Of a stretch of DNA of 64,000 nt, positions 1 through 64,000 are shown piece by piece (the stretch's first letter is position 1; the number at the start of each line of letters is the position of its first letter). A program made the translations under genes and the position numbers. Source of the DNA: Dehalococcoidia bacterium (GTDB lineage: Bacteria; Chloroflexota; Dehalococcoidia; SM23-28-2); the NCBI GenBank assembly GCA_030615765.1, contig JAUWYP010000001.1:1-64000 (forward strand). Reading direction: 5' to 3'. The notes beneath the pieces are model-generated. The model made no database searches, had not been told where the DNA came from, and saw only the letters and a program-made list of their open reading frames with translations.

Positions 1-1564
1 CGAACTGCCAGCCACTATCCTGGACGGGCCCATCGTAGCCCAGGTAGCCGTGCAGCCGCTGGCTGATGAAGGGCATGTAGGGGTAGAAAGCCGTCTTCAG
101 AGCGTTGATGGCCCCGATGGCTGTGTAGAGGGTGGTGGCCGCCTTCTGACGGTCGTCACGGATAAGCTTCCAGGGCGATTTCTCCTCCAGGTAGCGGTTG
201 GCCTCCTGGGCCATGGCCATGGCGGCGCCGATGCCGCCACGGAAGTGGCAGAGGGCTATCTCTTCGCCCACCTGGGCAAGGCTCTGCTCGGCTCGCTCCA
301 GCAGACGGCGGTCGGCCTCATCCAGCTCGCCAGGCTGAGGGACGGCCCCGTCGAAGTTGCGGTAGGTGAAGGTGAGCACGCGGTGCACTAGGTTGCCCCA
401 GGTAGCCACCAGCTCATCGTTGTTGCGGCGAACGAAATCCGCCCAGGTGAAGTCGGTGTCGGACGACTCGGGCATGGTCACCGACAGGCAGTAGCGCAGA
501 GGGTCGGGGTCGTAGCGCGAGAGGTAGTCGGGGAGCCAGACGGCCCACTTGCGGCTGGTGGAGACCTTGCTGCCCCGCATAGTGAGATACTGACTGGCAG
601 GGACGTCGTAGGGTAGATTGAGGCCGCCGTAGCCCATGAGCATGGACGGCCAGATGATGGTATGGAAGGGGATGTTGTCTTTGCCCAAGAAGTAGTAGCT
701 CTTGCAATCTTCGTCCTGCCAGAACTCTCGCCAAGCCTCGGGGTCGCCGCTATTCTGGGCCCACTCCTTGGCCGCCGACAGGTAGCCGATGACCGCCTCA
801 AACCAGACGTAGATGCGCTTGTCCTCATAGCCCTCGAGGGGAATAGCCACGCCCCAGTCGATGTCGCGGGTGACCGCCCGATCCTGAAGCCCTTCGTTGA
901 GCAAGCCCAGGGTCCAATTAAGGACGGCCTTGCGCCAGTGGGCCTTGGCGCTTACCCACTCCTTAAGAGAGTCGTTGAATGCGCTGAGGCGAAGGAAGAA
1001 GTGGTCCGACTGGCGGATCTCAGGCGCGGTGCCACAGAAGCGGCAGCGCATCTCCAAGAGATCGGCGGCGTTGAGCGTCTTGCCGCACTCATCGCACTGG
1101 TCGCCGCGGGCACCGGGGTCGCCGCAATAGGGGCAGGTTCCTTCTACGTAGCGGTCAGGGAGAAAGCGGCGATCGTTGAGGCAGTAGGGAAGAGACATGC
1201 TCTCTTTGTAGATATGGCCCTTGTTCAGGAGGGTCAGGAAGATGTCCTGAGTGACTGTGGCGTGGTTCTCGGTGCCGGTGGTGGTGTAGAGGTCGAAGGT
1301 TATGCCCAGGGCCTGCCAGCAGTCCAGGAACTCTTCGTGGAAGTGGGCGGCCACTTCCTGCGGCGAGCGGCCCTCCTGCTCGGCGCGGACGGTGATGGGG
1401 GTGCCGTGCTGGTCGCTACCGGAGACCATGAGAACACGGTTGCCCTTGGTGCGGTGGTATCGGGCGAGGATGTCGGCCGGAAGGTGGGAGCTGACGATCT
1501 GCCCCAGGTGCAGGGAGCCATTGGCATAAGGCCAAGCTATACCGATGAAGATCTTTTCAGCCAA
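1..1564 (-). CDS. metG: Methionyl-tRNA synthetase (3' end outside window)
   Basis: Charges tRNA-Met with methionine in the cytoplasm. Reading the minus strand gives a class I synthetase: the HIGH-like motif (PYANGSLHLG) lies near residue 12, then a zinc knuckle CPYCG...CDECG and a second CRFCG, and a KMSKS-type loop in the variant form GSKVSTS. The C-terminal anticodon-binding helices run off the left edge of the window. The start is TTG at 1564, chosen because AGGAGG lies just upstream and the N-terminus MAEKIFIGIAWPYANG is right for the family; no ATG is available there. It reads towards the left edge, downstream of rsmI on the same strand. The family assignment is secure; the length is unknown because the gene is cut. 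Confidence 0.95.
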   Translation of the reverse strand, partial: MAEKIFIGIAWPYANGSLHLGQIVSSHLPADILARYHRTKGNRVLMVSGSDQHGTPITVRAEQEGRSPQEVAAHFHEEFLDCWQALGITFDLYTTTGTENHATVTQDIFLTLLNKGHIYKESMSLPYCLNDRRFLPDRYVEGTCPYCGDPGARGDQCDECGKTLNAADLLEMRCRFCGTAPEIRQSDHFFLRLSAFNDSLKEWVSAKAHWRKAVLNWTLGLLNEGLQDRAVTRDIDWGVAIPLEGYEDKRIYVWFEAVIGYLSAAKEWAQNSGDPEAWREFWQDEDCKSYYFLGKDNIPFHTIIWPSMLMGYGGLNLPYDVPASQYLTMRGSKVSTSRKWAVWLPDYLSRYDPDPLRYCLSVTMPESSDTDFTWADFVRRNNDELVATWGNLVHRVLTFTYRNFDGAVPQPGELDEADRRLLERAEQSLAQVGEEIALCHFRGGIGAAMAMAQEANRYLEEKSPWKLIRDDRQKAATTLYTAIGAINALKTAFYPYMPFISQRLHGYLGYDGPVQDSGWQF

Positions 1565-1642
1565 GGATTCCCTCCTGCCTGCCGGCAGGCAAGCGCGATT
1601 ACGCGGCAATTTTAGCATAGCTGGGCGTCACTGCCCAGGCTT

Positions 1643-2461
1643 TCACCGTAGCTGCAGCCAGAGGCGGTACACCTGGCGCCGCGCCAGGCCAAACTGCTGG
1701 GCCACCTGGGTCACCGCCTGGCGGGGAGCTATCCCCTGCTGGCGAAGCTGGCGCAGCTCTGCCAGGACAGCCTCCGTGGGCACCACGGCCTCGGCGGGTC
1801 GGGGCGCTCCCGCCAGCACCAGGGTGAACTCGCCGCGAGGCTCCCGGAAGTGGGCGATGGCCTCGCTGATGCTGCCGCGAAACACCTCCTCGTGCAGCTT
1901 GGTGAGCTCGCGACAGACGGCGATACGACGGTCGCCCAGGACGGTCAGCAGGTCGGACAGGGTGGCCAGGAGGCGATGGGGCGATTCGAGGGCGACGATG
2001 GTTTGAGGCTGAGCGGCCAGGGTAGAGAGGAGGCGACGGCGCTCGCCTCGTCGCCGCGGCAGGAAGCCAACGTAGGTGAACTGACGGGTGGGCAGGCCGG
2101 AGACGGCCAGGGCAGCCACCACCGCCGAGGGGCCGGGCACCGCTGCCACTGGCACCTCGGCCTCTGCCGCCGCTGCCACCAGGTCGTAGCCGGGGTCGCT
2201 CACGGCGGGCGTGCCCGCCTCGGAGACCAGGGCGACGTCGCCTTGCTGGAGGGCGTTCAGAATGTAGGGGATCTTGGCCCCCTTGTTGTGCTCGTGGTAG
2301 CTGGTGAGGCGAGCCTTAATGCCGTAGTGGCTGAGGAGCTTGCGGGTGGTACGGGTATCCTCGGCGGCGATGAGAGAGACCTCTCGCAGGATACGCAGGG
2401 CCCGCAGGGTAATGTCCTGCAGGTTGCCTATGGGCGTGGCCACCAGGTAGAGGGTCGGCAT
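1643..2461 (-). CDS. rsmI: 16S rRNA (cytidine1402-2'-O)-methyltransferase RsmI
   Basis: Tetrapyrrole-methylase-fold SAM enzyme that 2'-O-methylates C1402 of 16S rRNA. The 272-residue product is full length for the family. It opens with the family signature LYLVATPIGNLQDIT, followed by AAEDTRTTRKLL near residue 35 and the SAM-binding GTPAVSDPG loop around residue 84. The C-terminal part contains a helix-turn-helix-like RQAVTQVAQQFGLARRQVY stretch as in other RsmI proteins. ATG at 2461 has an AAGGAG site 6 bases upstream. It is transcribed towards metG and divergently from guaB3. Confidence 0.96.
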   Translation of the reverse strand: MPTLYLVATPIGNLQDITLRALRILREVSLIAAEDTRTTRKLLSHYGIKARLTSYHEHNKGAKIPYILNALQQGDVALVSEAGTPAVSDPGYDLVAAAAEAEVPVAAVPGPSAVVAALAVSGLPTRQFTYVGFLPRRRGERRRLLSTLAAQPQTIVALESPHRLLATLSDLLTVLGDRRIAVCRELTKLHEEVFRGSISEAIAHFREPRGEFTLVLAGAPRPAEAVVPTEAVLAELRQLRQQGIAPRQAVTQVAQQFGLARRQVYRLWLQLR

Positions 2462-2484
2462 GGCGCTCCTTGGATGGTCGCCTC

Positions 2485-2490
2485 ATTATA
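2485..2490 (-). promoter_or_regulatory. Extended -10 of rsmI promoter
   Basis: TGC-TATAAT on the minus strand, 24 bases before the rsmI start codon. No good -35 box is visible, so it would depend on the extended TGn motif. Confidence 0.55.
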
Positions 2491-2559
2491 GCAGTTCGGT
2501 CTAAGATTTAGCTGCTTATCTGGTTTCACAATTGCAGGCCTTTTCGGGCGAAATTCTTA

Positions 2560-2588
2560 TTGACTGGGCCTAGGGGCTCTGATATATT
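2560..2588 (+). promoter_or_regulatory. guaB3 promoter
   Basis: TTGACT (2560-2565), a 17-base spacer, then TATATT (2583-2588). This is a near-consensus housekeeping promoter; the predicted transcription start is about 2595, some 44 bases before the guaB3 ATG. Confidence 0.75.
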
Positions 2589-2638
2589 TTGGGCAATAAT
2601 CGAGGTCAGGGAAACCAGGGCAGGGGGACGATAGGGCG

Positions 2639-3784
2639 ATGGTTGTGCCACATCTCAAGGAGCTGCGGCCGGCTTATGGATTCGACGATGTGGCCATTGT
2701 CCCAGGCGAAGTGACCATCAATCCCGAGCTGTGCGATGTCTCTTTCGCCCTCGATCGCTTCCGCTTCGCCATGCCTGTTCTGGCCGCCGACCTGGATGCT
2801 GTGGTCGACCCCCGCTTCGCTATCGCGTTTCACCAGATGGGTGGTCTGGCGCTCCTCAACCTGGAGGGGCTCCAGACCCGCTACAGCGACCCCGATGCCG
2901 CCCTGGCGGAGGTCCTCTCGGCCAGCGACGAGGATGCTACCGCCGTCATGCAGAAGGTCTACTCGCAGCCTATTCGGGAGGAGCTGATCGGCGAGCGGGT
3001 TGGCTACATGAAGGCTGAGGGAGCGGTGTGCGCCGTTTCGGCTACCCCCGCCAACACGAAGCGTCTGGCGCCAGTGGCAGTGGAGGCTGGCGCGGACATC
3101 TTTGTGGCGAAAGCGACGGTGACCACGGCTCGCCACATCTCCCGCAGCATTCGGGGCCTCATCCTGCCGGAGCTTTGCCAGCAGCTGCAGGTACCGGTGC
3201 TGGTGGGAAACACCGTCACCTATGGGGCTTGCAAGGAGCTGATGGAAACAGGGATCGCTGGCGTGCTGGTGGGCGTAGGCCCGGGTGCTATTTGCACAAC
3301 TCGCGAGGTGCTGGGAGTGGGCGTGCCTCAGGTGACAGCCACCATCGAGTGCGCCGCCGCTCGCGACGAGCATCATCGGGAGACGGGCATCTATGTGCCC
3401 GTCATCACCGACGGCGGCATGCGCACCGGCGGCGACGTTTGCAAGGCCCTGGCTGCGGGTGCCGATGCAGTGATGATGGGCTCCATCTTCGCGGGCACCG
3501 AGGAGGCGCCCGGACGAGGCTACTCCTGGGGGATGTCTACGGGGCACGCTCAGCTACCGCGCGGGATCCGCATTCATGTCGGCGTGAACACCACGGTGGA
3601 GCGCCTGCTCTTCGGCCCCACCTCTCGGACCGATGGCACGGAGAACCTGGTGGGAGCCATTCGCACCGCTATGGGGATGTGCGGGGCCCAGACTGTCCAC
3701 GAGTTCCACGACGTGGAGCTCATTGTAGCGCCCTCCGTCAAGACGGAGGGCAAGAAGCACCAGCTAGCCCAGCAGCGCAGGTAG
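2639..3784 (+). CDS. guaB3: GuaB3-family IMP dehydrogenase-related protein
   Basis: TIM-barrel IMP dehydrogenase/GMP reductase superfamily protein of 381 residues, lacking the CBS pair that ordinary GuaB carries. The nucleotide-binding cysteine loop is visible as [10 protein letters not shown] (residues ~213-222), followed by [25 protein letters not shown], the phosphate-binding region. The conserved tail [16 protein letters not shown] fits GuaB3 proteins of Actinobacteria and relatives. The expected role is in guanine nucleotide synthesis or salvage, but the exact reaction of GuaB3 proteins differs between lineages and I cannot tell it here. It has its own strong promoter. A copy of its last ~16 codons recurs at about 5407-5457. 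Confidence 0.9.
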
Positions 3785-3794
3785 GCTCCCTCAC

Positions 3795-3820
3795 CCAGCC
3801 CTCGCGGCTGCGAGTAGGGA
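3795..3820 (+). repeat. Copy of dispersed hairpin repeat (family B)
   Basis: Contains CTCGC-GGCT-GCGAG, a 5-bp stem with a 4-base loop followed by TAGG, directly after the guaB3 stop. Related copies lie at 42909-42945, 49601-49635, 53311-53346 and 54399-54429. It could also act as a weak transcription terminator for guaB3. Confidence 0.55.
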
Positions 3821-3864
3821 GAAGCGCCCGAAAAGGCGTCGGGCCAGCAAGCGTTGTGACGACC

Positions 3865-3892
3865 TTGACAAAATGCCTCAGGGGAGTACTAT
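3865..3892 (+). promoter_or_regulatory. Promoter of the first solute-binding lipoprotein
   Basis: TTGACA (3865-3870), 16-base spacer, TACTAT (3887-3892). An alternative -10 (TATATC) lies two bases further on. The start would be close to 3900, giving a leader of about 100 bases. Confidence 0.55.
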
Positions 3893-3893
3893 A

Positions 3894-3929
3894 TCCCCGC
3901 GCTACGTTTGTAGCGGCTCTTTGCGGGGA
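3894..3929 (+). other. Structured leader upstream of the solute-binding gene
   Basis: TCCCCGC (3894-3900) pairs with GCGGGGA (3923-3929), enclosing a second perfect stem GCTAC-GTTT-GTAGC (3901-3914). It lies in the predicted 5' untranslated region of the lipoprotein gene at 3999. I do not recognise a known riboswitch class. Confidence 0.4.
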
Positions 3930-3998
3930 CGGTTAGTCTTTTGCCGACACCCCGCGAACAGAATGGCGGGTCAAAGCGTGATTCGTGGGAGGTCAGCC

Positions 3999-5276
3999 AT
4001 GAAGTTTCCATGTCGGTGTTTGCTGGTTGTTGGGGCTCTGATAACAGGCTGCATGCTGCTGGTGGCCTGCGAGGAGGAAGAAGAGGAGGCACCTACTCCC
4101 ACCACCACGCCTGCGGCGACGGTGACCGGCACCCCTACTCCCGCGGCGGAGGTGCCGGGCATCACGGACACGGAGATAATCCTGGGAGCCCATTGCCTGC
4201 TCTCCGGGACCCAGGGGGTGGTCTACAGCACGATCCCCCAGGCCGCAGAAGCCTACTTCAATTACATCAACGACACCCAGGGGGGCGTCTGTGGGCGCAA
4301 GATCGTCTACAGGGTGGAGGACAACGAGGACGACGCGGTCAAGGGCCTCGAGGTGGTGCGCAAGCTGGTGGAGCAGGACAAGGTATTCGCCATGGTCGGG
4401 AACATGGGCGGGACTTCCCATGCCGCCGTTTGGGACTACCTGAACGATGAGAGTGTGCCCGACATCCTGGCGCAGTCCGGGGCTCACATGTTCGGCGCCG
4501 ACCCCGAGGGGCACCCCTGGACCGTCCCGATCATCCCCAGCTACGGGATCGAGGGGACGTTCTTCGGCGAGTACATCTCCCAAAACCTGCCCGGCAAGAA
4601 GGTGGCCGTCCTCCACCAGAATATCATGAGCGGCATCGACGCACTGGAAGGGGTAAAGGACGGCTTGGACCCCGATAAGAACGAGATCGTCTCCGAGCAG
4701 GGCTACGAGATCACGGCCGTCGACATCAGCCGCCAGGTAACCAGCATGAAGAACGCCGGCGCTGAGGTGGTGGTCTTCAATGGTAGTCCCCCCTTCATCG
4801 CTCAGGCCATTGAGAACGCCAACCGCCTGGGCTGGGAGCCCGACTGGTTCATAAGCTACGTCAATGGCGGCGAGATAATATTTCTGTTCGTTTCGCCCGA
4901 AGTCCTGGAGGGTACCATCAGCCTCGGCTTCGTCAAGCTGGCCGTTTCGACTGACGACCCGGCCATAGCCCGGCACCATGAGATCATGCGCGACTACGGC
5001 GGGCCCAACTTTGGCTTGACTGTCTATTCCCAGGTGCTGGCAGAACTAGCGGTCGACATTCTGGGCCGGACCTGCGACAACCTGACGCGAGAGGGACTGA
5101 TGGATGCCGTTGAGTCTACCCAAGACTGGCGCAGCGACCTCATGTTGGACGGTAGCACCGTCAGCCTCAGCGAGACCGACCGCAGGGCCCTCGACCAGAT
5201 GAGGATGATGCGGGCTACCGTAGAGGATGGGAAGGGGAAGTGGGAGTACTTCGGCCCGCTATTTGTATTCGAGTAG
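3999..5276 (+). CDS. Solute-binding lipoprotein, branched-chain amino-acid (LivJ/Peripla_BP_6) type
   Basis: Extracytoplasmic substrate-binding protein of an ABC transporter, 425 residues from the chosen ATG at 3999 (GGGAGGT just upstream; the reading frame is open further 5' but without a signal). The N-terminus is a lipoprotein signal with lipobox LLVAC, followed by an acidic run and a Thr/Pro linker that spaces the domain from the membrane. The mature domain begins GITDTEIILGA and carries the family's TQGGVCGRKIVY and GTSHAAVWDYLN segments. Two paralogues lie at 58124 and 60552. No permease or ATPase genes are adjacent, so the ligand cannot be inferred. A duplicated guaB3 tail flanks it on the 3' side. 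Confidence 0.88.
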   Translation: MKFPCRCLLVVGALITGCMLLVACEEEEEEAPTPTTTPAATVTGTPTPAAEVPGITDTEIILGAHCLLSGTQGVVYSTIPQAAEAYFNYINDTQGGVCGRKIVYRVEDNEDDAVKGLEVVRKLVEQDKVFAMVGNMGGTSHAAVWDYLNDESVPDILAQSGAHMFGADPEGHPWTVPIIPSYGIEGTFFGEYISQNLPGKKVAVLHQNIMSGIDALEGVKDGLDPDKNEIVSEQGYEITAVDISRQVTSMKNAGAEVVVFNGSPPFIAQAIENANRLGWEPDWFISYVNGGEIIFLFVSPEVLEGTISLGFVKLAVSTDDPAIARHHEIMRDYGGPNFGLTVYSQVLAELAVDILGRTCDNLTREGLMDAVESTQDWRSDLMLDGSTVSLSETDRRALDQMRMMRATVEDGKGKWEYFGPLFVFE

Positions 5277-5510
5277 GAGAAGAGCAGCCAGCCTCGTCAA
5301 CGCGTACAGGATCACCGCTCCCTGCCCGTGGACGTAGGTGCGCACGGCACCCTTCGGGCCTACGTCGCCAGGCGCTGCCGAAAGCTCAGGTGGCGAACCT
5401 TTTCTCTTGACCAAGACCGAGGGCAAGAAGTACCAGCTAGCGCAGCAGCGCAGGTAGGCTCCCTCGCGCGGCGCTCAGGCCTCGCTGTGGCCGACGGGGC
5501 GGCCATAGTG
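5277..5510. other. Non-coding stretch with guaB3 tail relic
   Basis: Nothing coding is convincing here. Bases 5407-5466 repeat the end of guaB3 and the bases after its stop (compare 3736-3792) with a handful of mismatches; the reading TKTEGKKYQLAQQRR-stop is kept. It is a gene fragment left by duplication or recombination. Confidence 0.55.
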
Positions 5511-5654
5511 TCAGCGGCCGCTGGAGGGCCGGGAGTCCTCCCTTCCGATGAGAGGCTTCTGGACGTCGCTCCTGTGGGTAATTGCTGCTTGCTCCGGCTT
5601 GCAGGCAGCAATCAGCAGCAGGCCGGCCAGAAGCGTCTCAATACGCCCCTTCAT
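5511..5654 (-). CDS. Possible small lipoprotein
   Basis: A 47-residue reading frame from ATG at 5654, beginning with basic residues, a hydrophobic stretch and LLIAAC, which is a good lipobox; the mature part would be about 30 polar residues. The site GGTCGGGGGA lies upstream. No family is recognised. It sits between the solute-binding gene and prmC, upstream of prmC in transcription. Short length and lack of homologue evidence leave it uncertain; it may be the decayed start of a longer lipoprotein gene. Confidence 0.35.
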   Translation of the reverse strand: MKGRIETLLAGLLLIAACKPEQAAITHRSDVQKPLIGREDSRPSSGR

Positions 5655-5737
5655 CGTGTCCCCCGACCTTCTTTCTCCAGGGGCCGCCGACACTAATCAC
5701 AACGTCAAAAGCTTTCCTAAGATACGCCTATAAGACG

Positions 5738-6601
5738 CTAGAGTTGAATGATCAGCAGGCGGTCCAGGGAAGCCAGGTCCTTCTTGACCTCGATCGCCGT
5801 CTCGGGGAAGACCTCTGAGGCCAGGGCCATAACGGGCGGCCCCTGATCGTAGCCTATCTCCAGAAGAAGGGCGGCGCCGGAGCGTAGAAGGGGTGGCGCC
5901 TGGCGCAGGAGCCGCTCGATGACTCGCAGGCCGTCGGGGCCGCCATCCAGTGCCTGTCGCGGCTCATGGCAGCGGATCTCGACGGGCAGGCGCTGCCAAT
6001 CGTCCGACCTGACGTAAGGAAGGTTGGCGACAACGATATCGACTGGCTCCTCGAGGGGCGCTAGGAGGTCGCCGCAGAGGAAGCGCAGGCGGGACGCCAG
6101 GCCGAGGGTCTCAGCGTTGGCTTGGGCCAGGGCGAGGGCTGCTGGGGAGATGTCGGTGGCGATGATCTGCGCTGCGGGCAGGCGAGTGGCAAGGGCCAGG
6201 GCGATGGCGCCGCAGCCCGTGCCGACGTCCACGATGGTAAGGGAGGAGGTGTGTTGCAGCCGCTTGCCAGCCAGGGCCAAGGCCTCCTCCACCAGGAGCT
6301 CCGTCTCCGGGCGGGGGATGGCAGCGACGGGGGCCACCGCCAGCTCGATGTCGAAAAAGTCTGCCCGTCCGATGATGTAGGGCGTGGGCTCGCCGCATAG
6401 TCGCCGCCAGACGAGGTCATAGTAGGCGGCCTCTTTGTCAGGTGCGATCTCATCGCGGAGGCGCTGGTAGAGCTGGGTTCGACTGAGGCCAAGGGCGTGC
6501 TGTAGCAGAAGCTCGGCCTCGAGGCGGGGGTTGGCGGTTTCGAGGACTGGGAGGGCGACGAAGTGTTTGGTAGCGCAGCGCAGGGCTTCCGCTACGGTCA
6601 C
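5738..6601 (-). CDS. prmC: Release factor glutamine methyltransferase PrmC
   Basis: N5-methylates the glutamine of the GGQ motif in peptide chain release factors, using SAM. The 287-residue protein has the PrmC N-terminal helical domain, the hinge PYIIGRADFFDIELAV, the SAM-binding loop VDVGTGCGAIALALA (about residues 125-139) and the catalytic tetrapeptide as NLPY instead of the usual NPPY (VVANLPYVRS, about residue 192). The start is GTG at 6601; GTGA overlaps the prfA stop, so translation is probably coupled to that of its substrate RF1. Confidence 0.94.
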   Translation of the reverse strand: MTVAEALRCATKHFVALPVLETANPRLEAELLLQHALGLSRTQLYQRLRDEIAPDKEAAYYDLVWRRLCGEPTPYIIGRADFFDIELAVAPVAAIPRPETELLVEEALALAGKRLQHTSSLTIVDVGTGCGAIALALATRLPAAQIIATDISPAALALAQANAETLGLASRLRFLCGDLLAPLEEPVDIVVANLPYVRSDDWQRLPVEIRCHEPRQALDGGPDGLRVIERLLRQAPPLLRSGAALLLEIGYDQGPPVMALASEVFPETAIEVKKDLASLDRLLIIQL

Positions 6602-7668
6602 GCCAGGGTCTCTTGGAGACGTTTGGCCTGCTCGTCGGTGGCCAGGGTGTCGATGATGTCGTCGAGGTCGCCATCGAGGATGGCGGGGAGATTGTGGACG
6701 CTGAGGCTAACTCGGTGGTCGGTCACCCGGTCCTGGGGGAAGTTGTAGGTGCGGACCTTCTCTGCCCGCTCGCCGCTTCCTACCTGGGCGCGGCGAGCCT
6801 CGCTGATCTCCTGGCGCTGACGCTTCTGCTTCACGTCGAGCAGGCGCGCGCGCAGGACGGTGAGAGCCTTGAGCTTGTTCTTGAGCTGCGAGCGCTCGTC
6901 CTGGCAGACAGCGGTTATGCCGGAGGGGATGTGGGTGATGCGAACGGCGGTGGAGACCTTGTTGACGTTCTGACCGCCGGCGCCGCCAGCACGAAAGATG
7001 TCGATGCGCAGGTCGCCCTCGTCGATCTTCAGGTCGACCTCGTCGGCTTCAGGGAGCACGGCTACGGTGGCGGTGGAGGTGTGGATGCGGCCGCCGGCCT
7101 CGGTGACGGGAATGCGCTGCACCCGATGGGCGCCGCCCTCGTACTTCAGGCGGGAGTAGGCCCCACGGCCGCGCACCGCCCAGATGATCTCCTTGAACCC
7201 TCCCAGGTCGCTGGGGTGGCTCGACATAACCTCTACAGGCCAGCCCTGACGCTCGGCGTAGCGGCTGTACATGCGGAAGAGGTCACCGGCGAACAGGGCA
7301 GCCTCCTGGCCTCCGGCGGCGGCGCGCACCTCCATGATCACCGGCCGTTCGTCGTAGGGGTCCTTGGGCAGGAGAGCAAGGCGAACCTCCTCTTCGAGGC
7401 GCTGCCGCTCCTGGGTGAGCTGAGCGGCCTCGTCCCGGGCCATGGCGGCCAGCTCCGGATCGGAGCCCTCGTCCGCCAGCGACTGCGCCTCGGCCAGGGC
7501 GGCGTTAACGCGCTTGTACTCGCGATAGAGGGAGACGATGCTCTCCAGGGAGGCATGCTCCTTGGCCAGAGCCTGGACGCGCTGGAAATCGGCCGCCACC
7601 TCCGGCTGGGCCATTTCCTGCGCCAGCTCCTCGTACCGCTTCTCGATGCCTGCCAGCTTGTCCCACAT
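6598..7668 (-). CDS. prfA: Peptide chain release factor 1
   Basis: Recognises UAA and UAG stop codons and triggers peptide release. Diagnostic motifs are the codon-reading PVT (in RIPVTEAGGRIHTST, about residue 182), the catalytic GGQ (RAGGAGGQNVNKVST, about residue 230) and the PQDRVTDHRV tail. The preferred start is ATG at 7668 (MWDKLAGIEKRYEEL), which matches the family; an in-frame ATG at 7683 adds five residues. It forms an operon with prmC by a 4-base overlap. Confidence 0.94.
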   Translation of the reverse strand: MWDKLAGIEKRYEELAQEMAQPEVAADFQRVQALAKEHASLESIVSLYREYKRVNAALAEAQSLADEGSDPELAAMARDEAAQLTQERQRLEEEVRLALLPKDPYDERPVIMEVRAAAGGQEAALFAGDLFRMYSRYAERQGWPVEVMSSHPSDLGGFKEIIWAVRGRGAYSRLKYEGGAHRVQRIPVTEAGGRIHTSTATVAVLPEADEVDLKIDEGDLRIDIFRAGGAGGQNVNKVSTAVRITHIPSGITAVCQDERSQLKNKLKALTVLRARLLDVKQKRQRQEISEARRAQVGSGERAEKVRTYNFPQDRVTDHRVSLSVHNLPAILDGDLDDIIDTLATDEQAKRLQETLA

Positions 7669-7687
7669 AGCCGATCCCAACATACAT

Positions 7688-7707
7688 AAAGCCCCATTGG
7701 GGGCTTT
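7688..7707 (-). terminator. Hairpin between hisS and prfA
   Basis: AAAGCCCC-N4-GGGGCTTT is a perfect 8-bp stem. It lies after hisS and could end its transcript, but no U-run follows. It also lies just downstream of the predicted prfA transcription start, so it may instead be a 5' leader hairpin. Confidence 0.4.
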
Positions 7708-7718
7708 CCACTATCTGG

Positions 7719-7747
7719 ATTATAGCACAAACACTCCTGAGCGAGAA
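7719..7747 (-). promoter_or_regulatory. prfA-prmC promoter
   Basis: Extended -10 TGC-TATAAT on the minus strand (7719-7724) with a weak -35 TTCTCG 17 bases upstream (7742-7747). The predicted start near 7712 places the 8-bp hairpin at the very 5' end of the mRNA. Confidence 0.6.
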
Positions 7748-7753
7748 GGGGCG

Positions 7754-9031
7754 TTACCTGGCCTGGCGCAGGCCCTTGGCAATCGAGCGACGAACGGCCT
7801 TCGTGGCTACGCGCTCTTGGTGGCCGTCCTCCATGCGACGGAGGATGACAGTGCCGGTGGCCAGCTCTTCCTCCCCCAGGATGGCGGTGTAGAGCACGCC
7901 GGCGGCGTTGGCCTGGCGCATCTGGGCCTTAAGGCTGCGCTCGCCCAGGGCCATGACGGCGGCGATGCCCGCTCGCCGTAGCTCGCTGGCCAGCCTGACG
8001 GCGGCCGAACGAGCAGCGGCCGTCTGGTAGACGACGAAGGCCGCTGGCCTGGCAGGTGCAGGGGTGGGCACCTTGGCCCGCTTGAGGTTAGCGATGATAC
8101 GCTCGATGCCTGTGGCCAAGCCGATGGCCGGCGTGGGTCTGCCGCCCAGCTCCTCGATGAGGCCATCGTAGCGGCCGCCGGCGCCGATGGTATTCTGGGC
8201 CCCCTCCTCGGGCGGCTGGATCTCGAACACGGTGCGGGTATAGTAGTCGAGTCCGCGCACCAGGCGGGGGTTGAGGCTGTAGGGGATGGTCATGGTCTCC
8301 AGGTAGGAGCGCAGCTCCTGGAAGTGGCGAGCGCACTCTTCGCACAGGTAGTCGGTGAAGGGCGGCGCGCTAGCGATGATCGGCTGGCAGCTCTCTACCT
8401 TGCAGTCGAGGAGCCGCAGGGGGTTCTTCTGAAAGCGGGCGCGGCAGTCGGGGCAGACCTTGCCCAGCTTATCCTCGTAGTAGGCCTTGAGAGCCGCCAG
8501 GTAGCCGGGCTGGCAATTAGGGTCGCCGATGCTGTTGAGGTGGAGGGTGAGGTCGGTGAGGCCGAGCTCTTGATAGAGACGCCAGGCTAGCTCGATGACC
8601 TCCGCGTCGAGGGCGGGGTCGTCCTCGCCGATGGCCTCATAGCCGAAGTGAGTGAACTGGCGCTGCCGTCCCGCCTGGGGGCGGTCGTAGCGGAAGGCCG
8701 GCCCCCAGTAGTACAGGCGGACGGGCTGGGGCAGGTTGTGCATGCCGTGCTGAATGTAGGCGCGGCAGACGTTGGCCGTGCCCTCGGGGCGCAGGGCCAT
8801 CATTTCGCCGCCACGATCCTGGAAGACGTACATCTCCTTCTGGACGATATCGGTGGTCTGGCCTACGCCGCGGGCGAACAGGCCGGCCTCCTCGAATATG
8901 GGCGTGTCGATGCGAGAGTAGCCGTAGAGCTGGCAGAGGCGAGTAGCCGTCTGGTAGACGTGCTCCCAGTAGGGCTGCTCCTTAGGCAGGACGTCGACCG
9001 TTCCCCGTGGGGCTCGATAAAGAGGACTCAT
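7754..9031 (-). CDS. hisS: Histidyl-tRNA synthetase
   Basis: Class II aminoacyl-tRNA synthetase. From ATG at 9031 the product is 425 residues and begins SPLYRAPRGTVDVLP, the usual HisRS opening. Motif 2 (QAGRQRQFTHFGYEAIGE), the histidine A loop LVRGLDYYTRTVFEI and motif 3 (AIGLATGIERII) are all present, with the C-terminal anticodon-binding domain after them. An upstream in-frame ATG (9043) has no ribosome site; even the preferred start has only AGG close by. It is divergent from rel. Confidence 0.94.
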   Translation of the reverse strand: MSPLYRAPRGTVDVLPKEQPYWEHVYQTATRLCQLYGYSRIDTPIFEEAGLFARGVGQTTDIVQKEMYVFQDRGGEMMALRPEGTANVCRAYIQHGMHNLPQPVRLYYWGPAFRYDRPQAGRQRQFTHFGYEAIGEDDPALDAEVIELAWRLYQELGLTDLTLHLNSIGDPNCQPGYLAALKAYYEDKLGKVCPDCRARFQKNPLRLLDCKVESCQPIIASAPPFTDYLCEECARHFQELRSYLETMTIPYSLNPRLVRGLDYYTRTVFEIQPPEEGAQNTIGAGGRYDGLIEELGGRPTPAIGLATGIERIIANLKRAKVPTPAPARPAAFVVYQTAAARSAAVRLASELRRAGIAAVMALGERSLKAQMRQANAAGVLYTAILGEEELATGTVILRRMEDGHQERVATKAVRRSIAKGLRQAR

Positions 9032-9075
9032 CGACCTGAGCATACAAAAGGGGGCGTCACTCTGTAAAGGCGGGC

Positions 9076-9105
9076 GTGACGTGAAGCTGGGCAAGATGCT
9101 AGACT
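9076..9105 (+). promoter_or_regulatory. rel promoter, probably leaderless
   Basis: GTGACG (9076-9081), 18-base spacer, extended -10 TGC-TAGACT (9100-9105). The predicted start falls at about 9111-9112, on the rel ATG itself; no Shine-Dalgarno is possible. Confidence 0.5.
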
Positions 9106-9110
9106 AAGGT

Positions 9111-11315
9111 ATGCGGAGGATTGGTGACCAGGCGCTGGTGGATGCTGAGGAGCTTTTCGACAGGGCAGGGCAGTATCTTCCCGCCAAGGGGGTCTCCCTG
9201 ATAAAGGAGGCTTACCAGTTCGCTGCCGAGTGTCACGCCGGGCAGATGCGCCTCTCCGGTGATCCTGTTATCAGCCATCCTCTTCATACAGCTCTGACTA
9301 TCATCGACCTGCAGCTAGATGCCGTTGCCGTGGCCGCTGCTCTTCTCCATGATGTGCAGGAGGACTGCGGTGTCGAGAGTGGCGCTATTGAGAAGCGGTT
9401 CGGGTCGGAGGTGGCGAAGCTGGTGGACGGTGTCACCAAGCTGGGTCAGATCTCGTGGCAGGCCCCCGAACAGCGAGACCGCGAACAGCAGGCCCAGGCG
9501 GAGAACCTGCGCAAGATGTTTCTGGCCATGGCGGAGGACCTGCGGGTGGTGATCATCAAGCTGGCCGATCGCTTCCACAATATGCAGACCCTGCATCCCC
9601 TTCCGCCTGCTGACCAGCAGCGCATCTCGCGGCAGACGATGGAGATATACGCTCCCCTGGCCGGCCGCCTCGGCATCTGGCAGCTTAAGTGGCAGCTGGA
9701 GGATCTGGCCTTTCGCTATCTGGAACCCCAGGCCTATCGCCAAATAGCGGAGATGCTGGACGCCCGTCGGGAGGCGCGGGAACGCTACATTGGCTACGTG
9801 GAGGGGATCATTCAGGAGGAGCTGACCAAGCAGGGGGTCAAGGCGGAGGTGCAGGGACGAGCGAAGCACCTGTATAGCATCCATCAGAAGATGGAGAAGT
9901 ACACCGCCGAGGGCAAGAGCTTCCACGAGATCTATGATTTGCTGGCAGTGCGCATTCTGGTGGACACGGTGGCCGATTGCTACAACGCCCTGGGTGCGAT
10001 CCACCAGATCTGGCGGCCTCTCCCGGGCACCTTCGATGACTACATCGCCAACCCCAAGGAGAGTATGTACCAGTCGCTGCACACCATTGTGATGTGCCTG
10101 GGGCAGCGCCCTCTGGAGGTACAGGTCCGCACTCACCAGATGCACCAGATGGACGAATATGGAGTGGCCGCTCACTGGCGCTACAAGGAGGGCGGCAAGC
10201 GGGACATGCGCTATGAGGAGCGCCTGGCCTGGCTGCGGCAGCTGCTGGAGTGGCAGCGGGAGCTGTCGCAGGCGGAAGACCTGGTGGAAGCGGTCAAGAC
10301 GGACATCTTTGGCGACCAGGTCTTCGTCTTTACCCCCAAGGGGGAGGTGAAGGACCTGCCCGTGGGTTCCACGCCCATCGACTTCGCCTATCGCATCCAT
10401 ACAGAGCTGGGGCACACCTGTGTGGGCGCGAAGGTCAACGGTCGGCTGGTGTCCCTCAACTACCAGCTACAGAACGGCGACGCCGTGGAGATCATGACCA
10501 GCAAGAGCTCGCGAGGGCCCTCGCGCGACTGGCTCGGCCCTAGCCTGAGGTATACGCGCACCAGCCACGCTCGCGAGAAAATCCGCCAGTGGTTCAAGAA
10601 GCAGGAGCGGGCCGAGAACATCAGCCGCGGCCGTGACCTGGTGGAGAAGGAACTGCGCCGCCTGGGGGCAGCACTGTCGCAGGTGGAAGATGAGATCTTG
10701 CGCATTTTCAAGTACGAGGAACTGGATGGCTTCCTGGAGGCTGTGGGCTATGGTGGCATCAGCACCCACCATATGATCCTCAGGCTTGCTCCTCTCTTGC
10801 AGCCCCTGGAAGAGCCACCGACTCTTCCCACGGGGGCGGCGGCTCCGCCGGCTGTTATCACTCCGAGCGTACGTGTCCTTGGGACCGGCGATCTTCTCAC
10901 CCGCACGGCGCGATGCTGCAACCCTGTGCCCGGCGACGATATCATCGGCTATGTGACTCGTGGCGAAGGGGTGACGGTGCATCGGTGCGACTGCCACAAC
11001 ATCCTCCACGTGGCGGAAAAGGAGCGGCTTGTCGAGGTGGAATGGGGGCGGCGTGGCCAGTTCTACCCGGTGGCGGTACACATCGAGGCGTGGGATCGGG
11101 TGGGACTGTTGCGAGACGTTAGCGCCCTGGTAGCTGAGGAGAAGGTGAACATGGCGGGCCTGCATGCCCAGGAACATGGGGATGGTACCCTGTCCGTGTT
11201 CGTGACGCTGGAGACCACCGGCATCGAGCAGCTCGCCCGCCTGCTGAGCAGGCTGTCGTCAGTGCGGGGTGTCATCTCGGTCAGCCGCCGCCTGGAGGGC
11301 GGCCGGAGCGAATAA
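9111..11315 (+). CDS. rel: Rel/SpoT-type (p)ppGpp synthetase/hydrolase
   Basis: Stringent-response enzyme of 734 residues making and degrading (p)ppGpp. Domains in order: HD hydrolase with H...HD...ED ([16 protein letters not shown], residues ~45-85); synthetase ([23 protein letters not shown], and [21 protein letters not shown], residues ~240-360); TGS ([12 protein letters not shown], ~395-455); a helical/zinc region with [24 protein letters not shown]; and a C-terminal ACT domain. Catalytic residues look intact in both halves, so I infer a bifunctional enzyme. ATG at 9111 is preceded directly by a -10 box, suggesting a leaderless mRNA. Confidence 0.95.
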   Translation: [734 protein letters not shown]

Positions 11316-11397
11316 GTAAGGGCCGGCCCCTTTCCACCTCTTCAATTCGTCCCCGATTCTTGCTATCATGCCTCAGAACCCTCCCAGGGGGACTCCA

Positions 11398-12309
11398 ATG
11401 CTGGCTAAGGTAAGCAGTTGCGCCGTCATCGGGCTGGACGGGGAGCTGGTGGAGGTGGAGGTCGATATCTCCAGCGGGCTCCCCGCCTTCACTATCGTTG
11501 GCCTGCCTGATACCGCGGTTCAGGAGGCCAAGGAGCGGGTGCGCTCGGCGATCCGCAACTGCGGGCTGACCTTCCCCCAGAAGCGCATCACGGTCAATCT
11601 CGCCCCGGCCGACATCCGTAAAGAGGGCCCAGCCTACGACTTGCCCATCGCCATTGGCATTCTCGGCGCGTCCGAGCAGGTGAGGGCAGACGTCTCCAGC
11701 GGTCTCTTCCTGGGGGAGCTATCGCTTGATGGGCAGGTGCGCCATACGCACGGGATACTGCCGATGGCGGCGCTGGCCAGGGAGCGAGGCATCGGCAGGG
11801 TCTTCGTCCCCGAGGCCGATGGCCGCGAGGCGGCTCTCATTGATGGGGTGGAGATCATCCCGGTAGCCAGCCTGGGTCAACTGGCGGCACACCTGCAGGG
11901 GTTGGCTGCCATCGCTCCCTTCGACCGCGAGGCGGCGGCTCCTCCCACGACCGAGGTCTTGTGGGAGGGGGTGGACTTCTGCCACATCAAGGGGCAGGAG
12001 CACGTCAAGCGGGCCCTGGAGGTGGCGGCGGCCGGCGGCCACAACGTGGTCATGAGCGGCCCGCCCGGCGCCGGCAAGACGCTCCTCGCCCGCGCCTTGC
12101 CCTCGATCCTGCCATCGATGGCCAACGAGGAAGCCCTGGAGGTGACCAAGGTCTACAGTGTGAGCGGCCTCCTGCCGTCCGACCGGCCCTTGATCACTCA
12201 GCGGCCCTTCCGGGCACCGCACCACACTATCTCGCACGCCGGTCTGGTAGGGGGAGGGCGTCAGCCGCGACCGGGGGAGATAAGCCTCAGTCAGCACGGT
12301 ATGCTATAA
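11398..12309 (+). pseudogene. comM: comM 5' part (YifB Mg-chelatase-like ATPase), interrupted
   Basis: N-terminal two thirds of ComM, the branch-migration helicase that extends recombination during natural transformation. ATG at 11398 follows AGGGGGA. The Lon-protease-like N-domain (LPDTAVQEAKERVRSA, NLAPADIRKEG) and the Walker A loop SGPPGAGKTLLAR (about residue 219) are intact. Chromosomal sequence ends with ISLS at 12291-12293; the frame then enters the element and stops at 12307-12309. The Walker B half is at 50508-51141. The truncated product cannot be an active ATPase. Confidence 0.93.
12282..12304 (+). other. attL junction
   Basis: Chromosomal comM to 12291, crossover dinucleotide CA at 12292-12293, then the element arm GCACGGT. 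The arm is the mirror of the right-end arm at 50499-50505. Confidence 0.85.
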
Positions 12310-12310
12310 T
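12305..12310 (+). promoter_or_regulatory. Integrase -10 box, split from its -35 by the att site
   Basis: TGC-TATAAT at the left end of the element, 25 bases before the recombinase ATG. In the integrated state no -35 is present (chromosomal AAGCCT lies at the 17-base position). In the circle, TTGACA from the right end (50494-50499) would lie 19 bases upstream. Confidence 0.6.
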
Positions 12311-12334
12311 GTCACCCGAAGGAGGGTAGACATT

Positions 12335-13726
12335 ATGGAGCGGCTGGGCATCTACCTGAGAATCAGCGACGACCCACACGGGACCCAGACGGCGACGGCG
12401 AGGCAGGCAGAGGACTGCCGCAAGTATGCGGCCTCGCGGGGCTGGCAAGTGGTCGACACGTTCTCTGACATCGACATCAGCGCTTTCAAGAGGACGGTCA
12501 AGCGGCCAGAGTTCGAGAGAATGCTCGCGGCCCTTCGGGAAGGCGCGATCGACGGCGTGCTGGCGTGGAAGATAGACCGCCTGACCCGCCGCCAGCGCGA
12601 CTTCGTCCGCGTCGACGAGGAATGCGAGGCGAGTGGCGGCTTCATCGCGACGGTGGTGGAGGGCATCGACACCCGTCAGTCTACCGGCCGTTTCGTTGCA
12701 GAGCTGTTGACCGCTCAGGCGAGAATGGAGAGCGAGAACATCTCCACTCGCGTGCGGCGAGCCCATGAGCAGATGGCGAAGCAGGGGCGCCCAGTTCTGG
12801 GCGGGACTCGGGCCTTCGGCTACTCTCGCGACCGCAGGACCATCGTGGTCGAAGAGGCCGCGCTTGTGCGCGAGGCGCTCGACCGAGTCCTAGCCGGCGA
12901 GGGCCTGCGCGGGATCGCTCTCGACTGGCAAGCCCGGGGAGTGCGGTCGCCTACTGGCCGTCCTTGGCAGGTGACCCCTCTGAAGCGGGCGCTCACGAGC
13001 CCGACATTGGCCGGTGTGCGGGAATACGAGGGTACCACCACCGAGGGCACCTGGCTCGCGATCTTGACCCGCGAGGAGAGCCAGAAGATCCGGCTGTTCC
13101 TGAGCGACCCCCACCGGCGAAAGAGCACCACCAACAGCAGGAGCTACTTGTTGAGCGGCTTCCTGCGGTGCGGTCGCTGTGGCTCCGTGCTGATGGCAAG
13201 GCCACGACAGGACAAGGTGCGCCGGTATGTCTGCGGACGGCAGCCAGGGCTCCCCAACTGCGGGAAGCTGGCGCGGCTTGCCGAGCCGGTCGAGGCCGTC
13301 GTGGTCGAGGCCGTCTTCGCCGCTCTGGAGGGCGCCGATCTCACTGCTTACTTGCGCCGGGAGATGAAGAGCGACGAGGGTGCGCTCGTTGATGCCATCC
13401 GCGAGGATGAGGACGCGCTGGAGCAACTGAGCCGCGACTACTATGCCGACAAGGCCATCAGCCGCGGGGAGTTCTTTGCGGCCAGGGATGCCGTCCAGGC
13501 CCGCCTCGAGCGCAACCGCGCTCACCTAGGAAGCCACCAGGGTTACGCTATCATGGAGGGCGTACTGAGCGCGGGTGCCGAGATTCGCAAGCAGTGGCCG
13601 GGCCGGTCGCTGGAGTGGAAGCGGGCGCTCATAGCCGCCGTTATCGACCACGTAGTGCTGCTGCCGGCCGTGAAGGGGAAAAACAAGTTCGACCCGACGC
13701 TGGTGCAGCTGGTCTGGAGGTTCTAA
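12335..13726 (+). CDS. Large serine recombinase (integrase)
   Basis: Site-specific recombinase of 463 residues that inserts and excises the element. The N-terminal resolvase domain has the nucleophile region GIYLRISDD (Ser at residue 8) and R-rich RQAEDCRKYAASRGW, then the recombinase domain (GYSRDRRTIVVEEAALVREAL) and a zinc ribbon (LRCGRCGSVL...YVCG...NCGK, about residues 286-315), followed by a coiled-coil-like C-terminus. AAGGAGGG precedes the ATG by 9 bases. Its position immediately inside attL is typical. It presumably cuts at the CA dinucleotide shared by both junctions. Confidence 0.95.
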   Translation: MERLGIYLRISDDPHGTQTATARQAEDCRKYAASRGWQVVDTFSDIDISAFKRTVKRPEFERMLAALREGAIDGVLAWKIDRLTRRQRDFVRVDEECEASGGFIATVVEGIDTRQSTGRFVAELLTAQARMESENISTRVRRAHEQMAKQGRPVLGGTRAFGYSRDRRTIVVEEAALVREALDRVLAGEGLRGIALDWQARGVRSPTGRPWQVTPLKRALTSPTLAGVREYEGTTTEGTWLAILTREESQKIRLFLSDPHRRKSTTNSRSYLLSGFLRCGRCGSVLMARPRQDKVRRYVCGRQPGLPNCGKLARLAEPVEAVVVEAVFAALEGADLTAYLRREMKSDEGALVDAIREDEDALEQLSRDYYADKAISRGEFFAARDAVQARLERNRAHLGSHQGYAIMEGVLSAGAEIRKQWPGRSLEWKRALIAAVIDHVVLLPAVKGKNKFDPTLVQLVWRF

Positions 13727-14149
13727 GTGGACGCTACGGTAAGGGCCCGGTTTAGGCTGGCGACGGATCGTGACACGCGCCTGGTCCTCTGTGGCAAGCG
13801 CGACAAGGCGGGGCGGGCAACCTGCCCTGGAGCGTTCGGAGTGCAAACCCCACTCCACGGGGGGCCGCCGGACATGCGCGTTAACGGGATTCTGCGCCCT
13901 GATAACAAGGGCATCTATCGGCCTACCGTTCGGGCGCTGGAGGAGCGGGCACAGGGCAGGCCGATCCGCCTGAGACGAAGCCACGTTCGCAACTCCAACT
14001 ATCCCCATGACGAGCATTGGAGTAACATTCGCGACCTGGGTCCCCAGGGTGAGCGGGCTGGGGAGATCGTTTACGACTTCCCCATCATGGCCATCTGCCC
14101 CCGCTGCCTAACCCTTAATGAGATTCAGCATTTTAGCCATACCGCTTGA
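13727..14149 (+). CDS. Small zinc-ribbon-like protein of the element
   Basis: A 140-residue protein starting at GTG directly after the recombinase stop codon. Two cysteine groups are visible: LCGKRDKAGRATCPG near residue 23 and ICPRCLTLNEI near residue 123, which together could bind one zinc. No family is recognised with confidence; similar short CPRC proteins occur in phage-derived elements. The tight spacing suggests co-transcription with the integrase. Confidence 0.6.
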   Translation: MDATVRARFRLATDRDTRLVLCGKRDKAGRATCPGAFGVQTPLHGGPPDMRVNGILRPDNKGIYRPTVRALEERAQGRPIRLRRSHVRNSNYPHDEHWSNIRDLGPQGERAGEIVYDFPIMAICPRCLTLNEIQHFSHTA

Positions 14150-14174
14150 CAGCGCCACGGCGATATAGTACCTT
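14146..14174 (+). promoter_or_regulatory. Possible promoter of replication operon
   Basis: TTGACA (14146-14151), 17-base spacer, TACCTT (14169-14174). Lies at the end of the preceding gene and upstream of the paired hairpins and the primase operon. Confidence 0.4.
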
Positions 14175-14235
14175 TGAACAAAAGCTAGACCGGAAGGTAG
14201 GCAGGGCGCGGTCTCCAGTGGGGGCCTCCTGCTAC

Positions 14236-14270
14236 GGGCGGGCTGAAACCCGCCCATGGGGAAAACCCCA
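14236..14270. repeat. Two consecutive perfect hairpins
   Basis: GGGCGGG-CTGAAA-CCCGCCC (14236-14255) followed one base later by TGGGG-AAAA-CCCCA (14257-14270). They lie in the ~190-base gap before the replication genes and could be a terminator, a replication-origin structure or an inserted palindromic repeat. Confidence 0.5.
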
Positions 14271-14338
14271 GCCGCACGGCCATTCAGCTGAAGCCCCTAT
14301 CCAAAGGGAGCGGGTGAGGCGGAAGGGAACCGTGCGTC

Positions 14339-14662
14339 TTGTTGTCACCCACCGAACTGTCCCTCCGGGGGAGGCTGGGGGCCTTTCGCCTCCATAGCAC
14401 CCATGACCCGAGGCTGACCACCATCCCCGCTAGACGAGCTTTCCTGCAGCGTTTTCTGGACGCTATACCTGCCGATCTCCCTGAGGATGAGCGCCGACGC
14501 CGCGCAGAGTACGCCCTCAAGGCCCACATGACGAAGCTGGCATTCAACTCTGCCCGGAACCGCCGGCTGAAGGCAGAGGCGCGTCGCGCAGCGGTCGACC
14601 AGGCCGTTGCCAGGTTTGAGCGCACCTACGTCCCGCGAGATGAGGATGGAGGTGCGTCATGA
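14339..14662 (+). CDS. Hypothetical accessory protein of the replication operon
   Basis: A 107-residue basic helical protein from TTG at 14339 (the second codon is also TTG). The pattern LSPTELSLRGRLGAFRLHSTHD...TIPARRAFLQRFLDAIPADLP...LKAHMTKLAFNSARNRR resembles small proteins in actinobacterial phages and integrative elements, but I cannot assign a function. ATGA couples it to the next gene. Confidence 0.55.
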   Translation: MLSPTELSLRGRLGAFRLHSTHDPRLTTIPARRAFLQRFLDAIPADLPEDERRRRAEYALKAHMTKLAFNSARNRRLKAEARRAAVDQAVARFERTYVPRDEDGGAS

Positions 14663-14850
14663 CCCCGGCCGAGATCAGCCGCACCCGCCAGAGTCAAGGA
14701 CTGCCTGCAACGATCTCCGACCCCGGCGCGTTGGCGAAGATCGCCGCGTTGCTCGCCCTTCCTATGAGCAACGACGCACCGGAAGAGGGCAGCAGGAAGG
14801 CCGAGCGCCGCCGTCGGGCAGAGAGACGGCGATACGGCGGTGCCTCATGA
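14659..14850 (+). CDS. Hypothetical 63-residue protein
   Basis: A short frame whose ATG overlaps the preceding stop (ATGA at 14659) and whose stop overlaps the start of the primase gene (ATGA at 14847). The product has an acidic/neutral N-terminus and a very basic C-terminal run (RKAERRRRAERRR). The double coupling is the main evidence that it is translated. No family is recognised. Confidence 0.5.
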   Translation: MTPAEISRTRQSQGLPATISDPGALAKIAALLALPMSNDAPEEGSRKAERRRRAERRRYGGAS

Positions 14851-16574
14851 ACGGGCCAGATAGAGAAAGCCCCCGGCCAGACGAAACCGGGGGCAAAGGC
14901 AAGAGACAGACTAACACACTAAATGCACTGTCTAAACTTAGTTTAGACCGACGTCTCACGCCTGTCAAGCGCAAGGCCCCAGTCAAGCCAACCAAGAAGG
15001 CGTTTTGCCCCCGCTGCGACCGCCCGATAGAATACTACGGCGCGATGGGCGAGTGGTGGTGCGGCACCGTCGGCCATAAGACCTACGGGGCCGACCCGGC
15101 CCCCCCACCGTCGGTCATCCCCGCCAGTGAACCTGGTCGGCAGGCCGAAGCTTCCAGCTTCCTTGCCGGTGTCTTCGGGCGGGAGGTGGAGGCAGGGGAG
15201 GAAACCCCGCGATTTCCGCGAACCGACGCAGGCAACGGTGAACTCTTCGCCCACCTACATGGTGATCACCTTCGCTTCGATCACCGGCGCAAGCGGTGGC
15301 TCCTCTGGGAAGGCCACTGGTGGCACCCTGACGCGGACGCCGAGGTGCGCCGCCTTGCTAAGGACGCGGCCCGGCACCGCTATCACGCCGGCGCTGCAGT
15401 TGACGACCTAAAGGAACGCGAAGCAGAGGCCCGCTTTGCCATCAACAGCGAATCCCGTATGCGGCTCGAGGCCATGCTTGCGTTAGGCCAAGCTGAGTGT
15501 CCAATAGCGGACGCCGGCGAGGGTTGGGACACCGACCCCTGGACAATGGGTGTCGCCAACGGCATCGTCGACTTGCGCACGGGCACTCTACGAGCAGGCC
15601 GACAAGAAGACCGCATCACCCTGCACAGCCCCGTCGCCTACAACCCCGATGCCTCCTGCTCCCAGTGGCTGGCCTTCCTGGTTCGCATCATGGCGGGGAA
15701 CGCTGACCTTATCGGATTCCTCCAGAGGGCGGTCGGCTACTCGCTAACCGGCAACGTTTCGGAGCAGGTGTTGTTCTTCCTACATGGCACAGGGGCAAAC
15801 GGTAAGAGTACCTTCCTGGGGGCCATTCTCGATATGCTGGGCGACTATGGCCGGCAGGCTGCGCCAGGACTTCTTACACCTAAGCGCGGGGAGACTCATC
15901 CCACCGAATACGCGGATCTGATGGGAAGCCGCCTCGTAGCGTCGCTAGAAGTAGAAGAGGGCAGACGCTTGGCCGAAGCCATGACCAAGTGGCTTACGGG
16001 CGGCGACCGGATGAAGGCCCGCTTCATGCGCCAGGACTTCTTCGAATTTACCCCGACATACAAACTCTTCCTCGCCGCCAACCACAAGCCCACCATTATC
16101 GGTACAGACCTCGCCATCTGGCGAAGGATCAAGCTGGTGCCGTTCACTGTCGAGATCCCTGAGGAAGAGCAGGACGGGGACCTACCCACCAAGCTAAGGG
16201 AGGAGCTACCGGGGATACTGTGCTGGGCTGTGAAGGGCTGCCTGCTATGGCAAGAGGGGGGTCTATGCCCGCCAGATGAAGTGCGGGCCGCTACCGAAGC
16301 CTACCGCACCGAACAGGACGTGCTTGGGGACTTCATCGCGGACTGCTGTAGGACAGGCCAGGATGAGAAGGTGACTGCCAACGCCCTTTACATAGCCTAC
16401 ACCAACTGGTGCAAGGACTCGGGCGAGAGACCGCGGTCTAAGACTGCCTTCGGCCGCCGGCTGGCCGAACGGGGCTTCGCATCCGACCGCACAATGCGGG
16501 ATCGCTGGTGGTACGGACTCTCGGTTTTCCTGCCTCAAATGACGGGTTCAGACGGAGGCTTAGATATAAAATGA
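14847..16574 (+). CDS. P4-type phage/plasmid primase-helicase
   Basis: A 575-residue D5/P4-family replication initiator. The N-terminal zinc motif FCPRCDRPIEYYG...WWCG is near residue 52. The D5_N region spans about 150-260, and the SF3 helicase domain has Walker A LHGTGANGKST (about residue 315), YADLMGSRLVASLEVEEGRRL and LFLAANHKPTIIGTDLAIWRRIKLVPF (sensor and arginine-finger region). It should unwind and prime the element's DNA in the circular state. The start ATG at 14847 overlaps the previous stop; the frame is open further 5' but the coupled start is preferred. Confidence 0.9.
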   Translation: MNGPDRESPRPDETGGKGKRQTNTLNALSKLSLDRRLTPVKRKAPVKPTKKAFCPRCDRPIEYYGAMGEWWCGTVGHKTYGADPAPPPSVIPASEPGRQAEASSFLAGVFGREVEAGEETPRFPRTDAGNGELFAHLHGDHLRFDHRRKRWLLWEGHWWHPDADAEVRRLAKDAARHRYHAGAAVDDLKEREAEARFAINSESRMRLEAMLALGQAECPIADAGEGWDTDPWTMGVANGIVDLRTGTLRAGRQEDRITLHSPVAYNPDASCSQWLAFLVRIMAGNADLIGFLQRAVGYSLTGNVSEQVLFFLHGTGANGKSTFLGAILDMLGDYGRQAAPGLLTPKRGETHPTEYADLMGSRLVASLEVEEGRRLAEAMTKWLTGGDRMKARFMRQDFFEFTPTYKLFLAANHKPTIIGTDLAIWRRIKLVPFTVEIPEEEQDGDLPTKLREELPGILCWAVKGCLLWQEGGLCPPDEVRAATEAYRTEQDVLGDFIADCCRTGQDEKVTANALYIAYTNWCKDSGERPRSKTAFGRRLAERGFASDRTMRDRWWYGLSVFLPQMTGSDGGLDIK

Positions 16575-16664
16575 CGCGTTCAGAGGGAGTTCCGGTTAAG
16601 ACCCTAGTAAAAGCCCCTACGCGAGGTTATACGAAAAACGCCTCAAACGCGTCATACGCGTCAT
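16537..16664. repeat. Iteron-like ATGACGCGTT repeats
   Basis: Four copies of one 9-10 base word in both orientations: ATGACGGGTTCAGA (16539-16552), ATGACGCGTTCAGA (16571-16584), and the inverted AACGCGTCAT (16646-16655) and ACGCGTCAT (16656-16664). The cluster overlaps the end of the helicase gene, as iterons of replication origins often do. Confidence 0.5.
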
Positions 16665-16738
16665 GGCGACGGCTCAAAGACCTGGCCGCGACCGGCAAGG
16701 GGAAGGGCGGGTCAAAAGTCTGGCGGCTTTCAAGGTAG
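16571..16738 (+). CDS. Small basic protein
   Basis: A 55-residue frame starting at ATG 16571, overlapping the primase stop as ATGA. The product is strongly basic (many Lys/Arg, ending KVWRLSR). Part of the gene is made of the iteron-like words, so the frame may be secondary to a DNA-level function. No family is recognised. Confidence 0.4.
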   Translation: MTRSEGVPVKTLVKAPTRGYTKNASNASYASWRRLKDLAATGKGKGGSKVWRLSR

Positions 16739-16796
16739 ACCGATGGGTCAGCCTCGCGTGAACGTCCGCGAAATTAGGTAGGGGGGGTCTGTAGAT

Positions 16797-17264
16797 ATGC
16801 GTGGCAGGAAACCGAAGCCGACGCAGCTCAAGGTAATCGAGGGCAATCGCGGCAAGCGTCCCCTGAACAAGCAGGAGCCGCAGCCGCGGCGTGGCCGGCC
16901 GTCCTGCCCGCGATGGCTCAAGGGCGAGGCCCGCAAGGAATGGAAGCGGGTCGTCCCCGAGCTGGACCACCTGGGCCTGCTCACCGTCGTCGACCGAGCA
17001 GCACTCGTCACCTATTGCCAGGCCTGGGCCAGGTATGTAGAGGCTGAGGAGATGCTGAGTCAATACGGCGGCGTCTTGAAGTCCAAGACTAGCGACTACA
17101 TCCAAGTTAGCCCCTACTCCACGATCTCGAAGCAGAACGCCCTGTTGGTCAAGGCCTTCTGCCAGGAATTGGGCCTGACGCCGGCGAGCCGGGGCCGGAT
17201 ATCGGTGCCGGTCCCAGCGGGCAAGCCCGACGACCCGATGGAGGCGTTGATCGATGGTGACTAG
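16797..17264 (+). CDS. Phage terminase small subunit, P27 family
   Basis: A 155-residue DNA-recognition subunit of a phage packaging motor. The opening RGRKPKPTQLKVIEGNRGKRPLN, the PSCPRWLKGEARKEWKRVVPEL region and the VDRAALVTYCQAWARYVEAE helix are characteristic of P27 terminase small subunits. No large terminase, portal or capsid gene follows. A lone small terminase is a hallmark of satellites that redirect a helper phage's packaging, so that is the inferred role. Confidence 0.88.
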   Translation: MRGRKPKPTQLKVIEGNRGKRPLNKQEPQPRRGRPSCPRWLKGEARKEWKRVVPELDHLGLLTVVDRAALVTYCQAWARYVEAEEMLSQYGGVLKSKTSDYIQVSPYSTISKQNALLVKAFCQELGLTPASRGRISVPVPAGKPDDPMEALIDGD

Positions 17265-17820
17265 CGACTTAGCGGAAAGGAAGACGCGACTAGGCCAGCG
17301 CGAGCGGCAGCAGACGCTGGACGAGGGGACACGCGGGCTGCTATTGCGGGAGGACCAGCGCCAAGTCACCGTCGTCGTCAGCCTTAGGACGGCGTTGGCG
17401 TCAGTGGGCGGTAGGGCGGCCGTGCGGGCCGTCGGTCGGCGTCGGGAAGCCCACGAGACGCGCCAGGATCGGAATCTGACGGGGTTGACCGTGCGAAAGG
17501 ATGTTCGGGTAGGGCAGCTTTCGTTTTTCGATCTGGTGCTGGCTGATGATAAGACGGGCGATTCAGCGACTGCTGACGACCGTCATGGCGATGGCGGCAC
17601 GCCCGAAGTGAGCGCGACGCCTAAGGTTCAGCGAGCGAGGGAGATGAACGAGCTTGATCAGGCGGACGCTGCAGTGTCCTTGTGGGAGAGAGTCCTGGAA
17701 GACTCGCGCTGTCAGTATCCACGCTGCGGCGCGCAGGGGATGGGCGTCGTGCTTCGCCAGCGGCGTCCTGGCGGGCCGATGCTCTGCTGGCGTCACTTCG
17801 GGGAGAGCTCAGCCGGATGA
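17254..17820 (+). CDS. Hypothetical protein with C-terminal Cys/His motif
   Basis: A 188-residue protein whose ATG overlaps the end of the terminase gene by 11 bases. The middle is low in recognisable structure. The C-terminus SRCQYPRCGAQGMG...MLCWRHFG has four Cys/His ligands that could form a zinc finger of the kind seen in small phage proteins. Function unknown. The stop overlaps the next start (ATGA at 17817). Confidence 0.55.
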   Translation: MVTSDLAERKTRLGQRERQQTLDEGTRGLLLREDQRQVTVVVSLRTALASVGGRAAVRAVGRRREAHETRQDRNLTGLTVRKDVRVGQLSFFDLVLADDKTGDSATADDRHGDGGTPEVSATPKVQRAREMNELDQADAAVSLWERVLEDSRCQYPRCGAQGMGVVLRQRRPGGPMLCWRHFGESSAG

Positions 17821-18104
17821 CGAAGGGTGACGACCAGACGCTACTTCTGACAGTGGCGGAGACTGCCAAGCTTCTGTGCATCGGCTGCAACATCGCCTGT
17901 GAGTTGGCGCAGCGGGGAGAATTGCCTGCCATCAAGCTGAGAGGGCGTATCATCCGCATCACCCGTCTTGCCCTGGAGCAGTGGATCGCCCATGGGAGGG
18001 TTCTTGAAAGGAGGCTCGGAGAGGGAGTCCGCCGGTATAAGAAAGGAAGGGCGCGAAATCGCAAGACTGTTCCGCACGAGGAAGAAGGAGGTATCGCGAA
18101 ATGA
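17817..18104 (+). CDS. Excisionase-like helix-turn-helix protein
   Basis: A 95-residue protein with a MerR-like HTH_17 fold: LTVAETAKLLCIGCNIACELAQRGELPAIKL...ITRLALEQWIA. Such proteins act as recombination directionality factors or small regulators. Its basic C-terminus (RRYKKGRARNRK) fits DNA binding. Coupled on both sides by ATGA overlaps. It may set the excision direction of the serine recombinase, but that is inference. Confidence 0.72.
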   Translation: MTKGDDQTLLLTVAETAKLLCIGCNIACELAQRGELPAIKLRGRIIRITRLALEQWIAHGRVLERRLGEGVRRYKKGRARNRKTVPHEEEGGIAK

Positions 18105-18664
18105 CGGCGACGAGGCTGGCCAAACGGCAGGAGGACATCATGTGCCTGTCCAAACTGCGGGGCGAGGCACGCGAGCTGGGCAAGATGTTTGACGCAGCAC
18201 TAGATTTCCTGGCATACCCGAGCGACGAGCAGACTGCCGTGAAAGCCAAGAACACGGCGCATGCCCTCGACGCACAGCTCGATGAGAATCTCGAAGAGCG
18301 CACCGATTTGCTGAAAAGGATGAACGACGGACACCGACAGGAGATCGAGGAGGCGCGGAAGCTGGTCTACCTTCGCTACCTTGAGTGCCTCAGGAATGCC
18401 GTGGGTGAACCGGAGCGGGGCCACTGGAAACCTGACATGCTCGAGCGCGTTCTGTGGTCTCTGACCGATATGCTTAGGAGCATAGAGCAGGAGCACGGGT
18501 ATGCGGCCCTCGATTCAGTGGTGCCCGATCAGGCCACGAAGAGCTTCCATCAGTGGAACCCTGACAGGGGCAGACTAGAAGCGGAAATAGCACGGCTTCG
18601 ACCCCACGCCAGCAGTGGGGCCGCCGATTGGCTAAAGGAGTGGTGTCCCGACATCCCTCTTTGA
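18101..18664 (+). CDS. Hypothetical helical protein
   Basis: A 187-residue, mostly alpha-helical charged protein ending the coupled left-hand operon (ATGA overlap at 18101). Segments such as RGEARELGKMFDAALDFL and EIEEARKLVYLRYLECLRNAVG suggest a coiled helical bundle. No family is recognised. It converges on the defence operon; the ~240 bases between them hold no gene or clear terminator that I can see. Confidence 0.6.
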   Translation: MTATRLAKRQEDIMCLSKLRGEARELGKMFDAALDFLAYPSDEQTAVKAKNTAHALDAQLDENLEERTDLLKRMNDGHRQEIEEARKLVYLRYLECLRNAVGEPERGHWKPDMLERVLWSLTDMLRSIEQEHGYAALDSVVPDQATKSFHQWNPDRGRLEAEIARLRPHASSGAADWLKEWCPDIPL

Positions 18665-18905
18665 GCAGGTTGAGGTGGCCAACCGAAGACGCCAAGAGCT
18701 TCCGGAGAAGCGCTATCGCGCCAACAAAGAGTGTCCCCAAGAAGCCGTCATGTGAGGGGAAAGAGGGAGAAGCATTGACTACATCCCATGCCGACATTTG
18801 GGGACGCTGGAAGAGCAGATGGACCGGTGAGACACGCGACGGGCTTCCGCGTGGCCAGCCCTGGCGGGCCGCCATGCACTCCCTTGCTGGCCCCGGAGGT
18901 TGTCA

Positions 18906-19289
18906 CTACTCGGCCTGCTCATTGTGGAGTTTGAGTTGACGTTCAAGCACTTCGTAGACTTCGCGAATATCAGACCTTGGGCGGTCCAGCAGCTCCTCGA
19001 TCAGTGAGCCAAGCTTGCGCTCAGGCTTGCCTTGCCTCCGGGCACGTTTCGTTATTGAGGCGAGACGATATTGACCGGGCTTCAGGTTCGGATGGGTCGC
19101 GCTCGTCTCGATCACCCACCCTTCCTGTTTCAGATCGCGGATTCGTCGCGTTACCTCTCCGGCCGAGGCGAGGCCTCGCGCCTCGCGAACATACGCCTCG
19201 ATCTCTTCTCGAGAAACCACCTTCCCGGAGTTCCGGACGAGATAGTCCAATGCTAATGACTTGATCGATCTGGGCCGCTCGGTTTTCAT
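18906..19289 (-). CDS. Winged-helix protein at the end of the defence operon
   Basis: A 127-residue protein with an N-terminal winged helix (ALDYLVRNSGKVVSREEIEAYV...VTRRIRDLKQEGWVIET...LKPGQYRLAS), the type often joined to HNH or other restriction nucleases. Here it stands alone with a short basic helical tail. ATG overlaps the stop of the NERD-helicase gene as ATGA, so it is the last gene of a six-gene operon. It may regulate the island or load nuclease onto DNA. Confidence 0.65.
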   Translation of the reverse strand: MKTERPRSIKSLALDYLVRNSGKVVSREEIEAYVREARGLASAGEVTRRIRDLKQEGWVIETSATHPNLKPGQYRLASITKRARRQGKPERKLGSLIEELLDRPRSDIREVYEVLERQLKLHNEQAE

Positions 19290-21013
19290 GTTGCGGTCGA
19301 CGGCCTCACCCGAAAGGTTGATCTGGCGCCGAACTCCCCTGCTCGCTCTTGGTACAGGTCCTTCTGATCGACGCGCATAAAGACTCCTAGGACCGCGCGG
19401 GCTCTCGACGCTCCCACATAGACTAGCTGTCGTCGTGCCGGTGACTCGAGGTCATCAATGTCGACCAGAGCCACGGCATCGGCCTCGAGTCCCTTGAACG
19501 AACTCACCGTCGAGAATCGAATAGTGCGCGGGCGACTCTCGGGGCCCTCCCACACCTCAAGAGGACACGGAACATCTTTGAGGCCGGCGGCCAGACAGCT
19601 GTTAATCAGCGTGTATGGAGATAGAATAACGATCTGTTCGGGCGCCAATTCTTGCGATAGCAGCTGGCCTACGAAGCGTGATACTTTCCGTCTTTGGTCC
19701 TGGGCATCCGCATACCACCTGTGCTCGACGCTTGGCCCCTCGACGACCAGTGTCTTCGCCGTGTCGGCGCCGGAAATGAGGCCAGCGGCCAGCGCAATGG
19801 GAGCTGTGTTGCGGCAATTGATGGTCAGTGTACAGTGCGCAGGATGGAACTCCTCCAGCCCTCGTAGCACGGAAACGGCAGTACCGCCGAAGATGTCCTG
19901 ACTATGATCGAGAAAGATGCGCCACTCTCCATCTCGCAGTCCGCCACGGAGGAGCGTGTCAAACACGTCGAGGTAGGGCGGCATTAGAAGGTCCTGTCCT
20001 TCGTCGATCACGAGGGTGTCGATGCTCTCTGCCTCATCCAATTCGATGAGAGCCTCGCAGCACTGGCGCGGGTAGTAGACTTCCAGCAGATCTGTCTGAT
20101 TCAGCTCCGGTAGGTCCGACTTGATGCCAGCCCGTCGCAGGACTCCCTCCATGAAACCGTGCAAGTGGAACGCACGGACGTTCCGCATGTTGGTCGTGGC
20201 CCTCTTTAGATGCATTGCCAGATTCCTGTTGAAACAACTCAGGAAGACCGACTCCCCCCGCTCGCCTCGCCTTCTCGCTTCCTCCAATGCGAGAAGAGTT
20301 TTGCCGGTTCCGGCTCCGCCGCGAACCACGAGTCTTCGGTTCTCCTGCATTTCGTCAAGCACCCTGAACTGACCTTCGGTCAACCGCACCATCTCACCAC
20401 TGGCGAGTCCCACCAGCGTTCGAAGCGACGGGGTCAGATGGAAGTCCCGCACCAGAATCTCTGACAGGCTACGTCTCAGTCTGGATGCGACAGTTGACTT
20501 TCGCCCGATTCGACCTTTCCAGTATTGGATGAGCCTAGAGACGTATTGCGAGAAGTGTGGAACGTGTCGTTCGTCGCATAGAACCTCGTGCAGGATGTCG
20601 GGTCCTTCCGTCTTGAAGACCACGTCAGGCATTACGACCCCGTAGCCGACTATCACGTCTTTCGCTGGGGGCAGATGCTCCAACAGGTAATTCCTAAGGG
20701 CAGCAGCGGCACCACCGACCTGATCGAACGGGCCCTCCGACTTCTTGTACACCTTGCCGTGACGATTTGTGAACTCCCACACTCGTGAATGTCGAGCGAC
20801 GCGTCCGCCCTTGACCTCGAGGCAGTACACGCCCTCTGGGCCGATGAGGACGAAGTCTATCTCGGCCCAGGGTTTGACGCGGTGGGTACCTATGCCGAGC
20901 GAGTGGAGAGCGGTCCATTCATCACTGAGTTCCGACCGTATGAGATTGAAGACACGGACCTCGGCCTGACTCTGAGTTGCGTCCGAAGGCAGCTCCGGCA
21001 GCATTCTAGCCAT
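19286..21013 (-). CDS. NERD-domain nuclease fused to SF1 helicase
   Basis: A 575-residue protein. The N-terminal NERD (nuclease-related, PD-(D/E)XK-like) domain shows EVRVFNLIRSEL, then EIDFVLIGPEGVYCLEVKGG with the D...ExK catalytic pattern near residues 51-70. The C-terminal UvrD-like motor has Walker A VRGGAGTGKTLLALE (about residue 232), Walker B LVIDEGQDL, GDTAKT-region motifs, SSFKGLEADAVALV and VGASRARAVL. It overlaps the drmB-like gene by 8 bases. With no DrmC visible, it is a good candidate for the island's nuclease-helicase effector. Confidence 0.85.
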   Translation of the reverse strand: MARMLPELPSDATQSQAEVRVFNLIRSELSDEWTALHSLGIGTHRVKPWAEIDFVLIGPEGVYCLEVKGGRVARHSRVWEFTNRHGKVYKKSEGPFDQVGGAAAALRNYLLEHLPPAKDVIVGYGVVMPDVVFKTEGPDILHEVLCDERHVPHFSQYVSRLIQYWKGRIGRKSTVASRLRRSLSEILVRDFHLTPSLRTLVGLASGEMVRLTEGQFRVLDEMQENRRLVVRGGAGTGKTLLALEEARRRGERGESVFLSCFNRNLAMHLKRATTNMRNVRAFHLHGFMEGVLRRAGIKSDLPELNQTDLLEVYYPRQCCEALIELDEAESIDTLVIDEGQDLLMPPYLDVFDTLLRGGLRDGEWRIFLDHSQDIFGGTAVSVLRGLEEFHPAHCTLTINCRNTAPIALAAGLISGADTAKTLVVEGPSVEHRWYADAQDQRRKVSRFVGQLLSQELAPEQIVILSPYTLINSCLAAGLKDVPCPLEVWEGPESRPRTIRFSTVSSFKGLEADAVALVDIDDLESPARRQLVYVGASRARAVLGVFMRVDQKDLYQERAGEFGARSTFRVRPSTAT

Positions 21014-22799
21014 GCTGGCCTACAAGGAGATCATGATAGAAGCCAAGGTTGGGCTGCTCAGGCACTCCAACAAGGAGACCTCGATCCAGGAAGACATTGG
21101 AATGCTCGCAACTGGTCTCCGGCAATAGCAGGCACGCGTGACAGGCCGCGAGATTCAATGCATCGACTCCAGCCGCCTCAGACTCGATACAGACGGGGTC
21201 AGAAGAGCACCAACTCGACGAGTTCACGGCCCTGACGAAGGTGGACGCGAGGCGTCCGCTCTCCGCTTGAGCGATTACGCCCCCGAGGCTACCGGCTGAG
21301 TCCGTCGTGGCTGTGTAAATGAGGAGGCCGGCCATTGAGTCTGAGATGTACAGTCGCTCCCTCAGTGATGCCGCCGGATACCCGCAGTCGAGAGACCACT
21401 GGTCTATCAACGCGTGAGCGATACTGTGTATCAGCAACAAACGGGGTGTAACCTGAAGTGTGGGCTCGCGGCCGAGCGACGAGAACTTGTGTACAAGGTT
21501 GCTGTGTATCTTGCCAGCGCGCCTCCGAACGTCTTCTTTGTTCTCCCAATTTGCGAGGGAATCCTCTCTGAGTCGAAGGAAGACGCCCTCGCCGACCACC
21601 TCAATTGCAGGTCTCCAGTCAGGATCTTCCCTGAATAGGGCTGCCTTTCTTTCATCGGGCTCTCCGGGAGTGTAGGGCAGGAGTCGAGTGAAGCTCTCAA
21701 GGGCACGCACTTCACGGAGACGCTTCACGATGGTTACATGGTCAAACCAACGCTCGACCTCGGTGTTCTTCACGCGCGTCGGAACGGCGATGAAATCCTG
21801 CCGTTCTCCACCGCCTTCCTTGCCACGGGAGAGAGCTACGTACTCCTGCGCCCTGAGGTCCTCGTAGCTGAGTGCTGTCGTACCATCGCTGGACTCTCGG
21901 TCAAGCCGCTCCCTTGCGATCTCCAGCAGCTCCTCGGCGGTAGCGTCCGCACCTCTCCATGGGCCTTCCAGCTTCCCTTTCAACATAGCAAGCGCCGCAT
22001 CTCCGAAATCACGAACAATGTACTTGATCTCAGACCATGCGGTGCTGAGGAGTTTGTAGCCCTCTTCGGACCAAGGCGGAATGGACAGAGCCGAGCGCTG
22101 AATGGAGAAGTGGACATTGGAGGCTCCCCTTTGGAGCGTGCGCAGGTCCTGATCGCATTCTCCTTGCGAATCGCCCAGCCACGGACGCCGGCCATGACAC
22201 CTCGCGATGCCGCGGAGGGCCTTCGCGCCGAAGGCTCCTTCCATGCTGCGCGGCGGAACCCCGCAGCTGCAGGTGATCACAATATCTCTGAGTGAGGCGC
22301 TTGTTCCTGTGGTCCTAATCTCCATGTCATGTCCCGGGGAGCGAGAGGACTCTCGGTGGCCGGCATGCACCCATGATTTATAGGGGAAGTCTTCGATATG
22401 TCCGTTCTGGCACGCTGCCACGAATCGAGAGGGAACGAGTGGTGCATTACACGCGTTGCAGACGTTGTCATGTTTGCTGCTGCAGAAGTGTGTGTGTGGT
22501 GCGAGTCGCCGACATGACGGACAGGAGTGCCACTCCGGGAACCGCACCACCGGAACGTCACCGTGCTCGCGCCCGGCGGGCGGTAGGTAGAATCTCCCAA
22601 CGCTCAACAGTCTCTCAAGCCGGGGCTCGTGTATTTCCTCGGATTCGGTCACGGTCCATCGGTCCAATCCGGCGATCATGAAGCTTTGATCGCCGACGGG
22701 CACGAGCGATCCCACCCCGTACGTCGTGACGACCTGACTCGTACGGATCTCCCCGAGCGTGCGCGGTTTCGACGATCCCTTTCCCCAAGTGCCCTTCAT
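21006..22799 (-). CDS. drmB: DrmB-like DUF1998 protein (DISARM core)
   Basis: A 597-residue DUF1998 protein. In DISARM, DrmB forms the sensor complex with the DrmA helicase. The opening LGEIRTSQVVTTYGVGSLVPV, a zinc knuckle (CPSCRRLAPHTHFC...CNACNAPLVPSRF), ACQNGHIEDFPYKSWVH and the C-terminal ACHACLLLPETSCEHSN are all diagnostic. It lies directly after drmA, with a 19-base gap. Family assignment is strong; the function in this unusual gene set is inferred. Confidence 0.9.
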   Translation of the reverse strand: MKGTWGKGSSKPRTLGEIRTSQVVTTYGVGSLVPVGDQSFMIAGLDRWTVTESEEIHEPRLERLLSVGRFYLPPAGREHGDVPVVRFPEWHSCPSCRRLAPHTHFCSSKHDNVCNACNAPLVPSRFVAACQNGHIEDFPYKSWVHAGHRESSRSPGHDMEIRTTGTSASLRDIVITCSCGVPPRSMEGAFGAKALRGIARCHGRRPWLGDSQGECDQDLRTLQRGASNVHFSIQRSALSIPPWSEEGYKLLSTAWSEIKYIVRDFGDAALAMLKGKLEGPWRGADATAEELLEIARERLDRESSDGTTALSYEDLRAQEYVALSRGKEGGGERQDFIAVPTRVKNTEVERWFDHVTIVKRLREVRALESFTRLLPYTPGEPDERKAALFREDPDWRPAIEVVGEGVFLRLREDSLANWENKEDVRRRAGKIHSNLVHKFSSLGREPTLQVTPRLLLIHSIAHALIDQWSLDCGYPAASLRERLYISDSMAGLLIYTATTDSAGSLGGVIAQAESGRLASTFVRAVNSSSWCSSDPVCIESEAAGVDALNLAACHACLLLPETSCEHSNVFLDRGLLVGVPEQPNLGFYHDLLVGQHG

Positions 22800-22817
22800 T
22801 GCGTCCTCACAGCGTCC

Positions 22818-25800
22818 TCACACCAGATACATTGACGAGCTTGTATCGACGTCTCGTAGTGACCAGGGAGTTGGGAAGAGAGTACTTGCCTCGTCTGTCG
22901 GGCGTTCTGCCGGTACAAGTAGGGACTTTGACGGGTCCAAGGGACGACTGTATGAGAGCTCAGTCTCGTCGGCCGCCCGGCCCGCCCACGTATCTAGTAT
23001 CTCTTTGAGCTGTTCTCGAGTGCCCTCGAACTCATCTGGGGCCACCTCCCGTACTCGGTCGAGTATCAGATCGATTACCGGTTCCAGGTCACCGCGGCTC
23101 GTAACGATTTCGCGGGCACCGCTGTTTGGGCGAAATGATGGGAGAAGCATGCGGGCTAGTCCGATCAAGACGGCATGCAGCGCCCGATCTCTTGCCCTGG
23201 CGGAAAACGGCGTCACGCTTGCCGATTCCACTTGACGATACAGTGCGGAGTGGTACGTCAGGAATCCCTCGTAGTGGGAGCGATCTCGTGATCGGCTGCT
23301 GTTGAATAGCACCACGATCAAACCGGGTGATCTGCGGCCCACTCTGCTTGTAGCCTGGATGTATTCTGAGCTGGATTGAGGTTGCCCCATTACAACCATC
23401 AGCCCCAGGCGGTCGACGTCAACGCCCACGGAGATCATGTTCGTCGCGAGAATCACATCGAGTGCGTCCGGGTCTGGGTGCGCCTTCGCCATCTGCTTAA
23501 GGTGTGACGGGATCTTTGCCGACGACTCTCTGCTCGTAAGCTCGATCGGGGGTGCATCTGTACTCCTCGGCGTGACGTGAGTCCTCGTCGCGAGAAGCGA
23601 GATCCTGTCGGCCACGTCGTCCTGCACCTGCATTCGAGCGCCTCCCAGTACTCGAAGGCTGTTGAAGTAGCCTACAAGCGTCCAGTACGCATCTTTCACT
23701 TCCTCTGAGGCGGGAAGGGAGGCTGTGTCCTGGAGCAGCGCGGCGTACGCACGGATGAGAAGCGTCGCGTGGCTCGTTCCCGGTGCCATGAGGCCCATGT
23801 ACATTCTGTCACCGCGGCGTTCTCTCGGCGCTTCCACCGCGAAGTACGTGTCTCGTGCGTCGATGCCCGCGGGCGGAAACTGCTGGACGTCCCGGTTGAA
23901 CAGGGCCTTCGTCTGAGACTCGGCCCGACGGATGGTGGCAGTGGAAGCGACGACCTTGGGCGGAGATCCGTCATGCCCGCACAGGGCGTCTACTGCAGTC
24001 TCGTACAAAGCGGTAAGGGTACCAAGCGGCCCTGAGATCAGGTGGAGTTCGTCCTGAACGATTAGCTCTGGAGATCGCTGTTCGGGACGCTGCCTCCGAC
24101 GATCCTCAAGATTGAAGAGGTCTGCGCGGTCCTCTCGCCATGCTAAGCTCGCGAACTTGTCAACCGTCGCGATAATCAGAGACGGTCGGTAGTCGAATAC
24201 GTCTTCGTCGATCAAGTATACTGGCAGACCGTCGCGGAATCGGCACCCCTCTCCTTTGCATTCAACCGCCATTCGCGGATTCTCGCCGCCGTACAGGACG
24301 TAATCGAACGGGCCGAGCTCGCCCCCGCACCATGGGCAGGAGTGGAGTTGAATAGGGTTTCCCTTTTGTACCTCGATGTCCCGCCGAAGCTGGTCGATGG
24401 CGGTTCTGGCATCGAAGCCGAATTGTCCCGGCTTAGGCTCTCGACTATTGGGTGTAGCATCCCCACCGACCCATAGGCCGATAGAGATGGGCGTGGTCCC
24501 CAAGTCCGAACGACTGCTCCTTATCGATTCGCAGCAACAAACAAGAAGAGACGCACGTTCGAACTGCTGGATCGTGAGAAGCCTCAGTGTATAACGCATG
24601 AGTGCGGTCACCCCGTCCGAATCCCGAAAGTTGAGGCGCCGATAGAAGATCGTGAAGGCAATCAGGCCGAGGTATGCCTCCGTCTTGCCACCGCCGGTGG
24701 GAAACCATAGCAGATCTGCAACTTCACGATCGTGTGATTTCGGCTGGGCGATACCTCGGAGGCACAACAGTATGAATGCCAACTGGAAGGGATGCCAGAC
24801 GTGCTGTCCCGACCGGTCAGGTGCAGCTGGCCGTGCTGTCTCGGGCAGCTTCAGCCACTCGGTCCGGGACCTCTGTTGCAGCATAGCTTCATTCGCCAGT
24901 TGAAAGGCCAACATGGCTTTGTCGTCGTTCTTCAGGAGCTCGATGCCGCCGGTGATTCGCTCCGCCGCATCTCGGCACGTGGCGAGGTGTGCTTCCGCAG
25001 TCTCCAGCAGTCTGCCGTCCAGCTCATTTTTTGCGGTCTCCGTTTCGACCTCGATCCAGTGCTGATAGCCCGAGCAGAGCCCCGAGAGGGCATCCACGAC
25101 CTCATCGGCGTTCGCCGCAGCCAAGAAGCGCATACCGAGCCGTTCGGCGTCTATGTCGGGGTTGCTCTCCGCTACTCGGACCGGAGCCGTGGGGGCAAAG
25201 GTGGTGCCGATTTTTTTGGCCCTGCTCGGATCCGCCTCGTCCAAGTGCCACTCAACTGAACAGCCGTGGCCGACAGCAAATGATCGCACATGACGGTACA
25301 AGAGCTCATATGACTTGAGCTCTTCGTCGTCGAGATTCGGTGCCTCGGTCCTCCGCTCCACGAATTGCGACGACCCATCTGCCGCGCTCACACTCAGCTT
25401 CACCTGGAGGAACGAGTAGGGGTCGCGAAGGCTTCCCGGGGGCGACCTGAGTGTATTGAGCAGCACGAGAGTGACCGGTTTGGCTCCGTGCTCATCGACG
25501 TCGCGGAACCTGTAGAAGAGCGCCAGGCCGTCTGCGATCTGTTGCCGATCAGTCCGCGCCGATGTCGCGAGTCGGATATCCTCGACATCCAGTGGGTCTC
25601 GCTTCCACGGTTCATCGGTTCGGAAAGGCTCCGGTATGTTCTCGTCGACCGTGTGGCTCTCACCCTCCAGTGGTCGATAGCGGCCGGCACTAACGGACAC
25701 GGATATCTCTCCGGTGTACTCACCTTGGATGGCGAAGCTCAGGCCCATAGATGAGGGGTATCGCGTATTCGCAAGCGAGACGGGGGGATCGAACGCCTCC

Positions 25801-26000
25801 GAATCCTCTCCTTCATCAATACCTTGAGACTCGTCTTGATCGCCGACCCCGTGCTCGCCCTGGGGATACAGTATTCCGGATAGGTAGTGTGTGAGCGGCG
25901 GGTCCGGGATCTCCTCATCGGGCGTGCTCGGTCCTATCAGGTCGGTTGCTACGGCCTGCACGAGCCTCGATCGAAGGTCGTAGTGGTCTTCAAACGACAT
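22818..26000 (-). CDS. drmA: DrmA-like helicase (DISARM core)
   Basis: A 1060-residue SF2 helicase. Walker A is WFPTGGGKTEAYLGL (about residue 465), motif II region IVQDELHLISGPLGT, motif III VVASTATIRRAE, and motifs V-VI ATNMISVGVDVDRLGLM...YIQATSRVGRRSPGL, the pattern of DISARM DrmA. The start at ATG 26000 is chosen for the G-rich ribosome site GAGGGGGGGCAG; a frame extension to 26027 is possible. It overlaps the upstream UvrD gene by 11 bases. It should translocate on foreign DNA together with DrmB. Confidence 0.9.
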   Translation of the reverse strand: MSFEDHYDLRSRLVQAVATDLIGPSTPDEEIPDPPLTHYLSGILYPQGEHGVGDQDESQGIDEGEDSEAFDPPVSLANTRYPSSMGLSFAIQGEYTGEISVSVSAGRYRPLEGESHTVDENIPEPFRTDEPWKRDPLDVEDIRLATSARTDRQQIADGLALFYRFRDVDEHGAKPVTLVLLNTLRSPPGSLRDPYSFLQVKLSVSAADGSSQFVERRTEAPNLDDEELKSYELLYRHVRSFAVGHGCSVEWHLDEADPSRAKKIGTTFAPTAPVRVAESNPDIDAERLGMRFLAAANADEVVDALSGLCSGYQHWIEVETETAKNELDGRLLETAEAHLATCRDAAERITGGIELLKNDDKAMLAFQLANEAMLQQRSRTEWLKLPETARPAAPDRSGQHVWHPFQLAFILLCLRGIAQPKSHDREVADLLWFPTGGGKTEAYLGLIAFTIFYRRLNFRDSDGVTALMRYTLRLLTIQQFERASLLVCCCESIRSSRSDLGTTPISIGLWVGGDATPNSREPKPGQFGFDARTAIDQLRRDIEVQKGNPIQLHSCPWCGGELGPFDYVLYGGENPRMAVECKGEGCRFRDGLPVYLIDEDVFDYRPSLIIATVDKFASLAWREDRADLFNLEDRRRQRPEQRSPELIVQDELHLISGPLGTLTALYETAVDALCGHDGSPPKVVASTATIRRAESQTKALFNRDVQQFPPAGIDARDTYFAVEAPRERRGDRMYMGLMAPGTSHATLLIRAYAALLQDTASLPASEEVKDAYWTLVGYFNSLRVLGGARMQVQDDVADRISLLATRTHVTPRSTDAPPIELTSRESSAKIPSHLKQMAKAHPDPDALDVILATNMISVGVDVDRLGLMVVMGQPQSSSEYIQATSRVGRRSPGLIVVLFNSSRSRDRSHYEGFLTYHSALYRQVESASVTPFSARARDRALHAVLIGLARMLLPSFRPNSGAREIVTSRGDLEPVIDLILDRVREVAPDEFEGTREQLKEILDTWAGRAADETELSYSRPLDPSKSLLVPAERPTDEASTLFPTPWSLRDVDTSSSMYLV

Positions 26001-27819
26001 TCTGCCCCCCCTCTGTACAGTTACCAAGACCGTGTACTCGGGGTCTTAGCCAGAGCCCCGAAGCTCCGAGACCGGCCCGTCGTCCGACGACCCGGTTGCC
26101 GGCCACGGTGTCCACTACGTCAACGAACAGGTCGGTTACAGCCTCGGGTAGTCCCGGCCCGCCTTTGCCGTAGACCTCCCACGTTCTCAACAAGCACCTG
26201 TTGAACTCTTCTCCTATGGCGCCGATGGGATACCCGTTGTGATAGATGAAATAGGCGGACGGACGGTCACCAACGGATTGGAGTCGCAGCTCTACCTCAT
26301 CACCGGGGGATACTTCAGTGCTGAGGTATTCCTGTATGGCCAACACATCGGAGCTGAGCGACGGCCAACCTGGTGGCTCCGAACATGCCGAGTCTCGCCC
26401 TTGGACCTCCATCTCCGTAACGTTCCCCCCGGAGCGCCTCATCCATCGACCCAAATCCCTTTGCAGGAAGTATCCGGAGGTGGGTGGTGGTGAAACGTGA
26501 AACAACTCCTTGCGGGACCTGGTTAACCCGACAAACACAACGCGGCATTCTTCGGGAAGGTCTTCCGCTATCGATGCGGCCTTGTACATTTCTTCGGGTT
26601 CGACGGCCAGCGCCACACAATCGAACTCACGTCCCTTGGCACGATGGATTGTTGAAACCACGAGGCCACCGGATCTCCCGGGTGCCGACAGGTCGTCGGG
26701 CACAACGCCGACCTTGACATTCTGCCAGAGTCGATGAACGTCGAGATGGCGGCCGCCACTCCTCTCAATTCGCTTGAGGAGATCCCAAGCCTCTTCGCTG
26801 CCGACATCTGGGCACTGGGCATCCCGTAGCGCGGAGCGGCTGAGGTGATCGGAAGTAATGCCCCGAAGAGCTACGCCGATCCACCTCGGAAGCGCACGGT
26901 CGGTGGCTTCGCGCTGGAGCGAGTGGGGCACACCCAGTCTCCACAGCTCTCGCGAAATCAGGAGGGCATCGACGTTTCGTCTGGTGAGTATCGCCGTCCT
27001 TCGGTGATCGGTCGTCAACCGCGGGTAGGCTGATCCGATACCGCCGAGGGAGAGGAGACTAAGAACGGTGTCGACTAGACGGTCGAATATCTTGTCGTAG
27101 TCTATTTCGCCCTCACTCAGGAACTCGCGGTCTTGGCCGAGAAGCGCTGGCGCTGCCCACATCGCCGTCGCGGCGGGGCTTTCGGCGTCCGTGCGTTTGT
27201 TCTCTGTGAGGATTCGCTCTTGTAGCTCGTCACGCATCCGGTCACGCAGCCATTTCACTAGGGTCCACGGCGTCTCCTTAGGTCCGTCGACCACGAAAGA
27301 GAAGATGCCTTGGGCCGGATCGCCGAAAAGAGTGAATCCGCCGTCCACGGCGTGGAGGATCGATTGGGTCAGTCTAACGCGTTCTCCAACGACATCTTGT
27401 ATTTCGTCTACTAGGACATGCTTGAACCGGGCCAGGTAGTCCTGCGCCCCCTCGTCGACGGTGATCCATCTGGTCGCCCGCTTGATCCGTCCGAGGTACC
27501 CTTCGTGTTCCCACGGTCCACCGGGTTGGGTATCAGACAGAAGCCGAGTCGCGAATGAGTCAAACGTAACGGCACGAACGTAGGCAGCGTTGCCGCCAGC
27601 CTTCGCGAGGCGATCTCTCAACTCCGCTACGGCGGCCCGCGAGAAACTCAACACCAGAAGCTCGCCCCCCGGCTTCAACCCCATGTTCTCGACGAGATGG
27701 ATCATTCTCGCAATGAGGGTGTGCGTCTTGCCGGTCCCCGGCGAGGCCAACACCAGTTGGTGGGAATCCGGCGGGGCCTCGGCTACGGCGCGCTGCTCGT
27801 CCGTAAGGGACAAAGTCAA
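25990..27819 (-). CDS. UvrD-family SF1 helicase of the defence island
   Basis: A 609-residue helicase. Motifs: LTDEQRAVAEAP (Q motif), LASPGTGKTHTLIAR (Walker A, about residue 25), AVTFDSFATRL, HVLVDEIQDVVGERV (Walker B), LFGDPAQGIF, VSTIHRAKGREFDCVAL (motif V) and VVFVGLTRSRKELFHV (motif VI). The true start is TTG at 27819, which overlaps the upstream stop as TTGA and has GAGGAGA before it; the open frame continues 580 bases further 5' but that part only shadows the neighbouring gene. Not part of canonical DISARM; possibly GajB-like in role. Confidence 0.86.
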   Translation of the reverse strand: MTLSLTDEQRAVAEAPPDSHQLVLASPGTGKTHTLIARMIHLVENMGLKPGGELLVLSFSRAAVAELRDRLAKAGGNAAYVRAVTFDSFATRLLSDTQPGGPWEHEGYLGRIKRATRWITVDEGAQDYLARFKHVLVDEIQDVVGERVRLTQSILHAVDGGFTLFGDPAQGIFSFVVDGPKETPWTLVKWLRDRMRDELQERILTENKRTDAESPAATAMWAAPALLGQDREFLSEGEIDYDKIFDRLVDTVLSLLSLGGIGSAYPRLTTDHRRTAILTRRNVDALLISRELWRLGVPHSLQREATDRALPRWIGVALRGITSDHLSRSALRDAQCPDVGSEEAWDLLKRIERSGGRHLDVHRLWQNVKVGVVPDDLSAPGRSGGLVVSTIHRAKGREFDCVALAVEPEEMYKAASIAEDLPEECRVVFVGLTRSRKELFHVSPPPTSGYFLQRDLGRWMRRSGGNVTEMEVQGRDSACSEPPGWPSLSSDVLAIQEYLSTEVSPGDEVELRLQSVGDRPSAYFIYHNGYPIGAIGEEFNRCLLRTWEVYGKGGPGLPEAVTDLFVDVVDTVAGNRVVGRRAGLGASGLWLRPRVHGLGNCTEGGQNVV

Positions 27820-30800
27820 GGGGAAGTCTCCTCGGCGACGCCCGGCTTCCACAGGTCCTCGAACTGAGTGAATGCCAGAGCGCCGCCGTAGTTGATGATG
27901 TTGTCTTCGACGTTGACGATCAGGCATGTGTCTTTGCCACCGTTCAAAGGACCACGCAGACCGCGACCGATCATCTGCTGGTAGAGCGCGGGGCTGTACG
28001 TCGGCCTGGCCACGTAGATTGCCCGAACCTGAGGGGCATCGAAGCCGGTCGTGAGGACGTTGAAGTTCGTGAGTACCTGTATGCTGCCCTTCTTGAATTC
28101 TTCGATGTAGTAGCGTCGGGCGCCGGACTCGAGCTGCCCCCATATGGCGGCGGCGGACAATCCTTCCATCCGCAAGAGTGCCGCCATGGTCTGGGCGTGG
28201 TCGACCGAAGCTCCGAAGAGGAGTACGGGCCAATCGCGGTCGAGGCTCGTGATAGACTTGAGCAACATGTCGTTTCGCGATGTGTCCTGTCCGAGGCGTT
28301 CCGTGACGGATGCCGGGAGACGATTCAGTTTCTCCAGTTCCGCAAGTTCGCTCTCGGACAGCGACACATCCGAGCCGGAGAGGAGCGCAGGCTCGACCCA
28401 CGCCAGCACCCTCATTTCCTGCAGCGTCCTATAGCGCTTGTCTACAGGTGCATCGATGGCGTCTAGCCGCCTTCCCTGGAAGCGCCTGATAAGCCTCATT
28501 GTCTCGTCTTCCCCCCCCCTGAAGGGTGTGGCAGTGAGACCGATGAGAGGACATCTGTCGCGGCCTCGTCCCAGACCGAGCCAGTCCAATACCTTTGTGT
28601 ACGATGTCTCGGTAGCCCCATGAGCCTCATCGATGACCACGCAGGCGGCGTCGTCGAGCCAGTCGTATTCGGGCGCACCGATGCATCCTTGGAGTTTCTG
28701 GATCGTGGCGACGACGAGGTGGGTGCCCTCTGTGAACTGAGTGGTTTCGTTTGACGACCAAAGGCGGCTGATTCGAAGCCTATGCCGCGGCCCAAAGGAC
28801 CGCCAAATCTCGCTCCACGACTGAACGGCTTGCTCGCACAATTCGTCACTCTGAGCGATCCAGAGAATGGGTCCGGAGAGGACGTGGCCGCGTTCTACGA
28901 ACTTGGTGATCGCTTCGGCGCACACTCTTGTTTTGCCCGCTCCCGTCGGAAGGGAAAGGACCCCTCGGCGCTCGCTCTCGGCCTGAAGCAATTCTTGAAT
29001 GCGCGCAGCCGATTCCTGCTGGAAAGCATGGAGAGGGGGAAGGTCCGGGGGCCCCTCGACGTGCATGATGGCCGCCCTGCGCCTCGATTCGAAGCCTGCA
29101 AACTCAGCTGCGAATCCCAGGGTCTTGACGAAGGCCTTTGCGTGGCGGCTGCCGGCCCAGCTAGGAGGGGGATCCAGTCCCGCCTCCTGCAGTTCGCTCC
29201 TGAATTCGTGGAGCGTATCGACACCGTAGACGGATAGGGCAAGATCCGCCAATTGCGCAGGACTTGGTGTACCGCCTATCCTCTCCTCCACGCTCCGCAG
29301 GAGACCCGTGGGAAGGCGCCGCATGATAGCCTCCGACCCGATGAGCTCCAGCAGCTTCTCGGATGGTGATCCCAGCTCCCTGATCCTGCGCACAAGATCC
29401 CGCTTCTCAAGGGACCTTATGTAGTTGAGGGCTTCGTCTCGTTCCTCCAGCGTGAGCTGGATATTCAGTTCGTGACAGACACGACCTAAGACGTCATCCT
29501 CAGGAAGCGTGTCTCTGTAGTATATGCACCCCTCAAGAGGGGGGACGAAATCTCTCTCTTCGCCGTACTTGCCGTCGGAAGTGAGGACCTCGAGACGGAC
29601 GGACGAGCAAGGAACGAGGAGTAGATCGGCACCGCCGTCTTTCAGGTGCGGCGCGAGACTGGGATAGCGGTCGATGATCCTTGTGCGCTCTCCGTTTTCG
29701 TCTGCCTCGACGGTCGTCGTTATCGCCTGCCCGGAAGGAACAAGTTGCCATCTCTCCGCCATGAGGCGTGCATCGCTGCTTGCGGGAACCAGCAAGCTCG
29801 CCCTGCCCGCCAAGGTCAGCGCCGTGAACTCTGCAGCATCGCTGACCACCGTCACATCTTGCGGCGGAAAGGAGTCGCGGTCCTGCCCGACGCGGCATCT
29901 CAGAAGCCCGGGAGGCGAGTGTCCAGCTCGGCATATCTGCGAATAGAACTCCCCAAGGAGTCTGTCGTCATCCATGGTTCCGGCGGTTTCGAGGGCTTTG
30001 GATACCTGCTCCGGGGTGAGTTCTCCCATCTCCGAAGGGAGGCTCAGTCTTTCGGCGACTTTGGCGGAGCACTGCGCCACCGGGAAAACGGATGACCACT
30101 TCGCGAGCGCTGGCCCGACACATGCCGATACGGGCCGGTAGCCGAGCGAGGTGCCGAGTCGGCCCTCACGGAGTAGCACCCAGTCCACGGGCGAAGGGAA
30201 TTCTAGCGTCGGGTACACGTCCCAGCGGGTTGTGTGAGACATGTGCCAGGGGTCGGCTCCGGCCTGCGTTGCCAACAGGGCATGCGTGAAGCACGCCCTC
30301 CCCTCTTCACTCAAATTGAAGATAGGCTTCAGTGGGCCGGGGATCGATTCCTCGGAAAACCGCAGATAGGATGACGCGGGCATACTACTGTGGTCGGGTA
30401 GCGAAGCGACATAGGCTTTTCTAGCCTCATCCGTGTAGGTCTGAAACCAGGGCGCATCCTTGCTTCCGTACCCGGGAGATGGGCTGCCGACTGCGCCCAT
30501 TCGCTTTATCAGTTCCAGTTCTTGTGCGTGGAAATCCGTGTCGATGGTGGCGCTGGCATCTCTGCTGCCGTCGGCGGGAACGACGGGTCCGGGCAACAGC
30601 ACTTTGTCTATGCCCGCATAGCGTCCGTCGAGGTTTCTCACATTGAGCGTTCCTTTGACGTCCCTCCGCAGGAGTTCTTCGGCACGGTCGATGTGGATCT
30701 CTCGAACGAGTGACCAGAGGTGGTCCCAATCGGCCGCGGTGAAGTCTCGTTCGTCGCTCCTAACAACCAGATCCTCCAGCTCGGACGAGGCGTCGATTTC

Positions 30801-32492
30801 CGAGATCCCGAGGTCGGCGACGGCCTCGCGAACATTAGGCAACTCGACCACTTTCGGATGGACCACCTTCAGGTTGCCTTCGAGGTCTCGCTCGTCTCTG
30901 GCGAGGAACACCGTGCCGGGAATTGGCTCGACCATGTCTCCGTGCTGGTCGAGAACGATCTTGGCCTGTTCGACTCCCTCTCGGTCGCATTTCTCCTCGG
31001 CCAGGACGATGTGAGCACCCGCTCTAATGGCTGCAGCCGACGCCTCGGCGGAGCCGTCCTGCACGAGTATCTCCAGCCACTCTTTGACGGGCACCGCGCA
31101 TCTGCCCTTGAGTGTGAAGAGGCGCTCCACTCGTGAACGACGGCTTGTGGTCTCGACAGACGGATGGCACCAGTCGTCGGGGCTGCGGGAGTAGCCGAAC
31201 CACGCGTCCAGAGCCTCCGGTGTGACTCCCTCGGGGTGAAGGTTGATTTCGTCCGGTCTCCTGAGTTTGTGGCTGGCGTCGGGAATACAGGGATGGTCTC
31301 TTGCCTTGTCATAGACGAGAGACGTAATCAAGTCGTCTGCCCAATTGGGTGCCTCACGCCCACGGGCCGGCATCGCATCCAGTACGGCCCCCGGGTCGGC
31401 CGGGTCGACGAGGCATTGGAGATTCTCCAACACAAGCCGCGCCGCTTCGTCCAGCAACTCCCGATTGAACGGTCCATCGAGGAGGCTCTTTCGGTCCTCG
31501 TTCAGTTTCCACGGGGCGTTGACTATGCCCGAGAGAGTGGTCTCGTATTCTGTTGGGAAGAAGGCCCAGAAACGACCCCGTGTAAGCCGTCCGCCGAGCC
31601 GGAAAGCCCAGAGGATTGGTATTACATCTCGACCTGCAAGCTCGCCCGCCTGAGCTTTGGCCGCTTCCGAGGGGGTGTGTTCCTTGTGGAAGATGCGCCA
31701 ACGCTGCTCCTCGGTGCCGGACTTCAGCACCACATTCTCGTCGTCTTTCGCCACCTCGACGGTGCGCGTTGCCCGGCTTTCTAGGTCGCGGAGAACCAGT
31801 GCACCGACGTGGGGTGAGAAGAGAAGAAACTCGGCGGGGAACTCTTCTATGTCACTCGACAGCCAGCCCGCCGACCCCGGCTCTCTAGGCAGTTTCACCA
31901 CCGTGTCCGCCCAACTCATCAGTTCGCGAAGGAGTGGGTCGCCCTCCGCAGCGGCGGCGGGGTTGATGGGAGTGGCCAAGCGCAACGTCGGTGTAGGTGT
32001 GTCTTGAATCTCGGGAAGGGCTTCGTAGATTCGCTGTGCCGAGAGCTCCGAGTCAAACCCGAACGACCCCGTCCGACTATAGAATTCCGGTTTGTTGGTG
32101 ACTCCGAGTACAGACTTGAATCCGAGGCCGAATCGCCCGATCTCAGAGCCCCGCTTGACGGATAGATAGGCGCCGAGTATGGCGTCGACACCTTCCTTGG
32201 ACACGGGTACGCCTTCGTTCGCGCAGTACAGCGCGTTGGGTGCAAGAACGACCTCGATGCGTCTCCCGGGACAAGAGATCATAGCATCCGCGCCGTTTTG
32301 AACGAGCTCGAATATCTGTCGTCGGCCGTAGCCGCCCTCCGCTGTGGCCCTCTCGAAGTTTGCATGCTCTTCGACAAGCCGAGGTCGTGCCTTGTAGGCG
32401 GCAATCCACTCCCCCGCACTTAGCCGAACGTGGCTTTCGATCTCTGACGAGGTAGCCCACGCTCCCGGGTCGAAGTCGCGTTCCTTATTCAC
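27816..32492 (-). CDS. Giant GHKL (sacsin-like) ATPase fused to DEAH helicase
   Basis: A 1558-residue protein starting at GTG 32492 behind GGAGGTGAAGCG; a longer frame to 32531 lacks such a site. Residues ~50-150 form an Hsp90/sacsin-type ATPase (IFELVQNGADAM, YCANEGVPVS, IGRFGLGFKSVLGV). A long middle region of unknown fold follows. The last ~450 residues form an SF2 helicase: LSLPTGAGKTRVCAEA, VVIDEAHGATE, LIGLTATPFRG, NVLTTGFDAPQVRAIYVARPT and YQQMIGRGLRG. First gene of the six-gene operon. It probably senses or remodels invading DNA; the exact activity is unknown. Confidence 0.85.
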   Translation of the reverse strand: MNKERDFDPGAWATSSEIESHVRLSAGEWIAAYKARPRLVEEHANFERATAEGGYGRRQIFELVQNGADAMISCPGRRIEVVLAPNALYCANEGVPVSKEGVDAILGAYLSVKRGSEIGRFGLGFKSVLGVTNKPEFYSRTGSFGFDSELSAQRIYEALPEIQDTPTPTLRLATPINPAAAAEGDPLLRELMSWADTVVKLPREPGSAGWLSSDIEEFPAEFLLFSPHVGALVLRDLESRATRTVEVAKDDENVVLKSGTEEQRWRIFHKEHTPSEAAKAQAGELAGRDVIPILWAFRLGGRLTRGRFWAFFPTEYETTLSGIVNAPWKLNEDRKSLLDGPFNRELLDEAARLVLENLQCLVDPADPGAVLDAMPARGREAPNWADDLITSLVYDKARDHPCIPDASHKLRRPDEINLHPEGVTPEALDAWFGYSRSPDDWCHPSVETTSRRSRVERLFTLKGRCAVPVKEWLEILVQDGSAEASAAAIRAGAHIVLAEEKCDREGVEQAKIVLDQHGDMVEPIPGTVFLARDERDLEGNLKVVHPKVVELPNVREAVADLGISEIDASSELEDLVVRSDERDFTAADWDHLWSLVREIHIDRAEELLRRDVKGTLNVRNLDGRYAGIDKVLLPGPVVPADGSRDASATIDTDFHAQELELIKRMGAVGSPSPGYGSKDAPWFQTYTDEARKAYVASLPDHSSMPASSYLRFSEESIPGPLKPIFNLSEEGRACFTHALLATQAGADPWHMSHTTRWDVYPTLEFPSPVDWVLLREGRLGTSLGYRPVSACVGPALAKWSSVFPVAQCSAKVAERLSLPSEMGELTPEQVSKALETAGTMDDDRLLGEFYSQICRAGHSPPGLLRCRVGQDRDSFPPQDVTVVSDAAEFTALTLAGRASLLVPASSDARLMAERWQLVPSGQAITTTVEADENGERTRIIDRYPSLAPHLKDGGADLLLVPCSSVRLEVLTSDGKYGEERDFVPPLEGCIYYRDTLPEDDVLGRVCHELNIQLTLEERDEALNYIRSLEKRDLVRRIRELGSPSEKLLELIGSEAIMRRLPTGLLRSVEERIGGTPSPAQLADLALSVYGVDTLHEFRSELQEAGLDPPPSWAGSRHAKAFVKTLGFAAEFAGFESRRRAAIMHVEGPPDLPPLHAFQQESAARIQELLQAESERRGVLSLPTGAGKTRVCAEAITKFVERGHVLSGPILWIAQSDELCEQAVQSWSEIWRSFGPRHRLRISRLWSSNETTQFTEGTHLVVATIQKLQGCIGAPEYDWLDDAACVVIDEAHGATETSYTKVLDWLGLGRGRDRCPLIGLTATPFRGGEDETMRLIRRFQGRRLDAIDAPVDKRYRTLQEMRVLAWVEPALLSGSDVSLSESELAELEKLNRLPASVTERLGQDTSRNDMLLKSITSLDRDWPVLLFGASVDHAQTMAALLRMEGLSAAAIWGQLESGARRYYIEEFKKGSIQVLTNFNVLTTGFDAPQVRAIYVARPTYSPALYQQMIGRGLRGPLNGGKDTCLIVNVEDNIINYGGALAFTQFEDLWKPGVAEETSP

Positions 32493-32591
32493 CGCTTCAC
32501 CTCCACTGCGACCCGCTCCTTGCGACACCACGACAAGTGAGATCCGGTGATCCGTCGCACGGAATCAACGGATACGGCGGAGACGCATCGG

Positions 32592-32674
32592 ATTGTACTA
32601 TATTTTCGCGCCTTGGGGAAAGTCCAGCCTAGTTGACCGAATATGCTTGACTGCTGAGGCCCTTTCGTACTAAT
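32592..32674. promoter_or_regulatory. Divergent promoter region of the defence island
   Basis: On the minus strand TACAAT (32592-32597) faces the helicase operon. On the plus strand TACTAAT (32668-32674) precedes the methyltransferase ATG (32686) by 11 bases, so that mRNA would be nearly leaderless. TTGACT (32647-32652) is a possible but short-spaced -35. Confidence 0.4.
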
Positions 32675-32685
32675 GTGCGTTCGAG

Positions 32686-33768
32686 ATGGAGTACACTTTC
32701 ATAGACCTCTTCTGTGGAGCGGGCGGGTTGACCGCTGGCTTCGTGGAGGCCGGTATGCGCCCCGTGCTCGCTGTGGAAGTGGATCCGGACGCGGCGGCTA
32801 CATACAGAGCGAATCACGGCGATCACGTTCTAGAAAGACTTATTGAACATGTCTCAAATGAGGAGCTTCCCTCCGCCGACATTGTGATAGGTGGCCCGCC
32901 CTGTCAGGGCTTCTCTCCTCTCGGCAGAATGAGCGGCGGCGGCGCGAACGTCGTTCTGAACGGCCTCTGGATGGACTTCGCCCGCGTCGTAGAACGGGTG
33001 AGGCCGAAGGCGTTCGTACTCGAAAACGTTCCGCAGTTTCTCAGATCGCAGGAATTCGCCGCGCTTCGGAACCTTGCCGATGGGCTTGGCTACACAGTCA
33101 AGCCTTGGGTACTCAACTCCGTCGACTTCGGCGTTCCGCAAAAGCGCCGACGCTGCGTTATCGTGGCGTCGAGACTCGGCTCTCCGATGCCGCCTGACCC
33201 GGTCTCGGCGTTCGCGGCAACTGTCTACCAGGCAATTGGCGACTTGCCGCAGCCGAGCGGAAAGGGCGAAAGGATGGCTCGAGGTATCGTTACATCGGGT
33301 TTGGATCTGCATTTCACAAGAAGCCCGACGCCCCAGTCGCTCCAAAGGTATCGGTTGATTCCATCGGGAGGCAATCGCTTCGACCTTGTTAGGCGCGCCC
33401 CTGACTTGGCGCCTCGTTGCTGGCTCGACAAGCCCACGGGAAGCACCGATGTCTTTGGGAGACTGCGCTGGCACGAGCCGGCACTAACGATCAGAACCGA
33501 ATTCTTTAAGCCCGAAAAGGGGCGCTACTTGCACCCTTCTGACGATCGGCCCATCACTCATCTGGAAGCTGCATTGTTGCAGACCTTCGACTTCGACTAC
33601 GGATGGAGCGGTTCGAAGATATCTTGCGCTCGCCAAATCGGCAACGCGGTTCCGCCGGCGCTTGCCAGGTCGATCGCGATCAGTCTCCAAAAGCTCTTGG
33701 ACGATCGGCGTCCGGGACGAAGGATCGGGCGGCGAGCGACCCGCTCGGCAGCCGTCGGCGCTCACTAG
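32686..33768 (+). CDS. DNA cytosine-5 methyltransferase (DrmMII-like)
   Basis: A 360-residue m5C methyltransferase. Motif I FIDLFCGAGGLTAGF, motif IV GGPPCQGFSPLGR with the catalytic Cys (about residue 76), motif VI FVLENVPQF, motif VIII PQKRRRCVIV and motif X QIGNAVPPALA are all present. In class 2 DISARM a cytosine methyltransferase marks host DNA as self; that role is inferred here from the divergent drmA/drmB operon. The downstream glycosylase is close (41 bases). The recognition site is unknown. Confidence 0.92.
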   Translation: MEYTFIDLFCGAGGLTAGFVEAGMRPVLAVEVDPDAAATYRANHGDHVLERLIEHVSNEELPSADIVIGGPPCQGFSPLGRMSGGGANVVLNGLWMDFARVVERVRPKAFVLENVPQFLRSQEFAALRNLADGLGYTVKPWVLNSVDFGVPQKRRRCVIVASRLGSPMPPDPVSAFAATVYQAIGDLPQPSGKGERMARGIVTSGLDLHFTRSPTPQSLQRYRLIPSGGNRFDLVRRAPDLAPRCWLDKPTGSTDVFGRLRWHEPALTIRTEFFKPEKGRYLHPSDDRPITHLEAALLQTFDFDYGWSGSKISCARQIGNAVPPALARSIAISLQKLLDDRRPGRRIGRRATRSAAVGAH

Positions 33769-33809
33769 AGCGAGCCGCCGGCCATGAGGATGCACTCTTG
33801 GGAAAGGGG

Positions 33810-34478
33810 ATGGCCCCCAAGGTCCGTCGCTTTCGGCGCGCCGCGCTAAGAGCTTGCCGGCTGCACGCGCGCCCTTTTCCGTGGCGCCAGACGAAAGACC
33901 CTTACGCCGTCCTCGTCGGGGAGATTCTGCTTCAGCGAACTCGGGCGGAGAACGTGGCAGACGTCTTCCGGAGTTTCACAGCGAGATGGCCCGACTATAG
34001 GGCGCTCTCCGATGCCAGTGTCGGGAGTGTTGAGTCCATCATTCGGCCGCTTGGTCTCCCAAAGCGGGCAGTTGAACTACGGAAGCTCGCTCGAGAGCTG
34101 GTTCGTATCGGGCGGATACCTTTGGACCCATCGGAACTCGAACGGCTCCCCGGTGTCGGTCCATACGTATCTCATGCGGTACCAGTATTCGCAGGTCGAC
34201 GGAATCTTCCCCTTGTCGACTGGGTGATTGCTCGTGTCCTCCGCCGCTACTTTGGCCTGAGGGTCGAAGGCAGGCCGAACGCTGATGCTGAGCTTTGGAA
34301 GCTGTCCGCCGATATTGCGAGGCCGGGACGAGCAAGGGAAGTCTGGATCGGAACTCTCGACCTCGCGGCGGCCGTCTGCAAACCTCGGCCGCTGTGTGAC
34401 GAGTGTTCCCTTCGATCTAGTTGCTGTTACGCTCGCGAGCTAAGGCCCGGCCTACGTCGTAGCTCGAGACTTGACTGA
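33810..34478 (+). CDS. HhH-GPD DNA glycosylase, G/T-mismatch (MIG-like) type
   Basis: A 222-residue MutY/endonuclease III-family glycosylase. The helix-hairpin-helix is LERLPGVGPYVSHAV, the catalytic Asp lies in LVDWVIARVLRRYFG, and a C-terminal cluster CKPRPLCDECSLRSSC can bind 4Fe-4S (spacing C-x5-C-x2-C-x5-C, one shorter than usual). The residue after PGVGP is Tyr, which aligns with the Tyr of the archaeal T:G mismatch glycosylase MIG and not with the Lys of endonuclease III or the Ser of MutY. Located behind the m5C methyltransferase, it probably repairs T:G mismatches left by deaminated 5-methylcytosine. ATG 33810 has GGAAAGGGG upstream. Confidence 0.84.
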   Translation: MAPKVRRFRRAALRACRLHARPFPWRQTKDPYAVLVGEILLQRTRAENVADVFRSFTARWPDYRALSDASVGSVESIIRPLGLPKRAVELRKLARELVRIGRIPLDPSELERLPGVGPYVSHAVPVFAGRRNLPLVDWVIARVLRRYFGLRVEGRPNADAELWKLSADIARPGRAREVWIGTLDLAAAVCKPRPLCDECSLRSSCCYARELRPGLRRSSRLD

Positions 34479-34551
34479 CGTCCCGTTGAATGCGGGCTCG
34501 CTTGACAGCCCGACTGCAACTGAACTGAAGGTTGCCTCGGTGTCGGCCTTG
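34479..34551. other. Start of a ~520-base gene-poor gap
   Basis: Between the glycosylase (ends 34478) and the RecB-like nuclease (starts 35003) the only plausible gene is the small minus-strand frame at 34552-34755. The rest (34479-34551 and 34756-34967) shows nothing I can support. Confidence 0.4.
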
Positions 34552-34755
34552 CTACTCCTCTCTGCGCTTCCTCAGCCGCATGGCTGTTTCTACGTCTTGG
34601 TCGAGCACAAACATTCGACAGATTACTCTCCAGCCCAGAATGCCGAAGCTGCTTCTGAATATTCGCTTCACATCGGAGGCAGTTGCCGCAGCCTTTAGTT
34701 CGACGGCCACCCTCCGTGCCAGCTCGATGCGCTCCTCCAGCGGCTCCTCTGCCAT
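34552..34755 (-). CDS. Possible 67-residue helical protein
   Basis: From ATG 34755 with GGAG 8 bases upstream, the frame reads AEEPLEERIELARRVAVELKAAATASDVKRIF, then FGILGWRVICRMFVLDQDVETAMRLRKRREE. The amphipathic charged pattern looks protein-like and the frame is antisense to nothing recognisable. No family is recognised; it could be a regulator or toxin/antitoxin-size protein of the island. Confidence 0.4.
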   Translation of the reverse strand: MAEEPLEERIELARRVAVELKAAATASDVKRIFRSSFGILGWRVICRMFVLDQDVETAMRLRKRREE

Positions 34756-34967
34756 TCTACCAACTCCAGCAGCCAACGCTAACGGAGGCAGTTGATCCTG
34801 AAGCATGTTACCGCTCAGGTACGGGCCCGTGCAAGTCGCGAGCTGCGAGTCGGGCAGCAATGGCCACTTGAAGGGTTTCGCACAATGGAGGTTGTGGGTC
34901 TCACGGGGCCTCAAGTGGGATCGGCTGCCACAAGCTCTGACCTACTCGGAGCGGCCTAGCCTCGCGC

Positions 34968-34995
34968 TTGCCTGCGATCGTAAGCGTGGTATCAT
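34968..34995 (+). promoter_or_regulatory. Promoter of RecB-like nuclease, leaderless
   Basis: TTGCCT (34968-34973), 16-base spacer, extended -10 TGG-TATCAT (34990-34995). The predicted start is at 35002-35003, which is the ATG. Confidence 0.55.
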
Positions 34996-35002
34996 CATCT
35001 CG

Positions 35003-35770
35003 ATGTCCTACCCAGCTTCCTACTTCCGCCTGAGCATGTTCCGCCAGTGCCGCCAAAGGTACAAGCTCCACTACGTGGACGGCCTGGCGCAGGAGTACAG
35101 AAAGGCTCGCCCCTACCTAACGATGGGGGAGCATGTGCATGGGGCGCTCCGTGACCTCTTCTTGCTGTCGGTAGGGGAGCGCTCTGAGGACCGGCTCATC
35201 GAGTTGATGCGTGACCGCTGGCGCAAGAACCGTGAAGGCTTTGCGGATCGTGAGGAGGAGAAGGTCTACGGCGAGAGGGCCACTGGCCAACTCCGACGCT
35301 TTGCCCAGAAGGAAGACCTGGCCATCCAGCCGCTGGCCGTGGAGGACAACCACAAGGTGGAGATAGACGACACCCTGGCCCTCCTCGGCAGAATAGACCG
35401 CATCGACCGCGACGGCGAAGGGCTCCACATCATCGACTACAAGACCGGCTCACCCCGAGAGCCTGACCCCCTACAGCTACAGATGTATGCCCTCATCGTC
35501 GTTAGGGAGTTTGACCCTGCGCCCATCAGGGCCTCCTACCACTACTTGGAAACGGGGGAATGGATCACGGAGGAGGCGACCGGGGAGACGATGGCCCGAG
35601 CGCTGGAGGACGTTCGCCAGCGGGTCGCGGCCATCGCAGCCGAGAGGGAGTACCCGGCCAGCCCTGGGCCACTATGTGGCTATTGCGACTTCTTGGAGAT
35701 CTGTCGAGGCGGCGAGGATTTCCTCGAATCTCACCCCAGGACGCCAGGGGAAGAGCCGCCCTTGCAGTAG
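35003..35770 (+). CDS. RecB/Cas4-like PD-(D/E)XK nuclease
   Basis: A 255-residue nuclease starting MSYPASYFRLSMFRQCRQRYKL. The catalytic core reads LLGRIDRIDRDGEGLHIIDYKTG (D...DYK, about residues 131-153) followed by QLQMYALIV. Cysteines RQC near residue 16 and LCGYCDFLEIC near the C-terminus match the four ligands of the 4Fe-4S cluster in AddB/Cas4-type nucleases. No cas genes or CRISPR array are present, so it is a stand-alone exonuclease-like protein, probably part of the defence island. ATG 35003 coincides with the predicted transcription start. Confidence 0.85.
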   Translation: MSYPASYFRLSMFRQCRQRYKLHYVDGLAQEYRKARPYLTMGEHVHGALRDLFLLSVGERSEDRLIELMRDRWRKNREGFADREEEKVYGERATGQLRRFAQKEDLAIQPLAVEDNHKVEIDDTLALLGRIDRIDRDGEGLHIIDYKTGSPREPDPLQLQMYALIVVREFDPAPIRASYHYLETGEWITEEATGETMARALEDVRQRVAAIAAEREYPASPGPLCGYCDFLEICRGGEDFLESHPRTPGEEPPLQ

Positions 35771-35830
35771 GCTCGCCACGATGCACTGATGCTGTACGGT
35801 CGACGGCCACGGGTGTAGGATCTTTCCGTC

Positions 35831-36784
35831 ATGGCGGCTCAGAACGCTGTTGTGGCCTTGACAGATGGCCGCTGGTTCGAATTCCTTCGGAGCCTGGCGG
35901 CGGATGGACGTCTGGACGAGGTGAACTTCTGGCGTCCGCTAGCTCAGACGGACTTCAGGTCGCTGGCGCCTGGCGAGCCCTTCTTCTTTCGTCTCAAGCA
36001 TCCAATCAATGCCATCGCGGGCTACGGATTCTTCGCTCACGCCACTCGGTTGCCGATCGGATTGGCGTGGGACGCCTTTCGGGAGCGAAACGGCGATCCT
36101 ACGTTCGAGAGCTTCCTCTCCCGCATTGCCGAGTATCGCCGCGAGTCGCCCCTGGAGACGGCGCTTGGGACTAGAGACGTCACTTGCCTCATCCTGAGAG
36201 AGACCCGATTCTTGCGCCAGCAGGAGTGGCTTGCGTGGGGAGAGGATCGTGGATGGCATCCGAACATCGTGGCCTTCAAGGGCTACGACCTTACATCGGG
36301 CGATGGCGTCGCGTTGGCGGAACTCGTGAGGAATGGGGCCCCGGCTGAGCTTGTCGATGAGTTTGAGCCTGTGCTAAGGGACGAGCGGTCGTGGACTGAG
36401 GAGCTCGCCGTTGCTCGTGAGGGCCAGGGATCGTTCCGGGTAAGGGTATTGGATGCGTACAGTCGGCGGTGCGCGGTAACCGGTGAGCGTGCTCTTCCCG
36501 TTCTGGACGCCGCTCACATCGAGCCCTATCGCGGCCCGGCGTCGAATCACGTTCAGAACGGATTAGCCCTTCGCGCCGACATCCATCGGCTCTACGACGC
36601 GGGATATCTAACGGTGACGCCCGGCTACCGCCTAGAAGTAAGCCGTCGACTGAAGGATGATTTCGATAACGGGGAAGTCTACTACCGCCTCGGTGGAGCG
36701 AACCTCACTGTGCTTCCCAGCAATCCGGCGAAGCGTCCAAGCCCGGAAGCGCTTGAATGGCATGCGGCGAACGTGTTTCGATAG
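35831..36784 (+). CDS. HNH restriction-type endonuclease
   Basis: A 317-residue protein with an N-terminal domain of unknown function (WFEFLRSLAADGRLDEVNFWRPL) and a C-terminal HNH nuclease: RVRVLDAYSRRCAVTGERALPVLDAAHIEPY, then SNHVQNGLALRADIHRLYDAGYL (about residues 205-260), with the histidine pair and Asn expected for HNH catalysis. Proteins of this shape are common solitary or modification-dependent restriction enzymes. A -10-like TAGGAT lies 10 bases before the ATG, again close to leaderless. Defence role inferred from the neighbours. Confidence 0.84.
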   Translation: MAAQNAVVALTDGRWFEFLRSLAADGRLDEVNFWRPLAQTDFRSLAPGEPFFFRLKHPINAIAGYGFFAHATRLPIGLAWDAFRERNGDPTFESFLSRIAEYRRESPLETALGTRDVTCLILRETRFLRQQEWLAWGEDRGWHPNIVAFKGYDLTSGDGVALAELVRNGAPAELVDEFEPVLRDERSWTEELAVAREGQGSFRVRVLDAYSRRCAVTGERALPVLDAAHIEPYRGPASNHVQNGLALRADIHRLYDAGYLTVTPGYRLEVSRRLKDDFDNGEVYYRLGGANLTVLPSNPAKRPSPEALEWHAANVFR

Positions 36785-36878
36785 GGTCGCCGACGCTATC
36801 CCCACATAGTGTGCCTTCCTCGGATACGCGTCGCGAGATGGCTAGCCAACCAACTAGCTCGCTGAAAGGAGGCGGTTG

Positions 36879-37178
36879 TTGTCTGAATGCCTTACGTACA
36901 CAGTAGGTGAGGCCGCCAAGGCGATCGGCGTGTCGCGAGGCCTGGCATATGAACTGGTGAGGCGGGGCGACCTCCGGACTGTGCATGTCGGTCGCCGAGT
37001 CCTTGCGCCCCGAGACGCCGTACGTGACTTCCTGGGACTGGGGCAGGAGCAAGTATCGATGTCGCACGGGGCGACGCCGGAAACCGAGTCTGACAAGGTG
37101 ACATACCTGGTTACGATTCGACGCGTCCGTGGCGGTGAGGCACTGAACACGCCTTCTGTATTGCCTGTCTCCTGGTGA
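36879..37178 (+). CDS. Excisionase-type HTH_17 DNA-binding protein
   Basis: A 99-residue protein whose N-terminal half is a MerR-like helix-turn-helix: YTVGEAAKAIGVSRGLAYELVRRGDLRTVHVGRRVLAPRDAV. Two TTG codons lie in tandem; the second (36879) is 6 bases after AAAGGAGG and is preferred. It is a second excisionase-like gene in the element (compare 17817). It could be the directionality factor of an older element or a local regulator. Convergent with dnaE2. Confidence 0.75.
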   Translation: MSECLTYTVGEAAKAIGVSRGLAYELVRRGDLRTVHVGRRVLAPRDAVRDFLGLGQEQVSMSHGATPETESDKVTYLVTIRRVRGGEALNTPSVLPVSW

Positions 37179-37225
37179 GCTGCTGGCCGACGCGATCGTC
37201 GGCTCTTGGTGGCGATGGGGTGGAC

Positions 37226-40200
37226 TCAGCGGAAGCTGTGGGGTGGCGGCGCGGTCAGGGAGCGCGGCACCCGCAGCGCCGATAAGTCCTGCGCTATCAG
37301 GTTAGTGGTTCCATCCCGTTGCTGCAGCTCGCCGCGCACCAGCACAAAGGGCTCGGCTCGCACCAGGCTGCGGTAGCGCTCGTAGAGCTGCGGCTTGATG
37401 ACCACATTGGCCATCCCGAACTCGTCCTCCAGCAGCATGAAGACGAAGCCCTTGGCCGTCATCGGCCGCTGACGGCAGATCACCAACCCTGCCACCTCCA
37501 CCTGGCACCCGTCGGGCAGATGCTCCAGGTGGGTGGTGGAGACGATGTCCTCGTGCAGATGGGGCCGTATGAGAGCCACCGGGTGGTAGTCAGGCGAGAG
37601 GGCGAGGATGCCGTATTCCGCGGCCATGCGCTCCCAGTCGGTCATCTCGGGCAGGGCCACCATGTCCTGCTCGACGGACAGGGCCAGGGCTAACTGGCCG
37701 TTGGACGAGCGATACAACAGCCCCAACTGCCACAGCAACTCCCGCCGGTTCAGGCCGAACTGGTCGAAGGCGCCCACCGAGATCAGGTTCTCGATGGGTT
37801 CTCGCTTCAGGCTGACCCGCCGGACGAAGTCCGATAGCGAGCGGAAGGGCCCGTTCCGCCGTCGCTCATCCTCCAGCGCTCTCGCTGCCTGCTGGCCGAT
37901 GCCCTGCACGTAGGCGAAGCCGATGCGCACCGCTCCCTCCTCCACCGTGCACCCGGCGCGACTGCGGTTCACGTCCGGCGGGAGAACCTCGATGCCGTGG
38001 CGCTGGGCGTCGTTAGTGAGCACGTGCGGCGGGTAGAAGCCCATGGGCTGGGCGTTAAACAAGGCGCAGCAAAACTCGACCGGGTAGTATTTCTTGAGCC
38101 AGGCCGACTGATAAGCGAGGAGGGCGAAAGCGGCAGAGTGGCTCTTCGGGAAGCCAAACTCAGCGAAGCCCAGGAGCTTGTTGAAGACGGTGCGGGCCGT
38201 CTTCTCGTCCACTCCGTTCTCCAGAGCGCCGATGCGGAACTGGCGCCAGAAGCCCTCCATCGCCTCCCGCGAGCGCTTGCGGCTCATGGCCCGTCTGAGG
38301 GCCTCGGCCTGGCCGGCGGTGAAGCCCGCCAGGGCCATCGCCACCTGGAGCACCTGCTCCTGGAAGAGGATCACCCCTAGCGTCTCTTCGAGCGCTGGCT
38401 CCAGGCTGGGGTGGTCGTAGGTTACCGGCTCGCGGCCCTGGCGGCGCTGGGCATAAGGATTGACCGCCTTGCCCACGATGGGGCCGGGTCGCACGATGGC
38501 CACCTCCACCGTCAGGTCCTCGATGGAGCGGGGTTGGGTGCGGGGGAGCATCTGCATCTGGGCCCGGCTCTCCACCTGGAAGACGCCCACCGTGTCGCCG
38601 GCGCAGATCATGTCGTAGACGGCGGGGTCGGTGAAGTCGATGCGGCTCAGGTCCACGTAACGCCCGTGGTGTTCGGCGATGAGTTCCACGCACTCCTCCA
38701 CCAATGAGAGCATCCCCAGGGCCAGGAAGTCGATCTTGATGAAGCTGGCGTCGTCCACCGAGTCCTTGTCCCACTGGCAGACCACCCGCCCCGGCATGGC
38801 CGCCGGCATGACCGGCACCAGCTCCACGAGAGGTCGCGAGGAGATGATCATCCCGCCGACGTGCTGCGAGACGTGGCGAGGGAAGCCGTCGATCTGGCGG
38901 GCCAGGGCCACCAGGTCGCGCCAGAGAGGAGCGTCCACCCTGTCGCGGAACTCCGGCAGACGGGACATCTCCTCGGCCAGGTCGCGGGCTCGACCCCCCT
39001 CGCAGCGCTTGGCCAGCTTGTCCAGCTCGGCCTCCGGCAGGCCCAGGGCCTTGCCGACATCCCGGACGGCGCTTCGGACCTTGTAGGTGGGGAAGGAGCA
39101 CACCAGAGCGGCGTGCTCTGGGCCGAACCTGTCGTACACCCGCAGGATGAGCTCCTCCCGGATCTCCCGCGGGAAGTCCAAGTCGATGTCCGGCACCGAG
39201 GTCATCTCCTCATTCAGGAAGCGGCCTAAGAAGAGCCTATGCTGAAGGGGGTCGATGTGCGACAGGCCGATGAGATAGCAGATGAGGGAGCCCACCGAGG
39301 AGCCGCGGCCTCGCCCCGGCGGCAGCCCGGTTCGCGCACGGGCGGAGTCCTTGCCCCGCACCTCCTCCGCCACCTGGCGGGCCAGATCCAGCAGGTCGCG
39401 GTAGATGAGAAAGAAGCCCGATAGGCCGTGCTTGCGCACCAGGGCCAGTTCCTCTTGCAGGCGGGCCTCCACCTCCGGCGTGGTGCGCTCATACCTCTCG
39501 TAGGCAGCCTGATAGCAAAGCTTTTCTAGATGGCTATCCGCCGTCTCCCCTTCGGGCACCGGGTAGTCGGGGAAGCGGTAGTCCAGGTCGCGGGCCAAGT
39601 CGAAGCGACAGCGCTCGGCGATGCGGACGCTCGTCTCCAGCGCCTCCGGCCACTCAGCGAAGAGGTGGTTCATCTCCTGGGGCGACTTCAGATAGTACTC
39701 GCAGTTCTCCCGCCGCAGGGTGTGCGAGGCGTCCAGGGTGGTGCGGTTCCTGATGGCCACCAGCACGTCCTGCAGGTGGTGGCGCTCCCACAGGTGATAG
39801 TGGACGTTGTTGGTGGCCACGCAGCCCAGCTTCAGGCGCTTCGCCAGCCTGACCAGGCATCGGATGCGAGGCGTATCGCCGTAGACTAGGTTCTGCTGCA
39901 ATTCGATGAAGAAGTTGTCGCGGCCAAAGATGCGGATGTAGCGCCGCACTGCTGCCTCTGCCTCCTTGTAGCGACCTGCGGCTACCAGCAAGGGCACCTC
40001 GCCCTTCTTGCAGCCGGAGAGAGCGATGAGGCCGCGAGCGTGCCGGGCCAGCACTGCCGGGTTGAGGGCGAGCTGACCGCGAGGGCTGTTCAGATGAGCG
40101 TGCGAGAGGAGGCGGCAGAGGTTGGCGTAGCCCTCAAGGGTCTCGGCCAGGAGTGTAAGGTGAAATCCACCCTGGAGGGTCACCTCAGCCCCGACGATCG

Positions 40201-40390
40201 GCCGCACCCCAAAGGCCCGGGCGGTCTGGGCGAACTCCATCGCCCCGTGGAGGCCGTCGTGGTCGGTGAGGGCGAGGACCTCGTAGCCCAGCTCCCGCGT
40301 CCGCAGCACCACCTCCTCGACGGAGGATGCCCCGTCTAGCAGGGACCAGTGGCTATGGCAGTGGAGTTCGATGTACGCTGACTCAGCCAT
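37226..40390 (-). CDS. dnaE2: Error-prone DNA polymerase DnaE2 (ImuC)
   Basis: A 1054-residue C-family polymerase alpha subunit of the ImuC/DnaE2 type, which bypasses lesions and causes SOS mutagenesis. The N-terminal PHP domain (YIELHCHSHWSLLDGASS, ALTDHDGLHGAMEF), the catalytic PDIDLDFPREIREELI (about residues 400-415) and the HhH/OB-fold regions towards the C-terminus are present. Length and the ImuB partner distinguish it from replicative DnaE. ATG overlaps the DUF6504 stop by 8 bases. It is unusual cargo for an integrative element. Confidence 0.93.
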   Translation of the reverse strand: MAESAYIELHCHSHWSLLDGASSVEEVVLRTRELGYEVLALTDHDGLHGAMEFAQTARAFGVRPIVGAEVTLQGGFHLTLLAETLEGYANLCRLLSHAHLNSPRGQLALNPAVLARHARGLIALSGCKKGEVPLLVAAGRYKEAEAAVRRYIRIFGRDNFFIELQQNLVYGDTPRIRCLVRLAKRLKLGCVATNNVHYHLWERHHLQDVLVAIRNRTTLDASHTLRRENCEYYLKSPQEMNHLFAEWPEALETSVRIAERCRFDLARDLDYRFPDYPVPEGETADSHLEKLCYQAAYERYERTTPEVEARLQEELALVRKHGLSGFFLIYRDLLDLARQVAEEVRGKDSARARTGLPPGRGRGSSVGSLICYLIGLSHIDPLQHRLFLGRFLNEEMTSVPDIDLDFPREIREELILRVYDRFGPEHAALVCSFPTYKVRSAVRDVGKALGLPEAELDKLAKRCEGGRARDLAEEMSRLPEFRDRVDAPLWRDLVALARQIDGFPRHVSQHVGGMIISSRPLVELVPVMPAAMPGRVVCQWDKDSVDDASFIKIDFLALGMLSLVEECVELIAEHHGRYVDLSRIDFTDPAVYDMICAGDTVGVFQVESRAQMQMLPRTQPRSIEDLTVEVAIVRPGPIVGKAVNPYAQRRQGREPVTYDHPSLEPALEETLGVILFQEQVLQVAMALAGFTAGQAEALRRAMSRKRSREAMEGFWRQFRIGALENGVDEKTARTVFNKLLGFAEFGFPKSHSAAFALLAYQSAWLKKYYPVEFCCALFNAQPMGFYPPHVLTNDAQRHGIEVLPPDVNRSRAGCTVEEGAVRIGFAYVQGIGQQAARALEDERRRNGPFRSLSDFVRRVSLKREPIENLISVGAFDQFGLNRRELLWQLGLLYRSSNGQLALALSVEQDMVALPEMTDWERMAAEYGILALSPDYHPVALIRPHLHEDIVSTTHLEHLPDGCQVEVAGLVICRQRPMTAKGFVFMLLEDEFGMANVVIKPQLYERYRSLVRAEPFVLVRGELQQRDGTTNLIAQDLSALRVPRSLTAPPPHSFR

Positions 40391-40673
40391 AATTCTGCTG
40401 AGACCATCTGCCTGTGACGAGGTCGCGGTAGATGGTCACCACCCGCCCGTCCTCCAGCAGCAGGCTAAAGTACAGCCGCGACACCGGCCGCTTGCGCCAC
40501 CACTCGTCGTCGATGCGCCAGCGGTCCTGCACCGCGGCCACCGCCAGGCGCTTGCGCCCAAGCACCACGGCCCGCGGCTCGCCCGACTCGTCGGCCTCCA
40601 CCTGGATAGGCTTCGCCCGGTTCAGGGGTCGTAGTCGATGAGCGCGTGCCGCCGCTCGGGGATGCGCGACCAC
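40383..40673 (-). CDS. DUF6504 protein of the ImuB-DnaE2 cassette
   Basis: A 96-residue protein found between imuB and dnaE2 in many actinobacterial and related cassettes. The core reads PIQVEADESGEPRAVVLGRKRLAVAAVQDRWRIDDEWW and ends SRLYFSLLLEDGRVVTIYRDLVTGRW. GTG at 40673 has GGAGGTGGAG in front of it and gives a 52-base overlap with imuB; a CTG at 40625 is the only later choice. Role in the mutasome is unknown. Confidence 0.75.
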   Translation of the reverse strand: MVAHPRAAARAHRLRPLNRAKPIQVEADESGEPRAVVLGRKRLAVAAVQDRWRIDDEWWRKRPVSRLYFSLLLEDGRVVTIYRDLVTGRWSQQNYG

Positions 40674-41818
40674 GGCTCCACCTCCACCACTCGCAACACG
40701 GGCGACTGCCCGTAGCGGGCCTTGAGCTGGCGGACTGCCTCTGCTACTTGGGGCTGGCGCCGGCGGCCGCTAGAGAAGAATCCCTCCTGCTTGCCCGTCT
40801 CTCCTGCAAGGCCGGAAAGCTCGATGGTTAGCTCCTCGATGGGCGCAGTCAGGGGTGCCGCCTCGATCGCCGACTTCAGTACACAGAGCATCTGCTCCCG
40901 CTCGGCGGTGGCCTCGCGGAAGACGATGGCCCTCTCGCAGCATCGTCCGTCGCTGAGCAGGGCCCGTAGGATCATGCGGCGGGCGGCTCGTCCTCTGATG
41001 GCTGGCTGTCCCAGCAGTCGGCTGAGTAGCTGGCGACTGGCGGTGACCAGCGCTTCTCGGCTGATCACCGGCGCGTAGAAGGCCAGATGTTCCCGTATCG
41101 ACTCCTCCCGTCGCAGCGGGCGCAGGGGCTCCCTATCGATGCCCTGGGCCAGTTCCCAGATGCGCCTCCCTTCACGTCCGAGCTGGGCCTGCACCGCCCC
41201 CATCGGCAGTGAGGCCAGGTCTCCCATCGTCCGCAGGCCGAACAGCTCTAGGTGTCGGAGGGTATCGCGAGAGCAGGACAGGAGAGACACGTCGATGGGC
41301 GCCAGGAACTTCTTCTCCTGTCCCTTTGGCACCAGGCAGACCTCGCCGGGTGCGCTGACGGTAGCCGCGACCTGAGCCGTGAACTTGTCCTCGGCCAGGC
41401 CGACGCTGGGTATGAGGCCGGAGGCACGACGTACCGCCTGAGCCAACGCATCCCCCAGGGCCATCTCGTTCCGATAGTGGCCATTCAGCCCGCCCAGGCC
41501 GATGAAGGTGCAGCCTAGGCTCGCCGGGTCCACTAGCGGGCTAATGGTTTCCAGGCCACGCAGAATCTGGTCGAAGGCGTCGCCGTAGCGGGGCAGATCA
41601 GGGGGTAGGAACGAGGCGCTAGGGCAGAGACCCAGTGCCTGACGCAAGGGTATCCCGATGCGCACACCTTGGGCCGCCGCCGCCGCCGAGCAGTCGAGGA
41701 CGGTGCCCCGCTGCTCCGTCGTCTCGCCGATGATCACAGCCCGCCTGTTCAGAGCGGGACTGGTTCGCCGCTCTATGGCGATAGGGAAATGAGGGAGCCA
41801 GACGCAGGCTACTCGCAC
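40622..41818 (-). CDS. imuB: ImuB, inactive Y-family polymerase subunit
   Basis: A 398-residue Y-family polymerase homologue. Positions where active enzymes carry catalytic acids are changed: the opening is VACVWLPHFPIAIERR instead of the hDmDaF motif, and the later SxDE motif reads LVDPASLGCTFIGLGGL. This is typical of ImuB, which bridges DnaE2 to the beta clamp. The start is GTG 41818 with AAGGAG 7 bases upstream. First gene of an SOS-controlled operon with DUF6504 and dnaE2; no imuA was seen. Confidence 0.91.
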   Translation of the reverse strand: MRVACVWLPHFPIAIERRTSPALNRRAVIIGETTEQRGTVLDCSAAAAAQGVRIGIPLRQALGLCPSASFLPPDLPRYGDAFDQILRGLETISPLVDPASLGCTFIGLGGLNGHYRNEMALGDALAQAVRRASGLIPSVGLAEDKFTAQVAATVSAPGEVCLVPKGQEKKFLAPIDVSLLSCSRDTLRHLELFGLRTMGDLASLPMGAVQAQLGREGRRIWELAQGIDREPLRPLRREESIREHLAFYAPVISREALVTASRQLLSRLLGQPAIRGRAARRMILRALLSDGRCCERAIVFREATAEREQMLCVLKSAIEAAPLTAPIEELTIELSGLAGETGKQEGFFSSGRRRQPQVAEAVRQLKARYGQSPVLRVVEVEPWSRIPERRHALIDYDP

Positions 41819-41858
41819 ACCACTGCTCCTTCACAAATGGACGGGATGCAACGATCTT

Positions 41859-41888
41859 ATGGTAAAAGAACACGCGTTCTATTGTCAA
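41859..41888 (-). promoter_or_regulatory. SOS promoter with LexA box, imuB operon
   Basis: TTGACA (41883-41888), 18-base spacer, TACCAT (41859-41864) on the minus strand. Inside the spacer lies the palindrome GAAC-ACGC-GTTC (41868-41879), which fits the Gram-positive-type LexA box GAACNNNNGTTC. LexA bound here would block polymerase directly. Confidence 0.8.
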
Positions 41889-41958
41889 GGTGGGGAAGTC
41901 ATACCGTTCTCTATGCAGACATAGTGTCAGCTGGCAAGACGGCCAGTGTCAGAATGCC

Positions 41959-42777
41959 CTAGCCCAGCCACCGCCTCCTGGCGTACCACGCTCCTGCGGT
42001 GAGGACGGCCAGCGCGACAGCCGCGAGCGCAGCCAGGGCAATGTAGTTGCCAACCGCGCTCCTCTCGCCAACCAACTCACGGCGCTTTCTGGCCTCAAGA
42101 AACAGCTCCGCTGCATGTGGGACATCGATGTTGGCTAGCCCCAGCTCCGCCTTTACCTGGCGAAGGCCGACCCGCCACTCCTCACGTGTCGTCGGAGAGT
42201 CCGGATTGTCAAGGGAGTAGACGTTGACCAGCCAAGCCGGGATGCCGACTTCCTCACGAAAGAAGTAGAGGTGTGCAAATCGGTTGGCCGACTGGTACAG
42301 CGGCCCCGTCCAGTCGATATCCTCCGGGACACCGAGCCAGTTCTTTGTCTTCCTAAGGGCCGTTTCGATCTTTTTCCGAGACCTCGGCGACGCCTGACAT
42401 CCACCGCCGTAGATCTCAGCCGGGTAGCTCTTCGCCTCAACCAGTATGACTCCTCTAGCAGCCGGATCGCCCCCGATCTCAACAGCCGCGAGCGCGTCCC
42501 AGACAGGACCACCCCGAGGCCAGAACCGCTTCAACTGTGGATCGAGGCTCTCAAGTTCAAGCGCTCGCAGGAAGGCGTGGTCCTGGTATTCGACGAATTT
42601 CTCTGTCTCAAGAGGTGATACCCAACGGAGGCGCGGATTCAATGAGGCCAGTGAGGGAAGCGCATCCACCACACGCCTAGACAGCTCGTCTGGCTGGCGG
42701 TTCACCCAGATCTGCAGCTGGAGTTGGCTGCCAGCATATGCTCGTCCTAGATCGTCGACCCGATCACTACGTTCGCT
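41959..42777 (-). CDS. PD-(D/E)XK-like protein with C-terminal membrane anchor
   Basis: A 272-residue protein from GTG 42777 (AAGGAAAGG 8 bases upstream; a GTG at 42789 would add four residues). VWDALAAVEIGGDP...GVILVEAKSYPAEIYGGG around residues 90-130 shows the D...ExK pattern of restriction-type nucleases. The last ~30 residues, NYIALAALAAVALAVLTAGAW followed by YARRRW, form a single membrane helix with a positive cytoplasmic end. It has no recognised family name. A membrane-attached nuclease could act on incoming DNA; that is inference. Confidence 0.6.
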   Translation of the reverse strand, partial: SERSDRVDDLGRAYAGSQLQLQIWVNRQPDELSRRVVDALPSLASLNPRLRWVSPLETEKFVEYQDHAFLRALELESLDPQLKRFWPRGGPVWDALAAVEIGGDPAARGVILVEAKSYPAEIYGGGCQASPRSRKKIETALRKTKNWLGVPEDIDWTGPLYQSANRFAHLYFFREEVGIPAWLVNVYSLDNPDSPTTREEWRVGLRQVKAELGLANIDVPHAAELFLEARKRRELVGERSAVGNYIALAALAAVALAVLTAGAWYARRRWLG

Positions 42778-42908
42778 CACGATTGGCACCTTTCCTTGGC
42801 GATAGACTAGGTGGACGACCAGGCTCCTTTGATTCGGCCATTTGCCAGGTCAGGCAGCAGGGCCGACCACTCTGCCTATCAGCGATGCCGGACGACCAGC
42901 CCTGGCGG

Positions 42909-42997
42909 CCTCATCCTACTCGCAGGCGCGACGGTTGGCAAGGGAAGGAGCTACGGCCGCCACGAGCCACCACGAACCGCACGACGGCGTTGGGCAG
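42909..42997 (-). repeat. Composite dispersed repeat (families B + A)
   Basis: Family B hairpin word (42909-42945) followed by family A word CCACCACGAACC...GATGGCG-type sequence (42968-42997). The same pair in opposite orientation occurs at 53268-53346 outside the element. The gap 42790-43066 holds nothing else that I can support. Confidence 0.6.
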
Positions 42998-43042
42998 CTC
43001 GTCGACGCCCCCAAGCCTCCAACTCTCGCATTTGGGACGGGC

Positions 43043-43064
43043 TCGCGAGAAGTTCGCGAGAAGC
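43043..43064 (+). promoter_or_regulatory. Tandem 11-bp operator before the response regulator
   Basis: TCGCGAGAAGT directly followed by TCGCGAGAAGC, ending two bases before the ATG at 43067. Two head-to-tail copies at 11-base spacing are what OmpR/PhoB-type winged helices bind. A related pair is at 47244-47265. Confidence 0.55.
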
Positions 43065-43066
43065 CC

Positions 43067-43831
43067 ATGACGACACTGGACGGGCGTCCGAGCGATGACG
43101 CCCTTGCATCACTTATGGTCGAGCCCGAGAATCAATTATCCAAGGCGACGGTTCTCGTCGTCTTCCGTCAGCGGTCGGTGGCGAACTGGATTGGAGAGTG
43201 TCTCAAAGAGGCCGGGTACATAGTGGCCGTTGCCGAAGGCTACGATGACGCTCTTCGCAGTCTTCACTTCCTCGAACCTGACGCGGCTATCGTGAGCGCC
43301 AGCAAGGTAGAAGGAGACATTGAGGGATTCCTCAGTTGGCTTGAGCATGACCTGCACGCTGGCGCTATCCCCACCGTCCTCATCGTACCAACCAAGAGCC
43401 AGGCCACCTTGGCGGATATCGCAGCCCGCGGGCGATCCCGCATGGCCTATCTGTCTTGGCCCTTGAAGTGCAGGGATCTTCAACACATCATGCTGGACTT
43501 GCTTCGGAGCGACAGGCGGAGCATCGAGCCAGGTTCTGGCAGTCAACTTGTCCTTGATCCGCGGTTGCGTGTTCTGCAGGGGCGGGCTGGGAGTACCATT
43601 CTGACCCCAACTGAATACCGCCTGGCCAAATATCTCATGAGCCAGGGAAAGAGAATAATAGGCGTCCAGGAAGCACTCACGCATGTGTTTGGCATTTATC
43701 GAGGTAACGGCAATCCATCGCTTGTGTGGGCGCACCTCAGGAGACTGAGGCAAAAGATCAGAATTGTCACGGGCGGCAGCGACCTCATACGCACCGTCGG
43801 GGAAGACGGGTTTACCTACCTTGGCAGGTAG
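43067..43831 (+). CDS. Atypical response regulator (pseudo-receiver + OmpR-type winged helix)
   Basis: A 254-residue regulator. Residues ~20-145 have the fold pattern of a CheY-like receiver (TVLVVFRQRSVANWIGECLKEAGYIVAVA), but where the phosphorylated Asp should follow PDAAIV the sequence reads SASK, so phosphorylation in the usual way is unlikely. Residues ~160-254 form a Trans_reg_C winged helix (LTPTEYRLAKYLMSQGKRII, then WAHLRRLRQKI). ATG 43067 lies against the tandem operator, suggesting autoregulation. No histidine kinase is nearby. Confidence 0.8.
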   Translation: MTTLDGRPSDDALASLMVEPENQLSKATVLVVFRQRSVANWIGECLKEAGYIVAVAEGYDDALRSLHFLEPDAAIVSASKVEGDIEGFLSWLEHDLHAGAIPTVLIVPTKSQATLADIAARGRSRMAYLSWPLKCRDLQHIMLDLLRSDRRSIEPGSGSQLVLDPRLRVLQGRAGSTILTPTEYRLAKYLMSQGKRIIGVQEALTHVFGIYRGNGNPSLVWAHLRRLRQKIRIVTGGSDLIRTVGEDGFTYLGR

Positions 43832-43903
43832 AGATTCAGCTCGCCAGTGACCTCGGTCCGCTTGAGCTGGCTCCCCGCAGATGCCACTAGGACGCTGGCA
43901 TCA

Positions 43904-43912
43904 TGCTACAAT
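43904..43912 (+). promoter_or_regulatory. Extended -10 of the SARP regulator gene
   Basis: TGC-TACAAT (TACAAT at 43907-43912), 44 bases before the preferred ATG at 43956. No clear -35 box. Confidence 0.45.
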
Positions 43913-43955
43913 CGGATGCAGACTGGGAGCACTGGCAGCTTTTCGACTTGGATTC

Positions 43956-46900
43956 ATGGTGAGAGGGCATACCGGCGAGTTCGTCACCAAGGTTTTGGTG
44001 CCCAGGCGTCGGGCGGACATGATCCGCCGGCAGCGGCTCCTCGATCTTCTCTACGCCAACCTTGACCACCATCTCACAGTCGTGCATGCTCCCGCGGGCT
44101 ACGGGAAGACGACGCTTCTGGTCGACTTCGTGCACGATCTGGCCATGCCAGCCTGCTGGCTCTCTCTTGACGAGGAGGACAGGGATCAGGCGACCTTTCT
44201 TCGCTACCTGCTGCTCTGTCTCCGACATCGCCTCCCAGGTCTTGATTCTGGCACAGAGGTGCCCCTGGCTCTGGACAGCCCGTCGGCCTCCACCGAAGCC
44301 GACCGCGTTATGGGCCAGATAGTCACAGCCCTCCATCGCGATGTTGGGGAGCCGGTCGCCATCATCCTCGACGACTTTCACTGCGTCGACGGGTCTGAGC
44401 CGGTGATGCAGCTGGTGAACCGTTTCCTGCTCAGGCTCCCACCCAACTGTCACCTGATCATCTGCGGTAGAACGAAGCCGTCCCTGTCGGTCCTGCTCCG
44501 GCTTGAAGGGCAGAGAGAAGTCGCGACCATTGATGCCTCACTGCTGGCCTTTACGGCGGATGAGATAAGACGCTACTATTTCCAGATTCATGGGGTGGAC
44601 CTGGCGGAGGAAGACGCCGAGAAGCTAGCCTGTGTGACCGAAGGCTGGGTGGCTGCCCTCTCGCTAATGCCAGCACAGACCGCGATGCCGACCGACCTGA
44701 AAGCCGCGACCCCAGAAAAGGCCTTCGAGTACCTGGCCGCTGAAGTCTTCGATGGGTTGGATAGGCAACTCCAAGAGTTCCTGCTTGTCACTAGCGTCCT
44801 GAGCGAGGCCGACGTAGAGATCTGTGATGCCCTCCTGGCGAGAAGCGACTCTCAGCTCACCCTTCGCGAGATAGAGGCACGCAACCTGTTCCTCACCTCC
44901 ATCGACCGTAGAGATATGTGTTGGCGCTTTCATCCGCTATTCCGAGAATTCCTTGCCTCAAGATTCAGGCACGAGCAGCTAGACCACTTCAGGGCCACAA
45001 GCGACAGAGCGGGCCGTTTGCTCGCAGCCAAAGGGAGGTGGGGAGAAGCCATCCGACACTTTGCCGAGGCCGGGCTGTGGGATCAGGCGGCCTCTATTGT
45101 GGAGGAGGCAGCTCCCCAAGCTTTTGCCGAGGGGAGGTGGCAGACAATAGCTGGGTGGCTCGAGACATTCCCTCCTCCGAACCTGTCCAGCTATCCGAAG
45201 CTCGTCCTGTGGCGGGCGCGAATCCTGTATCAGCTGGCACAGGCCGACAAGGCACTGGAGGTGATTGCGACAGCCATTCCGTCGCTTGAGGGACGGCGAG
45301 ACGCTGTCTCTTTGGCCGAGGCCTACACCATACGGGGAATGGCGCTGCGCCTCAAAGGTGAACACGCGGAGGCCGCCGAGTCCTGCCGACACGCCATTGC
45401 TCTGTTGACGAGCGCAGATGGGCCGATCAAATCCCTAGCCGAGGCGCGCAAGCAACTGGGCATAGTCTACTCTATCCAAGGGTCTTTCTTATCTGCTCTC
45501 GACGAATACAAGGCAGTTCTCGACATCTACGAGGCCGCGGGCGATGTGGCCAACGCTGCCTTCGCCCATGGACACGCAGGCGCAACCCTTGGGCAACTGG
45601 GGCAGCTGTCTAGCGCTGGAGTTCATCTTGAGAAGGCGCGACAGGCATGGCGGCGGCTAGGCAATCACAAGGAACTGGCGACCGTCTTGAACAATCTAGG
45701 GATGCTCCACTATGTCCAAGGAAACGCCGAGCAGGCGCTAGCGCTCTTCCATGACGCCGTGGAGAAGGCGCGGCACAGCGGAAACGCACGTGCAGAAGCC
45801 TATGCCCTCGCCTCTATTGCCGATATCGAACGAGATCGCGGCGTCTACGACATGGCCATCGAGCGATACAACGAGGTCTTCGATCTTGCCGGAGACCTTG
45901 GAGATATCACTCTATGTACCCAGGTGCTAACGTCGATTGGCGACACGCATCGGCTCCATGGTGACCTCGACAAAGCTGAGATTCTGATCCGCCAGGCTGC
46001 CGCCGATGCGGAGGAGCGAGAGAGTTCATACGAACTCGGGATCGCGAAGATCAGTCTAGGTCTCGTATTGCGGGAACGCGGTGACGGTCAGCAAGCAGTC
46101 GCCCAATTCCACCAGGCCGCCGACCTGTTGTCGAAGTGCCACGCGAAGCGTGAGGAAGGGATCGCCCTGTACCATCTTGGCGAGATCTTGTTCTCCTCCA
46201 GACGGGGGCGATCCAGGGCCATGCGCGCCTTGGAAGAGGCTGCCAGCCTTTCGAAACAGTTGGGATATGACCATTTCCTCTTTGAGCGGGCACTCGCTGC
46301 ACCAGAGGTGATGCAGTACGCAGCTTCTAAGGGGATCGGTGGCGGCTTCTACGGCACTCTCTTGGAAAAGATGGCATCCCACCATCGGCCCCGCGGAGAA
46401 AGACCTGAGACGACGCGCTCGAAGAAAGGAAGATTCCCCTCGGTACAGGTGTTCGCTCTCGGCCCGATGGCAGTCTTCGTTGGGGAGCGACGAGTCCAAC
46501 ACTTTGAGTGGCAGAGCGATAAGAGCAAGGAGATGCTCCTCTTCTTGCTGCGTCATGGCGCCCCCGCCCGCAAAGAAGAGATTCTAGCGGCCCTTTGGCC
46601 TGACCTGCCACGCGACAAGTGCAACAGCAGTTTCCACTCGACGCTATACCGGCTACGGCGGGCGCTCTATGCGCACTGCGTGATTGAGCAGACTGGTCAG
46701 TACACCCTGAATCCTCGCGGGCACTTCTGGTGTGATGCCGTAGAGTTGGAAAGCCTAGTGCGAAAGGCCGAACAGAGCCAGCACAGGTCGTCCCGGTGGG
46801 CTCGCAGCCTCCGCCAGGCGGTAGACCTTTATCGTGGGCCGTTTGGGATTGATTTCTACTCTGAGTGGCTTGAAGGGGAGCGCCGACGCCTGGAAGATAT

Positions 46901-47183
46901 GTGCCTCCGAGCCCTCTCGCGCCTGGCAGAGTACGAGCGCCAACGAGGCAACCATTTGGAGGCAGTTTCGCTCTATGAGAAGGCCGTCGGTTTAGACCCG
47001 CTTAACGAGTCCTTGTGGTACCAGATGATCGACACCTACGGCGATGCTGGTCAGCTGGAGATGGCGACGCGTTGCTATCGACAGTACGCGGACACTGTCC
47101 GTGACCAACTGGGAGAGGAGCCAGCGGCAGCGCTGACTGACCTGTACAATCGCCTGTGCACCTCGCTAGCCACTTCACACTAG
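43956..47183 (+). CDS. STAND-ATPase/TPR regulator with C-terminal SARP (BTAD) domain
   Basis: A 1075-residue transcription regulator. A MalT-like NTPase comes first (Walker A HAPAGYGKTTLL, about residues 44-55; Walker B VAIILDDFHCVDG), then the winged region of STAND proteins and a long TPR array (about 340-790; e.g. NNLGMLHYVQGNAEQALALF). The C-terminus has an OmpR-type winged helix (FEWQSDKSKEMLLFLLRHG...HSTLYRLRRAL) and a BTAD domain. TPR arrays of this kind often bind small ligands or peptides. The open frame extends to 43881 but the promoter lies inside that extension, so 43956 is preferred. Confidence 0.88.
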   Translation: MVRGHTGEFVTKVLVPRRRADMIRRQRLLDLLYANLDHHLTVVHAPAGYGKTTLLVDFVHDLAMPACWLSLDEEDRDQATFLRYLLLCLRHRLPGLDSGTEVPLALDSPSASTEADRVMGQIVTALHRDVGEPVAIILDDFHCVDGSEPVMQLVNRFLLRLPPNCHLIICGRTKPSLSVLLRLEGQREVATIDASLLAFTADEIRRYYFQIHGVDLAEEDAEKLACVTEGWVAALSLMPAQTAMPTDLKAATPEKAFEYLAAEVFDGLDRQLQEFLLVTSVLSEADVEICDALLARSDSQLTLREIEARNLFLTSIDRRDMCWRFHPLFREFLASRFRHEQLDHFRATSDRAGRLLAAKGRWGEAIRHFAEAGLWDQAASIVEEAAPQAFAEGRWQTIAGWLETFPPPNLSSYPKLVLWRARILYQLAQADKALEVIATAIPSLEGRRDAVSLAEAYTIRGMALRLKGEHAEAAESCRHAIALLTSADGPIKSLAEARKQLGIVYSIQGSFLSALDEYKAVLDIYEAAGDVANAAFAHGHAGATLGQLGQLSSAGVHLEKARQAWRRLGNHKELATVLNNLGMLHYVQGNAEQALALFHDAVEKARHSGNARAEAYALASIADIERDRGVYDMAIERYNEVFDLAGDLGDITLCTQVLTSIGDTHRLHGDLDKAEILIRQAAADAEERESSYELGIAKISLGLVLRERGDGQQAVAQFHQAADLLSKCHAKREEGIALYHLGEILFSSRRGRSRAMRALEEAASLSKQLGYDHFLFERALAAPEVMQYAASKGIGGGFYGTLLEKMASHHRPRGERPETTRSKKGRFPSVQVFALGPMAVFVGERRVQHFEWQSDKSKEMLLFLLRHGAPARKEEILAALWPDLPRDKCNSSFHSTLYRLRRALYAHCVIEQTGQYTLNPRGHFWCDAVELESLVRKAEQSQHRSSRWARSLRQAVDLYRGPFGIDFYSEWLEGERRRLEDMCLRALSRLAEYERQRGNHLEAVSLYEKAVGLDPLNESLWYQMIDTYGDAGQLEMATRCYRQYADTVRDQLGEEPAAALTDLYNRLCTSLATSH

Positions 47184-47243
47184 TCGTACCGCCAACGATA
47201 TCCCTAGCAGACAGCGGGCGGAGAGCGCTTCTTCCGCGGAACC

Positions 47244-47265
47244 ACGTGAGAACTACGCGAGAGGC
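47244..47265 (+). promoter_or_regulatory. Second tandem 11-bp operator
   Basis: ACGTGAGAACT followed by ACGCGAGAGGC, a diverged copy of the 43043-43064 pair with the same 11-base period. It lies between the SARP regulator and the mini-peptide gene. Confidence 0.5.
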
Positions 47266-47331
47266 CACTCCTTAGCTTGCTCAAGGGCAATCAAGTGTGC
47301 CCGAGCAAGTATCACCACAGGAGGTGACCTC

Positions 47332-47430
47332 ATGCGCAGGTTCCGCAGCACGTGGGTCGTGGTTGTTGGGACGGCTATCGTCCTCGCAGCCGCCGCTTTC
47401 GCGGGAGCCGCTCCCTGGATGTACGCGTAG
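47332..47430 (+). CDS. 32-residue exported mini-peptide
   Basis: ATG 47332 is preceded by a perfect AGGAGGTGA at 7 bases. The 32-residue product starts MRRFRSTW, has a hydrophobic core VVVVGTAIVLAAAAFA and ends GAAPWMYA. This is a complete signal peptide with an A-F-A cleavage site, leaving an octapeptide GAAPWMYA. Cleavage after AGA is an alternative. It follows the TPR-containing regulator and precedes a membrane protein gene. I infer a secreted signal peptide or a very small membrane protein; no family is known to me. Confidence 0.6.
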   Translation: MRRFRSTWVVVVGTAIVLAAAAFAGAAPWMYA

Positions 47431-47476
47431 ACAGCGACAGCACGGGGACCACGACCCATTCCTGGAGGATTGAGAA

Positions 47477-48016
47477 ATGGCTGCGACTTCCAGTGTTCGT
47501 TTTCCAGCGGGATTGCGTTGGAGCTGGCTGGGAGTCGCAGCCTTTCTCGTCCAGATCTGGGTCGTCTACTTCGCGGGGACTCAGGCCACTCCAGGGCTCG
47601 CCCGCCGCGTATTGTTGCCTTTGACCTTTGTCCTCCTGCTGGTATTCGCGCTCCGCAACTGGCACCTGTGGGGTGTTCGGGTGATGGCAGTCGGCTTTCT
47701 CCTGAATCTCCTCGCTATCGGCTCCAATGGCGGGTTGATGCCGATCAGTCCCGAGGAGGTCGCCCGCGTGAATCTGCTAGATCGCATCGAAAACGTGCAG
47801 CTAGGAGAACCCGTGCCGGGCTCAAAGGGAATATTGATGGCGCCACGCGACGCGAGGCTCTGGTTTCTCTCAGACATCATTGTCTTCCCTCCACGTAGTC
47901 CGGTTGCTAGGGTCTACAGCGTGGGAGATCTGGCGATTGGGTTGGGTCTGATCATCGCCGCTGCAGAAGCCGTGACCCGGTCCATCGCCAAGAACAGAGC
48001 ACGACCCTCCACTTGA
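47477..48016 (+). CDS. DUF5317 membrane protein
   Basis: A 179-residue integral membrane protein with about four hydrophobic segments (LGVAAFLVQIWVVYFAG, VLLPLTFVLLLVFAL, VMAVGFLLNLLAI, VGDLAIGLGLIIAAAEAV). The conserved DUF5317 features NGGLMPISPEEV, PGSKGILMAPRDARLWFLSDIIVFPP and VYSVGDL are present. GGAGGATT precedes the ATG. It lies 46 bases after the mini-peptide and is probably co-transcribed; a role in export, reception or immunity is only a guess. Confidence 0.82.
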   Translation: MAATSSVRFPAGLRWSWLGVAAFLVQIWVVYFAGTQATPGLARRVLLPLTFVLLLVFALRNWHLWGVRVMAVGFLLNLLAIGSNGGLMPISPEEVARVNLLDRIENVQLGEPVPGSKGILMAPRDARLWFLSDIIVFPPRSPVARVYSVGDLAIGLGLIIAAAEAVTRSIAKNRARPST

Positions 48017-48405
48017 CGAAACGGCAGCCTCTCTTGGGTCACCTATGTCGCCTTTGTGTTCAGCGTCCGACTGACTTCGCTGCGTCGGCGAATCCGCTCC
48101 TACCACCGCCGCGCCTAGCCGTGGATTGCGCGGGGCAGCCCGGGGGGCATCAAACCTGGCGCTCACGATGAAGTCATAGTGTGCGGCCAGGAGCAGGAAG
48201 GCCAGGATGTTGACGAGTGCGCGGCAAGCCCCCATATGCATACGCAGGGGTGCCGGTGCCCTTCGGTGTTACCCGCCTTTGGCTAGTGGTCAGGTCACCA
48301 AGGCCAGAGGATGAAGAAGCACACGATGGCGTGGGCAGCACGAGAATGCGCCCCTCAGGAGGAAGGCGCGCCTGAGGCCGCAACCTCTACCGTTTTGTGG
48401 GTCTC
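48017..48405. other. Gene-free stretch with a family A repeat
   Basis: About 390 bases between DUF5317 and the NTF2-like gene. Only a family A repeat copy (48313-48339, GAAGCACACGATGGCGTGGGCAG) is recognisable. Minus-strand frames across it are not convincing. Confidence 0.5.
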
Positions 48406-48837
48406 CTAGCCCCTCAGCGAATCCAGGGAGATGAGAGCGGCCTGCACGTAAACGTCGAGCCAGTTCGTGTACATTGTTTGCTCTCGGATGCGGCCGCCTT
48501 CAATCCTGAATACGTTGCACTGGTAGGTGGTGTACGGCCTGCCGGTACCTCGCAAGTACTGCGTACCGTCGAAGGTAGCGCTAAGCCGCTCTACCGCACA
48601 GACGTGGGTATCGTCCCCGAAGATGGTGCGAATCTCGAGTCCGGTCGGTGCGCTCAGCTGGCGGAAGTTTTGCAAAATCTGCTCGCGTCCCTGGATAACC
48701 CCTCCGAGAGCGGACGGCACCCCCGCCGCTCGAATGACAGCGTCTTCGGCGAATAGCTCACCGTACCGGCGTTCGTCATGGTCGCGAATGGCCTGCGCCA
48801 AGTCCTGGACTATCTTCATGTTGTCTTGGGCTCCCAT
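48406..48837 (-). CDS. NTF2/SnoaL-like protein
   Basis: A 143-residue protein of the cone-shaped SnoaL/NTF2-like fold: VQDLAQAIRDHDERRYGELFAEDAVIR, VIQGREQILQNFRQL and YQCNVFRIEGGRIREQTMYTNWLDV are the typical helix and sheet segments. Such proteins are isomerases, hydrolases or ligand-binding partners; the substrate cannot be told. AAGGAGG precedes the ATG. It lies 204 bases beyond a MarR regulator on the same strand. Confidence 0.82.
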   Translation of the reverse strand: MGAQDNMKIVQDLAQAIRDHDERRYGELFAEDAVIRAAGVPSALGGVIQGREQILQNFRQLSAPTGLEIRTIFGDDTHVCAVERLSATFDGTQYLRGTGRPYTTYQCNVFRIEGGRIREQTMYTNWLDVYVQAALISLDSLRG

Positions 48838-48940
48838 GGGTGCCTCCTTCTAGCTAATCACGCGAAAAGACAACCTACTCTAGACCCTTCTTCTGGATTT
48901 GTCAATGCGTCATCCGCCTTCCACCTTTGCCGCCCCATGG

Positions 48941-48971
48941 CCACCACGAAGCATACGATGGCGTTGGCGAG
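48941..48971 (+). repeat. Family A dispersed repeat copy
   Basis: CCACCACGAAG-CATACGATGGCG followed by TTGGCGAG. Between the NTF2-like and MarR genes. Confidence 0.5.
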
Positions 48972-49041
48972 CAGGCGAGCAGGGTGGGAGGGGATGATGG
49001 GAAGTGGGACTAGGCCTTCAGTTCCCCGCTGGAGTCTCTCC

Positions 49042-49557
49042 CTACGCACGCCGGAACGGCATGCCAGCTGAGGCGAAGGCCGCTTCAAGCCTACCCATCG
49101 CGGCACCGCGTAGCTTCTCTAGCTTGGCCTGCAAATCCTCTAGTTCCTGGTCGGTCAGAACAGCAGAGAGTTCCTCAGCGAGGCGATTGGCAACGGGGAA
49201 GGCATCGGCAAGCTTGCGCTCGCCCTTCTCGGTCATGCGAACCCAGGTCTTGCGGCGGTCGCTCCTATCGAAGACCCTCTCCACGAACCCCGGCTCTTCG
49301 AGCCTGTCCACCAGCCCGGTTATCGTCTGGCTGGCCTTGACCATGGCTTGCCCTATCTCGCCGGTCGTGATGGGCCCGTCCGCTTTCTTCAGGATAGCCA
49401 GGAGATGGAGCTGGGGAAGAGAAAGATTGTGTGGCAGTAGAGCCAGCTCGGCCACCTTGAAGATGGCGTTGTGGGCCTGATAGATGGCTTTCCACTGGGC
49501 CATGCCCCTGGTGCTGTCAAGCCTGGCCTTCCACTCCTGCTTCTGTCGCTTTGCCAT
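49042..49557 (-). CDS. MarR-family transcription regulator
   Basis: A 171-residue winged-helix regulator: LSLPQLHLLAILKKADGPITTGEIGQAM, then SQTITGLVDRLEEPGFVERVFDRSDRRKTWVRMTEKG, the recognition helix and wing with the conserved D-R-R signature. MarR proteins repress nearby genes and are released by small ligands; the NTF2-like gene downstream is the obvious candidate target, by position only. G-rich GGGGGTG precedes the ATG. Confidence 0.88.
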   Translation of the reverse strand: MAKRQKQEWKARLDSTRGMAQWKAIYQAHNAIFKVAELALLPHNLSLPQLHLLAILKKADGPITTGEIGQAMVKASQTITGLVDRLEEPGFVERVFDRSDRRKTWVRMTEKGERKLADAFPVANRLAEELSAVLTDQELEDLQAKLEKLRGAAMGRLEAAFASAGMPFRRA

Positions 49558-49600
49558 GAAGCCTACACCCCCTTGTGCCTTTGGCGCTGCTAGTAGCGCT

Positions 49601-49635
49601 CCCCATCCTACTCGCAGGCGCGAGGGTTGGCAAGG
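49601..49635 (-). repeat. Family B dispersed repeat copy
   Basis: CCTTGCCAACCCTCGCG-type word with CTCGC-N4-GCGAG hairpin, on the minus strand, upstream of the MarR gene. Confidence 0.5.
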
Positions 49636-49717
49636 CTATTTGACAAGGGTGTCGCAGAAGGCATATAACAAGGGCTGAGATGCCCAGAACGAAGGTCAAC
49701 GCGAGGTCACGGTAACG

Positions 49718-49858
49718 ATGACCGACATCCTCCCCATCCTAGTCCCTGCCGCGCTCGGGCTTCTGGGACTCCTGCTCGGGCCGGCCGTGGACCGCTGGGC
49801 AGAGCGCCTGGAGCGCTGGCTGAATGGGCGGCTAAAGGGGCCGTTGAATAGCGGCTAA
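49718..49858 (+). CDS. Possible 46-residue membrane peptide
   Basis: From ATG 49718 the product reads MTDILPILVPAALGLLGLLLG, one membrane helix, followed by a charged amphipathic tail PAVDRWAERLERWLNGRLKG. GAGGT lies 9 bases upstream. The pattern is sensible for a small membrane protein, but it is short and no family is recognised. Confidence 0.45.
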   Translation: MTDILPILVPAALGLLGLLLGPAVDRWAERLERWLNGRLKGPLNSG

Positions 49859-49914
49859 CTGCGGCCTTTTCGCTTGGGGATCAGCTATATGGCGTACAGC
49901 GTCAGGAGGTAGCA

Positions 49915-50115
49915 ATGCCTGAACTAACACCTGCACAGAGAGAAGAAATCATACGGCGCCGAGGGTCCCTCTCTGATAAGGACAAGCAGAAGCACCAAAT
50001 GAGGAACCTGGACATCCATCACAAAGACCGTAATCCGCGCAACAATGACCCTAAGAACTTGCGAGTGCTGACTAAGCAGGAGCATCAAGACCTACACAAA
50101 AGGGCCGGACGTTAA
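49915..50115 (+). CDS. Small HNH-like protein
   Basis: A 66-residue protein behind a strong AGGAGGT. The core LDIHHKDRNPRNNDPKNLRVL, then TKQEHQDLH, is the beta-beta-alpha heart of HNH nucleases (first HH, central N, final H) without zinc-binding cysteines. Such short HNH proteins occur near phage terminases and in group I intron-like settings. It may be an active nicking nuclease or a remnant. Confidence 0.65.
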   Translation: MPELTPAQREEIIRRRGSLSDKDKQKHQMRNLDIHHKDRNPRNNDPKNLRVLTKQEHQDLHKRAGR

Positions 50116-50117
50116 TC

Positions 50118-50407
50118 TCCTGACGGATTTCGCGCCCCATTTTGACAGCAATTTTGACAGCAACCCAGGCGAAAAATGGCGGACGGCAGCGGACGGAAAA
50201 GGCCTCAAAGTGCCATTCTCAGATACAAACAAGGACGCTGGCGGACGCCTACGCATTATGTTTAAAGAACTGCGGGACCCCGATCGGCGGTTCGAATCCG
50301 CCCGTCGCCTCCAGCTAGTGGGCAAGGAGCTCACCATCCCCCGGTCGGCGGTGATCCGCATCGCCGTGCTGGAGTACGTGCGGCGGCAGGGCAAGGCCGC
50401 CGAATAG
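50118..50407 (+). pseudogene. Relic: integrase-like tail, tRNA-3'-end motif and RHH-like end
   Basis: One continuous open frame. Its first part, LLTDFAPHFDSNFDSN, resembles the C-terminal tails of phage tyrosine integrases. Bases 50284-50311 look like the T-arm and acceptor end of a tRNA (GGCGG-TTCGAAT-CCGCC, then CGTCGCCT-CCA), but no 5' half exists. The last part, ELTIPRSAVIRIAVLEYVRRQG, resembles a ribbon-helix-helix domain, possibly translated from ATG 50258. I read this as debris of an older tRNA-targeted element. Confidence 0.4.
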
Positions 50408-50467
50408 CGACAAGGGCCAGGCTTGCTCTGGACCCTAACCCGCGTTGCTGTCAACCGAGGGAAATTC

Positions 50468-50484
50468 CTAGGCTGAAAGCCTAG
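50468..50484. repeat. Hairpin near the right end of the element
   Basis: CTAGGCT-GAA-AGCCTAG, a perfect 7-bp stem, 21 bases inside the right junction. It could insulate element transcription from comM or be an integrase accessory site. Confidence 0.4.
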
Positions 50485-50493
50485 TAATAGATC

Positions 50494-50520
50494 TTGACAC
50501 CGTGCCATCGGGGTGTGCTT
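50494..50520 (+). other. attR junction with orphan -35 box
   Basis: Element arm ACCGTGC (50499-50505), crossover CA (50506-50507), then chromosomal comM. TTGACA (50494-50499) overlaps the arm and faces the crossover; on circularisation it would serve the integrase -10 at the left end. Confidence 0.8.
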
Positions 50521-51141
50521 TTCCTGGATGAACTGCCCGAGTTCGGTCACTCGGTGCTGGAGGCGATCCGCCAGCCGCTGGAGGATCGAGTGGTCACTAT
50601 CAGTCGCGCCCAGGGCAACGTCACCTTCCCGGCGAACTTCATGATGGTGGGCGCGATGAATCCCTGTCCGTGTGGGTTTTGGGGTGACCCCACGAAGGAG
50701 TGCACCTGCTCCCCGCCGATCATCATCCGCTACCAGAAGCGCATCTCCGGGCCTCTGCTGGACCGGATCGACATCTTTGCCGACGTGCCGCGGGTGGAGT
50801 ACGAGAAGCTGGCCGACGAGGCGCTGGGCGAACCCTCGGAGCAGGTGCGCCAGCGGGTGGAGAAAGCGCGGGCACGCCAGCAGGAGCGGTTTGCCGGCAC
50901 CAGGCTGGTGTGCAACGCCGAGATGACCCCCGTGGAGGTTAGGGAATACTGTCAGGACGCTCTGGAGGACGGTGCCAAGTCGCTCCTGCGGCTGGCCATG
51001 AACCAACTGGCCCTGTCGGCGCGCTCCTTCCATCGGGTGCTGAAGCTGGCGCGGACCGTCGCGGACCTGGCGGGCTCGGAGGGCATCACGACGCCCCACG
51101 TGGCGGAGGCGCTGCAGTATCGACAGCGGGGAAGCGGCTGA
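50508..51141 (+). pseudogene. comM: comM 3' part, severed from its 5' part
   Basis: Continues the ATPase at Walker B: HRGVLFLDELPEFGHSVLEAIRQPLEDR, then FMMVGAMNPCPCGFWGD...CTCSPP (zinc-like cysteine pair), ISGPLLDRIDIFADVPR and the C-terminal lid QLALSARSFHRVLKLARTVADL. An in-frame TTG at 50494 could allow some translation but without Walker A the product would be inactive. In-frame fusion to 12293 gives the full 509-residue protein. Confidence 0.93.
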
Positions 51142-51179
51142 CGAGCCGCGGCGGGTTGTAGGCCCCGGCTGCGCTGCGG

Positions 51180-51208
51180 CTGGCCAGGGCCATGCCGTGG
51201 TTTGTGGT
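51180..51208 (-). repeat. Diverged family A repeat copy
   Basis: Minus strand reads CCACAAACCACGGCATGGC-CCTGGCCAG, a diverged family A word, in the gap between comM and the AAA ATPase gene. Confidence 0.35.
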
Positions 51209-51351
51209 ATAAGTTGAAACCGGGGAGCACTCGGTGCGGCGTCAGTTGGTGAGACGGAGCGTCGAGGCAAAGGATCAAACCCAGACACTCAGGCCGCTCC
51301 AACTCGAGGCCTGAGAAGATCACGATATAGGGGCGCACGTAGGAGGTTGCG

Positions 51352-52644
51352 ATGGCGGAGCCGTCTGTTCACGTCATACCAGAGCCGGTGGCCATCGAGG
51401 AGACGGGCCTACAGATGGGCTTCCTCGCAGACCTGACGCTGAAGGCCCTGTACCAGACTGGGCGAGCCACAGCTGGGCAACTGGGGGCCATGCTGGCACT
51501 GTCGCAGCCGGTAATGCAGGAGGTGCTGACCTTCCTGAGCCGGGACGGGTTGTGCGAGGTCACGGGGAGCGAGGGACACGCGCTGGCCGACTATCGGTAT
51601 AGCATTACGGGGCGCGGGAGGGAGCGAGCGGCGGAGGCCTTTGAGCACAGCGCCTACCTGGGTCGGGCTCCAGTGCCCCTGGCCGATTACGTGACCCAGG
51701 TGTCGCGGCAGTCGGTCTCCCAGGTCCGCTTCGACGTGGAAACGGTGGAGCGGGCCCTTGACGTGCTGGTTCTGAGCCCTGAGACGCGCAGGCGCATCGG
51801 GCGGGCCATCGCGTCGGGCCGACCGACCCTGATCTATGGAGCGTCTGGGAACGGCAAGAGCACCGCGATCCGGCAGCTGGGGGCAGTGCTCGGTGGGCAG
51901 GTGCTCATCCCCCACGCCCTAGAGGTATACGGACACATCGTGCGGCTCTTCGACCCCTCCAAGCACCAGGTGGTGCAGGACATGAGTGAAGGGCAGGGGA
52001 CGACCCGGCGACGCGACCGGCGCTGGCAGCTGGTGGCCCGTCCTGCTGTCCTGACCGGGGGCGAGCTAAGCCGTCACAGCTTGGAGCTGGTCTTCGACGA
52101 TCGCTCTAAGGTCTACGAGGCCCCGCTCCAAATGAAGGCCAACGGCGGTATTCTCATCCTCGATGATTTCGGCCGGCAGCAGATGTCGGCGGTGGAGTTG
52201 CTCAACCGCTGGATTGTGGCTCTAGAGGGTCGTGTGGATCACCTGTCACTACACACGGGCCAGACCATCGAGGTGCCCTTCGACGTCATCCCCCTCTTTT
52301 GCACCAATCTGCCGCCGGAGCACCTGGCCGACGAGGCCTTTCTGCGGCGCGTCCGCTACAAGGTGGAGATCCCCAACCCCTCCCAGGACGAGTTCCGGAC
52401 CATCTTCGTGCGGGTCTGTCAGGAATATGGCCTGCAGGCTGACGAGGCGACCGTCGAGCACGTGCTCGCGCACTGGTACGAGCCCTTTGGGCGCGAGCTG
52501 CGGGGGTGCCACCCACGCGACCTCATAGAGGCCATTGTGGATGCCGCCCGCTACGAATCACGGAGCGCGATCCTCTCGCCGGAGACCATGGACGAGGCCT
52601 GCCGCACCTACTTTCTCGGCCCGTCCGGCGAGCCAGCGGACTAG
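51352..52644 (+). CDS. AAA ATPase with N-terminal winged helix
   Basis: A 430-residue protein. The N-terminus is a winged-helix-like domain (LKALYQTGRATAGQLGAMLALSQPVMQEVLTFL, about 28-100). The AAA core has Walker A LIYGASGNGKSTAIRQL (about residue 160), Walker B GGILILDDFGRQQMSAVELLNRW and sensor FCTNLPPEHLADEAFLRRVRYKVEIP. Proteins of this architecture are seen in Chloroflexota and near pilus or secretion genes, but none are adjacent. Function unknown; perhaps a remodelling ATPase. GGAGGT precedes the ATG. Confidence 0.75.
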   Translation: MAEPSVHVIPEPVAIEETGLQMGFLADLTLKALYQTGRATAGQLGAMLALSQPVMQEVLTFLSRDGLCEVTGSEGHALADYRYSITGRGRERAAEAFEHSAYLGRAPVPLADYVTQVSRQSVSQVRFDVETVERALDVLVLSPETRRRIGRAIASGRPTLIYGASGNGKSTAIRQLGAVLGGQVLIPHALEVYGHIVRLFDPSKHQVVQDMSEGQGTTRRRDRRWQLVARPAVLTGGELSRHSLELVFDDRSKVYEAPLQMKANGGILILDDFGRQQMSAVELLNRWIVALEGRVDHLSLHTGQTIEVPFDVIPLFCTNLPPEHLADEAFLRRVRYKVEIPNPSQDEFRTIFVRVCQEYGLQADEATVEHVLAHWYEPFGRELRGCHPRDLIEAIVDAARYESRSAILSPETMDEACRTYFLGPSGEPAD

Positions 52645-52749
52645 AGGCGAGGCTGTTAAGGGAGCGACGAAGCTATCCTTGGGCCTCTGGGGACAGCGCC
52701 CGGGCCCCTACGCCTGACAGGCCGGGGGCACTACTTGTGACTCCGCCCA

Positions 52750-53028
52750 TCATCGGCTCAAAGGCGAAGCATATACCTCGCCGGAAGCCTGCCATACCAT
52801 CCTCGTTCCGTCTGAGCCATTGTCCCGGTCTAGCCAGGAGCTGCCGGCGAGGGCGGGCTGTCCTAGTGGCTGGAGGTGCTTTGGCTCTAGCTCAAGAGGG
52901 TCAAACTCGTAGCCACAGTCCTCGCAGGCATAGAAGGGCCCCCACAGGTCGAAGAGTGCGGATAGAGAACTAGCACAATGGGGACAAGTCCCGTAAGAGA
53001 TCAGCGCTGAGTAGCGTATCGAAACCAT
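52750..53028 (-). CDS. Small zinc-ribbon protein
   Basis: A 92-residue protein with a clear zinc ribbon, GTCPHCASSLSALFDLWGPFYACEDCGYEF (residues ~13-42), and a polar C-terminus. AAGGAG lies 6 bases before the ATG. Convergent with the AAA ATPase gene. It may bind nucleic acid or a protein partner; nothing more can be said. Confidence 0.6.
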   Translation of the reverse strand: MVSIRYSALISYGTCPHCASSLSALFDLWGPFYACEDCGYEFDPLELEPKHLQPLGQPALAGSSWLDRDNGSDGTRMVWQASGEVYASPLSR

Positions 53029-53267
53029 TCCTTGCTCCTTCCCATAAACGAGAGAGTGATGGACCGGTTGTAGGACGGCAACACATGATGAGCTTTGTCG
53101 GGGCTTACATCGCGTGCAAAACTAGAGACGCCAGACATCCTATGGGTGTTACGAGGTTTTGGGACTAGGGGCTTCTTGTAGTGGAAATGGAAGTGGTTTG
53201 CCGCTCTCTGTGGTCTCGGTCCTGTCCCGCCGGACACTCCTCACCGAGTCCTCTGCTCGTCCTGCCG

Positions 53268-53346
53268 CTGGCCAGCGCTATCCTGCGGTTCGTGGTGGTG
53301 GCGGCTTCTTCCCTTGTCAACCCTGGCGGCTGCGAGTAGGATGAGG
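53268..53346 (+). repeat. Composite dispersed repeat (families A + B)
   Basis: Family A word in reverse (53268-53298) followed by family B (53311-53346, CCCTTGTCAACCCTGGCGG, then CTGCGAGTAGGATGAGG). Inverted relative to the copy at 42909-42997 inside the element. The stretch 53029-53405 holds nothing else recognisable. Confidence 0.6.
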
Positions 53347-53405
53347 GCGTCAGTAACCGCTCGCCATGCCGAGGAACAGGGCCCTTAGCTGATCGGGAGG
53401 GGAAG

Positions 53406-54317
53406 ATGACTCGAAGAATCACTACCTGCAGGCTTTGGCTGGCCCTGGGGGGTCTCCTCATTGTCCTTCTGCTGCTGGCTGGCTGTGAGGAAACAGAGGA
53501 GAGCTCGTCCCTGACGCCCACGCCGACACCCATCGTTACCGTAACCGTTGAGGCCAGTCCCACTTCAACGCCGATGCCCACGCCGACGCCCACGCCGACG
53601 CTAGAACCTACCGAGGAAGCCACGCCAGTGGTAACTCCGATGGGGCCCGATTTGGGTGCCCTACAACAGTTGGCTGCCCCCGATGCCAAGAACGCGAGCA
53701 TACGCGAGTTCGAGCTGAACGACGAGACGTTTGCCGAGCTGGCGTACGATCTGCAACAGCGTGTCGCCTCACCGGCCTTCGGCTCTTACGGCGGCGTAAT
53801 GGATACGGACAGACAGTACTTGGAGGTGTATCGCTGGGTAGATGGCTCGTGGGAGAGAGCGTTTAGCCTCTACGAATTCTTGCCAGCGATTTACCCGCTA
53901 GAGGAACTCGGCCCCGTAGTCGACAACAAGCCTCAGACAGCAACTGCCATTATCGGTGCTGGGCTAACGCCTGTGCAGTCCGAGGCAGAAATCGGTGATG
54001 TGCTGGTCCTCGAGACGAGCGTAATGGCTGGCCCAGAGGGATGGCAGCATCCTGCGCCGACCATCACTGCGCTGGTATGGGAGAATGGCGAGTTTCACAT
54101 AGCGTATTCAGAAGAGTTCAGCGTTAGAGGCGGAATGGTCTGGGTTCGGTCCGAGGGCGAGTACATAGAGCTGGCAGTGGACGCGTACCTGGCTACAGAC
54201 CCCATGTGTTGCCCATCGGGCTGGGAGATGCTACGCCTTGCTCCCACAGAGTTGGGCGACCTATGGCCTGAGGAACGGTGTGTAGGGCCTGAACATCACT
54301 ACTGCTTGGACGAGTAG
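53406..54317 (+). CDS. Lipoprotein with Thr/Pro linker
   Basis: A 303-residue extracytoplasmic protein. The signal ends in lipobox LLLAGC (Cys at about residue 27), followed by a linker of repeated PTPTP units to about residue 78. The ~225-residue C-terminal domain (ELNDETFAELAYDLQQRV, LEVYRWVDGSWERAFSLYEFLPA) alternates beta-type segments and resembles surface-exposed sensory or VCBS-like lipoproteins, but I recognise no family. GGGAGGGGAAG precedes the ATG. Four cysteines near the end (MCCPSG, RCVGPEHHYC) could form disulphides. Confidence 0.7.
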   Translation: MTRRITTCRLWLALGGLLIVLLLLAGCEETEESSSLTPTPTPIVTVTVEASPTSTPMPTPTPTPTLEPTEEATPVVTPMGPDLGALQQLAAPDAKNASIREFELNDETFAELAYDLQQRVASPAFGSYGGVMDTDRQYLEVYRWVDGSWERAFSLYEFLPAIYPLEELGPVVDNKPQTATAIIGAGLTPVQSEAEIGDVLVLETSVMAGPEGWQHPAPTITALVWENGEFHIAYSEEFSVRGGMVWVRSEGEYIELAVDAYLATDPMCCPSGWEMLRLAPTELGDLWPEERCVGPEHHYCLDE

Positions 54318-54398
54318 GGCTGGTGGTTCCTGGCCCAAGTAGAGCACTCTGGCATCCCTGCTCCTGGTTTTCGTGGGAGTTGTCACGCACATCGGACT

Positions 54399-54429
54399 CC
54401 TTGCCAAGCCTCGCGGCTGCGAGTACTAT
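54399..54429 (+). repeat. Family B dispersed repeat copy
   Basis: CCTTGCCAAGCCTCGCGG followed by CTGCGAGTACTAT; keeps the CTCGC-GGCT-GCGAG hairpin. Immediately upstream of the next lipoprotein gene. Confidence 0.5.
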
Positions 54430-54464
54430 TGCGGCGTCGGAGCCCGGTGTAGGGGAGGTGCGTC

Positions 54465-54893
54465 TTGAAGTATCCATGGCAGTACCTGATGGTCGCCGGC
54501 GGCCTGATGCTGGTGGCCGTGCTCGGTGCAGGTTGCGAGGGGGAGTTGATAGAGTCGTTTCCCGAGATGACGCCGCCCGCTGAGGGCGAGGGCGGCATCA
54601 GGGGCCACATGCACGGCGGTCCCACCAAGGCCGCCCTTTGCAGCGAAGAGTGGGACATAGGAGGGGAGCTCTTGCCCGCGGTGACCTGCCCGGGCTCGGA
54701 ACAGACCGCTGATGTAGACGCCTCGGAGAATGACCTGTTCTTCTTCGATGAGGTCGAGCCTGGCGACTACTGGTTGCTAGGGAAAGGTGACGTATTCCCG
54801 GAGTGGTACCTGATCGGGGAACACGGCCACAAGGTGACGGTGAAGGAGGGTGAGTGGAGCGACGTGGTCACCTTCGATGTCGAAGGGAGCTGA
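54465..54893 (+). CDS. Small lipoprotein with Cna-B-like domain
   Basis: A 142-residue lipoprotein starting at TTG 54465 behind GGAGGTG. The signal ends in the lipobox LGAGC (about residue 24). The mature part, GIRGHMHGGPTKAALCSEEWD...DLFFFDEVEPGDYWLLGKGDVFPEWYL, has the strand order of carboxypeptidase-regulatory/Cna-B-type beta sandwiches (FFDEVEPGDYWL is the typical F-x-x-V-x-P-G-x-Y strand). Function at the cell surface is unknown. Confidence 0.68.
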   Translation: MKYPWQYLMVAGGLMLVAVLGAGCEGELIESFPEMTPPAEGEGGIRGHMHGGPTKAALCSEEWDIGGELLPAVTCPGSEQTADVDASENDLFFFDEVEPGDYWLLGKGDVFPEWYLIGEHGHKVTVKEGEWSDVVTFDVEGS

Positions 54894-54964
54894 GGCTGCC
54901 TGCTCGGCAGGCATGTTTGGGCGAGCTAGCTCCCGGCTGTCTCTGTTTCGACACCAGAATTCGA

Positions 54965-54993
54965 TTGACAACGTGACATAATCATGCTAGGCT
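54965..54993 (+). promoter_or_regulatory. Promoter of the small membrane protein
   Basis: TTGACA (54965-54970), 17-base spacer, extended -10 TGC-TAGGCT (54988-54993). Confidence 0.6.
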
Positions 54994-55026
54994 CTGGTTG
55001 CCGGCCTAAGCTAGGGACATCCTGCG

Positions 55027-55224
55027 ATGGTCGGCAAGTCTTATACCCCGTGGTACGTGAAGGTAGCGGTGAAATTGATTTGGCTCGGGTTAGCGAGCCT
55101 AGCCGCGATGATGGCGCTCAAACTCGGTGGCGTGATTGGGTGGACCGGATTTGGGCTGGGGGCGTTCGCGATGTTCGAATTCGCGCTCTGGGCCGATTGG
55201 CAGTGGCCGGACATGAGGGGCTGA
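55027..55224 (+). CDS. Small membrane protein, two helices
   Basis: A 65-residue protein with two hydrophobic segments (VAVKLIWLGLASLAAMMAL and GWTGFGLGAFAMFEFAL) joined by a short turn and ending in a Trp-rich polar tail (WADWQWPDMRG). It has its own promoter about 30 bases upstream of the ATG. No family is recognised. Confidence 0.5.
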   Translation: MVGKSYTPWYVKVAVKLIWLGLASLAAMMALKLGGVIGWTGFGLGAFAMFEFALWADWQWPDMRG

Positions 55225-55296
55225 GAACAGCCACGGCCGGCCAGCAGTAGCAGTCAGTTTTCGCATTCAGTCAGGGAACCTCTAACCCCTCGCCTG

Positions 55297-55325
55297 ATGA
55301 CAGGCAATGTCGGGGCGAATATAAT
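55297..55325 (+). promoter_or_regulatory. purU operon promoter
   Basis: ATGACA (55297-55302), 17-base spacer, TATAAT (55320-55325). Start expected near 55332, leaving a leader of about 110 bases before purU. Confidence 0.65.
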
Positions 55326-55446
55326 GAACCTCCAGGGAGAGCTCAGGACACGGCTCGCTATGCCCCGACCAGTTGTCGATGCTTGGCAATCCTGGCGTAG
55401 CCGTAGTCGCTGAGGCGGTACCCGGAAGCGTTGCTGTAGCTGAGTG

Positions 55447-56310
55447 ATGGCGAGGGACACGACCACTGCCGTTCTACTTCTGTCCTGCCAGGACAAGAAG
55501 GGCCTGGTGGCAGGGACCTCGGAATTTATCTATCGGAACAACGGCAACATAGTTCACGCCGATCAGCATGTCGACATAGAGGCCGGTCTCTTTCTTCAAA
55601 GGGTGGAGTGGGAGCTGGCCGACTTTCGTATCCCCCGTGCTGAGCTTGCCGACGCCTTTAGGGCTATCGCCGAGAAGTTCGGCATGCAGTGGGAGCTGCA
55701 CTTCTCGGACTACGTTCCGCGGATGGTCATCTTCGTGTCGAAGCTGGAACACTGCCTTTCCGACCTTCTGGTGCGACAGCGGATGGGGGAATTTGCAGCC
55801 GAGATTCCCCTCGTGATCAGCAACCATCCGGACCTGCAGCAGCTCGTGGAGACTTTCGGGCCTGAGTACCACTTCTATCCGGTCACGAAGGAGACGAAGG
55901 CCGCTCAGGAGAAGAAGCAGATCGAGTTGCTGCAGGAGGCGCGAATAGACCTGGTGGTTCTCGCCAGGTACATGCAGATACTGAGCGGGGAGTTCGTGAC
56001 GCGCTTCGGGAACCGGATTATCAACATCCACCACTCGTTCCTCCCCGCCTTCCCCGGCGGGCGCCCCTATCATCAGGCGTACGAGCGGGGGGTGAAGATA
56101 ATCGGTGCCACCAGCCACTACGCGACCGAGGAGCTGGACCAGGGCCCCATAATCGAACAGGACGTGGTGCGGGTCAGCCATCGGGACTCTGTGCCGGATC
56201 TCGTCAGGAAAGGCAAGGACCTGGAGAAGATTGTGCTGGCGCGGGCGGTTTCGCTGCACCTGGGCAACAGGATCCTGGTCTACGGCAACAAGACCGTGGT
56301 GTTCGATTGA
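55447..56310 (+). CDS. purU: Formyltetrahydrofolate deformylase
   Basis: Hydrolyses 10-formyl-THF to formate and THF, balancing one-carbon pools and feeding purine synthesis. 287 residues from ATG 55447 (a GTG directly before it is also possible). The N-terminal ACT domain (LLLSCQDKKGLVAGTSEFIYRNNGNIVHADQHVD) is followed by the formyltransferase-fold catalytic domain with VISNHPDL, VLARYMQILSGEFV and the catalytic NIHHSFLPAFPGGRPYHQAYERGVKIIGATSHY...DQGPIIEQD. First gene of an apparent purU-cutA-selenoprotein operon. Confidence 0.95.
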   Translation: MARDTTTAVLLLSCQDKKGLVAGTSEFIYRNNGNIVHADQHVDIEAGLFLQRVEWELADFRIPRAELADAFRAIAEKFGMQWELHFSDYVPRMVIFVSKLEHCLSDLLVRQRMGEFAAEIPLVISNHPDLQQLVETFGPEYHFYPVTKETKAAQEKKQIELLQEARIDLVVLARYMQILSGEFVTRFGNRIINIHHSFLPAFPGGRPYHQAYERGVKIIGATSHYATEELDQGPIIEQDVVRVSHRDSVPDLVRKGKDLEKIVLARAVSLHLGNRILVYGNKTVVFD

Positions 56311-56346
56311 TGCCCGGTGCACTCATCCCGCTGAAAGGAACTGAGC

Positions 56347-56667
56347 ATGGCGGTATATATCCAGGTGGTGACAACAACAGACAGCGCCGACGTTGCCAGC
56401 AGAATAGCCCAGACCCTGCTCGAGAGGCGGGCCGCCGCTTGTGTCCAGGTTTTCGGTCCGGTTCAGAGCAAGTACTGGTGGAAAGGGAAGATAGAGGCGG
56501 CGGAGGAATGGGTGTGCATGATCAAGGCAAGGTCGGCGGACTACGAGACGATAGAAGCTCTGATAAGCGAGGCCCATTCCTACGAGGTTCCCGAGATCCT
56601 TGCTTTCCCCGTGCAGCAGGGGAGCCGTCGCTACCTTGAATGGCTCGAGGCCGAAACCTCAAGATGA
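56347..56667 (+). CDS. cutA: Divalent-cation tolerance protein CutA
   Basis: A 106-residue CutA1 trimer subunit: YIQVVTTTDSADVASRIAQTLLERRAAACVQV, YWWKGKIEAAEEWVCMIKAR and the tail YEVPEILAFPVQQGSRRYLEWLEAET are classic. Linked to copper and other divalent-metal tolerance, although its exact function is still debated. AAAGGAA precedes the ATG; 36 bases after purU. Confidence 0.94.
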   Translation: MAVYIQVVTTTDSADVASRIAQTLLERRAAACVQVFGPVQSKYWWKGKIEAAEEWVCMIKARSADYETIEALISEAHSYEVPEILAFPVQQGSRRYLEWLEAETSR

Positions 56668-56761
56668 TGGCTCTTGGCTAGCCAGCCCGCTCCGGCCATA
56701 GAAGCGCGATCCCCTGCCCTCCACCAAAGCCCGACCGACGGGCGCTGAAAGGAGCATCCCC

Positions 56762-57310
56762 ATGCCCTGGATCAGGACCGTTCCCTATGAGGAGGCCAGT
56801 GGTATCCTCAAGCAGGAGTACGACGGCGCCCTCAAGCGGGCCGGCCGTATCTACAACATCGTCAGCCTGCAAAGCCTGCGGCCACGCGCCCTGAGGGCCT
56901 CCATCCGCCTGTACGGGGAGCTGATGAACGCTCCCTCCGGCCTCAGCCGTGTCCAGCGGGAGGCGATAGCCACGGTGGTGTCGCGCACGCTGGGCTGCCA
57001 CTACTGAACGGAGGCCCACGCAGAGGATCTGCGTACGGTCAGCGGCGATGAGCAGCTCGCGCGGCGGGTCAAGGAGGACTACCGCTCGGCCCCCATCGAC
57101 GGGGCGACGCGGGCGCTGCTCGATTTCGCCGTGATGGTCACCCACGACGCCACCAAGGTCACGCCTCGTGACCTCGAGGCGCTGCGCGCTGAGGGCTTCG
57201 GCGATGAGGACATCCTGGACGCGGTGGGGATCATCGGCTTCTTCAACTACTACGCGCGCATGGCGGACGCCCTGGGAGTGGAGCTGGAGGCGGACTGGGC
57301 GGAGGAGTGA
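56762..57310 (+). CDS. AhpD-like (carboxymuconolactone decarboxylase) selenoprotein with in-frame UGA
   Basis: Reading through UGA at 57005-57007 gives 182 residues of the peroxidase-related AhpD-like family. The active-site motif CxxC-x3-H appears as C-H-Y-UGA-T-E-A-H, so UGA stands exactly where the second redox Cys belongs. Homology continues unbroken on both sides (VSRTLGCHY | TEAHAEDLRTVSGDEQLARRVK, then ALLDFAVMVTHDATKVTPRDL and DAVGIIGFFNYYARMADALGVEL). A hairpin follows the UGA at SECIS distance. AAAGGAG lies 7 bases before the ATG. Selenocysteine is inferred; a nonsense mutation is the alternative. Confidence 0.82.
57018..57034 (+). promoter_or_regulatory. SECIS-like hairpin for selenocysteine insertion
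   Basis: ACGCAGA-GGA-TCTGCGT, a perfect 7-bp stem with loop GGA. The loop starts 18 bases after the UGA, inside the 16-37 base range of bacterial SECIS elements, and begins with G as those usually do. Confidence 0.65.
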
Positions 57311-57343
57311 GCTAGCTTGCGTTCTAGTTTCAGGTCAGCAACC

Positions 57344-57372
57344 TTGCCGACCTTCGCGTCTGAGAGTAAAAT
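57344..57372 (+). promoter_or_regulatory. Promoter of lipoprotein 57382, nearly leaderless
   Basis: TTGCCG (57344-57349), 17-base spacer, TAAAAT (57367-57372). The predicted start is about 57379, three bases before the ATG. Confidence 0.6.
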
Positions 57373-57381
57373 CGCGATGCT

Positions 57382-58044
57382 ATGAAGAGATTCCTCACGC
57401 CGTGGCTGTTCCTGATCTTGCTGCTGCCCGGCATCGCTCTTGTCGCTTGCACGGAGGAAGAAGAGGGGAGGCCGACCGCGACGCCCGCTGTGACTGCTAC
57501 CCCGAAAGCAAGCCCTACACCAGCGGTCACTCCAACGACTGCGGCCACGGCTACCCCTGGAGCGACAGCGACTCCACAAGCCACGCCCACGCCTATTGCC
57601 AGCCCGCCACCGGAACTGCAGGCCATGCTCTCCGGCAAGGTGAAGGCGCAGGAGGCGGGGGTCGTGATCACTGACGCCGGAGAGGAGCTTCGCGTCTCCC
57701 TGAGCGATGAGGGTTACCTGTGGCGCTTTGAGCCAGGTGACCCCTGGACGGTCAGCCGGGCGGACGGCATCGTTCTTCTGTCCGGCACCATTGTTGGGGA
57801 AGCCCATCAGTGGGAGGCGGTTACGGGGTTCGTTCGCCTGGATGACGGGCGCCCAGTGGCCTATCACCTGGATATCGATGACAACTGGTACGTCTATCCA
57901 GCGGAGGAGATGTGCCGGCTGGCGGGATACTACGTCAGACGCCTGGAGGGCAGCGGTTCCGTCGTGCTCCAGGGCTTCGTGGACGTAGTGGCCATCTGCC
58001 GAGAGAAGCTGGGCATCACAGAGGGTATTCCGGAAACGCCCTGA
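57382..58044 (+). CDS. Lipoprotein with Thr/Pro/Ala linker
   Basis: A 220-residue extracytoplasmic lipoprotein. Signal with lipobox ALVAC (Cys about residue 23), acidic run, then a TPAVTATPKASPTP-type linker to about residue 72. The globular domain (LSGKVKAQEAGVVITDAGEELRVSLSD, WRFEPGDPWTVSRADGIVLLSG, AYHLDIDDNWYVYPAEEMCRL) is of unknown family. There is no ribosome site and the promoter abuts the ATG. Architecture matches the other lipoproteins of this window, which probably share a surface role. Confidence 0.7.
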   Translation: MKRFLTPWLFLILLLPGIALVACTEEEEGRPTATPAVTATPKASPTPAVTPTTAATATPGATATPQATPTPIASPPPELQAMLSGKVKAQEAGVVITDAGEELRVSLSDEGYLWRFEPGDPWTVSRADGIVLLSGTIVGEAHQWEAVTGFVRLDDGRPVAYHLDIDDNWYVYPAEEMCRLAGYYVRRLEGSGSVVLQGFVDVVAICREKLGITEGIPETP

Positions 58045-58123
58045 AGCGGTGCTTCGCGGGCCCTATGGGAAGGCGGGCATGGCCTCTTCCTTTCCAGCCT
58101 GTCCTCTCCTGAATGGGCGCTGG

Positions 58124-59440
58124 CTATTCTGTCTCCTCCTCCGGGGGCACCCATACCGGGCCGAAGAACTCCCACCTGCCCTTCCCATGCTCGTCGACGA
58201 CAGCCCGCAGCATCACGCCGTCCTCCAGGACCCTGTGGTCGGTGTCGGAGAGGGAGATGCTCACTTCGTCCAGGAACAAGTCGCTGTGATAGTCCGTAAG
58301 GGACTCGACGGCGTCCAGGAGCCCCTCTCGGGTGAGGTTGTCGCAGGTTCTGCTGAGCGCCTCCACCGCCAGCTCTCCCACCGTCTGGGCGTAGACGGTG
58401 AAGTTGGTGGGGGTGGGCCCGCCGTACTCCTTCATGAGCCGGTAGTGTTCGGCTACGGCCGGGTCGTCGGTCCAGGTCGCCAGCTTGACGCCCTGGAAGC
58501 TAATGGCCCCCTCCAGGAGCTCGGGCGGGACGAACTGAAACATCATTTCGTCGGCGCTGACGTAGCTCAAGAACCACTGGGGATACCAGCCCAGGCGGGC
58601 GGCCTGCTTAATGGCCTGAGCGCTGAAGCCGGGAGTGGCATTGGTGGTGACCACCTCGGCGCCGGCCTTTTTCATGTTGGTCACCTGGGAGCTGATGGAT
58701 ACCGCGGTGATCTCGAAGCTCTGCTCGGAGACGATCTGGTTCTTATCGGGGTCAAGGCCCAGCTTGACCCCTTCCAGGCAGTCGGTACCCATGGCGAGAT
58801 TCGGATAGAGGACAGCCACTTTCTTGCCGGGCAGGTTTTCGGAGATGTACTGGCCGAAGGCCAATCCCTCCAGTTCGTTGCTGCCGATCATCTGGACGGT
58901 CCAGGGGTGCCCCTCGGGGTCATCGCCGAACATGTGAGCCCCGACGGAGACCAGGATGTCGGGCACGCCGTTCTCATTCAGGTAGTCCCAGACGGCGGGA
59001 TGGGGAGCATCGCCCAGGGAGCCAACGATGGCGAATACCTTGTCCTGTTCCACCAGCTTGCGCACCGCCTCGATGGCCCTAGCCGGGTCGTCCTGGTTGT
59101 CCTCCACCTTGTAGACGATCTTGCGACTGCAGACGCCCCCCTGGGTGTCGTTGATGTAATCGAAGTAGGCTTGTGTGGCCTGAGGGATCGTGGCGTACAC
59201 CGCCGCCAGGGCGCCACTGAGGGGTACATCGGCTCCCAGGATTATCTCCGTGTCGGTGATGCCGGGCACCTCCGCCGTGGCGGCAGGAGTGGCGGTCACC
59301 GCGGCTGTGGGCGTGTCGGTAGGGGTGGGAGTCGCCTCTTCTTCCTCTCCGCAGGCCACCGCGAGGGTGATGACAACCAGACAGGCTGTAAGCAGAGCAG
59401 TGGTTTTGCCTGGCAACGGCGGGGCATACTTGACCTTCAT
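58124..59440 (-). CDS. Solute-binding lipoprotein, LivJ type (paralogue 2)
   Basis: Substrate-binding protein of an ABC transporter, 438 residues from ATG 59440 (chosen to match paralogue 3, which starts MKVKYA; an ATG at 59452 is also in frame). Lipobox LAVAC, acidic run, Thr/Pro linker, then GITDTEIILGADVPLSG and the Peripla_BP_6 domain with TQGGVCSRKIVYKVEDN and FAIVGSLGDAPHPAVWDYLN. Strongly similar to the copy at 60552 over its whole length, and the promoter region is duplicated too. No permease genes nearby; ligand unknown. Confidence 0.88.
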   Translation of the reverse strand: MKVKYAPPLPGKTTALLTACLVVITLAVACGEEEEATPTPTDTPTAAVTATPAATAEVPGITDTEIILGADVPLSGALAAVYATIPQATQAYFDYINDTQGGVCSRKIVYKVEDNQDDPARAIEAVRKLVEQDKVFAIVGSLGDAPHPAVWDYLNENGVPDILVSVGAHMFGDDPEGHPWTVQMIGSNELEGLAFGQYISENLPGKKVAVLYPNLAMGTDCLEGVKLGLDPDKNQIVSEQSFEITAVSISSQVTNMKKAGAEVVTTNATPGFSAQAIKQAARLGWYPQWFLSYVSADEMMFQFVPPELLEGAISFQGVKLATWTDDPAVAEHYRLMKEYGGPTPTNFTVYAQTVGELAVEALSRTCDNLTREGLLDAVESLTDYHSDLFLDEVSISLSDTDHRVLEDGVMLRAVVDEHGKGRWEFFGPVWVPPEEETE

Positions 59441-59503
59441 CTTATCCGACACCCTCCATGAAACTCGCCCAGTCCTGACAATGGGACCAGTGCTGGCAGT
59501 CGA

Positions 59504-59532
59504 AGGTTAGTCCTGGCAGGAGTCGCTGTCAA
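59504..59532 (-). promoter_or_regulatory. Promoter of solute-binding paralogue 2
   Basis: TTGACA (59527-59532), 17-base spacer, TAACCT (59504-59509), minus strand. The same arrangement, with the same surrounding bases, precedes paralogue 3. Confidence 0.65.
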
Positions 59533-59617
59533 CCAGCGGCGCTCCTTTCCCTTCTGCATGCCGCTTGACGGATCGGGTTCGCAGGCGGGGGATAGGCGGC
59601 TAAGGCCGCGGCCACCG

Positions 59618-59649
59618 CCGCCACGAACCACCCGATGGCGGTGGGCAGC
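59618..59649 (+). repeat. Family A dispersed repeat copy
   Basis: CCGCCACGAACCACCCGATG followed by GCGGTGGGCAG. Lies between the promoter of paralogue 2 and the tandem operators. Confidence 0.5.
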
Positions 59650-59658
59650 AGGAAGACC

Positions 59659-59709
59659 TAGACCATCTGGTCTACACCCGTTTGCCAGAGATGTAGACCA
59701 TCCGGTCTT
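59659..59709. promoter_or_regulatory. Two palindromic operators, TetR-like
   Basis: TAGACC-ATCT-GGTCTA (59659-59674) and TAGACC-ATCC-GGTCTT (59694-59709), centres 35 bases apart. A half-site AGACC also precedes the first. Perfect palindromes of this size are typical of TetR-family repressors; no TetR gene is in the window. They lie between two divergent genes and could control either. Confidence 0.55.
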
Positions 59710-59860
59710 TGATAGGCATTTGCTCAGAGCAGACCTAGGCGCTTTATCGGGGGCGAAATTGGGCCTTCGTTCAGATGGCAGGTGGTTGGCAGGCGTGTAG
59801 CCTGAGGTTGGGTTGAGGAGATGGGCCTGAGGAGGGTTCGGCAGATAGGGGGTTAGGCAG

Positions 59861-60361
59861 ATGGCAACGAGCGCTTACTTGCTGATTAGAGCGTCTGAGG
59901 AGGTCCGGCACAACGGGTATCTCCACGTGCTCGAGGATCTGTGTGCGCTGCCTGAGGTCGAGTACGTGGAACCAGTCTCGGGCCTGTATGACTGTGTGGC
60001 CCGGGTGGAGGCCCCGATAAGGCTCGTTTTCCTGGTCCACAAGGTCATGGCGAAGAGTTGGGTCGAGCGTGTGCACGTTCTGAGCGTTGATCAGCCGGTT
60101 CAGACAGCCCTGGAGTCGGAAGAGGAGCGGACGGCCAGGCTGATGCGGCAGCGTGAGATCATGAAGGCCAGCCGTGCTGGCCTTCCGCTCCCACCCGGAC
60201 CGGCGCCAAAGCTCCATCCCGGCGATGCTGGCCCTGCTGGCGCGGAGGAGGCTCGGACAGCCAGGCTGATGCGGCAGCGGGAGATCATCAAGGCTCACTA
60301 CCAGAAGGGCCGGACCCTGCGACGGTGGCTCCCGTTCGGTAGGGGTGAGGTTAAGGCCTAG
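59861..60361 (+). CDS. Lrp/AsnC-type ligand-sensing domain protein with duplicated tail motif
   Basis: A 166-residue protein. Residues 1-85 resemble the ACT-like RAM domain of Lrp/AsnC regulators (AYLLIRASEE, VLEDLCALPEVEYVEPVSGLYDCVARVEA, VHVLSVDQPVQTAL), but no DNA-binding helix-turn-helix is present. The C-terminal half contains the same motif twice: SEEERTARLMRQREIMKA and AEEARTARLMRQREIIKA, about 39 residues apart. It is flanked by the two duplicated solute-binding genes. It may sense a small ligand and act through a partner. Confidence 0.6.
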   Translation: MATSAYLLIRASEEVRHNGYLHVLEDLCALPEVEYVEPVSGLYDCVARVEAPIRLVFLVHKVMAKSWVERVHVLSVDQPVQTALESEEERTARLMRQREIMKASRAGLPLPPGPAPKLHPGDAGPAGAEEARTARLMRQREIIKAHYQKGRTLRRWLPFGRGEVKA

Positions 60362-60511
60362 CGAGCTACCCTGAAGATGAGTGCTGAAGGTACGCCCTTC
60401 GGCAAGTTCACAAGCTGGCCGAGGGTCCAGCAGAGCGGCCTGGATGGCGATGCTCTTCGGTGCTATTCGGGTTGACTGCTGGGCGGCGGTTGGCAGCACC
60501 AAGGCGAGAGC

Positions 60512-60540
60512 ATAACCAACCACACGATGGCGTTGGTCGG
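60512..60540 (+). repeat. Family A dispersed repeat copy
   Basis: AACCAACCACACGATGGCG followed by TTGGTCGG, just beyond the 3' end of paralogue 3. Confidence 0.5.
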
Positions 60541-60551
60541 CCGCGCTGGCG

Positions 60552-61877
60552 TCATTCCAGGTTCTGCTCTTCGAACAGATATAGCGGGCCGAAGTACTCC
60601 CACTTGCCCTTCCCATCCTCCACCGTAGCGCGCAGCATCCTGGCGGTCTCAAAGGCCGTGTGGTCGGTGTCGGAGAAGGAGATGTTCACTCCGTCTATGA
60701 GCAGGTCGCCGTGCCAGTCCTTGATGGACTCGAGTGCATCCATGAGCCCCTCTCGGGTGAGATTGTCGCAGGACCTGCTGAGCACCTCCACCGCCAGCTC
60801 TGCCAGCGCCTGGGAATAGATGGTGAAGTTGGTGGGCTGGGGCCCATCGTACTCCTTCATGATCCGGTAGTGCTCGGCTACAGCCGGGTCGTCGGTCGAG
60901 GTCGCCAGCTTGAGGGCCTGGAAGGTGATGGCCCCCTCTAGGAGCTCGGGCGAGACGAACTGAAACATCATTTCGTCGGCATTGATGTAGCTCAGCATCC
61001 ACTGGGGATGCCAGCCCAGGCGATCGGCCTGCTTGATGGCCTGAGCGCTGAAGCCGGGAGTGGCATTGGTGGCGACCACCTCGACGCCGGCGTTCTTCAT
61101 GTTGTTCACCTGGGAGCTGATGGAGACCGCGGTGATCTCGTAGCTCTGCTCGGAGACGATCTCGTTCTTATCGGGGTCCAGCCCGTCCTTCACCCCTGCC
61201 AGGAGGTCGGTGCCCATCATGAGATTCGGGTAGAGGACGCCCACCTTCTTGCCGGGCAGGTTTTCGGAGATGTACTGGCCGAAGAACACCCCCTCCATCC
61301 GGAAGCCGGGGATCATCTGGACGGTCCAGGGGTGCCCCTCGGGGTCGGCGCTGTATATGTGAGCCCCGGCGGAGCACAAGATGTCGGGCACTTCATTTTC
61401 GTTCAGATACTCCCAAACGGCGGAGTGGGGAGCATCGCCCAGGGAACCAACGATGGCGAATACCTTGTCCTGTTCCACCAGCTTGCGCACCGCCTCGATG
61501 GCCCTAGCCGGGTCGTCCTGGTTGTCCTCCACCTTGTACACGATCTTGCGACCGCAGACGCCCCCCTGGGTCTCGTTGACGTAATCGAAGTAGGTTTCTA
61601 TGGTCTGGGGGATCGTGGCGTAGACCGCCGCCATGGCGCCGGAGAGGATGAAATCGGCTCCCAGGATGATCTCTGTGTCGGTGATGCCGGGCACCTCCCC
61701 CACGGCGGTAGGAGTGCCGGTCTCTGCGGCTGTGGGCGTGTCGCCAGGGGTGGGAGCCCCCTCTTCTTCCTCCTCACAGGCCACCGCTAGGGTGATGACA
61801 ACCAGACAGGCTGTAAGTAGAACAGCCAGCAGAGCAGTGGTCTTACCTGGCAACGAGAGAGCGTACTTGACCTTCAT
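60552..61877 (-). CDS. Solute-binding lipoprotein, LivJ type (paralogue 3)
   Basis: Substrate-binding protein of 441 residues starting MKVKYALSLPGKTTALL, lipobox LAVAC, acidic run, short Thr/Pro linker and a Peripla_BP_6 domain (GITDTEIILGADFILSG, TQGGVCGRKIVYKVEDNQDD, PGFSAQAIKQADRLGWHPQW). It differs from paralogue 2 mainly in the linker and in scattered residues. AAGGGG lies upstream of the ATG. Tandem copies with no permease suggest either a shared transporter elsewhere or a non-transport sensing role. Confidence 0.88.
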   Translation of the reverse strand: MKVKYALSLPGKTTALLAVLLTACLVVITLAVACEEEEEGAPTPGDTPTAAETGTPTAVGEVPGITDTEIILGADFILSGAMAAVYATIPQTIETYFDYVNETQGGVCGRKIVYKVEDNQDDPARAIEAVRKLVEQDKVFAIVGSLGDAPHSAVWEYLNENEVPDILCSAGAHIYSADPEGHPWTVQMIPGFRMEGVFFGQYISENLPGKKVGVLYPNLMMGTDLLAGVKDGLDPDKNEIVSEQSYEITAVSISSQVNNMKNAGVEVVATNATPGFSAQAIKQADRLGWHPQWMLSYINADEMMFQFVSPELLEGAITFQALKLATSTDDPAVAEHYRIMKEYDGPQPTNFTIYSQALAELAVEVLSRSCDNLTREGLMDALESIKDWHGDLLIDGVNISFSDTDHTAFETARMLRATVEDGKGKWEYFGPLYLFEEQNLE

Positions 61878-61943
61878 CTTATTCGATACCCCTTCATACT
61901 AAACTTGCCCAATCCTAGCAACGGCACTGGTGCCGGCAATGGA

Positions 61944-61972
61944 AGGGTAATGCTGGCGAGAACCCATGTCAA
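61944..61972 (-). promoter_or_regulatory. Promoter of solute-binding paralogue 3
   Basis: TTGACA (61967-61972), 17-base spacer, TACCCT (61944-61949), minus strand. Beyond it, up to 62289, about 300 bases hold nothing I can support as a gene. Confidence 0.65.
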
Positions 61973-62289
61973 CCAGCGGGGCTCTTTCCCCGTCTGCGCG
62001 CCGTCCCACTCAAAGCACCGCAACTCCTCGACGGGAGGGTCCGAGCTCTGGATGATGCGCCGGGCATGGCCCACCGCGCTTAGGGCGATCTTGATGAGCT
62101 TCACCTGAGGGCTTGCTGAGGACGGTGCGTCCCCATTATAGTTGAGAGCGCGGAAGTTCGAGTTGGTTCCGTCAGCGCCAGCTAGACGAATCGTTCGAAG
62201 GCTGGTCCATCGCCCGCGGCCGTGAGGCCCCGCGCGGCTACGGAAGCCCAACCTGACTCAGGCCCCACCGAATAGGAGACTTCTCAGGC

Positions 62290-63711
62290 TTGCTGGTTAC
62301 CGTCGACCGCTGGAACCAAACCATTGACGTGGACGTGCCCGACGGGGCCGACGTTGTCGCTGCTGAGCCCCGGTCTGAGCACCCGGTCCTGGCCAACGAG
62401 CTAGCCGCTTTGCGTGCGGCGGTCGAACGGCCGTACGGGATGCCCCCGCTTTCGGACCTCGTATCGGCCTCCAGCCGGGTGGCGATAGCCTTCGACGACC
62501 CGCTGAAGTACGGACCCAAGTACCTGGCCGTACCCTTCCTGGTTGAGTACCTGCAGGACTGCGGCGTCTCGCTCACTAACATTACTCTCATCTCGGCCGG
62601 CGGAACCCATGACCGTCCTCCACGCGAGGACTTCATCGGCCTGTACCGGGGGATCTACCCGGTCTTCTCGGCAGAGTTCGTCGACCGGTTCTGGCCCGAC
62701 CGCTTCCTGATTCACGATGCCGAGGACGGATCGCAGCTTGTGAACATGGGAACCTCAGCGCTGGGCGACGTGGTGGAACACAACCGTATCCTGCTGGACT
62801 CGGATCTGCTCATCTACTGCGGGTCTATTCTGCCCCTGATCTGGGGTGGATATTCGGGAACCGGCGTGGCCGTCGGTCTGGCCAGCGCCCGCAGCATCTT
62901 CTCTCACCATCGCATGCAGGTCATCGGTTCGCCCCAGTCCTGCCACTCGGACGCTCGAACCAGCCTGTTCCAACAACACAAGGATGCGGTGATGGACCGC
63001 ATCGAGGAGTTCACGGGCCGGCGCGTCTTCTATGTAGACGGGGTGCCGGGTCCGACCGGAGGCTGGGCCGGCTTCTTTGCGGGGCACTTTCGGGCCTTGC
63101 GGGACGATGCCTGGCAGTGCGCCGACGAGCAGCACGTGCATAACTCCCCGCAGTACGACGTCATTGTGGTAGGGGTTCCCCAATACGTGTTCTACGGCGA
63201 CACGCGTAACCCCCTTATCAACCTCATGGCGGCGACCACCGTGGCTCGCGCCTGGCGGCGCAAGCCTCTGCTTCGGGCCGGAGGCGCAATGGTGCTGGTG
63301 ACGGCCTGCGACGGCCACATCGATCCAGACCTTCACCCCTCGCATCACGAGGCCCTTCGTCTCTTTGCCACCACCCGGCGAGCCGAGGCGGTGGAGGCGC
63401 ACTTCGAACGGCTGCGCTGCGAGCCGCGGTATCTAGACATGTACCGGAATCATCATGCCTACCACGGCTGGCATCCCATCGGGCTGTTCAACGAGAGCCA
63501 ATACGTTCTGGACCACGCTGGTCTGCTCATCTTCGCCAGCGGCAAGCCGCACGAGGCGCTGGAGGCAGTGGGAGCGACCTACGCACCGGACTTCCGGCGC
63601 GCCTGGGAGATAGTCCTCGCCCATTGTGGGCCCTCCCCGCGGACGCTGGTGCTCCCGTCCTATTTCAGCCGAGTGCCCATGATCTTCGACGTTGAGGCAA
63701 CGTCGGCGTAG
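62290..63711 (+). CDS. LarA-like protein (DUF2088), lacking the pincer lysine
   Basis: A 473-residue relative of the nickel-pincer lactate racemase LarA. The N-terminal domain shows SRVAIAFDDPLKYG, SAGGTHDRPPREDF and NRILLDSDLLIYCGSILP. In LarA a lysine in the SGG(R/A)K segment anchors the nickel cofactor; here that segment reads GGYSGTGVAVGLA, with no lysine. It may therefore be a racemase with a different anchor, or a non-pincer enzyme. The start is TTG 62290 with GGAGA upstream. No larB, larC or larE gene is nearby. Substrate unknown. Confidence 0.75.
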   Translation: MLVTVDRWNQTIDVDVPDGADVVAAEPRSEHPVLANELAALRAAVERPYGMPPLSDLVSASSRVAIAFDDPLKYGPKYLAVPFLVEYLQDCGVSLTNITLISAGGTHDRPPREDFIGLYRGIYPVFSAEFVDRFWPDRFLIHDAEDGSQLVNMGTSALGDVVEHNRILLDSDLLIYCGSILPLIWGGYSGTGVAVGLASARSIFSHHRMQVIGSPQSCHSDARTSLFQQHKDAVMDRIEEFTGRRVFYVDGVPGPTGGWAGFFAGHFRALRDDAWQCADEQHVHNSPQYDVIVVGVPQYVFYGDTRNPLINLMAATTVARAWRRKPLLRAGGAMVLVTACDGHIDPDLHPSHHEALRLFATTRRAEAVEAHFERLRCEPRYLDMYRNHHAYHGWHPIGLFNESQYVLDHAGLLIFASGKPHEALEAVGATYAPDFRRAWEIVLAHCGPSPRTLVLPSYFSRVPMIFDVEATSA

Positions 63712-63769
63712 AAGGCCGGGGCAAACCCTCAGCACCAGTTTACAGGTGCGCCGCGACAGGCACTGGCAT

Positions 63770-64000
63770 CTAGCCGTGCGGCGCGATGCCAGCAGCGGCC
63801 AGGGCAAGGTCGCGGTACTCTCCAAAAGGCGCCTCAGCGTGGATCATCATCCGCTGTGCCTCCATGGAGCCTTCGCCGTGGACGGTAATCACTTCCATGT
63901 GAGCGCTCTCGGCGGAGGCTACCATGCGGTGTGTGAGGGCGACCATCCTAAGGCGTTGCTCCGCGGTGTACCTGGGAGAGCCGCCCAGGTAGTGTTCCAG
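63770..64000 (-). CDS. HpaB-type 4-hydroxyphenylacetate 3-monooxygenase family protein (C-terminal end)
   Basis: Only the last 76 residues are inside the window. The sequence LEHYLGGSPRYTAEQRLRMVALTHRM, then EVITVHGEGSMEAQRMMIHAEA, matches the C-terminus of HpaB/4-hydroxybutyryl-CoA dehydratase-family flavin enzymes. Family members hydroxylate aromatics or dehydrate 4-hydroxybutyryl-CoA; the part that would decide between them is outside. Convergent with the LarA-like gene. Confidence 0.75.
   Translation of the reverse strand: MEHYLGGSPRYTAEQRLRMVALTHRMVASAESAHMEVITVHGEGSMEAQRMMIHAEAPFGEYRDLALAAAGIAPHG

Follow-up and report, generated by a model that had tools for sequence, protein, structure and literature searches.

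Evidence for an AhpD-like selenoprotein with a CxxU redox site in an uncultured Dehalococcoidia bacterium

The window, i.e. the whole stretch of 64,000 nucleotides analysed here, contains a gene whose reading frame carries a single internal UGA codon at the redox site of the encoded protein. Judged from the sequence comparisons, this codon (57005-57007) almost certainly specifies an active-site selenocysteine. We have very little doubt that the product is an AhpD-like selenoprotein (peroxidase-related, TIGR01926/COG2128) with selenocysteine as residue 82; a redox role in peroxide defence is its most likely function.

The gene and its reading frame

The UGA codon is in frame with the ATG at 56762 and is the only internal TGA before the true stop codon TGA at 57308-57310. 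The read-through product (MPWIRT...LGCHYUTEAHAEDLR...ELEADWAEE) comprises 182 amino acids, and the UGA forms the second member of the motif C79-H-Y-U82-T-E-A-H86. The earlier note had placed the codon at the second position of a CxxC-x3-H redox motif, which is borne out at 57005-57007; all of its coordinates proved correct. The features of the gene are as follows.

56750..56754, + strand: AGGAG, probable Shine-Dalgarno sequence, read from the sequence, 7 nt upstream of the ATG
56762..57310, + strand: gene of the putative AhpD-like (TIGR01926/COG2128, CMD) selenoprotein, 182 residues with U82 (translation, Pfam CMD, TIGR01926, PDB 2pfx, Foldseek)
56960..56962, + strand: codon of Glu67, equivalent of AhpD Glu118 and PA0269 Glu36 in the proton relay; invariant in alignment A1, with the E-x11-C spacing (PMC3141380)
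56996..56998, + strand: codon of Cys79, first residue of CxxU; invariant in alignment A1
57005..57007, + strand: UGA codon, almost certainly for selenocysteine 82; all 50 Sec-type homologues have TGA in this column, the 16 of the Cys type a Cys codon
57017..57019, + strand: codon of His86, the proton-relay histidine of CxxU-x3-H; invariant in alignment A1
57018..57034, + strand: bacterial SECIS hairpin, 7-bp stem, loop GGA (stem-at-position test, covariation, bSECIS model quoted in PMC13188914)

Without recoding, standard ORF calling yields only 81 amino acids, the truncation that had been predicted for automatic annotation, and the active-site residue is lost. Since standard gene calling reports this 81-residue fragment, AhpD-like Sec proteins are probably mis-annotated across Chloroflexota genomes.

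Upstream of the gene a purU-like gene and cutA are found, and downstream a lipoprotein-like ORF, in place of which the orthologues in the genomes G008 and G021 have a methyltransferase. In these three neighbourhoods we saw no pointer to function. Further along the window, two similar ORFs on the minus strand (58124-59452 and 60552-61877) resemble ABC-type branched-chain amino acid/amide substrate-binding lipoproteins and apparently stem from a local duplication.

Family, fold and active site

The Pfam CMD domain matches residues 41-93 (2.4e-13) and spans the UGA, in line with the earlier claim that the frame is homologous on both sides of this codon. The NCBIfam model TIGR01926 ('peroxidase-related enzyme') covers residues 2-174 and scores 135.5 bits (1.6e-39), above its cut-off of 81.8. 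In the PDB the sequence matches 2pfx (4.6e-29), and a Foldseek search with the AlphaFold model found 2pfx with a TM score of 0.79 and AhpD-like peroxidase-related proteins as top matches. The model is of moderate quality, with a mean pLDDT of 72; most of the catalytic core reaches 80-95, and residues 27-39 and the two termini are poorly predicted. The TIGR01926-type structures 2pfx, 3c1l, 6k40, 2prr and 2oyo share the predicted fold (TM 0.68-0.81) and the active-site layout with the window protein, but have Cys where it has Sec82. The protein falls outside two neighbouring families. With the classical AhpD model (TIGR00777) it reaches 21.3 bits against a cut-off of 191.95, and no ahpC lies nearby; with the NF041238 equivalog (AhpD_rel_CFYUT (seleno)protein) it reaches 67.2 bits against a cut-off of 175. 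The latter family is homologous over the AhpD core and has the motif C-x-Y-U-T in common with the window protein.

Residues E67, C79, Y81, U82 and H86 align with E36, C48, Y50, C51 and H55 of Pseudomonas aeruginosa PA0269, and the same relay is present in Mycobacterium tuberculosis AhpD (E118, C130, H132, C133, H137), Sec82 standing at the Cys equivalent to AhpD Cys133. The window protein fits the proton-relay pattern E-x11-C-x-[H/Y]-C/U-x3-H; AhpD and PA0269 have this relay in common with it at identities of about 13% and 26%, respectively, both with Cys instead of Sec.

From these data we infer the following course of events. A ribosome arriving at the UGA 57005-57007 would meet the SelB-Sec-tRNA complex held by the hairpin 57018-57034, and selenocysteine would be inserted as residue 82. 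Sec82 would then pair with Cys79 in a selenenylsulfide redox couple, Glu67, Tyr81 and His86 helping as a proton relay of the AhpD type. The protein would thereby reduce an organic peroxide or hydrogen peroxide, or pass electrons to a peroxiredoxin, and one of these two functions appears to be the most likely. The window gene is the sole CMD-family gene found in the host genome; two AhpC-TSA genes are present, both away from it, and no peroxiredoxin or other redox partner was seen adjoining it.

A selenoprotein that is not a peroxidase, with the CxxU site acting as a disulfide reductase or dehalogenase, is unlikely but deserves some weight. Enzymes with different chemistry are built on the CMD/AhpD scaffold as well, such as the debrominase Bmp8, which is among the structural matches (19% identity), and carboxymuconolactone decarboxylase; moreover, TIGR01926 proteins have no established substrate, and ahpC is not adjacent to the window gene. 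Against this, the nearest relatives by sequence and by fold are peroxidase-related proteins, the full E/C/Y/C/H relay is present, and PA0269 has weak H2O2 reductase activity (PMC3141380). We prefer a role in peroxide defence.

Homologues with Sec or Cys at the redox site

Homologues were matched in 28 of 100 related genomes and, at E <= 1e-15, in 65 of 393 genomes of the class. The nearest relatives belong to uncultured Chloroflexota (CAJXNA010000154, JADFRV010000011 and CAUJGQ010000047). Two genomes of the same genus (82% and 74% complete) gave no match to the window gene, and the viral contigs and plasmids that were searched contained no relative. Altogether 66 homologues were analysed at the UGA site, a comparison which the earlier note had proposed: 50 of them, drawn from numerous Chloroflexota genomes, contain exactly one in-frame TGA, always in the same column, and 16 have Cys there. 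The homologues in G008 (74% identical), G021 (73%) and G079 (53%) have TGA at the same codon followed by the same hairpin. As these are independent metagenome-assembled genomes, a misread TGC or TGT codon is excluded.

Compared with G008, dN/dS (NG86) is 0.23 before the UGA and 0.28 after it. The changes at first, second and third codon positions number 9/10/27 before and 22/17/43 after the UGA, third positions changing most. By these measures purifying selection acts on the frame before as well as after the codon. A tree of the 66 homologues requires at least three changes between Sec and Cys, and places the window gene in a supported clade of four (window, G008, G021, G079; 100/99) which is entirely of the Sec type; some deep branches of the tree are long and their order is unsure. 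With Sec and Cys members built on a single scaffold, the AhpD-like family allows the two residues to be compared cleanly in nature.

Two homologues deviate at the redox site. The G019 orthologue (L023 / L079, G019:C227) is 80% identical over residues 1-61 and is without the middle of the protein including the redox site, apparently by an in-frame deletion near the contig end, which is either a real deletion or an assembly artefact. In the gene L038 (G048:C15; motif GGAPULGLH) the site is occupied by TGA, but the first Cys and the usual hairpin are absent; the gene may be decayed, or it may encode a protein in which Sec stands alone.

The SECIS hairpin

Downstream of the UGA the arms ACGCAGA (57018-57024) and TCTGCGT (57028-57034) enclose the loop GGA (57025-57027). 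This agrees exactly with the earlier description of a 7-bp hairpin starting 11 nt after the UGA, with its loop 18 nt after. According to the bSECIS model, as cited in PMC13188914, a hairpin should have a loop of 3-9 nt, a stem of 4-16 bp, a G in the first two loop positions, a distance of 16-37 nt from the UGA and an MFE of at most -7.5 kcal/mol. With its GGA loop, a stem of 7 bp, a spacing of 17 nt from UGA to loop and an MFE of -17.3, the window hairpin agrees with all of these constraints and lies, as had been claimed, inside the bacterial SECIS window.

Taken alone, the stem of the window gene is moderately unusual, about 3-5% of synonymous shuffles giving an equally good one; the weight of the hairpin evidence lies in the comparison across homologues. 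Little could be learned from MFE z-scores relative to synonymous shuffles (means of -0.84 for Sec and +0.79 for Cys), the family codon usage in this test including the constrained codons and the Sec gene L091 being counted among the Cys rows. We therefore used an explicit stem-at-position test with correct Sec/Cys labels. Of the 50 Sec-type genes, 41 have a stem of 6 bp or more whose 3-nt loop occupies exactly positions +18 to +20 from the UGA, whereas synonymous shuffling of codons predicts 3.2; among the 16 Cys-type genes there is 1 (0.55 expected). When stems of 7 bp or more with a loop beginning in G were counted at any permitted position, the numbers were 45/50 against 8.0 expected for the Sec type and 1/16 against 0.9 for the Cys type. 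Because the sequences are related, these counts do not represent independent events.

Covariation was assessed in an ungapped alignment of 36 distinct sequences, each chosen for at least 4 pairs at the stem position. This selection inflates the percentage of paired cells (98% against 87.6% in shuffles) and affects the covariation counts less. Double changes occurred in 29 cells compared with 9.5 +/- 3.6 in the shuffles, and the covariation score was 0.332 compared with 0.136; for both values 0 of 500 shuffles were as high. When one strand was shifted against its partner by 1-3 bases, the paired cells fell from 98% to 28-59%. The covariation is carried by the pairs 17:27 (CG, GC, GU, UA) and 20:24 (AU, GC, CG).

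A second group of homologues, with the motif CAYUTKAH or CEYUTKAH, has no stem at +18 to +20 and instead shows an 8-9 bp stem whose loop is in most cases found at +27 to +29. A family in which SECIS hairpins occur at two distances should be useful for the study of SelB recognition.

Selenocysteine machinery of the host

The host genome (2.08 Mb in 56 contigs, 92.7% complete, 5.93% contamination) contains all four genes that the earlier note had named as a check. A family search found selA (9.5e-137) and selD (6.4e-108), and selB was identified with 625 amino acids and 342 bits over its pieces. The tRNA-Sec gene selC scores 78.3 bits against a cut-off of 47, was found again by Rfam, and has the anticodon UCA (ARAGORN: tRNA-SeC). 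The selD gene itself contains an in-frame UGA (at SCAGUAGK), and SelD is a second selenoprotein of this genome. As the assembly is fragmented, the sel genes are situated on contigs other than that of the window, and their composition was therefore compared with it. The tetranucleotide correlation of the sel contigs with the window is 0.86-0.91; for the controls it is 0.75-0.92 between pieces of the window and the rest, and 0.56-0.81 for pieces of other genomes. In tetranucleotide usage the sel contigs are thus as close to the window as its own pieces are to one another. In the search of the 100 related genomes, selA was matched, whole or in pieces, in 15 of 17 genomes having a TGA-bearing homologue of useful score, the host included and the TGA column being uninspected for G019. 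It was not found in the remaining two, G014 (78% complete) and G017 (84%).

Two further elements were noted close to these genes. Directly downstream of selA and on the same strand lies a LigB/Memo-AMMECR1 fusion gene (L047:5496-6878, minus strand, contig C32 of the host), and about 4 kb from the tRNA-Sec gene there is a SAM riboswitch (Rfam RF00162, 80 bits; L048:5600-5729, minus strand).

That the frame downstream of the UGA evolves as a translated protein would also be expected if UGA encoded another amino acid genome-wide (e.g. Trp or Gly), or if a near-cognate tRNA allowed low-level read-through, in both cases without selenium. We consider this very improbable: UGA is the ordinary stop codon of the window gene and of cutA just upstream, the homologues have one TGA each and always at the redox cysteine, and the complete sel pathway with a UCA tRNA-Sec is accompanied by a covarying SECIS element. 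Still less probable is a pseudogene or sequencing error, i.e. a TGA that arose from a Cys codon by mutation or misreading so that an 81-residue fragment remains; a single TGA does cut an otherwise normal Cys-family frame, but the identical TGA recurs in the independent assemblies at 74%, 73% and 53% identity, purifying selection persists after the UGA, and the conserved hairpin is essentially limited to TGA-bearing copies. Error, pseudogene and genome-wide recoding are thus, on the comparative evidence, excluded or very unlikely, because the TGA stays in one column, the hairpin is conserved and covaries, and purifying selection acts on both sides. Decoding as selenocysteine remains the preferred reading.

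Relation to known selenoproteins

Selenoproteins with CxxU, of the AhpD-like (COG2128) and the CMD-domain type, have been described from the Sargasso Sea with 27 and 4 sequences, respectively (PMC1088965), and from sequenced genomes (PMC1794560). In the GOS survey, AhpD-like 1 (COG2128, CxxU) was the fourth largest selenoprotein family with 299 sequences, and AhpD-like 2 had 70 (PMC2398784). A TIGR01926 CxxU entry is part of the current inventory (PMC13188914), and Chloroflexi with selenoproteins had been noted as early as 2006 (PMC1794560). The earlier statement that such proteins are known in a few bacteria is right in that they are known, whereas 'few' understates their number. Since CxxU AhpD-like selenoproteins were already described in 2005-2008, the window gene is a well-supported addition to a known family. 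It has in common with AhpD-like selenoprotein 1 (PMC1088965, PMC2398784), likened here by family and motif, the common subfamily, the CxxU motif with Sec second and the SECIS directly downstream, and differs in its uncultured Chloroflexota host and small all-Sec clade.

In the open-access literature we found nothing specific on selenoproteins of Chloroflexota/SAR202 and no account of how far the Chloroflexota radiation reaches, with its tandem copies, its selA linkage and its two hairpin registers; as only this literature was covered, the absence proves little. The Sec-TIGR01926 genes of Chloroflexota may form a large, little-described radiation. It would comprise a clade, including the window gene, in which no Cys member was found, tandem arrays with as many as four Sec genes in one genus, and a subfamily linked to selA in which the hairpin is displaced downstream by 9 nt, so that the family would have two or more SECIS registers. 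Such a radiation would point to a redox function that depends on selenium and is more specialised than common peroxide defence. For this reading as a whole we see about equal chances of being right or wrong.

Among the tandem arrays, L083 (G246:C22:17500-23702) has four Sec-AhpD genes in a row, G246 containing six copies in all. Further arrays are present in G356, G341 and G029 (L084, L085 and L021, the last with two copies), and each copy in the arrays has its own UGA and its own hairpin. The second subfamily (CAYUTKAH) is situated about 1-3 kb from selA in opposite orientation in at least 6 genomes, of which the regions L097 (G021:C84) and L095 (G007:C26) were read and G005, G016, G019 and G020 were assigned by coordinates. 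In the two regions read, a DinB-like ORF lies between selA and the CAYUTKAH gene, joined in G021 by a glyoxalase-like ORF (both named by eye).
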